From positions 9,164,914 to 9,228,913 of the forward strand of contig NC_135211.1 of NCBI RefSeq assembly GCF_052324685.1: a DNA stretch of 64,000 bases, read 5' to 3'. The notes below the pieces were generated by a model. It had not been told where the DNA came from. It searched no databases and saw only the letters and a list, made by a program, of their open reading frames with translations. The position numbers were made by a program, and so were the translations under genes. Each line of letters starts with the position of its first letter. Within the stretch, counting starts at the first letter, position 1. Origin of the DNA: Brachyhypopomus gauderio (Eukaryota; Chordata; Actinopteri; Gymnotiformes; Hypopomidae). This document shows positions 1 to 64,000 of this stretch, piece by piece.

Positions 1-1424
1 ACTGGGCTGTCTTGGAAGCCCCGGGGTGTCCTGTTCCCACCGACGTGTGTGCCCAGTTGATAAGGGCAGTGCGCTGTGCGGGAGGCACGTACCTGCGGTG
101 CGGTGGACAGCTCGGATGTGGATTAGCTGCAGCAATCGCCCTGTCAATCTCCCAATCCACAGTTCCCAGGAAACACTCAGGGCTTATCACCGGCTCATCA
201 CTGGTGGAGTCCTTACTGCCCGGGAAGGACCTGGATAATGCATCTGCTCGCTGGTTCTTCTCCCCAGGCCGGTAAGTAACCTGGAAGCGGAACCTGGAGA
301 AGAACAGTGACCACCGAGCTTGGCGAGCGTTCATGCGTTTGGTGGTTTTTATGTATTCGAGGTTCTTATGGTCGGTGACGACTGTAAAAGGGTGTCTCGC
401 CCCCTCGAGCCAGTGACGCCACTCGCCGAAAGCCTTGCGCATAGCTAGCAGCTCACGGTCGCGCACACCGTAGTTACGTTCCGCTGCGGTTAGCTTTTTG
501 GAATAGAAGGCTATCGGTCTGAGCGAGCTGTTTTTCTTCGGGCGTTGAGACAGCACAGCACCTACACCAACGTTGGAGGCGTCTATCTCCACTATGAACG
601 GCTTGTTGGGATCGGGTTGGTGTAGTACGGGCGCTTGTATAAAAGCCTTCTTAAGGTCGCCAAACGCCCTCGTAGCCTCTGTTGTCCAGCTCAACTTTTT
701 TCTTCCCCCCCGTAACAGATCATTAAGTGGCCTCGCGATTTGGCTATACCCGCGAATGAACCGCCTGTAAAAATTTGCGAAGCCCAGAAACCTCTGAAGC
801 TCGCACCGCGTGTGAGGCTGAGTCCATTTCACGACCGCATCCACCTTACCTGACTGCATGTGAACGGAGCCTGGCCTGATGGTGTAACCCAGGAAGTTCA
901 CCTCGCAAAGGTGGAACTCGCACTTCTCCAGCTTGCAATATAGGTTATTGCGCAGGAGCGTGCCCAGGACAGCGCGCACATCACGCACGTGTTGGTCCGG
1001 GGTTTGTGAATAGATCAAAATATCATCAATATAGGCGACAACACATCCATTCAAATATTCCCTCAGGACCTCGTTAATAAACGCCTGGAAGAACGACGGA
1101 GCCGACGCCAAGCCGTAGGGCAAGACGCGGTACTCGTAATGCCCGGTCGTAGTGCTAAACGCCGTCTTCCACTCATCCCCCTTGCGAATGCGGATGAGAT
1201 TGTAGGCGCTGCGTAGATCGAGTTTAGTGAAAATTCTCGCTGACCGCAACTGCTCTAGTGCCGAAGGCACCAGCGGCAGCGGGTAGGAGAAATTCACTAA
1301 GAGGGAATTGAGCCCTCGATAATCCACGCATGGCCTCAACCCCCCATCCTTTTTCTTAACGAAAAAGACGCTGGCTGAGGCAGGCGAAGTGGAGGGAGTG
1401 ATATAACCTTGTGCGAGTGCCTCC
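1..1424 (-). pseudogene. gypsy pol fragment: reverse transcriptase, RNase H, integrase start
   Basis: The minus-strand translation carries a classical gypsy reverse transcriptase. The catalytic motif YIDDILIYS is encoded at about 1007-1033, and upstream of it, near 1340-1360, a [14 protein letters not shown]-type motif can be read. An RNase H-like region follows, with [17 protein letters not shown] at about 228-280. A linker ending in TGHPG close to position 12 marks the integrase zinc-binding start. This frame is not continuous with the gag-protease frame: that frame ends at 1425 in a stop, and the pol frame is resumed with a single-frame offset around 1428-1440. It is either an inactivating indel or, less likely, a frameshift site. 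The product would copy element RNA into DNA, but this copy is unlikely to make a complete enzyme. Confidence 0.85.
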
Positions 1425-2957
1425 TTAATTAATATACTGATCCATTACCTTCTCCTCCTCTTGTGACAGCGGGTAGACGCGACCGCGCGGAGGAGTGGAA
1501 CCGGGCTTAAGCGTGACGTGACAGTCCCAAGAACGGTGAGGGGGAAGCTGTGCAGCTTTGGAGGAACTGAAAACCTCTGCCAGGTCCTTATATGGAGCAG
1601 GGATAACCTGGTTGGTCTTGATGTTAGGGCTCTCGATGCTGGTGGATTGAGCAAACACACGGGGAGAGGACCGAGCGCCCCGCAGAGGCGCAACCCATTT
1701 TAACAGGCTTCCCTTATTCCAGTCTATCACCGGGTTGTGCAATCTTAACCAGGGGAGACCTAACGTGAGTGGGTGACGTGTGTAGGGGAGGATGTAAAAA
1801 CTAATCTGCTCCTGGTGACCTTGTATGACTAGTGTAACAGGTGCAGTGCGAAAACATATAAATCCCCCGCCCACAGGCCGTCCGTCCAGTGCCCGCACGC
1901 GTCGAGGTTCCTCCAGTCGTTTCAGTGGCACACCCAGCCGATCCGCTACGCTTCTCCTCATGATGTTCCCCGAGGCTCCCGAGTCCACTAGGGCAAAGAG
2001 ATCCAGAGACACCTCCCCGTGAGACACTGAGACCTGCCACGTCAATAAATTGCCCAATAAGGAATTACTCACCCGAGCCCGTCCCCTCCTGAAGCCGGTG
2101 TTCCTCCGGAGGGGAGCGGTCTCGCCCATCTCCATGGGTTCAGCGGCAGTCGTCTCACGGGGTGGTGCCGACACGGGAACCTGCGGGGTGACGGATAGAG
2201 AAGCGCCTCCCTTTCTCTCTTGGAGGAGTCGGTCAAACGTGATGGCTAGGTGTACCACCTGGTTGAACCCCAGCTCCTCTGGCCGACAGGATAACTCTGC
2301 CTTCAGCTCTGGCTTCAGTCCGGCCAAAAAAACGTCCGTCAGGGCAGCGTCATTCCACCCTGTCCGAGCCGCCAGGGTGCGGAATTCAAGGGCGTGCTCC
2401 GCTGCGCTGCGGCTGCCCTGGCGCAGCTGTAGCAGACTCTGTCCGCACGCTCTCCCTCTCCTAGGATGGTTAAACACCGCCTTGAATTCTTGAATGAAAT
2501 TATCATAGTTAGTAACAAACGGTGCGTTGGCGGTGAGCTGGGCCGCGCCCCAGTCTAAAGCCTTCTCTTTCAGGCGTGACACCACGAACGCTACTTTTTC
2601 TCCGTCCCCGAGCTGCGGACCACTGGCGAAGTGCAGCTGGCACTGCACCAGAAAACCTTCGCAGCGCTCGGGATCCCCTCCATATGGCTCGGGAGGGGCG
2701 ATGAGAGCTCTGGTCGGTCTGGTTCTCTCCGTGGTAGCCTGCACAGATAAACTCTGCATGCAAGTGGTGAGTGTCGCGAGAACCGCACGGAGCTCCTGGA
2801 GCTCCTGCTGCTGCTTACCTAGAGCCCTCCCCTGATGAGCAAGAATCTCCAGAGGGGAGGGCTCCTCGCCTCCGGCCGCTCCAGGCTGCACATTCTGTGA
2901 CGCGGGAACAGAGGCGGCCGAAGGCGAGGGTTGTACAGAATGGTCTTTATTATCCAT
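1425..2957 (-). CDS. gypsy gag-protease reading frame (510 codons)
   Basis: The start codon is at 2957, only about 9 nt inside the LTR edge. The first 80 residues are low-complexity with a short coiled-coil-like [13 protein letters not shown] retrotransposon gag domain follows at about residues 90-230, with [22 protein letters not shown]-like sequence. An aspartic protease with active-site motif DSGASG lies near residues 325-335. The usual CCHC zinc knuckle expected between gag and protease is absent; the sequence runs straight from a short Arg-rich stretch (FRRGRAR) into the protease, suggesting a deletion. The frame stops at the protease-RT junction (QYIN then stop). It encodes element structural protein and protease, not a host function. 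Confidence 0.85.
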
Positions 2958-2966
2958 GCTGTTCAG

Positions 2967-3238
2967 TGTGCAAACAGAAAAGCTTCAATAGCCGAAACAA
3001 GGTACTAGCTACAAGAGAAGCCAGAGAGGTCCAGCGTAGAGCTCTGACGGGGCAATGTGCAGCACTGGACCGAACGACCTGCGGGGTATAAAAGGTGCAC
3101 AACATAATTACCGACAGGTGTTAGTAATGTGGTGACTGGGACCGAGGGAGTGGTCTGGTGCTCGGGGGCGTGTGTGGTGAGGCAGTGCGAGCTGTGGCCT
3201 GCGCCCTCTGGTGGCGACCCGGCCTCCCCACCGTGACA
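2967..3238 (-). repeat. LTR of the truncated gypsy element
   Basis: On the minus strand the segment begins TGTCACGGTGGGG and ends ...TTTGCACA, with gag starting about 9 nt further on. The right edge is clear. The left edge is approximate (2967 or 2969), because the partner LTR is outside the window. The leader between LTR and gag is too short for a normal tRNA-primer site plus leader. I looked for the 11-nt self-complementarity found in the other LTR element of this window and did not find it here. Confidence 0.7.
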
Positions 3239-3402
3239 GGATGAGGATGTATTTGAGGATGTTGTTAATTAAGGATCCCTCAGCTGGAGTTCTAACCATC
3301 AAATATGAAACTGGTTTGTTTCAGTTAAATTTTTAATTTCTGTTGGCGTTTAATGAACTATTGTGGTTAATGTTTTTTTCCATCTGCTTCTCTTGTGATC
3401 AG
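3239..3402. other. Gap between gypsy LTR and first visible SAMD3-like exon
   Basis: This 164-bp stretch has an open plus-strand frame immediately right of the LTR (about 3241-3333) containing LLIKDPSAGVLTIKYE, which looks exon-like and is followed by gtttgt. It could be part of an upstream exon of the SAMD3-like gene that the retrotransposon entered, but I do not recognise the peptide and could not join it in phase. Confidence 0.3.
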
Positions 3403-5676
3403 AATTTGTCTCCATCCCGTGGTTCATCTGATTCTCAAGATACACTGATTCTTTCAGAGAGTCCTCCTGCGAAAAAGCAGAGGCTGGACACAGAAGCCAA
3501 GCATGTAAGAATTAACTCAAAAACTTGGAAAACACATTATTGTGTTTTGTGGGATGTATTTTTTAAAAGCTGAATTCTTTTGCTCTTTGTTTTAAGTTGG
3601 TGGAAACCATTCTTAACAACAAACCTGGTGGGGAACGCATAATGAAGGAATATAATAGAAGCAAGTGCCTTACAGATGAAACCAGAAGGAAAATGGTCAA
3701 CATACTGGCAGCTGATATAACGGAGAAGAATGGGTAATTTGTAAATAGTTTTTAGCTAGCTCCATGTAGTGTTTAGATTCATTTCAAATCTTTGTTAAAT
3801 CCAGTGCATACAATGGATAATATTTTCACCTTTTTAATCTTGCAGGACATCGCCACCCAGAGAGGTTAAAGAAATGTATGCCAGAGGAATTGTGAGCTTA
3901 TTTCCCTACCTTAGGGATACATTCTCCAGAACTGGTTATGTAAGTGACACACTTTAATTATTTGTGTTACTGTTAAATGATACATAGAAACTTTTTCATT
4001 TCTATCGGACTATTTTTAACTGATGCAGTTGCTTCCTGCACATGAAGTTGCACCTTTCAACTGTGTTTCAACAAATGAGGCTACAATCACTTGAAAACAA
4101 TTATTCCAGTGGTGGACATTATGCATACATTACAAGCTCTACAATAAATTGGCATTTTCACCTTCAGGATGCCAGCCTCCTGGCACCACCTATACCTCCT
4201 TGACTGGTTTGCATCACTACCATAGTAATGTGACATGCAGGTTAGTGTTGATGTGTGTGCACATGTGGATGTGGGTATAGGTGCACACAATGGTGTAACT
4301 CTTGGGTGGATCTGCTCTTAGCAGATTTGTTGCTTGTGTTGGTCAAAGTTGTGTGATCTGCTCAGCCTGAGATGAGCAGTGATGACATTTTATTGGTATT
4401 TGCTTGTTTTTTTTTATTCACCTGCTTGTAGGTTTAACTGTTTGGTTTTGCATATAAATGCTTTTTTAAATCATCTTTTAGCTCTGATTCTGATGGTTCT
4501 GTGGCTATTAAATAAGTCTGTCTGTTTTTGTTATTCTTTCAACCCCCAAGGAGCATTATTATGATGGTGCAAGTGGCACTGGGTATTTGGCCTGGAGGAT
4601 AAAAACTATTCAGAGATCCACTGCTAGAGACAGACGATCATCATATGGAGGTAAACCATTAACAACACTCTTGGAAGATCTACTGTAAACCTGCAGGGAT
4701 GGGGTTGGGTTTTTTTGTGTTATTTTTTTGTTTTTGATTTTTTAAAGTTGAAGCATTTTCCTATATGGTGAACGTGGGCTTGGAGGACCAACTGCCAGAC
4801 GGGAGTCCCAGTTTGTTCCAGAGACTGTCCTGAGTGAAGATGAGTGTAAGGAAGCCATCGCACTGATGAAGCATTTAGCTGACGAGGACATAATCAAAAA
4901 GAAGATGAAGCTCACATTTGACTTCCGACGCAACATGATTCTTGACCCGGAACAGTCAAGCAACGTACTTTCCGTCTTTCCACGGTTCAAAGATATCAAA
5001 GGCTTGGTAATTATTTAAATTATTATTTTGTCTGTTTTGAGAATTTCACAGTTACGTTAAAAATAGTCTATTTTGTGATAGTCAAAAAATTAATACAACT
5101 AATCTGGCTGTAAAAACATTATTGTCCTCACCCTAGGTGGAGCAGGATTTTGTTTTGATGTTTGGTGAAGAAGTCTCTGGCAAGTTTCTGGAGAAATGGA
5201 CAACCACGTTCAAGAGAAAGATCGTCCAACAATGCAGAATGCTTCCATCCACTAGTGAGCTAGAAGATCTTCTCCAGGCAGCTGATACTCCAGAGGATGT
5301 CACTGAAGTGGATGATGACATTGGTAAGTATGACTTTCCACATTCCATTGGGTGCAGTTATCATGTGAGCTTCACTTAGTGATGCACACATAACATCTGA
5401 AATTGTAGAATCACAAAATGTTGTTAATGGCCAATTTGAAATCTAGTTTCTGTTTTCTCAGGTTGGGACAGTGACCTCTCATCAATTTTGCTACTGCTAC
5501 ACCTGATTCCCCCATCTGCCTTGGGTCGTAAGAGACCAGGGAAGGTGTCTGCTTCCCAAGCAGAGAAGCATCTTGTGGTTCTCAAGAAGGTTTGTATTTG
5601 TTGCTTATTTTGTTTTATTTGAGGTTGTTTCAATGAAGTAGTTTCAGTTTTAGGGTTGTGATTTCTCTCGCACACG

Positions 5677-5739
<63 letters not shown>

Positions 5740-6149
5740 CTAGTTAAATGTTGCACACCCATATGAAGGCTGTTTTTCTGTAATATTACAGCCATGGAAT
5801 TGTAATGGTTTTGGTGCTTTTCTTTTCCCAGACAGGAACCAACATCCAAGAACATCTTGATGCCATCACGACAAGCACACAACCCTATCTCCTGGCTGTG
5901 GGACGAAGGAAGAAAGTAGCCCACCAGTTCTTCATCATCCTTGACAAAAATGTCATTGCTTGCAGGTCAACCTCCTCTCTTGGTGCCTTTGACGAACTGT
6001 TTAAGGCACATTATGTATTTGCCACAACATACAACCCCATGCTGTACAACATGTTTACATTCATCCAGACCACTGTGTACAACATAGATGTTGGTAGAGT
6101 GAAGGAGACTCCTCGTGTGGCAGAAATTCGGGCTAGGCTGCTTCACTAG
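3403..6149 (+). CDS. SAM domain-containing protein 3-like gene, 3' part (eight exons)
   Basis: Eight exons with good splice sites can be joined: 3403-3504, 3597-3733, 3846-3939, 4551-4650, 4786-5006, 5137-5323, 5462-5589 and 5832-6149 (stop TAG 6147-6149). They give about 428 residues. The protein resembles the multicopy teleost family annotated as 'sterile alpha motif domain-containing protein 3-like': a GGPTARRES-type segment, an acidic helix (LMKHLADEDI), FPRFKDIKGL, GWDSDLSSILLLLHLIPPSA, then a C-terminal module with FFIILDKNVIACRSTSSLGAFDELFKAH-like sequence and YTFLQT/FTFIQTTVYNIDV, ending ETPRVAEIRARLLH. The N-terminal part is not visible. The acceptor of exon five is weak: only the AG at 4784-4785 keeps phase, while the better pyrimidine-rich acceptor at 4747 gives an early stop. 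Function is unknown; the name is by family resemblance. Confidence 0.65.
5671..5737. repeat. (CA)n microsatellite
   Basis: About 33 CA units with two early CG interruptions lie in the last intron of the SAMD3-like gene. Confidence 0.95.
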
Positions 6150-6162
6150 GACTTGAACAGAT

Positions 6163-6276
6163 CAGGGGTGGGTTTCCCGAAACGTTCGTAGCGCTAAGTA
6201 CTTCTTAATCTCGTACGTTTCATACGAGGTTACGAAGTACTTAGCGCTACGAACGTTTCGGGAAACCCACCCCTGT
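6163..6276. repeat. Near-perfect palindromic foldback element
   Basis: The arm caggggtgggtttcccgaaa at the left (from 6163) recurs inverted at the right, and the pairing continues through cgttcgtagcgctaagtactt almost to the centre, making a hairpin of about 114 bp with only a few mismatches. It lies 14 bp after the stop of the SAMD3-like gene, inside the presumed 3' UTR. Size and structure fit a miniature inverted-repeat DNA transposon. Elements with gggtttcccgaaa ends are familiar in fish genomes, but I cannot name the family. Confidence 0.85.
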
Positions 6277-6683
6277 TTGGGAGGAAGTGTGTTGTTTGTG
6301 AGACAGAGTTTAGTTGCACAAATGCACTTTAAGGTCAGGCTGCATCCAGACAAAGTTCTAAAAGTTTTGCACATAAATGATCTTTTCTACTTCAAACCAT
6401 TTGATGTTCAAATGAAGTATGGTAGGACCGATGCCTTCTTATTTGTGGTTCCATATTGCCATTTTATGCAGACCTAGAGTCATTGTTCTAGTGGTGTCCT
6501 TATCAGGCTGAAGTTAACTGTTTGTGGACTTGGTTGCTTGGCATGGCAAGCGCATGTGAAATCATTTACTGCCAAAGTTTGTACGGTCAATTCAAAGGTC
6601 TACAACGCAATGGGAAGTACACCATATGTTATTGTAACACTACTAAAAGTTGACAATGGATCTTTTAAAAGGTGATCTTGATC

Positions 6684-6689
6684 AATAAA
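6684..6689 (+). promoter_or_regulatory. Probable polyadenylation signal of the SAMD3-like gene
   Basis: AATAAA lies 535 bp after the stop codon and is followed by T-rich sequence. The palindromic element would be included in the 3' UTR. Confidence 0.5.
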
Positions 6690-6774
6690 AAGAATGTAAA
6701 TTCTGTGGCAATTTGATTTTACTCAATTGTATATTTTAAAAGCAAATCATTATTGAATTATAATGGATTGATGC

Positions 6775-7230
6775 AATTTAACACTACAGAAGTGTAAAAA
6801 TTGCACTACATATGCAGTGACTGAGTTGATTTTTTTTTACTGCAAAAGAGTGAAGAACAAGTGTCAAATTAACACTCATAGGAGTTATATGAGCCCCCAG
6901 TGTTAACCTTCAATAACTCAATGCAGTGTTGAAAAGCATGATAATCCGAGTTGATTTGTCACCACAGTGGAGTAACATGTTAACTCTGCTTAGAATCATA
7001 TTTACACTCATCAGAGTTGTTTTACTTGTAGTGTTAAGTTTTATTAACACTGTACAGTGTTAGTCAGTGTTAATTTTTAACTCTAATTTGAGTTAAATTT
7101 TACTCTGAAAATGTGACACTAAGGAAAGAGTTAAATTGACACCAAGCTGGATAAGGACCAAATAGACTCGGGCATAGTGTTAAATTTAACTCTTTAAGTG
7201 TTGATTTAACACTGCAAAATTTACTGTGTA
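6775..7230. repeat. Short-period dispersed repeat built from TTAACACT / AACTC words
   Basis: The stretch is full of alternating direct and inverted copies of short words such as gtgttaa, ttaacact and agttgattt, with related ends (aatttaacactacag near 6776 and gatttaacactgcaaaattt near 7203). It has no reading frame. Similar internally repetitive non-autonomous DNA transposons are common in teleosts. Family and exact ends are uncertain. Confidence 0.5.
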
Positions 7231-7997
7231 CATTAAATTCACTTGTAAAGGTCAGAGTGCATTTTAGGTCCATCTGGAGCTCACACCCATTTTCTTAGCT
7301 GTTGTTCGATTGCAGAGTAAAGGTCTGCCTAATTATTCAAGGTTATTATCTGAGAATCACTGCATAGTTTTGGACTGTACTGTGAATAAGACAAGTAATA
7401 CAATTATTTGCTTATAGGTTTATTTTTATGTGTAAAATCTATTGATGGCTGAGTTTAATCCAGTGATAGTTAAAGTGATTCTGTCTTCAAAAATAAATGC
7501 AATGAACACATGTGGACATTGTTTGGACTGACATGTTTTATATAAAGCCAAGTTTGAAATAAAGAATGAAATTCACAGCCTCGTTGAATCTTTAACCTTC
7601 ATCATTCACTCTAATCTGATCTATTAATAAAATTAGGCTATAAATGTGATAGTAAAACTCATGAATTGGGACAACAAAGACTAATTAATTAGTCTAAAAA
7701 ATGATAAATGTATCAGAAAGAGATTTGAAAGCACACGCAGTAGTACAACCGATACATAAAATAGCTGGTTAAAGGAGCAGTTTTTGAAGACTTTTAACTT
7801 AACCTGCGAATTCTCACATTTCCGCTACCCAGGCGTCTATTTACAGAGCAGCAAGTGGCGTCCTGGTTACACAACCAAGTCAACAAACCAAATACGATGT
7901 ACCCAGTCAGAACGAAATGCCACAAAGCATTTATCTAGTTTAGCGGTCAGTGTTAGCGGTCAGAAATAATCTTATTTTAGAGTGATTATGGGTTATT
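7231..7997. other. Intergenic spacer upstream of eef1akmt3
   Basis: The sequence is AT-rich with no supported gene. An aataaag at about 7558 could be an alternative poly(A) signal for the gene to the left. The last 200 bp should contain the eef1akmt3 promoter and 5' UTR, but no TATA box or CpG-rich core stands out. Confidence 0.4.
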
Positions 7998-9655
7998 ATG
8001 GATGGAGAATCATGTGGCGTATTCCCCGCTGAAGATAATTTATTTGAAGACAACTTCTCTACGGATTCTACCTATACATTTTTTGGTCATGAATTTATAA
8101 TTAATCAGTCGTTCAGTGCAAGTCTTGGGGTCGCTGCTTCCGTATGGGACGCTGTAAGTTTAGATAAAATTTCCGTGTGGCTGGGATAGTAATTAGGATA
8201 CTGTTAAAGAGGCTAAAATACAGTAGCCTATGTTTAATTCGGATTTAACGTCCCGTGCTAAACAGTTTACAGGAGACATAATTCACTGCTGGATGGACAG
8301 CTTTGTTGATAAAATAATACCTAAAATATACCTAAGCAAAGCATGTAAGTTTGTGTTTCCAGGTCACTTCAAACGTATACATGCGTCATATAATTGTACT
8401 AGAGATGTTATGTTTACAATAAAATGCTGTCAGTTGCAGATTGGGGGGCATGCCAGTATTTCATATTCATATTTCTGTGGCAGACTCGTTAGTATGTTTT
8501 TAGGTCTCACAAGGAACATCACCAGTTGGCATGTTCAGTTGACCATTCACCATCTGTTTAAAAATTTCCAATGAAGACTTTACAATCCATTACATGTGTT
8601 GTTTGAAAAAAGAAAATAAAATCTCAATTAAAAGAAGATTGTTGAAGTATGAGAGTTTTATGTAGCAGTCTTTCTAACTACTGTTGTTTGCTTTGAAAGA
8701 GTGGCTGCATGTCCTCATCTGTTTTCATCCCAGTGTGATGTAGAATACTGTACTAAAATAGCATTATGCAGATGTAATAGCCTACATCCAAAATATTCAA
8801 AGAACACCAAAGTATGTAAGGCAGGTTTGTATAGTAAAAGAAATGTTAAAAAAAAGCAATATGAAGATAATTACATATGTTAATGAGAACTTAATGAGAA
8901 GGATCTTAGGTCTCCGTAAAGGTTGTGCTCAAAGTAAAGCTGACAAAAAGGGTTCAAACCAAATTACAATGCAGACTATTATTGATCTCATACTTTCAGT
9001 ATTCAGGCAACACATCTTATTTTACCCCATGTCTTTATTTTCAAAGGCAATACACTTGTGCAAGTTCTTTGAGAAAACATCTCTGGAATTGAGTGGAAAA
9101 CGAGTAATAGAGTTGGGAGCAGGAACTGGGTTTGTTAGCATACTGGCTGCTAGATTAGGTACATTCATTTACTCATTTTCTGTCACAAATACATAAAGTG
9201 TATATTTGTTGCTTTTGTTTAACAGATTAATATGTTAACTATAGTTTTAAACTGTTTCTCTCATAGGGGCCTGTGTAACAATTACAGACCTTCCTCTTGT
9301 TATTCCACAAGCAGTCCGAAATATTGAAGTCAACACTCCCTCAACAGGGTGGCCTTCAGAAGCACCTAGTGTGCTACCGCTGTCGTGGGGAAAGGATCAG
9401 GAAAACTTCTCCTCTGACTGGGACTTGGTACTGGGAACTGATATTATATACTTACCTGAAACATTTCCCCTTCTTTTGGACACACTGGTGCACTTGTGCA
9501 AGAAAGGGGCTGTTGTATACCTCTCCTCAAAGATGCGCAGGGAACACAGCACTCAGGACTTCTATGACAAATGGCTTCCACAGAGGTTCAAGGTGGAGCT
9601 TGTGCAAAGAGAACCAGAGAACAACATCAACATATACAGAGCAGCTTTCATATGA
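7998..9655 (+). CDS. eef1akmt3: eEF1A lysine methyltransferase 3 (METTL21B)
   Basis: Three coding exons join in phase: 7998-8153, 9047-9158 and 9267-9655 (stop TGA), giving 218 residues against about 226 in human. The protein is a class I SAM-dependent methyltransferase that in mammals methylates a lysine of elongation factor eEF1A. Visible hallmarks are the N-terminal FGHEFIINQSFSASLGVAASVWDA, SAM-binding motif I VIELGAGTGFVSILAA at residues 72-87, the acidic strand VTITDLPLV at 93-101, and LVLGTDIIYL in place of the METTL21 DxxY-type post-II motif. It ends in a conserved QREPENNINIYRAAF. Splice sites are canonical (gct/gtaagt, ttag/gtacat). The start was chosen because it begins the conserved acidic N-terminus (VFPAEDNLFEDNF), as in the family. 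It appears intact. Confidence 0.93.
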
Positions 9656-12129
9656 TGTATAATGAATGAATTTGTGACTGTAAGGGGTTATCAAGACTTA
9701 TCTGTTTAGTTTGGCCTTTGAATAATCTGTTACATATTTACCACATCACATATCTTTCTTCTCCGAGGTTCACCTGGGGAGTAACACTGATTATGATTAA
9801 CATTGATTATGATTACCTCAGTAGAGAGACAAAAGATTATTGAACATGTGCAAGGACAGAGGAATGTAAATGAATGGGCTATAGTGCACAAGGATGGACT
9901 CCGGCAGATCTAGCTATGGCAGCACAGCTAAATGGGTCGAACCAGAAGAAAACACGGGCATGAGGACTCCATTGGGCATCAGCACTGCTCCACTCTCAGT
10001 CAACAAACCTGAGTGACATAAAAGAGGTGGTGCCAGCATCATAACATCCCAGTCCACCATAACACTCAATGTCCATGAGCATTCTGAATTAGCTGGAACG
10101 TGTTTGAGCAGTTGAACAGCCAGATAATAAAGCATTACAGTTGTCCAATCTGGAAGTGATAACTGTATGTACTAGCTTTTCCTGGCAAGACAGTACGTTA
10201 AGAGAAATTAACATGTTAATTATTCAAATCTGATTGCATTTACATTTGTCTATAATTGTATTAATAATGATAATGATGATGCAATGTTTAAAAGCTTTAC
10301 ATGGCATCACACGTTAAGAGAGTTCTGCTGCTTATGGCAAGGAGTTTGCTCAACTGTATTTACCTGTATTTACCTGTTTATGATGTGGTTAGTAGTCCAG
10401 GTTATGTACAATAAAACCAGTATTAAAATATATTAATCTGCCTGTGTTCTCATTTGTCCATGGTCTCTCACCCTCTGGAGACCAAGACTACTGGTTATAT
10501 GTAAGAAAAGATCCCAACAAGTAAAGAGAGAAGAGAACACACAACTGCCAAAAATACACACAGCGGTATGTTACAATCTGAAATGTATGCTAGGACGTTA
10601 GGATTTGGTTCAGTTTTATGGTGGAACTAACTAGAATGATTATGATGAACAACACAGGGACAGAAGGCAGTAATTCCAGTAATTCCTACCTCATTTTAGA
10701 TTTGCAGTCATTTGAATACAAATGACTTGTGTGAGAACATATTTTCTCATTCCTTGTTGGTTTACATGGAAATTAAGATTGAACTAATTTCATTGTTCTC
10801 ACAGGGTGTTTCAAAGGGAAAAATGCAATATTTGATCATTTTGTATTGTTTTATGATATCTATAAAGCTACTGCATAATACTGCTTTAAGTTCTTTTAGA
10901 CATTCAACTTCCAAGCTGATTGCTCAATTCCATAAACAAAGTAATTCCATTGTGATTGTTTTATACATAATGCATTTCTTTGAGTTTATGTTTAAAGTGA
11001 TATTGAAATCATTTGATATTTTGAACCTTAAGGCTTGCATGTAGAGGAATATTATGGGTAATGTGCCAGGAATGGTCTAATACACAATCAATTGTTAGAT
11101 TATAGTCAATTTTTCTGCCTTTATATTTAAAACACAAAAATGAAAAGTTAAAATATTCATATTGGTACCAGCTCACCCTGTGAATGATTAAACACCATCC
11201 CACTTCCGTACTGCTATCTGCTGATGCACTGATTTTTGTTCTGGGACAAAATCCTATTACTTTCACTTTGGAGTTTTAAAGAAAGACACTGGCTCATGAG
11301 TCCATTTAGTTGTGCTCCAGCAAACTCAGCAACAGATCCTTATCTATGGCTAAATGTTATTTGTTTACTTCATGTTAACTAGGCTCATGGATTTATTTGA
11401 TGGTTTTAAAATAATACAAGGAAAAATATGCCAATCAACTAATAAATTTTCATTTGAAACCTTTTGTCTCTGGAACTTCTGCAATATTTTCATATATAGG
11501 CATAGCACTGATGGTTTTGAAACATATCAATATATCCTTTGCATATTCTGTTGGACAATATTGTAGAAGTTTATTAAAAACCCGCAAGTTTAAGGAAATC
11601 ATGTTTGTAATAGAACATTTTCCAAAAACTGAAAATTGGTCACATTTTTCCATCTCAGAAGACAAGCAAACAGGATAGTATTAACATATTTCAAATTCTG
11701 GAATCTAAAAAGGAATCTGCTGATATCTGGAGTATACGTGTAATTTTGGTTTTCTCCTGTACAAGTACTATCTTCCTAAATATCAAAATGTTCACCCAGT
11801 ACCTACATGGTTTAGTTGTCACTAGGGCCTGCCTTGTTGAGTGAACAACGGACCTTTAATATGCTGAGCTCCACATTTAAGATGGGCTGACATGTCATGT
11901 TTGTGTGTGCAGGTCCCTTCTAATCATGTATCCCTACAGAGTTGGAAGTGTTTACCTTAGGCTAAGACAGACTGCAATCAATTAGAAAACTTAATTAGAG
12001 GTATTTGATGGAATGGTGTTTTGAAAGGAGTTACTGCATGAAAACAGATGGGCCTTTAAAGCTAAAAAGAGACAAAGAACTATGAAGGGATGGGGAGGAG
12101 TCAGGACAATTTGGGAGGACCTCAAAAAC
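9656..12129. other. Intergenic region without recognisable gene
   Basis: AT-rich sequence with scattered short frames and no conserved protein signal. An acaataaaacc at about 10410 could serve as a distal poly(A) site for eef1akmt3. No repeat with clear ends was found. Confidence 0.4.
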
Positions 12130-12699
12130 ATACTCCTATTGGCAAGCCTGCATTATATTTTGCTTTCGACAGGACAGCAATTACACTGATTATTTTACTC
12201 AGTTTAAAGGTAAATAATTTCTTGTAAAATTAGATTTTAGGATTGTGGTGTAGTTTAATTTATATGATATATGATGTACCTGCAAAATCTAACCCTGATA
12301 TATGTGATAACTGTAAGCAGTTTTCTTTGTAATTTTGTTAAGTACTTGGCAAGTTATGCCATTTTAATCTTTTTCGATAGTGATTTGTAAGAGATTTGTC
12401 TTTGTCTTTGTGATTTGTCTTTAATTTCTTTATATACAGTTGTTTTCCAGAAAAGGTTAGGAGGTTAACAAAATAACTTTCTTGGTCATTTGGTTTGGCA
12501 ATATATTTAATATGAAAATTTGAGATGTTGCTATGAAAAATATACTGTTTAGGTGTAAGAAAATGATTTTATTAACATTGTGATTAGCTAAAATGAACAT
12601 GTGACACTATTACTTCTGAGTAGCTACACTTTAAGAAGATATATCAATACATGTATTTTTATATTTAATCTTTGGAGCCTGATTAAGAAGACATAACTG
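12130..12699 (+). promoter_or_regulatory. Candidate promoter and non-coding first exon of the JCAD-like gene
   Basis: A CCAAT-type box in inverted orientation (cctattggc near 12136) is followed by cattatattttgc near 12150 and then by a good splice donor, ttaaag/gtaaat, at 12208/12209. That would make a short non-coding first exon spliced to the exon that starts the coding sequence at 12700. It rests on motif order only. Confidence 0.3.
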
Positions 12700-15623
12700 A
12701 TGAAATACTGTGATGGAAGAGAGAGATATGGCTCACCATACGCTAACTACAAAACTGTTCCTGCAAAGAACTCATCTTCTAACATGTATGTATAGCTGTT
12801 ACTGTATTAAGAAATATAGATATACTGCCTTACATGAACCTGACATGTAGGCCCTCTTGATACTGTTAGAAACATTTGTGAGAAAAAACTTTGTGAACTT
12901 TGGAATTATATGATTGGATCTGTGATCTGATCTTTATCTAAGTCAAAATCATACACCATATTAGTCTTGTTTAATAAACACAAAACACATGTACATTACC
13001 GTATCTTGATTGAACAAATAATTTAAGGTATTTTTGGAAAAAGTATGTGAACCAATTCAGGTCTGGGTAGCACTGATCATAGTATATACACTGAGCGACC
13101 ACTAGACTTATTCTAGAGCTGCCATATATAGTAGAATCACTGTACCAGAATTGTGTGTTGTGCCAAATTTTGTCATGAGTGACCTGGTTTTAACAAAGTC
13201 CAAAATCCTTTTAACAACCAACTGGATGTCACACAGAACTACAAAAACATTCAGTGATCAGATGAGATAAAAAATTTTTAAACATGGTATGGAATAATAT
13301 ATTTTTTCCAGATCCTGGGATGTCCATGACTAGATAAAAATAATATCTGGGGACACAATTATTTTGGTATAATGCATTAACTTGTGCAAGAAAAAATACA
13401 ATAACAGAATTTCCCGTTCCTTCCCTTTGTAGATATGTTAACAGGACTCCTTCTACACCATCCCAAATGTCCCGATCTGAGTATGTGAGCTGGATGGGTG
13501 AACCAAACCTTTGGACAAAACCAGGTTTCAGAACCAATAGCGCTATAAGAGATTATGTAGACTGGAGCAGCATGATTTCATCCTCATATTATACAGCAGA
13601 GAATCAACTGTGCCCCAAAGAATGTATTGAATATGCCAATCAACACAGGGGTTTATTACCAATAGAAAGACAGAAAGTCCTAATGGAGAAACATGAAGAA
13701 AGGAGTAAAAAAACATGCCTAATACAGACACATGACTGGGCAAATACGTCGCAAGGTTATCAGGAGATAGGGGCTTGGGCTGATCGTCTTCCCAGGCAGA
13801 AATATCTTGACACAAGAATGCACTGTGCATCCAAGAGAGGACCAGACAGTGAGAGGATTTCACAGCTGACAAGCAAATTAGTGAGTGCAGAGCTTAATCA
13901 ACATCCTCTTGCAAATATATCAGCACCATATAAACATGACAGATTTTATATTGACAACAGAGAGAGGATTCAGCTGGAGATGTGGAAATCACAACACCCT
14001 TACATCTCAATGAAAAAAAGGATTTCAAATCGCAAGGAAAACATGGTCCTACATTCATCTTTCAGCCAACCACCAAGCTATAAACCGCCACCAGCATACA
14101 GTGCTGCAGAAAAATGTCCTGTGAAGGACCATACAGATCAACAACAACTTTTAAGAACACTGACAGAGCCCCTGAGAATTCACCAACCAATAAAAAAAAA
14201 TCAAGATGCTGGTACACTAAAATCACATCAGTTTTCTGAGAAAAGTAAGGTGTCTACACTCACCAAACAGAGTAAACACGAGAAAAGAAGATGTGGAGAA
14301 ACCATTTTTTGCTTAGTCTCTCGAATGGGAGGGCTAACTGGCATGTCCAAATCATCCAGTGAGCTACTTAAATCCAACTTGTTGCCTGTTTTAAAAGTCT
14401 CATCTCTAACAGCAGATGTAGCTAAAGATACCAATATAACTATAAGTTGTAACAGAGAAAAGGAAATTCAAGAAATAGTTGAGCTTGGAGACAAAGTTAA
14501 TTCTGAATGTATACGAAAACAGTCTGAATCCTTAACGCACATCAATGCAAATTATTTTCCCTCAGATAAAATCATAAAAGACATAGGGAGTCTCTGCTTA
14601 ACCCTTCTTAGTAACCACACAGAATACACTTATGGGTCTTATGGGCAAGAGGGTAGTCTTAGTGAGGGAAACTTCTCAGATGAATCACATGGCATGCAGA
14701 ATCTCTACCTAACACTCCATGGGAACAATGAAAATACTAGCAAGTTGTTTGGTCAAGAAGGTACTGCTAATGAGGACAACTTCTTAGGTAAAGCAGATGA
14801 CATACATAATATCTGTCCAATTCATCTGGGGATGTCTGTGGAAAACGCTTGTGGGCTTGGCCAAGAAGGAACTTCCAATGATGGCAACACCTTCAAAATA
14901 GATCATGGAAATCTCCGCTCAGCCCTCCTTGGTAACAGAACGAAAAACTCTAGTGAGGTGTTTGGTCAAGAAAATGCTCGAAACATGGGCCTTCTATTAG
15001 ATGAAGCAGGTGACATACAGAAACTCTGCCCAAACCTATATGTTAATTACACAGAAAACACAAGTATGTCATTTAACCAAGAAAGTAAATCCCAGGAGGG
15101 TAACCCCTCCAAAGAAAAAGATTATGTAAACAATCCGTATCCACCTGTCCTTGGTAAATCAGTGGAAACTGCTAGAGAAGTAATTGGTCAAGAAGGTAAT
15201 CAAGGTAATCAAGTTATTTCAGCTTCAACTCTTTTCCCTCACACAATAAGTAAAAAAGAGTCAGTTTGTATGTCACCTCTTGACTCTCTATCTCACTCTA
15301 TATCTTTCTTGGAATCTCCTCATTTGAGTGAGTCATCTCAGATTAGTGTTTATGGTAAGGTCACTTCTTTGACTTCATCCACATCACCACAGTACATCAA
15401 GGATAGCCAGCATTCCAGATCACTATGGGATGCAGTGAATCGGATTCGCAAACACACTGCTCCTGATTCAGAAAACGAGGAGGAAGAATGTGCTGAATTT
15501 TTGGAAAAAACAGAAAACACAAATACAGAAAAGGATTGGAGTGAAAACACTGTTCTGCAACCACAGGAATCTGTCCAGGAACAGAGGTCAGCTTACTATG
15601 AGAGTAAGCAAAAAAATATATAA
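12700..15623 (+). CDS. JCAD/KIAA1462-like large disordered protein
   Basis: Two coding exons, 12700-12785 and 13433-15623, give 758 residues from MKYCDGRERYGSPYANYK to a TAA stop. The acceptor is strong (ttccctttgtag). Resemblance to JCAD (junctional cadherin-5 associated protein, an endothelial cell-junction protein) rests on the short motif GETIFCLVS near residue 280, the Pro/Tyr-rich FSQPPSYKPPPAYS near 206-219, and a SLWDAVNRIRKH...ENEEEE segment near the C-terminus. There is no enzymatic fold, transmembrane segment or signal peptide. Residues about 384-595 hold six degenerate 34-37-residue repeats. The frame continues after the stop for 78 more codons (see next entry). The family call is tentative; it could be an uncharacterised fish paralogue. 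Confidence 0.55.
14592..15224 (+). repeat. Six coding tandem repeats of 34-37 residues
   Basis: Within the JCAD-like gene successive units start LCLTLLSN, LYLTLHGNN, ICPIHLGM, LRSALLGN, LCPNLYVN and PYPPVLGK. Most continue with ENTS-like sequence and then G/N-QE-(G/S/N), and an acidic segment ending DIHN/DIQK/YVNN. They are diverged in DNA, so the expansion is not recent. Confidence 0.75.
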
Positions 15624-15860
15624 GATGACATTTCTGCAGAAAGTATCACGTTAGAAGAAGATGGAGATAAGGCAATGATGGCAGCATTGCTACAGGAGGA
15701 GAGAAATGAAAGGGAAGAGACCAGACAAACAGAAGATGACACATTATCAAACAGCAGTTTTGGTAGTAATGACTCAACAGACACTGTAATTGAGGGTGAG
15801 GGCATTGCACAGACTTTGGAAAGTGACAAAGAAGAGGAGGACAATAAGGAACCTAACTAA
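15624..15860 (+). other. In-frame continuation of the JCAD-like gene beyond the TAA stop
   Basis: After TAA (15621-15623) the same frame stays open for 78 codons (DDISAESITLEEDGDKAMMAALLQ... to EEEDNKEPN). It encodes an acidic, Ser/Thr-rich tail of the same character as the preceding sequence, then a second stop at 15858-15860. Either the stop is a nonsense mutation, or it is bypassed. A GT...AG segment at 15604-15639 (36 nt, gtaagc ... tttctgcag) includes the stop and its removal would keep the frame, but it is shorter than ordinary vertebrate introns. Confidence 0.6.
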
Positions 15861-16385
15861 TGTTAACTTAACTTATTCAGAGTAAATGAAAGGTTAAAAG
15901 CACTACAGTGCTGGATTCACCTGGGGTTTTATTGAGAGAAGACGTTTCCCAGGCTTTAAAGGTTTAAAGTGAAGTTAAGAGTGTTTGGTCTGACAGAGTG
16001 TCTACTGAATTGGAAATGGACTCTGGAGATTGCCTTTGGATCAGTAATAAGCCAGAACATTAGAGTCTGAAAAGTCCCAGTAATGTTACACAGTCTTTTG
16101 TGTCTTATGAAACAAGCTAATATACTGCATGTCTTGATATGCATTTGGCCACAAATTGGACAAAATGAGCAAATGAGTAAATAAATATTCATTAAACACT
16201 CTCTTATTATTCAATTATAAGTGTATAATCATTTGTTGTTTACAGTTTATGTAAAAATTAGCTTTAAAAACTCCAGCTATGTACCAGTTGTGGCTTTACC
16301 TACATCTGCTCTGCACACCCACAATCAAACCTGGAAATATTGCAGTGGTGGAAGATTTAATGGATGTGAAGCTTAATAGATGATC
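15861..16385. other. Spacer between the JCAD-like gene and the LTR element
   Basis: Presumed 3' UTR and intergenic DNA without a gene. An aataaat occurs near 16178. The last five bases, tgatc (16381-16385), are the left target-site duplication of the LTR element. Confidence 0.5.
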
Positions 16386-17059
16386 TGTAACGTTGGCAGG
16401 GGACAGGTGTGACGCAAATGCAAGTTTAGGGGTTTTAATAAATACAACAAGAATAAACCAACACCAGACAGCACTCTTAAGGGAAACACTCAAAGAGAAC
16501 AAAATCATAAAAGACCACAACGGAACAGGATACAGCGTAACACAAACAATACTACTTGAAACTCTAGGGAGGGGATACAACAAAACGGTATGCTAAACAA
16601 CAGGGAACATGAATACATGAGGACAAACAACTAACAAACCGTGAACACATGAGCAACGTTAAATACAGGGGCAAGGAGATATAAGAGTAACTGGAACACG
16701 ACAGAATAACAAAACAGAGAACGAATGCATTAACTACGTATACATACTGAGGACGGGGAACATACCAACAAACACACAGGCGAAACATATAAGGAACAAA
16801 ACCAACACAAGAGTAGAGGGAGCTAAATCGGACGAGAACCAGAGAAGGGAAGCAAGACAGAGGAGAGACTAGGAACTCACGCACAAGGAATGACCGACAC
16901 GGGGGTAAAACACTAGGGGGTTTTTATACACTGAAAACAAGACGGTGAAACGAGAGTCAGGTGTGTGAGACTGACGACGAGGGCGTGACAGACAGACGGA
17001 TGGACGAATGGGAGCGGGGCTAGGCGGGACCAGGGAGGAGGGAGGGGCTAGACGTGACA
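16386..17059 (-). repeat. 3' LTR (minus orientation) of the non-autonomous element
   Basis: 674 bp starting tgtaacgttgg and ending gacgtgaca on the plus strand. It contains the same TATA (16921-16928) and self-primer sequence (16888-16898) as the other LTR, shifted by 3129 bp. Confidence 0.95.
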
Positions 17060-19351
17060 TAACCCCCCCTCAAGGCGTGCAACTCCGGGGCACGCCAACC
17101 AGGGAGGGCCGGACAGACGCTGGGGACAGAGACACCATAACAGAGGGAAACGAGTGGGCGAGGCCGGGGCAGGGACAACAGACACGGGGCAGGACGGACA
17201 CAATGGCCCGGACACCGGACGCAGGGGAGGACCAGGACAAGGAACGGGTGGCGACGAGGGAACGGGGCCAGACGAGACAGAACGGGGAGCGGGCACAGGG
17301 GGCGGAGCTAAGGGGCTGGACAAAAACTGGGTCAAGGGAACAGGACTGGACTCTCGGGAAGGCTGGGACACAGAGGCAAACAGACGGAGGACGACGGAGA
17401 CAGGGACGGGAACAAAGTGGGTGACTACCTGGGGAACAGAGACTGGCACAGGGACATGGAGGACACCACCAAGGACGGACACAGGGACAGGCACGCGGAC
17501 GCGGACAGACACGCACACAGGAACGGGGACCAACAGGAAGCCAGGGAGGGGACAGGGCAAAAAAGGGAACACAGGTGAGTGTAAAACAGGGTTAACAGGA
17601 GGGACAGTGTCCGGACAGTTCAGCAAAAAACCAGCTCCAGGCCCACAGGCGGGCAAAGCAGTCACTGCGGGGGCTGGTGTGAATTGAGGAGAGTCCAGGG
17701 GAGCCGAGGAAGGGTCCAGGGGTACCGGCAGGTCTGGCTGAGGAACAGCGGAGACCGGCAAAGGGGCCACAGGGACCGGTCGACAGGCAGCGGGAACAGG
17801 CGGGGCCCGCTGGCGGGGAGCGGGAACAGGCGGGGCCCGCTGGCGGGGAGCGGAAACAGGCGGGGCCTGCTGGCGGGGAGCGGAAACAGGCGGGGCCCGC
17901 TGGCGGGGAGCGGAAACAGGCGGGGCCCGCTGGCGGGGAGCGGAAACAGGCGGGGCCCGCTGGCGGGGAGCGGAAACAGGCGGGGCCCGCTGGCGGGGAG
18001 CGGAAACAGGCGGGGCCCGCTGGCGGGGAGCGGAAACAGGCGGGGCCCGCTGGCGGGGAGCGGAAACAGGCGGGGCCCGCTGGCGGGGAGCGGAAACAGG
18101 CGGGGCCCGCTGGCGGGGAGCGGAAACAGGCGGGGCCCGCTGGCGGGGAGCGGAAACAGGCGGGGCCCGCTGGCGGGGAGCGGAAACAGGCGGGGCCCGC
18201 TGGCGGGGAGCGGAAACAGGCGGGGCCCGCTGGCGGGGAGCGGAAACAGGCGGGGCCCGCTGGCGGGGAGCGGGAGCAGGCGGCGTCGCCGAGCAGACGT
18301 CATCGGCGGGCGTGACCGCCGGAGCGACGTCATCGGGTGGCCCGGTCACCGCACAGACGTCATCAGGGGGCGGAGCCTCCGGGCCGACGTCATCAGGGGG
18401 CGGAGCCTCCGGGCCGACGTCGTCGGCGGGCGTGACCGCCGGGCCGACGTCGTCGGAGGGCGTGTCCACCGGGCCGACGTCGTCGGAGGGCGTGTCCACC
18501 GGGCCGACGTCGTCGGAGGGCGTGTCCACCGGGCCGACGTCGTCGGAGGGCGTGTCCACCGGGCCGACGTCGTCGGAGGGCGTGTCCACCGGGCCGACGT
18601 CGTCGGAGGGCGTGTCCACCGGGCCGACGTCGTCGGAGGCAGGGACGGCCGTGGCGACGTCGTCGGAGGCAGGGACGGCCGTGGCGACGTCGTCGGAGGC
18701 AGGGACGGCCGTGGCGACGTCGTCGGAGGCAGGGACGGCCGTGGCGACGTCGTCGGAGGCAGGGACGGCCGTGGCGACGTCGTCGGAGGCAGGGACGGCC
18801 GTGGCGACGTCGTCGGAGGCAGGGACGGCCGTGGCGACGTCGTCGGAGGCAGGGACGGCCGTGGCAGCGTCGTCGTGAGGTGTGGAGGCCTGGGCGTCGC
18901 TGGTGGTCGTAGAGACCTGGATAGGCGGAGAGAGTTTGGAGGCTGGGGAGGCATTAGTGTGGGGGACAGAAGAGGGGAAATGTACCCTTTGGTCCATACT
19001 TCTCCCCGCATGTCCGATGGGTTCGTCCAGTTGGGCCCTGAGGGGAGGACACCCTCGGTCACAGTCACCCCCAAAAAATCCTTTGGGGAGCACCCCCGTA
19101 GCATGTCTCCTAATCTGATGGGAGGAGGGCTGTACAGCGACACCAGCAAACCTGGTGCGCATGTACTTACAAAACCCTTCCACTGTTAAGGCTTCAGTCA
19201 TGCGCTTGGACAATACTAAGTTCGCCCACTCAAGCGCTTTGGCCTTTAGGAGAGAGCGCATAAATAAAACCAAGACATCCTGTGGTGGCGGAGGGCAAGT
19301 TAACAATCGGATATAGAGTGTGCATTGCATAATATATTTGTCAGCAGGCAT
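17048..19351 (-). CDS. Gag-like protein expanded with 10-residue repeats (767 codons)
   Basis: The frame starts at MPADKYIMQCTLYIRLL, which matches the middle of a Ty3/gypsy gag domain (YIMQCTLYI ... VLFMRSLLKAKALEWAN ... FCKYMRTRFAG). After about 100 residues of gag it becomes Pro/Ala-rich and disordered: eight copies of a DDVATAVPAS unit, six of DDVGPVDTPS, further related units, then sixteen copies of an APPVSAPRQR-type unit and a Pro/Val-rich tail ending at the LTR edge. The true gag start is probably the ATG at 19512 in another frame (next entry). No zinc knuckle or protease is present. Codon use is driven by the GC-rich repeats. Role inferred: particle protein of a non-autonomous element. 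Confidence 0.75.
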   Translation of the reverse strand: MPADKYIMQCTLYIRLLTCPPPPQDVLVLFMRSLLKAKALEWANLVLSKRMTEALTVEGFCKYMRTRFAGVAVQPSSHQIRRHATGVLPKGFFGGDCDRGCPPLRAQLDEPIGHAGRSMDQRVHFPSSVPHTNASPASKLSPPIQVSTTTSDAQASTPHDDAATAVPASDDVATAVPASDDVATAVPASDDVATAVPASDDVATAVPASDDVATAVPASDDVATAVPASDDVATAVPASDDVGPVDTPSDDVGPVDTPSDDVGPVDTPSDDVGPVDTPSDDVGPVDTPSDDVGPVDTPSDDVGPAVTPADDVGPEAPPPDDVGPEAPPPDDVCAVTGPPDDVAPAVTPADDVCSATPPAPAPRQRAPPVSAPRQRAPPVSAPRQRAPPVSAPRQRAPPVSAPRQRAPPVSAPRQRAPPVSAPRQRAPPVSAPRQRAPPVSAPRQRAPPVSAPRQRAPPVSAPRQRAPPVSAPRQRAPPVSAPRQRAPPVSAPRQQAPPVSAPRQRAPPVPAPRQRAPPVPAACRPVPVAPLPVSAVPQPDLPVPLDPSSAPLDSPQFTPAPAVTALPACGPGAGFLLNCPDTVPPVNPVLHSPVFPFLPCPLPGFLLVPVPVCVSVRVRVPVPVSVLGGVLHVPVPVSVPQVVTHFVPVPVSVVLRLFASVSQPSRESSPVPLTQFLSSPLAPPPVPAPRSVSSGPVPSSPPVPCPGPPLRPVSGPLCPSCPVSVVPAPASPTRFPLLWCLCPQRLSGPPWLACPGVARLEGGLCHV
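17060..17073 (-). promoter_or_regulatory. Polypurine tract
   Basis: On the minus strand TTGAGGGGGGGTTA sits directly upstream of the 3' LTR, the place where plus-strand DNA synthesis is primed in LTR elements. It fixes the orientation. Confidence 0.75.
17791..18270. repeat. Tandem array A: sixteen 30-bp units
   Basis: Exactly sixteen 30-bp units, nearly identical, each containing cggaaacaggcggggcccgc. It encodes one APPVSAPRQR-like decapeptide per unit on the minus strand. The first two and one internal unit carry single-base variants. Confidence 0.95.
18301..18870. repeat. Tandem array B/C: nineteen 30-bp units in three types
   Basis: Five diverged units (18301-18450) are followed by six identical units of one type (18451-18630, containing gtgtccaccgggccgacgt) and eight nearly identical units of another (18631-18870, containing cagggacggccgtggcgacgt). 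All are in a strict 30-bp register and share the boundary cgacgt/cgtcgg. Homogeneity within blocks suggests recent expansion. Confidence 0.95.
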
Positions 19352-19512
19352 GGTCTCCCCATCGTATTCCTCAGGGCAGGGGGCCAGCGAAGGTCTTTGA
19401 CCAGTAAGGTCTGCAGGTTATCCAGATTGGATAAGAAATAATCCTTTTCCTCAGGAACCAAGGGACTGCTAGAGGTAAAAGACTCCTGCTGCGTCATACT
19501 ATGGTCGGTCAT
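19300..19512 (-). CDS. Gag N-terminal frame starting inside the primer-binding site
   Basis: ATG at 19512-19510 lies 3 nt inside the 5' LTR edge and opens MTDHSMTQQESFTSSSPLVPEEKDYFLSNLDNLQTLL, a typical acidic gag N-terminus. The frame leaves the gag-like sequence near 19370-19385 at a C-rich run (GGCCCCCTGCCC on the minus strand); the gag continuation is in the frame of the 767-codon ORF. A one-base indel is the simplest explanation. Confidence 0.6.
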   Translation of the reverse strand: MTDHSMTQQESFTSSSPLVPEEKDYFLSNLDNLQTLLVKDLRWPPALRNTMGRPCLLTNILCNAHSISDC

Positions 19513-19514
19513 TC
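19504..19514 (-). promoter_or_regulatory. Self-priming primer-binding site
   Basis: The 11 nt immediately inside the 5' LTR (minus strand GAATGACCGAC) are perfectly complementary to 11 nt inside the LTR (minus strand GTCGGTCATTC, 20027-20017), which lie just where the TATA box predicts the 5' end of the RNA. Matching stops after exactly 11 nt on both sides. This is the arrangement known from Tf1/sushi elements, whose RNA folds back to prime its own reverse transcription. Confidence 0.8.
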
Positions 19515-20188
19515 TGTAACGTTGGCAGGGGACAGGTGTGACGCAAATGCAAGTTTAGGGGTTTTAATAAATACAACAAGAATAAACCAACACCAGACAG
19601 CACTCTTAAGGGAAACACTCAAAGAGAACAAAATCATAAAAGACCACAACGGAACAGGATACAGCGTAACACAAACAATACTACTTGAAACTCTAGGGAG
19701 GGGATACAACAAAACGGTATGCTAAACAACAGGGAACATGAATACATGAGGACAAACAACTAACAAACCGTGAACACATGAGCAACGTTAAATACAGGGG
19801 CAAGGAGATATAAGAGTAACTGGAACACGACAGAATAACAAAACAGAGAACGAATGCATTAACTACGTATACATACTGAGGACGGGGAACATACCAACAA
19901 ACACACAGGCGAAACATATAAGGAACAAAACCAACACAAGAGTAGAGGGAGCTAAATCGGACGAGAACCAGAGAAGGGAAGCAAGACAGAGGAGAGACTA
20001 GGAACTCACGCACAAGGAATGACCGACACGGGGGTAAAACACTAGGGGGTTTTTATACACTGAAAACAAGACGGTGAAACGAGAGTCAGGTGTGTGAGAC
20101 TGACGACGAGGGCGTGACAGACAGACGGATGGACGAATGGGAGCGGGGCTAGGCGGGACCAGGGAGGAGGGAGGGGCTAGACGTGACA
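19515..20188 (-). repeat. 5' LTR (minus orientation) of the non-autonomous element
   Basis: 674 bp, same length and sequence as the left LTR wherever checked. On the minus strand U3 runs 20188-20028 (161 bp), and transcription probably starts at 20027, so R plus U5 are about 513 bp. Confidence 0.95.
20050..20057 (-). promoter_or_regulatory. TATA box of the LTR promoter
   Basis: TATAAAAA on the minus strand begins exactly 30 nt upstream of 20027, the first base of the 11-nt self-primer sequence. That is the expected spacing from TATA box to transcription start. Confidence 0.7.
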
Positions 20189-20193
20189 TGATC

Positions 20194-22739
20194 CCAACTC
20201 CAAACTGTAATGAGCAAACATGTTGGGTAGGCCATGCTTTGTTGTATGTCCTGTGTAAGTGGGAAAATACATAACCAACTCAATAAAGATCCTTATAAAA
20301 CAAATTGCTTTATCAGAGGCATATTCCTCAGTAACCTAATTTAGAGTTTAACGTACGCATTGACAGCAGAGCTTGTATACTTTACAGCAATTGTATACAA
20401 CACAGTGCTTGTATTGTACAATACACTATTGTATACAATACAGTGTGAATAATAATTAAAAAAACAGCAGCACTCTGGTTAGTTAGTATTTATGCATTTA
20501 CATTATGCCAAAAAAACTGAGACCCACATTAGTTCAAAGAAACACATGGTTGATTATGAAACGATGTGAGGAAACCACTACGATATTCAAAACACAAACA
20601 GCATAAATTTATGTTAACACTAAAGCAGCCGCTTGCAGTAAAAAAAGGGAATGAAATGAATTTATTTACACTAGGGTACTTTGGAAAAGTAATCAGAGCA
20701 CTGGCACAGGTCAACAAAGTGATAAGAGATACACAGTACATACAGCGAAGGCAAAAATGTAGTGTGGACATCAGTCCAGGTCTAGAAGATGAAAATAAAA
20801 ACAGCAAAGTGTACAAGGAGGGAAACGTCAAAAGCCAGAGTCAAGCAGCAATGCAGATCAAAACACAGCAAAGGCAGTCAAAACATCCAGCATACATGAG
20901 GAAAAACCTTAGCAAAGCTTCGCAAATAACAGACTCAAGCAGGGTATAACTATGATGACCTAAACTGAAAACAAGTGTGCTGGATTAGTAATCTGGTGTA
21001 AAAAAGTGGGGTTGTAGGTTGTTGTTGGTGGATTGAGAGGAGTCTGGTGTCATGTGGTGTCATTGGTCATGGGACTTTGGGAAGTGCAGTCTGTAAATGA
21101 GTCCAGTGACTCAAAGCTGCTGGCAGGTGAAACAGATCGTAGAGTACTAGGGTCGGCAGGAAATGTGACACATTTATCTGGTAAAAAAAATAAATCAACA
21201 AAAAAGCTCAAAATGTAATGTTAAATATGTTTAATATTGACAAGAAGTACACAACAAATAAGTTGTTGCTATGCAATACTAACACCTGCCTAACAATGCA
21301 AAAGGTGGTTTATATATTATGCAAAAACCAGTATGGGTTGGGTACATAAAGCGCATAAAGCTAGCTGTTACTTGATGATACAGTGTCAGCAAGATCATAT
21401 GGTTTTAGTGTGAAGAACCCACACTGTTATTCTAATAATCAGCATGGTTAGGCTGATTCTCAACCAGTCAGATTATGAGTTTGGGACTACTGTTGTATAA
21501 AAATGAATTAGTTAAACATTACAATTGGACAGATCTTGTAATGAAGCTCTACAAATTTTATTGTAATATACAGAAACACAGAATGCAAAATACCACCTAC
21601 ATGTTATCTGACAGTATAAAAGAGGCACCAGCAGAGATTAAGCAGAGTCATACATTTACCAAGTATCATTTATCATTTTTTAAACACCTACATTTCTTGC
21701 ACCCTCTGTCCAAGGGACATTACATGAATCATCCTTTTCTTATACTTCTTGTTTTTTTTATTTTTGAGCTATTATTAGAAAATGGCTTGGAAAACTGGTG
21801 TGGGAAGAACAATACAGACAGTTGGATAGGGTTCACATGAAAGTTACATCACAGACAGGGATCAAATATCACATTAAGGGCTAGCTATAGAAAATGTTAC
21901 CTGCAACAGTACCACTGACACCAATGATTGGCTAATAATAAAAGACAATGAAACTTCTAAATTCACACATGTAGAAAACTTTATATCCATTTTTCCATAT
22001 TGAATATTTTAGATTTGTTTTTAAATGAACAAAAAGAAGCTTAACTTACCTGAGACAATGGGGTGAAACATGCACATCACAGCCAGCTCATCCTGGGTGT
22101 GAGGCGTCCCTGAGCCCCATTCCTATCTTGTTTCCATGTCCTTGGGGCAACAGTCTGTTTGGCCTCCTAGCCTGACACAATCTTTCTTTCATGGGGCTAG
22201 AACATAGCAAGCTGGTGCTTATGATCACAGCACGTTGATGCCCCATCCGGACCTGAAACTTCGCCCATGTGCTCGTTCATGACACCAAGAAAACACAAAG
22301 ATACTGAACTTAATGAGACCGGTGGGAGAAATTACTTAACATAGTTGAACAATATGGAATAGTGTGCATGTGTTGGTTCAGTTTGAGCCTGTCTTGTTTT
22401 AGGAGATTAGCATCTAAAATGTTTAACTGTCTGTGTTGTCTGTCTTAAACTGAACAAAGTCTGTGGAGAAGTGCATGGCATTATGGGAGTCCTCACCACG
22501 GTCCTCTCTGCTGACCCATTCCCCATGTGCAGGAACAGATGCCTAATACGTTGTACAAAATGTCTTTTGCACTACATTCTGAGCCATATTGCTTGGCCAG
22601 ACTTTTGTATACAGCACTGCAAACTTGTATGGCCGTGCACCCATTAATAAGTAATACATTAAGACTAGCATATTCCAAAGATGAGTGATGAATGACATTT
22701 TAAACACATGCTATATGTCTCATATCTGTTTTTTTTCTT
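20194..22739. other. Region without supported gene; possible old LTR remnant at about 20460-21172
   Basis: No coding gene is visible. The segment ending ggaaatgtgaca at about 21172, read on the minus strand, begins TGTCACATTTCC and looks like the start of a decayed LTR, but no partner was found. At 22049-22300 the minus strand shows a stretch of higher GC followed by a good donor (cattgtctcag/gtaagtt); no protein could be recognised. Confidence 0.35.
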
Positions 22740-24537
22740 CACATTATCTAGGACGAGGAATTGGCTGTTTTGACTAACACATCGACTCAAAGCCGCAATA
22801 TGGCTTTTATTTTGAAATCCAACAACAAAAACGTTTTTCCGCTGGAAGGAAACCCGTGTGCGGAGCAGCGGTCTTTGAGTTGCTTTGCTATTTCAAGACA
22901 GGTAGTAGAACACTGTAACCTTGTGTGTCTCGACGACTGGACTATTAGATAAGACATTGGATCTGTGTTGCTAGCTACGTCGCTAGCTAAATGAACACAA
23001 TACCTACTCACACTTTGCACAGGTAAGCTGTCATGCTTCAGAAAGTTTGATGCTACGTGTCAAAACGTTATTTGAAACGTTGAGGTGTATGAGTTGCATT
23101 CGACCTGATGATAGCACATAGCTAACCACTATGTGGTCTTTAAAGGGGTAAATCTTACTCCACATATAACTAGTTAACGTTACATTCCTGAAGCTGTTCG
23201 GTAGCGTTAGCCGGGCCGGATCAGACAGCCAAAGAAGTTCTTGGATAAGGTTGGCATCCCCTGTGCCTTTCGGAATTTGTAAAACGGGCCTACCACATTA
23301 ATAGTTTCAAAAGTTTTCTTATTTGTTATCAACATAAATAGCTTCACAATACCTAATAACGACAGACACGTTTTTATTCGTCATTTTTCATAGCTGCCTC
23401 CAGGAGCCGGTAAGTATGTAGCTAGTTATTTACAATGTATAAAATATTGGCTACATTTTGTAACTATCTTGGTGGTCCAGCCTACTTGTGCTGTAGTAAA
23501 GAGTTTTGTAAGAACACGAAGCACTGTAGCTAGCTGACAGCTTTAATTCCCTGTAGACACAAGTCTGCCAGTGCTTCAAGAGCAAACGACAATAGTTTCC
23601 TTAAAGGAGTAGATGGATCAGGTTGTGGTTGCACTGATTCATCCTGTTTGCTCATAAGTAATGCTGCTTCGAGAATATTGTGTTTTTCTAGACTGTTAGA
23701 TAAGGTCATAACCAACGGTTCAGCCACAAACCCGATTGTACAATCGTGCTAATTGTGTGGAGTGAAATGGTTCTCCTAACAGCTCACTCTTGGCTCATAA
23801 CCCCGGTAGATCTGATTGAACAGCAGTCAGAACGGAGAGGTAGGCATAGTTATAATACCAAAGAATGCAGACCCTACAAAAAATGATGATCTTGACAAAA
23901 CTATTTTTTATGTGGTCTTGCTGCCTTTTACCTGTGTGGCCATTTTTGATTAGTTTATACCCCATGATGATATCAGGATGTTGTAATCTTTTACTGTATA
24001 TGACTATGGCAGGGTAATCAAATTGTATGTCCACAAGGCCATGCAAATTGTCATATGAATAATTTTCTGGAACTTTTAACTTTTCCCCCCACTGTTTTTA
24101 CCCTAGAATTTTGGTCAATATTTTTCTTTAAGGAATAGTAAACCAAAAACACATTTTAGGTTTTCTGTTTGTAACTTTATTTCAGAGACAGAAACCCCAG
24201 GTGAGCGTACTGTTGAAGTAGTGCCTGAAGAATATTTGAGTGTCTTGTAAAGCATGAGCCAGCAGGGGTAATGGGTGTGCACCCATGTCGTTGGGGTTAT
24301 CAGGGGCTGAAAACGCTGGTTGGTTCTGATAGCAAATTGGACAACTGAGGAAAATAACTGTGTTCCAGTTTTAACCTAAGGTGGATATCCTGTTCTCTTG
24401 AGTGAATTGCTGTAGGCCTAAATCTGCTAATTAAATGGTGTGTGGGAGAAATTCTTAAACAATGGCAAACTCTCATGGATTTCTTTGCTATTCAATCATA
24501 GCCTCTTCGTTTAGAGACACTGCCACTGGCTGAGCCC
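22740..24537 (+). promoter_or_regulatory. Candidate promoter and leader exons of slc11a2
   Basis: Several exon-like segments with canonical sites precede the slc11a2 start exon: donor ttgcacag/gtaagc at about 23022, a 16-nt segment 23394-23409 (tttcatag/.../gtaagt), and a 15-nt segment 24186-24200 (tttatttcag/.../gtgagc). The 5' part of the start exon (24502-24537) is open upstream of the ATG, so an alternative longer N-terminus is possible. Mammalian SLC11A2 also has alternative first exons. No single promoter element is convincing. Confidence 0.35.
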
Positions 24538-44548
<20,011 letters not shown>

Positions 44549-45526
44549 AACTAAGTAAATGGTCTGACTGGATTTATGCTTGTTTTTACAACTTTGGAGA
44601 TAAAACTGCAATGTTTAATTATTAAGCTTTTAGAAAGAACATTTCCGAAACAGCAAACATGGATACTTTGTGGTCTGTCCCCTTGGGGACTGATGATTTC
44701 ATTTGATGCATAGGAAAACCCCTTATGGATAAATATTCTGTGAATTATTAAAGTAATTTTTCATTGTGATTTTAGGATTTCTTTCTTGTGGAAATGTGGC
44801 AAATGTTGCCTGACATTGTCTGACAGAGTAGCAAATTAACAAATGAATGGACTTGGACACTATTTAAACTGTGAACTAAACAAACTTGGAGACCGTTCTC
44901 AAATTTGGTGCAGCGTTGAACCATTGAGTGATTTATGTGGTACATTTATTAATTTTCATTTGATTTAAATATCGACACATTTCCAAGATGGAGATAAAAC
45001 TGAGCACGTGTCTGAGCACGTTGGTGTAGACAGAGATGCTATTTCTTAAGTTATTTGTTGATTTTGTAGGAAGATTTGTTGGGTTTTAGATTTCATACCC
45101 AGTTCTGTGTTTAAATGTTACATTAAAAAATCAACAGTTTTTAAGCGTAAGAGCTTGTATAAACATTATGTACCTTTGGATGTTTGTTCAAACTGACGTT
45201 TTTTTAAAGGGATATTCTATTCCATGATTTATTGTGGACTAACAATATCCAAGAATTGGCAGGCATTTTTACTTGAACAGTGTGGCATGGGTGTTGACTC
45301 ATAATACACGCACAAAAAAAGCATTTGTCCTGTCAAAACTCTTCTGTCTGCTGATAGGTTTGTGGGTTGAACTGTATGGGTGCCACATAGCTGAACGTGA
45401 CACCTATTAATATTATTTAAATTAACGTAAATTATTTCATTTCAATTTACTGTTGCTTTGCTTTACTGGTTTACCTCTCAATGAGTGTTTGAAATAAAAA
45501 TCCACTAATTTATTCTGAATTCATCT

Positions 45527-46261
45527 ATACTCACTGATCACTTTATGATCACCTGTACACCTTCTCATTTATCTGGTCAGCTAAACATGCGACAGCAGTG
45601 TGACACACATTCATTGGTCAAAGGTTTTAGTTAATTTTTACAAGTATCAATAGAGTTAAACATTCGAGCGTGGGGGGGGGGGGGGTACTTTGAGTACATC
45701 ATGCACTGATCTCCTGGGCTTTTTTAAACACAGCAGTCTCTAGGGAACCACATGTTCCACTCTGGTTTGCCAAGGAATCCTAGGCTATAGAGGGCCACAG
45801 GCTCACTGAAACTGGACAGTAGGAAATTGGAAAAACATTGTTTGAGCTGACAAATGAATCTCGATTTCAGTTGCACCATGCGTGTGCAATGTGTAATGAA
45901 CAGCATTTGCCTATGGACCCCACCTGCTGTGTGTTAACAGTTCACACTGGTGCTAATAATGTAATATAATACCAATCATTTGAATGCTATATTCTACCTA
46001 TAGTATCATTGCTGATGCAGTAAATCTCATTTTACAGTGGGTACTTTTAGTATGATCACATGCCATGTTGCAACACAGAGGTTATAAACTGGTTACATGG
46101 CCAGGATGTATGTATGTATAGTGCACTTAAGTGGCCTCCTCAGTCACCACATTTAAACTGAAGTTCCTTTGTGATGTGGCAAAACTGGAGATTTGCAGCA
46201 TAAATTATTATCTCCAGGAGTGCTATGGTGTTTGGGGTAATATGTTGGTCAGTGAGTGTAA
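45527..46261. pseudogene. Decayed Tc1/mariner element
   Basis: The left end tactcactgatcacttta and the right end ggtcagtgagtgta are inverted partners. Inside, fragments such as ctcctgggctttttt, gaaattggaaaaacattg, aatctcgatttc and cctcctcagtcaccaca match the transposase gene of a common fish Tc1-like family, but no frame survives. Located between the proximal and distal slc11a2 last exons. Confidence 0.6.
45672..45685. repeat. Poly-G run of 14
   Basis: Uninterrupted G14 inside the decayed Tc1 element. Confidence 0.9.
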
Positions 46262-46633
46262 AACAATGATAGATAATTTCCAACAATGTTAAATAAAGTA
46301 ATTACATCACAAAGACCAAATTGTATGTATATTACTACAACTATCAAGACTGTATTGGGTGTAATATTTTAAGTAATGTATATGTGAATGAGTGTGTGTA
46401 TAGTCATGTATAACAAACTACATCCAAAATGTCCTGTTTCGTATACAAACTTACATTGTAAGAGATAAATGATAACTGGCCAGTAACATACCTATAGTTA
46501 AAGAATTTACTAAACTGTGATTTTATATCTAAGCTTAGTGTTGGAAAAACTGCTAAACTGCTACTTAGCTAACTAGACAGGAATGGAATGTCCATTTGCC
46601 AGTTGCTATTTTAATTATTATTTTTATCACTTT

Positions 46634-46830
46634 GTAAATTGAATTGAATATACTTCATTGATCCCGAGGGAAATTTACGTTCCCCTGGGGCCTCTGTGTA
46701 AAGCACCGCGAACCCAGAGCGGCCCCACAGCGTCAGGAACGCGCTGCTGTTCAGATAGTGGTTGAAAAGATAGAGATATACATTAAGAAGAGACAAAAAA
46801 AATGTTGTCTCAACAGGACAACAGTCTGTG
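46634..46830. repeat. Fragment of a retroposon tail
   Basis: The segment ttgaatatacttcattgatcc followed by cgagggaaatttacg resembles the 3' region of fish non-LTR elements (tttattgatccc...gggaaattg). The rest is unassigned. Confidence 0.4.
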
Positions 46831-46899
46831 AGCACGCAAAAAATCCCCATAGCACATATAAGCACTGACAGAAACATCTTACTGGCTAAGTTAGATAAT

Positions 46900-49560
46900 A
46901 TTTTATAATGCTACATGCCATCGGCATGTATAATAGGGCCACCAAATTGAAATACTGTAAATGGCATTACATTTTGGCTGCGCACAACAAACTATGCATC
47001 AAAGTAAATTAGGTAAACCTTTGATTAATAAGGAAGCTAACAAATGTCAAAAAACGAGCAACCTCTGCATCATTCTGGTTTTCTGCTGGTGGTGATCTCT
47101 AAGCCTTATTTTCTCTTTTCCTGCGGTAATGATAGATTGGTCAAAATACAAACAGCCTAATGAACATCTAAGTCTCCTCAGACTTATTTCAGCTGTTGTG
47201 CCTTTTTATCACAGAATTTGAGTGGTTTTCTAGGCTAGATCTTTTAGATATGTACACTTAAATATTTATCTTCAATGTAAGATTAAACACTTAAGTGTTT
47301 ACAACCTCCACACACTCACCATTTAACTTAAGAGCAGTATGAGCAATATTTTCGTTCTAAAATGAAGTATGTGTGATTTTAGTGTTCATATTTAGGCTCA
47401 ATAAATAGCCCTATCCAAAATGCACAATGAAATTCACTCAGCTTCATACTTCAGCATAAAATACGATATGCATTTCAATTGTATTAAATGGAAAAACGAA
47501 GTTAGAAGTTTTTACTAATGAAGATTGGTCCCTCAGTTATTCATGTTTTTCCTCAAACCCACACATCCCCTTTTCCACGAGATGTGTATTAATTTGGTCC
47601 AACCTGGACTACAGGCTCTTTTAAAGCTGCACTAGTAATGGGAATGCAGTTGTCTGGTAAAGGAGGGGTGGTCATTCTGTCATTTATAGACAGAACTTCA
47701 GCTTGGTGAAAGCTGGAGAAACATGTCCGCTGTCCTCCAAGCAAACTGGGACACTGCATTCTAGCCCTGTACTGAGAGAGATTGGGAAAGTAGAGAGAAT
47801 GGAAGAACATTGGACATGAAAGTATCAACAAGGCAATAATTACTATTTCATAACAGCCAACCACCCCACATACGTCAAGTTTGTTCTTGCCAAATTACTC
47901 TGGGAGAAGAGTCCTTTTGTTCCCAGGATAATTTTTAATCACAGCATACTTTGTTAATGTCATAAATCCATTTAAAAAAGCAATACAATACATGTGGCAA
48001 TAATACTTGATATGAGCAGATGCTTTTTCCTGTTAGTATGTGCAGTAGTGTGATTTTCCGGTTAACAGTTCAAGTTTAGAAATTGTAGATTCAATATGCT
48101 TTGGTCAGAAATCCACACTGTCTTACTAAGTAAACCAAGCATTTTTATACAAATTTTAAATGTATGGCATTTAGTACTGTACTTTATACTCAGATATTTA
48201 GATATAAATGATTAAGATATGTTATTTTTTTGACACTGTGCTTTAAATTGAGTAGCTAATTCTGTAGTACTCGATTGTCTGCAAGATTCCTTGACAGTAA
48301 GTGAAACCTTTTCTCTCAGTCTTATGGCCATTTGTGTTTTTGAGAGGTGCTGCTTAGCTTAAAGGTCACAAACATAAGATTAATTACGTGATACTAAATA
48401 CACTGAGTAATACACTTAAATTAAAAGTGTGTTTTTTTTTTTTTTTTTTTTTTTTTTGTTTTGTTTTTTTTTTTATCTTGTACAAGTCCTTTCTTGTTTG
48501 ATTGGTGTATCTGCAGCATTTGGGTACTGGGCCACCTTAACTGTATTTAAAATAATCCTATTTCCTATTAAATTCCTTTTTGTTATCAGTGTGAAATATT
48601 ACTTGTGTATATGACCTTTAAATTGTTGGAAAATATCATTTATAATAGAATAAATGTTTTTTATTTATAGATTTAAGTATTTTTAATGAATGATTACATT
48701 TGAATGAGTGTAAAGAAATTAGTTAATCATTACTAGCCAAGAATATCACTAGCAGTCATGCAGTATACAACACATTTATATTACATTAAGTTTGAAACTA
48801 TATATTGTATTCAAACCACTGAAGTATGCAGTTTTCTCAGTTATTTAGAAATTTGACATATTACACTGAAAACAATTCATTTATTTGTCTTAATTTAGAT
48901 TTTACTTATTCGAGGGTTAATGATGTTCATGAAGCAGTGATAACCCTGTATTATAACTTGTATTGTGGCTAGCATGTCATATATAATCAAGCCTTAACAT
49001 CACAATGCAAAACAGCCATTCTGGTTACTAAGAACTTTTCAGATCAAATTTTATTTACTGACAAAACATAGCATACATTGCTAATTAAACAACCTTTCAG
49101 CTATTTGTTTATATACTTTTCCAGCATACTGTCATACCAAATTGTGCCCATTTTGACATTTGAAAAAATTATCAAAGAAGGCTGAAAATGTATATTGATT
49201 TTAGATGTTGACTACCATTTTAAGCAACCACTTGATAAACACCTACCTCATAGCTATGCTCACTTGGGTACACTTACAAATGGTAACGGATTCTGTATGT
49301 CAGACTACTTATTTATTGAAGCATTTGACTTTTTTCAAAACAGCAGTTACACTGACATAGCACAGTGGTGAGTGTAGTGCCTCCTCACGTGTATTAGGTA
49401 CAGCAGTGTTGCTGGAGTTTACATGGAGTTAAAAGTGGTCTTGTACCTTCAAATATCCAGTCAGTGATTCTGAGGAAGGCAAGTGGTAATCAATAAATGT
49501 TCCACAATCAAAGATAATCTGGGAAAACCCAGTCCCTAACCACTGTCACTAGAACTACAT
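46900..49560. other. slc11a2 terminal intron, no gene seen
   Basis: AT-rich sequence with a poly-T run near 48431-48474 and no conserved protein signal. It separates the two alternative last exons of slc11a2. Confidence 0.5.
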
Positions 49561-49608
49561 TTATAAGCAGAGATCAACATTTGTAACATTTACCTCTCTT
49601 TCTCTTAG

Positions 49609-49686
49609 ATTCAGTTGGGACATGCCCGCCACATCGATATTTACCTGCTGAGTAACATGGATGATGACTCTGTAGTGGAAAGATAA
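49609..49686 (+). CDS. slc11a2: Alternative last coding exon of slc11a2 (YLLSNM isoform)
   Basis: Inside the proximal last exon a strong donor (ggcagg/gtaaga, 44494/44495) ends a codon after LDVGGR. At 49609 a strong acceptor (ctctctttctcttag) opens the same phase and encodes IQLGHARHIDIYLLSNMDDDSVVER and stop TAA. This closely matches the mammalian non-IRE DMT1 tail ELYLLNTMDADSLVSR, in which YLLNTM is known as an early-endosome targeting signal. The isoform would have 563 residues. The exon lies 5.1 kb downstream of the proximal stop. I infer that teleosts use two C-termini as mammals do, with different trafficking. Confidence 0.85.
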   Translation: MQLGHARHIDIYLLSNMDDDSVVER

Positions 49687-50930
49687 AAGAATGCAAGATG
49701 CTCTTGGTTTACCCAACCGGACACCACAACTGGACTTCTGAGTCACTGCGACAGCTATGCAAAAAAGACCTTAAAGCTTATAGGTTCTAAATTTGTAATA
49801 ATATATATTTGGGTATTTTTTATTTATTATAGATTTTATCCTACATTTTGAAAATGGACAATAACACTGGAAATATTATTTTTTAACTTGACATATGGTT
49901 CTTCTTTAAAAAAAAAAAAAAAACAACAAAACAAAAAAAAAGAGAGACCATGTTAAAATTACAGTACACACGGACCAACTTAAAATTGCTTATGTTTTAA
50001 TGTTGTTTTCATGTTGGACACTTGCAGTCACTTCCAAAAGAAGAGTTGGTTCAAAGCCTTTTTGAATGGCACAATGATGTTTAAAAAATGTTACAGGTAA
50101 AACTGTTACTATGTTACAGTTAAAAGGTCAATTAAGGTCAATTATTTAAGGCTTAAGGTTTGGCTTTGTGAAATTTCAGCAGTGTTATCTAAACATAAGT
50201 GTAACTAGTCATGCTTAAATATGTTTATTTTGAAAATGCCTGAATCAAAGTATACTTTGTGTATATAGTGGACACAAATATAGGCTGGCTAGGGATTGTG
50301 TATATCTAGATCAAATGGCAATTTTTTATTCTGAAGGTAGATGACCTCAATCTTGAGATATGGTGCTGATTTACTAAACACCTCATTCCTAATATGTGTC
50401 AATATGAGATGGCTAAACAAGCTGCCAATAACATTCTAAGTGAATTATCTATGAAACATTAAATCAGAAAATCTTTGCTTGACAAACAACACAGTTTATA
50501 ATTTTGGGATCACTTCATACCTATATTCACAGCTCGAATTTCACTCAAAACTGATATTTTATTACCTGTACCTAAATGTTTCTGGGTAATTGCCAAGAAC
50601 AAATTAATGACTCATGTGAGAGTCTCTGCAATATTTGTAGACCATTATGCTCAGAGTATACCCTTTGACCAATAGCACAAGTATGCAGTTTTGCATAACA
50701 ACAAAAGCATTCTTAAAGGAAAATTCCAATATCCTTATCAAAAATTTGTAGAGAGCATTTCAGAACTAATTAACACAGGCACAGAGTATTACCTTTATCA
50801 ATTATTACAAAATGTTCCAATACTGTCTCCAAAAAGATAAAAAAAAAATAAAAAAAAACACTTTGCTTGTACAGCTGGTGAAGGACCTCTGTCCGAAACA
50901 TCCTGATTCTCTGGAAACTTTGTGTACTCT
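49687..50930. other. Presumed slc11a2 3' UTR and convergent intergenic DNA
   Basis: Follows the distal slc11a2 stop. Contains an A-rich tract at 49907-49940 and no gene. Confidence 0.4.
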
Positions 50931-50954
50931 CTCTCTCTCTCTCTCTCTCCCTCA

Positions 50955-51010
<56 letters not shown>
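50929..51010. repeat. Compound (CT)n-(TA)n-(CA)n microsatellite
   Basis: CT units to about 50949, TA units about 50958-50994, CA units to 51010, directly abutting the Tc1-type element. Confidence 0.95.
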
Positions 51011-52582
51011 TACTGTTCAAATGTTTGGGGTCACTTAGAAATGTTCTTATTTTTGAAAGAAAAGCAGTTTTTTTTTCCATTTAGCTAACATTAAATGCAT
51101 CAAAAATACACTCTATACATTATTAATGTGGTAAATGACTATTCTAGCTGTAAACGTCTGGTTTTTAATGCAATATCTACATAGATGTATGGAGACCCAT
51201 TTCCAACAACCATCACTCCAGTGTTCTAATGGTACATTGTGTTTGCTAACTGTGTAAGGAGGCTATTGGATATTTAGAAAAACCCTTGTGCAAGTAGGTT
51301 AGCACAGCTGAAAACAGTTTTGCTGATTAGAGAAGCTATACAACTGACCTTCCTTTAAGCTAGTTGAGAATCTGGAGCATTACAATTGTTGGTTCGATTA
51401 AACTCACAAAATGGCCAGAAAAAGACAACTTTCAATTGAAACTCGACAGTCTATTCTTGTTCTGAGAAATGAAGTCTATTCCATGCGAGACATTGCCAAG
51501 AAACTGAAGATTTCCTACAATGGTGTGTACTACTCCCTTCAGAGGAGAGCACAGACAGGCTCTAACCAGAGTAGAAGGAGAAGTGGAAGGCCCCGCTGCA
51601 CAACTGAGCAAGAAGACAAGTACATTAGAGTCTCCAGTTTGAGAAATCGACACCTCACAGGTCCTCAACTGGCAGCTTCATTAAATAGTACCCGCAAAAC
51701 GCCAGTGTAAACGTTTACAGTGAAGAGGCGACTCCGGGATGCTGGCCTTCAGGGCAGAGTGGCAAAGAAAAATCCATATCTGGCTAATAAAAGAAAAAGA
51801 TTAATATGGGCAAAAGAACACAGACATTGGACAGAGGAAGATTGGAAAAAAGTGGACAGATGAATCAAAGTTTGAGGTGTTTGGATCACACAGACGAACA
51901 TTTGTGAGACGCAGAACAACTGAAAAGATGCTGGAAGAGTGCCTGACACCATCTGTCAAACATGGTGGAGGTAATGTGATGGTCTGGGGTTGCTTTGGTG
52001 CTGGTAAAGTGGGAGATTTGAACAAGGTAAAAGGGATTTTGAATAAGGAAGGCTATCACTCCATTTTGCAACACCATGCCATACCCTGTGGACAGCGCTT
52101 GATTGGAGCCAATTTCATCCTGCAACAGGACAATGACCCAAAGCACACCTCCAAATTATGCACAAACTATTTGGAGAAGAAGCAGGCAGCTGGTGTTTTA
52201 TCGGTAATGGAGTGGCCAGCGCAGTCACCAGATCTCAACCCCATTGAGCTGTTGTGGGAGCATCTTGACCGTATGGTACGAAAAAAGTGTCCATCAACCC
52301 AATCAAACTTGTGGGAGCGGCTTCTGGAAGCATGGGGTGAAATTTCTCCAGATTACCTCAGCAAATTAACAGCTAGAATGCCAAAGGTCTGCAATGCTGT
52401 AATTGCTGCTAAGGGAGCATTCTTTGACGAAAGCAAAGATTAAAGTAGAAAATTATTTCAAATAAAAAAAAAAACATTATTTCTATTCATTTTGCAACTC
52501 ATTTGATAAATAAAAGTATGAGATTTCAGGGCAAAACACAAAATTGTCTAGGTGACCCCAAACTTTTGAACGGTAGTGTGTG
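51004..52582 (+). mobile_element. Tc1-superfamily transposon with DD38E transposase
   Basis: Terminal inverted repeats cacacactactgttcaaatg (left) and, inverted, cacacactaccgttcaaaag (right) surround one transposase gene. Both flanks are (TA)n-rich microsatellites, fitting insertion at TA. The transposase is broken (next entry). Length about 1.58 kb fits the superfamily. Confidence 0.9.
51411..52443 (+). pseudogene. Tc1-type transposase, DD38E, broken
   Basis: The first frame, 51411-51710, encodes the paired-like DNA-binding half: helix-turn-helix MRDIAKKLKISYNGVYYSLQ and an AT-hook-like RRSGRPR. It ends in a premature stop at 51708. The second, 51877-52443, encodes the catalytic half: GGGNVMVWGCF, QQDNDPKHTSK with the second catalytic Asp, and SPDLNPIELLWEHL with the catalytic Glu. 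A one- or two-base deletion near 51850 at the first-Asp motif shifts frame. The spacing between the second Asp and the Glu is 38 residues, not the usual 34, because of a longer YLEKKQAAGVLSVMEWP segment. DD38E spacing is characteristic of the described Intruder family. Confidence 0.88.
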
Positions 52583-52586
52583 TGTA

Positions 52587-52596
<10 letters not shown>

Positions 52597-52657
<61 letters not shown>
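52597..52657. repeat. (TA)n microsatellite
   Basis: About 30 TA units immediately right of the Tc1-type element. Confidence 0.95.
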
Positions 52658-52659
<2 letters not shown>

Positions 52660-52927
52660 CCACAGGGACTGTTTCTCTCTCTTGCTGCTGAATATGCAGC
52701 AAAGACGACTGGTATCTGTGGGCTTTAAATAGTAAGCGTGCCAGGTGAAGGGCATAATGAGGCGATTGAGACTGAGGGCTGTGTGGGCATGATGCCCCTG
52801 TGTGGCTGGGATTGCTGGTAATTATGTAAATGACTTTCCATAATACACTAGAGGATAACCATATGTTTACCTTAAATATCTAATTTTAAATGGAGGCTGG
52901 AAACATGAAGTCCTGTACATTCTATAC

Positions 52928-53239
52928 CCCCCATACTCAAATAGCGGCCCGCGGGCCGCAAAGTGTTTATTTTTAGGAATCTTCTTTTTCAATTGCGCTA
53001 TCCGCTCTTATTTTGAAATTGTGCACCGCGATCTCAAGACGATGCCGGGGATTATCAAACAGGTAGCAGACGAACAAACAGGTAGCAGATGCCCAAATGC
53101 GTTCGCCAACCCCCCCCCCCCCCCCCCCCCCCCCCCCAACAGTTTATGTTCGCCCCCAAACCCCCCCCCAATAACCGGCCCCTTCAGCGATTGAAAAAAT
53201 AAAATGTGGCCTGTCATCATTTCTATTTGAGTACCCCTG
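52928..53239. mobile_element. Short hAT-type element with poly-C core
   Basis: Inverted ends (catactcaaatag / ctatttgagtacccctg) are flanked by an 8-bp duplication ttctatac (52920-52927 and 53240-53247). A run of 28 C lies at 53110-53137. The beginning gcggcccgcgggccgc is typical of a hAT family common in vertebrates. 312 bp, non-autonomous. Confidence 0.85.
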
Positions 53240-54055
53240 TTCTATACAGACCATAGCATGTCACTTAATGACAAATTCACATTTAAATATAACTGTGTTA
53301 TGAACAACTTGGAAGATGTCAAGTGATATTCTGCAAAGTCCATTTTTATGACCCTTTTGTCTTTGTTCAGTAAAATTTATTGTTATACAAAATGTTTTGT
53401 CCTTTTTTTCCTTTTCAAAGAACAATTGAAGTTTATTGGGTGTAATTTGAAAGCAGTGTTTTGTATTGTAGTTATGTCAACGATCTTTGGAACACCACAG
53501 AAATAAAATATTTACACTTTATTTGCTTGTTTTGGTAATACATAGATTGCCTCCATTTTACTTCAGCGCACTTGACACGTGCATATATTAAGAAAATTCC
53601 TTTGCTGTAGCCTCATATGAAAGTAGTGCTTAATTCCTCCAGGAATTACTTTAAATATTCAGCTCTAAACAAACTATTTTATCACCATGAACTTCTGTTT
53701 TGCCATGTTCATTGTAATCAGAACTGAGAACTAATTCTCACAAACGTGCAACAGATGCATGTTGTTTTTTCTGGATGAAATTGCAGTAGCTGCATTTACA
53801 CTTGTAAGTAGATTCATATGGTTGTAAAATGAAAACCTTAAATCCACATTTTTACTGCACATGACTGGATTTGAGTTGTACCTAAACCAACTTTAGAATA
53901 GTCCCAGCTAACATAACTCCAGTGAAAAATCAACCCAGTGTTATATTTATTTTGTAACTAATTGAACCACCAAAAAGTGCATAAAAGGAAAATAATTCAA
54001 AATATTTTTTTAATGTCAAATTGTTCTTCAGCAACATTATTCCATGTTTCAAAGC

Positions 54056-56772
<2,717 letters not shown>

Positions 56773-56929
56773 TTATGCCTGAACTAAATGGCACTGGATT
56801 TACATTAAGGATACATACTGTTTACACAGCAAGACTCCGTCCACACACAAGACATACATACACTAATCAAAACCAAACTAGAAACCTGGAATTGACTTCT
56901 ATTGCTTATTTCTTCTCATTACTTTATTG

Positions 56930-57125
56930 TTTGTATTGTTGCTTTTGTGGTGTCTGGTGACCCTTTGAATCTTGGTCCCCGTCAAGGTTTCTTTCTCAAG
57001 CTCTAGGCAATTGTTTCTTGCCACTGTCTCCTTTGGCCTTCACTGGAGGCTGGGACATGTGTAAAGCTGCTTTAGGGTAATAGCTGCTGCTATAAATGTA
57101 ACTTTATAGATGGCAATAAACAGTT
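56930..57125. repeat. Dispersed fish repeat fragment
   Basis: Sequence such as ccgtcaaggtttctttctcaa, cttgccactgtctcctttggcc and gtgtaaagctgcttt belongs to a very common teleost repeat tail. Its class is not clear from this piece. Confidence 0.45.
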
Positions 57126-57985
57126 TTCTGTATGTGACCATAATTGTCATACATTATGTAGAATTTTTTTAAGCTATTTAATTTTTTACCTGGATCTGGT
57201 TTTTTTTTTTTTTACACACATGTATCAAGTATCTGGTTCAGCTAGTCAACCTACTTCAGTTTTCTCAAGGAATGTGCGTCACTTATGATATTTTAAGTGT
57301 GTAAAATGATTACATAATTGGATTAACAAGTTAAAGTCCTAATGTTAAAGGCTGGGAGTGCAAAGATACACTTGTAAAACACAAGATAGGTATTTTGTAT
57401 TTTGAGTTTTTCGAAGCCCAGAAAAAATATATAATTGCCTTGCTGGGTTAATTAAAGTTGGATATATTTTGCCTCTAATTTGGACTAAATGTTTTCTTGT
57501 AGTGTTAAACAGATATGAAGATAAACAGACATAAAGGATGCATCAATCCCATAATTGTAACCTTGAATAAAACAGCATGATGTCAGTTGAGGCTAGAACA
57601 TAGGCTTACACAAACCATCAGCTATGGCATGTATTATATGGGAACCAGTCAGGACACATTTCTTGACTTTTCTCACTCTTGATTCGGTGGGTTATGGATC
57701 AAACTAAGTGGGTTGTGGAATAACCCAGCAGCTACATAAAACAGACAAGCTCAAAGCATACAGTGTTGCACTTTGAAGTCATGACTAGTATTCTAGTACC
57801 TGAAAAGCAAGATTTGTCAGATGGTTTTTGCGAATTATGGACTGGTGCACTGCCTAGCCAGCAATGAGGAAATAAACACTGCTATACAAGTGCGAAAAAA
57901 AATAGCTATCCATCTATACACTGACAATGAAATGCACATGCATGGCTGTTTTTCACTGTATGTTAGAATAACACAAATCACTAAT

Positions 57986-58080
<95 letters not shown>
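57986..58080. repeat. Compound (GT)n-(GA)n microsatellite
   Basis: Eleven GT units followed by about 36 GA units with one interruption. Confidence 0.95.
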
Positions 58081-58083
<3 letters not shown>

Positions 58084-58193
58084 TGTTACTCCATGGCTCT
58101 CACCCATGTTGCTCTACATAGTTACTTATTTCTGCCACAATACACGCGCAACTACCAGTGGCATAATTGTGACATCATCTCCAATTCTGTTTA

Positions 58194-58352
<159 letters not shown>

Positions 58353-58669
58353 TTAACAATGTAGAAATTCCAGAAGTATGATTTGAAGAAAGCAATACAG
58401 ATCATTATTTTTAAGCTATTGAAATTCGTCCTATAACTGCTTTTTTTTTTTATCATCGGCATCGGGCCGATGCTTACAGTTGGCCGATATTTCAAACCGA
58501 TGCTTGCTGATGCATTTAATGTATGCCGGAAGAACACCGGGCAACGGTAGTTGACTTCTCAATGGAGTTTAATTCAACTCATTGCTCCTTTCGAACAGTT
58601 AAACAGAAAGATTTGCCAGTTTGATGCCTTGGCATCAAAAGTGATTCCTTCAGTCAATGCTTTAAAATA

Positions 58670-59070
58670 GCTGTTCAGTAAGATTGCTCACTCTGACTTT
58701 GGAGTTAAAACCAGCAAAAGCGCTCTGTTGGAAGCTGTAAATACATGCTTCAGTGATATTTACACAGAGACTCTGTACTGCGTTGTTACAATTGTCGACC
58801 CAAGATACAAAGATCGCTTTTTGCAGCAGAAGGGAAACTACAGGCACACAAAATGTTCCAAACTGAGATAGAGAAAGCATTGAGTGAGCGCTCAGGGCAA
58901 ACACGTGAGCTACAAGACTGTCCACGAGAAAAAAGCTAGGATGGATGACGAAGCGACGTGCTCCATCTTTGATATGTACGACAAAATTCTAGAAGAAGTG
59001 CAGGCCCCTCATAAAAACACCCAGACAGCAGCGGAAGTGAGCTCAAAATCAGAGATTAAAGTTTTTTAAA
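58670..59070 (+). pseudogene. ZBED-like hAT transposase fragment
   Basis: Pieces readable in shifting frames include SKIAHSDFGVKTSKSALLEA, VVTIVDPRYKDRFLQQKG and DDEATCSIFDMYDKILEE, as in hAT transposase C-terminal halves related to zinc finger BED proteins. Stops and frameshifts make it non-functional. Confidence 0.7.
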
Positions 59071-59111
59071 TAATAATTGCCAGCAATAAGAATCTAATGT
59101 AGAGTTAAGAT

Positions 59112-60045
59112 CTGGGGTGCCCAATATGTCGATCGCGATCTACTAGTCGATCCCGAAGGAAGTGTGGGTAGATCACATGACATTAAAAAGTAGGGGATTA
59201 ATGACAAAAAGAAATGAATGACAGGCTATCATTCATCTGCACTGACAGTTGTCTTTTGATTGACCTACAGGGTAGCCAATCGGACGTCTGAACTTATGAC
59301 ACCCTACGCATGCGCGTTAAACCACGCTAACTTGTTAGCTTGCTGCATAGCTAGCCTCCAATTTATTTAAACTAAATACAACAAAGGGTATAAAAATGAG
59401 TGCCGTAGCTGGTCCGAGTAAGAAGCCTAAACCCTACCACTTCATACAGAATGGGAGGAGGATTTGTTTCACTATGTCATAAGTGCGTTTGCCTCATCTG
59501 TTAGTGTGCCGTTGTTATTCCAAAGAAGGGAAATGTGGAGCGGCATTTTTGGACTGTTCAAGCATAATTTCGTGTGTCACTTCATTGTTAAACACAAGAC
59601 GTCCTTCCAATGGAGATGATAAAAGAGGCATTTGTTGGATCCGCTGATTTCTTGTTCAGAGACTTTAAAAACAAATCTGAAATATTATCTTCAGTCAAAG
59701 CTCTCCAGCTATTGAGGAATACAGTCAAACGGCGCTCTGAAACCATGGCCGAGGATTTGACCCAGCAACTTTGGAAGGATATTGCGGACTGCGAGTTTCT
59801 TGCTACAATAGCAATACTTTAAAATACTTTATAAATATAAATAAACAAAATACCTTATTTATCCTAAAAGGAAAAGAAAAGAAACAGTACACAATATTAA
59901 ATTGTAATAATAATAATAATAATAATAACAAATAATATAATAATATAGAAGAAATACATTTGTTTTGCATTTTTATTGTAGGTAGATCATTTTGACTTGG
60001 TATCTTTTATGTAGCTCACAAGCTGAAAAGGTGTGGGCACCCCTG
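59112..60045. mobile_element. hAT-type element, 934 bp, internally deleted
   Basis: Ends ctggggtgcccaa / gtgggcacccctg are flanked by gttaagat (59104-59111) and gtttagat (60046-60053), an 8-bp duplication with one mismatch. 59397-59822 encodes remains of a GTF2IRD2/ZBED-type transposase (SAVAGPSKKPKPYHF; EMIKEAFVGSADFLFRDFKN). The transposase is truncated and interrupted. Confidence 0.85.
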
Positions 60046-60629
60046 GTTTAGATTCTCTGCCAGAGCCCGACCCGAACTGAGGTCAGCTCCCGCACCACAG
60101 CTTCTCCGCTGCGCAAGTCGGCCCAGTGATTTGCTGTTTTTGTGTTTTTGCATTTAGGAAATATGCTTAAAATAAAAAAATTGTTTGTATAATAAGTATT
60201 TTATATTCTTAAATACTGTTAATTATATTTGAGTAGATGAAAGTCATTGTAAATTATGTTATTGATCTATTTCGGTTTAATGATTGTGCAGTGTTTTTGC
60301 ATTTAGACTAAGCTCAGTATAAAAATTCCTCTCGTTCTGAAACAGACTGAATACTTCAAGAAAAAATGTTTAGCTCAGACTTTTTTGATATTGTGAAGAA
60401 GCACAAAGGCAGTTCTGAAGGATAATTTCTGTACTACGAAACATATTTGTTTACATTAAACATTTGCTTTAAGTTTATTCATTTAATTTAATTTATAATT
60501 TTAGTATAATGCTAATATTTTATTTAACTTTTTTAAATAGTTTAAACTATGAATAGTTTATGATTGATGGTTGAAATCTAAAATGTTAATAAATGTGACA
60601 TTTATTTTCATAACAATGTGGGGTATCGT

Positions 60630-61625
60630 CAGTGGCGTGCACACAGACACCAGGTGCTAAAGCACCACCAACTCTGCCCTTTATCAACGAAAGTGCCCTT
60701 TTGAAACTTCGGGTTTTTATTATTTATTTATTTTTATCATTTTACTGAGATCGGTTTGAAATGATCTTTTGAAAACCTGAACCATTAAAAACAAAGCCCT
60801 GAAATGAGCCACCACCTCGCACACGCCCGACCTCTCTTCCTTCAACACCAGATGCGCAGTTTAGTTCAGCGAGTGGATGGAAGCGTTTTCAGCACAGCAC
60901 GCACGGTCACAGATAGACTTCTTCTCCCGTGCCCCACCAGCCAGGTTACATACACATCAAGTAAAATCGTACCGTTTGCCCTCTAAGCCCAACGTGAAAT
61001 CATTTTCTTGTGCAGTAAAATGTCTCATACAGCACCAAACTACTAGCATTTTTAGACGACTGGTCACCTGATAAACTAGTCGCTCTAGCCCAAATCAATG
61101 ATAGATAACGTGAGGACGACCACATACAAATAATTAAGGTAGAGTTTGAAAATCTATGTGCTAAGCTGAACGTACTGTTGTAGGCTATATGTTTTGTTAG
61201 GAAACATAAATTAACACATTCATTTGTGAAAGAAGAAACGGGAAGTTCCCCATTACCTGTGAAAAATGCCCATTTGCATTCATGTACTGACAACACTCAG
61301 TAGCCTATAACTCCTTCTCCTACTTTTTGGTCTTTTTACTGTCTTAATTGTAGGCCTATATTGATTTAAATTGTAAAATATATGCAACAAGGCCTGCAGA
61401 CAGTGGAGGGTAAACAGAAGTTAACTGAAGGACATGACTGTATATAGTTAATATTGGATATGAATTATATCAGTTGGCTGCGTGACTTTTGTCCATTGAA
61501 AACTCACGTTTAGAGAATGTTACAAATAAAAGTCTTTTTTGCGCTAAAAAGTGCCCTTCAAATCCCCCCCCCCCCCCCCCCCCCCCCCGAGCACTTGCCC
61601 CCCAAAATGTCTGTGCACGCCACTG
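60630..61625. mobile_element. hAT-type element, 996 bp, with poly-C core
   Basis: Ends cagtggcgtgcacacagac / gtctgtgcacgccactg are flanked by a perfect 8-bp duplication ggtatcgt (60622-60629 and 61626-61633). C25 occurs at 61564-61588. No transposase is recognised. Confidence 0.93.
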
Positions 61626-62898
61626 GGTATCGTACTATATTTTTTTAAATGTCCATGTCCATCATATGTGCATGTTTAATATCGGATATCGGCATCTGCC
61701 CATAATTACCATATCAGTGCATCCCTAAATACAACTTGTCTGATGGTGTTATGAAGGACCGTTTAAAAGCTATTGAAATTATTGCAAAAAAATAGGCCTG
61801 GGGTACTCTTTACGACCGCCACTTGCGTCCGTGTAAGGTAAATTGTAGACGGTGCCTTAGACGTTGCAGTGGTGTACATTAAAAATAACATGCAGGGTTG
61901 CCAACTCTCACGCATTGAGCGTGAGACACACGCATTTGACCGTTTTCACACGCTCTCACGCCACACTTCCGATTTCTCACGCCAATCTTCTTACCTCTGA
62001 TCCATATCTATGATTCAATGAGTTACTAGTTCGCTCTGGCGCCAACCAACAATTTACACTCGCCACCTCCTCCCAGAGGTGGGACCAAGTCAGTGTTTTG
62101 CAAGTCTCAAGTAAGTCCAAGTCTTTATCCTCAAGTCCCGAGTCAAGTCTCAAGCAAAGACAGTCAAGTCAAGTCAAGTCTCGAGTCAAGACAGGCAACA
62201 GTCAAGTCAAGTCCCAAGTCTGAAACTTGGAATTTCAAGTCCTTTCGAGTCTTTTTTTTTTTTAACCAATGTTGCAGGTATATTTTAAATGTAAATAATA
62301 GACATGTGTTCTTTTTTAAATCTGTATTCTCCTCAAATCTTGATAAAACATGTGCAACTGAAAACACAAAGTATAAAAAAATTTATTTATACTTTATTGC
62401 ACAGTTCAATTTGTTAAAATTAGCTGCAAAAATATTCATACTTTAAACTACAATTTTCCAGAAATAAATATTCTGTGAAAAAGTCATAAGTAGAACTCCA
62501 TGTTCAAATAAAAAGTGCTGATATTTTCACAGTACAATACAAAGAACCATAACAGCATTTTCCCTCTCTTCTCTTATCTGGTTTCTTGGAGAACATGTGT
62601 GTCCATGTGTGAGTGACACAAGACAAACAAATATAAGAACTGAACAATTAACAGGAATCAGAACAGTAAACTATTCTGCATTGCATTTGCAAAAGACCAA
62701 ACTGGCCAAAAGTCTGTATGTCATTTGTGCACGAGGAGGCCGTAGAATGATGTCCCCATAGCTGAAAACTCGCTCCACTTTTGTCAATATATTTTTTTCT
62801 CGACGTAGATGTCTTCAAATACACAATCCATGCTGAGATAGAACTGGATATGATGGTGACAGAGAGAGGCTCTCTTCCCTGAGTTCAGATACAGATCC

Positions 62899-63170
62899 CA
62901 GGGTTGCCAACTCTCACGCATTGAGCGTGAGACACACATATTTGACCGTCTTCACACGCTCACACGCCACACATCCGATTTCTCACGCCGAAAAAAAAAT
63001 CTAGTTTATTTACCTCTGATCCTTATCTATGATTCAATGAGTTACTAGTTCGCTCTGGCACCAACCACTGGCGATCGATCGATCGCGATATAATACTTTC
63101 CATATAAGATGGAATTTGTGTCCATTTTACACCCCGCCCGGTAACAATTCACGTTCGCTGACCCCCCCCC
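62899..63170 (+). mobile_element. cagggttgccaact repeat inside the 62074 hAT
   Basis: Starts cagggttgccaactctcacg and continues to the ccccccccc stretch at about 63160. The right end is missing. It sits within a hAT that itself interrupts another copy of the same family. Confidence 0.8.
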
Positions 63171-63197
63171 CATTTGATTGGTTGTGCTGCAGCTCAT

Positions 63198-63223
63198 GCA
63201 CACACACACACACACACACACAC
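63198..63223. repeat. (CA)n microsatellite
   Basis: About 13 CA units within the 62074-63525 hAT. Confidence 0.9.
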
Positions 63224-63885
63224 AACGTACAGAGTGTGGAAAAGCAGAGAACAAACAGCGGTCTGCGTCAGAAGGACGGAAATGAAATTAATGGGGCGCA
63301 CTTTATAAATATTAATATGCGTTTTAAAATTCAGATTTGGGGTAAAAAAATCAAGTCTTTGCAAGTAAACAGGTTCAAGTCCAATTCAAGTCCCAAGTTA
63401 TTGGTGTAAAAGTCCAAGTCAAGTCTAAGTCTCTGAATATTTTTTCAAGTCAAGTCAAAAGTCTTAATATTAATGACTCGAGTCTGACTCGAGTCCAAGT
63501 CATGTGACTCGAGTCCCCACCTCTGCCTCCTCCAGGTTAAAATCTCACTCCAAGCGAACGTCAAAAGTTGGCAACCCTGTAACATGTTGTCTACGTATCT
63601 AAAACACGTCTATTCCTGACGTAAACAAAGTTGTAGGTTTGTCTTGGTTGCCAGAAATTGAATTTGCATATTTTGCCAAAGTCACCCAAACGTAAGATGT
63701 CGATGGCATACGCCACTCTCACCTGTACGTTATTACTTACTGCCTCCAATTTCTAGCATAGCGGCCACTTCCTGTTTCAAGACTATTGCAAATTGCATAT
63801 GGGTTTTCCCATCGTCTGACAAGGTTGCTAGGTAGTTCTAAGTTAAAGGTGCCAATATTGCCAATTGTGATTTACACCACAATCG

Positions 63886-64000
63886 GAATTAGTCCTACGT
63901 ATTTACCCATCTGTGCAGTGCAGACCCGGGGAGCAGTTGGGGTTAAGTGCCTTGCTCAAGGGCCCTTGGGCCTGGGAATCAACCCACAAGACCGGGTCTT
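63886..64000 (-). mobile_element. SINE, inverted copy cut by the window end
   Basis: The reverse complement matches the SINE at 24716: cacagatgggtaaa-like tail, ccccaactgctccccggg, ttgagcaaggcacttaacccc and the start of ttgattccc. The head lies beyond the window. Confidence 0.75.

Follow-up and report, generated by a model that had tools for sequence, protein, structure and literature searches.

How does an LTR element in which no enzyme genes are seen start the synthesis of its DNA, and what does its only open reading frame (ORF) contribute? The question is raised by positions 16386-20188 (minus strand) of the window, that is, the stretch of 64,000 nucleotides analysed here, which contain a Ty3/gypsy-type LTR element of Brachyhypopomus gauderio.

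Anatomy of the element

The features of the window copy are as follows (coordinates are those of the window):
16381-16385, plus strand: left target-site duplication, TGATC, matching the right flank over 5 bp
16386-17059, minus strand: 3' LTR, 674 bp
16888-16898, minus strand: self-primer 11-mer, 3' LTR copy, same 11-mer as 20017-20027
17048-19417, minus strand: continuing frame, stop to stop, covering what remains of the capsid-lobe fragment, both repeat types (acidic and basic) and a proline-rich tail
17063-17071, minus strand: polypurine tract (PPT) GAGGGGGGG ahead of the 3' LTR
17789-18283, minus strand: 30-bp array coding for PRQR repeats of 10 aa, basic (+31 net over 160 aa)
18289-18880, minus strand: 30-bp array coding for DDV repeats of 10 aa, acidic (-48 net over 200 aa)
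19300-19512, minus strand: beginning of the Gag-fragment ORF (MTD...TQQ...), whose frame breaks about 43 codons in in the window copy
19490-19495, minus strand: leader GACGCA (PBS-flanking stem, 3' arm)
19503, minus strand: near-invariant C at LTR+12
19504-19514, minus strand: PBS of 11 nt that immediately follows the 5' LTR and includes the ATG of the ORF
19515-20188, minus strand: 5' LTR, TGTCACG...GTTACA, 674 bp
19540-19545, minus strand: TGCGTC close to the end of the LTR (PBS-flanking stem, 5' arm)
20017-20027, minus strand: candidate self-primer in the 5' LTR, exactly complementary to the PBS and putatively the first 11 nt of R, with the RNA 5' end
20050-20057, minus strand: TATAAAAA box, located 30 nt ahead of the self-primer
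20189-20193, plus strand: right target-site duplication, TGATC, matching the left flank over 5 bp

The locus thus combines TG...CA LTRs, a PBS, a PPT and a target duplication of fixed length, as an LTR retrotransposon does, and its two LTRs are identical (0/674 mismatches). The 11 nt that follow the 5' LTR recur once in the LTR as their reverse complement, at LTR position 162, with the match ending after 11 nt on both sides, and TATAAAA begins exactly 30 nt upstream of this putative self-primer; both observations, made in the initial annotation of the locus, are confirmed in the window copy. Inspection of the sequence for a tRNA-type PBS revealed no TGG near the LTR end. An Rfam search produced 0 matches, as did the search of viral contigs with one exact pattern. 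The window also holds another gypsy element, at 1-3238, the 3' LTR of which lies outside the window; comparison of its pre-gag stretch with its TATA region showed no exact complement of at least 7 nt.

A young family with a conserved self-primer

The element is a recent copy of a young, multi-copy, non-autonomous family with the LTR ends TGTCACG...ACGTTACA. Across the genome, the self-primer was detected in its U3 context 212 times (0 for the reversed-pattern control), the LTR-end/PBS junction 191 times (control 2) and the PPT/LTR junction 192 times (control 0), and the PBS-to-PPT span is below 2.5 kb in all 37 matched pairs; L019 and L023 were excluded as chance PBS matches, and the LTR comparison for L010 was trimmed because its 5' LTR begins 28 nt inside the start of the 3' LTR. 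No tRNA-primed relative was seen. Among 28 family loci, four lack the self-primer upstream; 22 were retained for comparison, these four and the rearranged L041 and L045 being excluded. The R sequence around the self-primer diverges while the self-primer itself is kept. The switch points of mosaic copies fall at the self-primer; U3 and R modules are shuffled.

Ten full-length copies were chosen by a U3 18-mer, with the PBS disregarded. All ten keep the PBS core AATGACCGAC, which, together with the lack of TGG near the LTR end, bears out the self-primed cis architecture postulated earlier, and eight of the ten share the same 11-nt PBS. In this set, L017 has T at PBS nucleotide 1, 10 pairs and a TATA spacing of 27, and L012 has A at PBS nucleotide 1 and a self-primer damaged in both LTRs. 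The 30-nt spacing is common to all 23 exact self-primer contexts examined; in the family, this spacing and the exact 11-nt match are usual, not universal. The T-variant of the PBS, present at 39 places, leaves only 10 pairs. A compensatory change was rejected, the matching self-primer ending in A being no more common (2 matches) than the controls (1 and 2), which counts against copying of 11 nt in every cycle. These 10-bp variants suggest that the RNase H cut, which in the Tf1/sushi group lies between bases 11 and 12, may fall after base 10 as well.

The PBS is flanked by a stem (TGCGTC/GACGCA) in 22 of 22 copies; elsewhere, the 3' arm reads GATGCA (L070, L012 and 4 of the 39 T-variant places). 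A third duplex, as in the Tf1 'pretzel', is not supported: in none of 12 distinct contexts did the comparison with shuffled flanks reach P 0.05 (range 0.054-0.63). A further point against the model is that the predicted primer/PBS helix falls to about 0.7 when 100 nt of RNA beyond the PBS are included and is lost (0.00) when 200 nt are. That the 11-nt complement is a chance match or a by-product of shared repeats, with a tRNA as the actual primer, is hardly credible: a random 674-nt LTR holds such a complement with a probability of only about 1.5e-4 (estimated from 20,000 Markov LTRs and analytically) and, although the genome contains many LTRs, the family-wide conservation of the self-primer in 212 contexts despite diverging R flanks refutes a chance origin, the lack of TGG and the flanking stem of all 22 copies pointing the same way.

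The Gag-fragment ORF

The family ORF, which starts at the ATG inside the PBS, derives from one lobe of a Gag capsid and also encodes acidic and basic repeats. ORFs of 640-750 aa are present in 18 of 30 rows, some rows representing one element twice, and the CCHC motif is absent from all 30 ORF rows, several of which are shortened by stops. Foldseek alone yielded no match for the lobe below E 0.5; the VIA-align rows re-examine the 123 chains that Foldseek itself had supplied, and middling Z scores arise by chance for helical bundles. A sequence search of solved structures with the lobe alignment gave 0 matches.

The elements could be plain deletion derivatives with an inert, decaying ORF, and the frame breaks in the window copy and several others, the freely varying repeat arrays and the fact that GC-rich repeats are open in several frames would fit such decay. 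We nevertheless regard it as improbable. The median dN/dS is 0.14-0.36 in the five bins with pS above 0.03, values biased downwards by the open-frame and motif filter through which 22 of the 28 copies passed (L047 failed the motif filter, no stop being involved); 35 of the 231 pairs, with pS of at least 0.8, fell outside the bins. Changes in close pairs are in excess at third positions (160 of 278, in the 18 copies left after dropping the frame-broken L022 and duplicates). The long ORFs also speak against decay, as does the order of lobe, acidic repeats and basic repeats, which is the same in divergent subfamilies. Taken together, the ORF looks to be under constraint. The initial annotation held that the element keeps cis signals and lacks all enzymes; no enzyme genes were indeed seen, but the idea of an element consisting of signals only does not survive the finding of this ORF.

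Enzymes and an autonomous partner

Reverse transcriptase (RT) and integrase of the Tf1/sushi group belong to the chromovirus tree, usually with a chromodomain. In the present family no pol was seen: no match to RT was detected in any of 60 loci (L009-L068), 20 of which extend about 6 kb past the PBS. The search for an autonomous partner with the same ends compared 117 PBS places (95, with about 18 expected from the control, and 22 one-mismatch places) and 100 listed PPT places of 192 with 150 listed SH3 matches of 1765 candidates and 150 listed DUF4939 matches of 1339. No adjacency was found among these listed gag and integrase matches: none of the 150 listed DUF4939 gag matches adjoins the listed PBS or PPT places of the family, and the only listed Tf2-1-type integrase (SH3) near a family PBS lies 8.1 kb downstream and was judged unrelated since matched family spans are shorter than 2.5 kb. 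As a positive control, the same search recovered 3 gag-to-SH3 pairs at about 3.5 kb.

A proposed life cycle

Very probably, this is a young non-autonomous Ty3/gypsy-type family that is self-primed like Tf1/sushi; it would be mobilised by a helper, and its own one-lobe ORF product may serve as a cis packaging adaptor. RNA polymerase II would most likely start at window position 20027; a TATA box lies 30 nt upstream of this putative RNA start, and the mosaic switch points fall at the self-primer. The first 10-11 nt of the RNA would then pair with the PBS beside the 5' LTR, aided by the conserved flanking stem, the RT/RNase H of the helper would free the primer, and its integrase would join the TG...CA ends to a target of 5 bp. 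The one-lobe protein might join helper particles through the lobe and bind the element RNA through the basic array.

Ty1 p22 is an internal Gag product, and the capsid-lobe protein could likewise be an interferer that poisons helper particles, not a packaging adaptor. We consider this unlikely: a shared fold does not show function, the encoding element would gain nothing from interference alone, whereas adaptor action in cis would favour it, and the basic array suggests RNA binding. The sequence identity of the lobe to the capsid-fragment restriction factors Ty1 p22 and Drt2 is 13-17%; Drt2 is, by its entry title, an endogenised gene, whereas the lobe protein is encoded by the only ORF of the element.

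The near-invariant C after the PBS

Of 106 places examined, 105 have C as the base that follows the PBS, and element C91:567166 has A. Pairing is excluded as the cause since U3 has T at position -1 (at least 212 contexts, with another base in 2) and offers the C no partner. One locus, L066, is a snap-back integrant in which the PBS plus C is joined to U3 from -2, the one such junction found in the genome with the pattern used.

Selection on the codon or on RNA structure, or shared ancestry, probably keeps this C: it opens codon 4 of the ORF, one element does have A, and the snap-back junction could have taken its C from the DNA, the leader already having one. On the other side, the amino acid at codon 4 varies (H, Q, L or P), with the first base alone fixed, and pairing gives no explanation. 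We offer, tentatively and as an unproven proposal, the possibility that this C is a copy, made by RT, of the 5' cap (m7G) on the self-primer RNA. In plus-strand synthesis, RT would read the short RNA primer and then its cap, placing C there, so that each replication cycle would rewrite position 12 to C and mark the exact transcription start; L066 would be a trapped intermediate whose plus strand stopped at PBS plus C before going on to copy U3 from -2.

Relation to known systems

Self-priming has been demonstrated for Tf1 of fission yeast and implicated in vertebrate elements (PMC4600332), and in the Tf1/sushi group (S. pombe Tf1, Tj1, pufferfish sushi-ichi, Tcn1) the RNA complements the PBS with its first 11 nt (PMC7175516, PMC10085805, PMC4600332 and PMC6317226). 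As in that group, the present family has a PBS adjoining the 5' LTR that is complementary to the putative 5' end of the RNA over 11 nt, and a stem between PBS-flanking and LTR sequence. Unlike Tf1/sushi, the family was seen without pol, its PBS contains the start codon of the ORF, 10- and 11-nt pairing coexist, and the third duplex is not supported. The TR-GAG elements of plants (PMC8704663) likewise have LTRs and a single gag-type ORF, lack pol and are mobilised in trans. In contrast to these, the family encodes one capsid lobe with two charged repeat arrays, not a whole Gag protein, shows no CCHC in the ORFs examined, and has a self-primer and an animal host. It differs from the sushi-derived PEG10/RTL Gag proteins in being a mobile multi-copy element, not a host gene.

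Thanks to the 10/11-nt variants, shuffled U3/R modules and trapped snap-back of this family, its genomic DNA gives a reading of primer length, transcription start and strand transfer; if the cap idea is true, DNA alone could reveal where transcription of self-primed elements begins. A gag-only element with a constrained one-lobe capsid protein suggests a testable protein dependence on the helper.

Self-complementary primer and primer-binding sites

Features of the window
16386-20188, reverse strand: LTR retrotransposon with an identical LTR pair (16386-17059 and 19515-20188)
1-3238, reverse strand: a distinct Ty3/gypsy element that looks autonomous; its gag matches Retrotrans_gag and protease, and reverse transcriptase (RT) was recognized by eye
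13344-15623, forward strand: 759-codon open frame, possibly a host exon
36577-38427, reverse strand: long ORFs that, by eye, look like the RT of a non-LTR retrotransposon
51805-52443, forward strand: ORF that, by eye, looks like the remnant of a Tc1/mariner transposase

The LTRs of the element at 16386-20188 are 674 bp each and free of differences, with TGATC at both outer ends. As the initial annotation had proposed, the 11 nt that directly follow the 5' LTR (the primer-binding site, PBS) pair exactly with LTR positions 162-172, the putative self-primer, and matching ends there; the claimed promoter spacing also holds, with TATAAAA beginning 30 nt upstream of the LTR 11-mer. A random LTR would contain such an 11-mer with a probability of about 1.5e-4. 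A search for TGG near the LTR end found none, and the element thus is without a tRNA-type PBS. The gypsy element at 1-3238 is truncated by the window edge, with an LTR start at 3238; the surroundings of its TATA showed no exact self-primer complement of at least 7 nt. Tf1 is known to prime itself, and self-priming has also been reported for the Tf1/sushi group (PMC7175516, PMC10085805, PMC4600332, PMC6317226), and gag-only LTR elements are known from plants (PMC8704663); in the titles and abstract openings searched on self-primed or non-autonomous gag elements and cap copying, the combination is not described, the subscription literature being mostly beyond reach.

A young family in the host genome

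Searches of the host genome (796.5 Mb, 840 contigs) yielded 106 matches to an 18-nt piece of U3 (control 0), 212 occurrences of the self-primer within its context (control 0), 191 matches to the LTR-end/PBS junction with at most 2 mismatches (control 2) and 192 to the junction of the polypurine tract (PPT) and the LTR (control 0). The search for full-length relatives in the same genome, suggested as a check, delimited 23 distinct units, with LTRs of 611-754 bp and internal parts of 1749-2455 bp. The LTR pairs are mismatch-free in 12 of the 23, with 9 mismatches in one pair, and perfect 5-bp target duplications flank all 18 units outside tandem arrays; given this LTR identity and the intact duplications, the family is young. 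The tandem arrays with common LTRs (L062, C3:27453038-27458457; L063/L064, C3:38698292-38706173) each have one matching outer-flank pair. At locus L045 (C5:18266738), which is rearranged, LTR and PBS lead straight into a second U3 start and then repeat sequence; two oppositely oriented LTR pieces 1.3 kb apart (C16:6211966(+)/6213237(-)) are a possible second rearranged copy.

Conservation of the self-primer and the leader

Among the first 30 PBS matches examined, 2 were chance and 28 family loci, and the self-primer lies upstream of the PBS in 24 of these 28 (23 exact, one with one mismatch) and is absent in 4. Ten full-length copies chosen by the U3 18-mer irrespective of the PBS make a fairer sample: 8 carry the 11-nt PBS, the first PBS nucleotide is T in L017 and A in L012, and AATGACCGAC followed by C is kept in all ten. 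Both LTRs of L012 carry a damaged self-primer. Across subfamilies the 11-mer is constant and the R sequence behind it divergent.

In 22/22 copies TGCGTC lies close to the end of the LTR and GACGCA lies in the leader; the intervening sequence is variable, and the two motifs fit a stem flanking the PBS; a few copies outside the 22 have GATGCA instead of GACGCA. In the predicted fold of the 573-nt leader the mean primer-PBS pairing probability is 0.91; primer shuffles abolish this pairing (12/12) and middle shuffles retain it (12/12). The predicted helix stands at ~0.7 with 100 nt past the PBS and is lost with 200 nt. The third duplex of a 'pretzel' leader, expected from PMC10085805, was no better in the family leaders than in shuffled flanks.

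Primer length and position 12

T occupies PBS nucleotide 1 at 39 places in the genome, spread over many leader types, leaving 10 pairs with the self-primer. The self-primer that would pair with this variant, with A as its last base, was not found in the genome above control, and L017 combines the T-variant PBS with an ordinary self-primer. With a constant 11-nt RNA primer, plus-strand copying would turn T into G, so at least part of the priming probably uses a 10-nt primer.

G-variants with CGTTACA have, without exception, C at position 12, directly behind the PBS (at least 67 such places, counted among the 100 junction matches listed), as do 38 of 39 T-variants; positions 13-17 are variable. 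At position -1, U3 carries T in 212 contexts and a different base in 2; the C is therefore not explained by pairing. Reverse transcriptases are able to append a C where a capped template ends. One of the two contexts with a different U3 base, L066 (C4:10467237-10474250; junction C4:10473237), consists of LTR, PBS plus C and an inverted U3; its arms measure ~172 nt, and ACAGG stands at either flank. This integrant resembles a plus-strand strong-stop DNA whose end turned back onto its own self-primer; the search pattern used found no other such snap-back in the genome. Its C sits where a copied cap would be, which is support and not proof for cap copying, since the leader also has C there.

Coding capacity

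The lack of enzymes was initially noted for the window copy; RT was sought without a match in 60 loci (L009-L068), of which L049-L068 extend ~6 kb past the PBS, and the PBS-to-PPT distance is 0.92-2.45 kb in 37/37 matched spans. In the search for a helper, none of the listed DUF4939 gag matches adjoins the family, and one Tf2-1-type integrase match among those listed is in range, 8.1 kb from a family PBS.

An ATG within the PBS opens MTD...TQ in 26 of 28 family loci, the exceptions being the rearranged L041 and L045. An ORF of 640-750 aa spans the internal region in 18 of 30 ORF rows (some rows are the same element twice) and encodes one Gag capsid lobe, acidic DDV repeats, basic PRQR repeats and a proline-rich tail, in the same order across divergent subfamilies. 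The frame at 16386-20188 is broken after ~43 codons; other copies with an unbroken frame exist. Thirteen of 14 lobes match DUF4939 (best E 5.6e-6, which for the member shown does not reach the Pfam cut-off), hhalign of the lobe against the window's other Gag gives 82.7%, and in the AlphaFold model, whose best structural neighbours are capsid domains, block-mean pLDDT is 82-96 over residues 51-130. The median dN/dS ratios are 0.14-0.36 across the five bins with pS > 0.03, and the nearest bin has 0.08; substitutions by codon position are 65/53/160 (16 close, non-independent pairs).

Recombination between U3 and R

Comparison of 300 pairs among 25 LTRs indicates that U3 and R are shuffled between family copies, with the self-primer as the switch point. 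In the extreme pairs, the window 5' LTR and L015 agree in U3 (1.00) and differ in R (0.31); L010 and L025 agree in R (0.99) and differ in U3 (0.79). These switch points suggest that R begins at the self-primer, and the shuffling would fit first-strand transfer between co-packaged RNAs.
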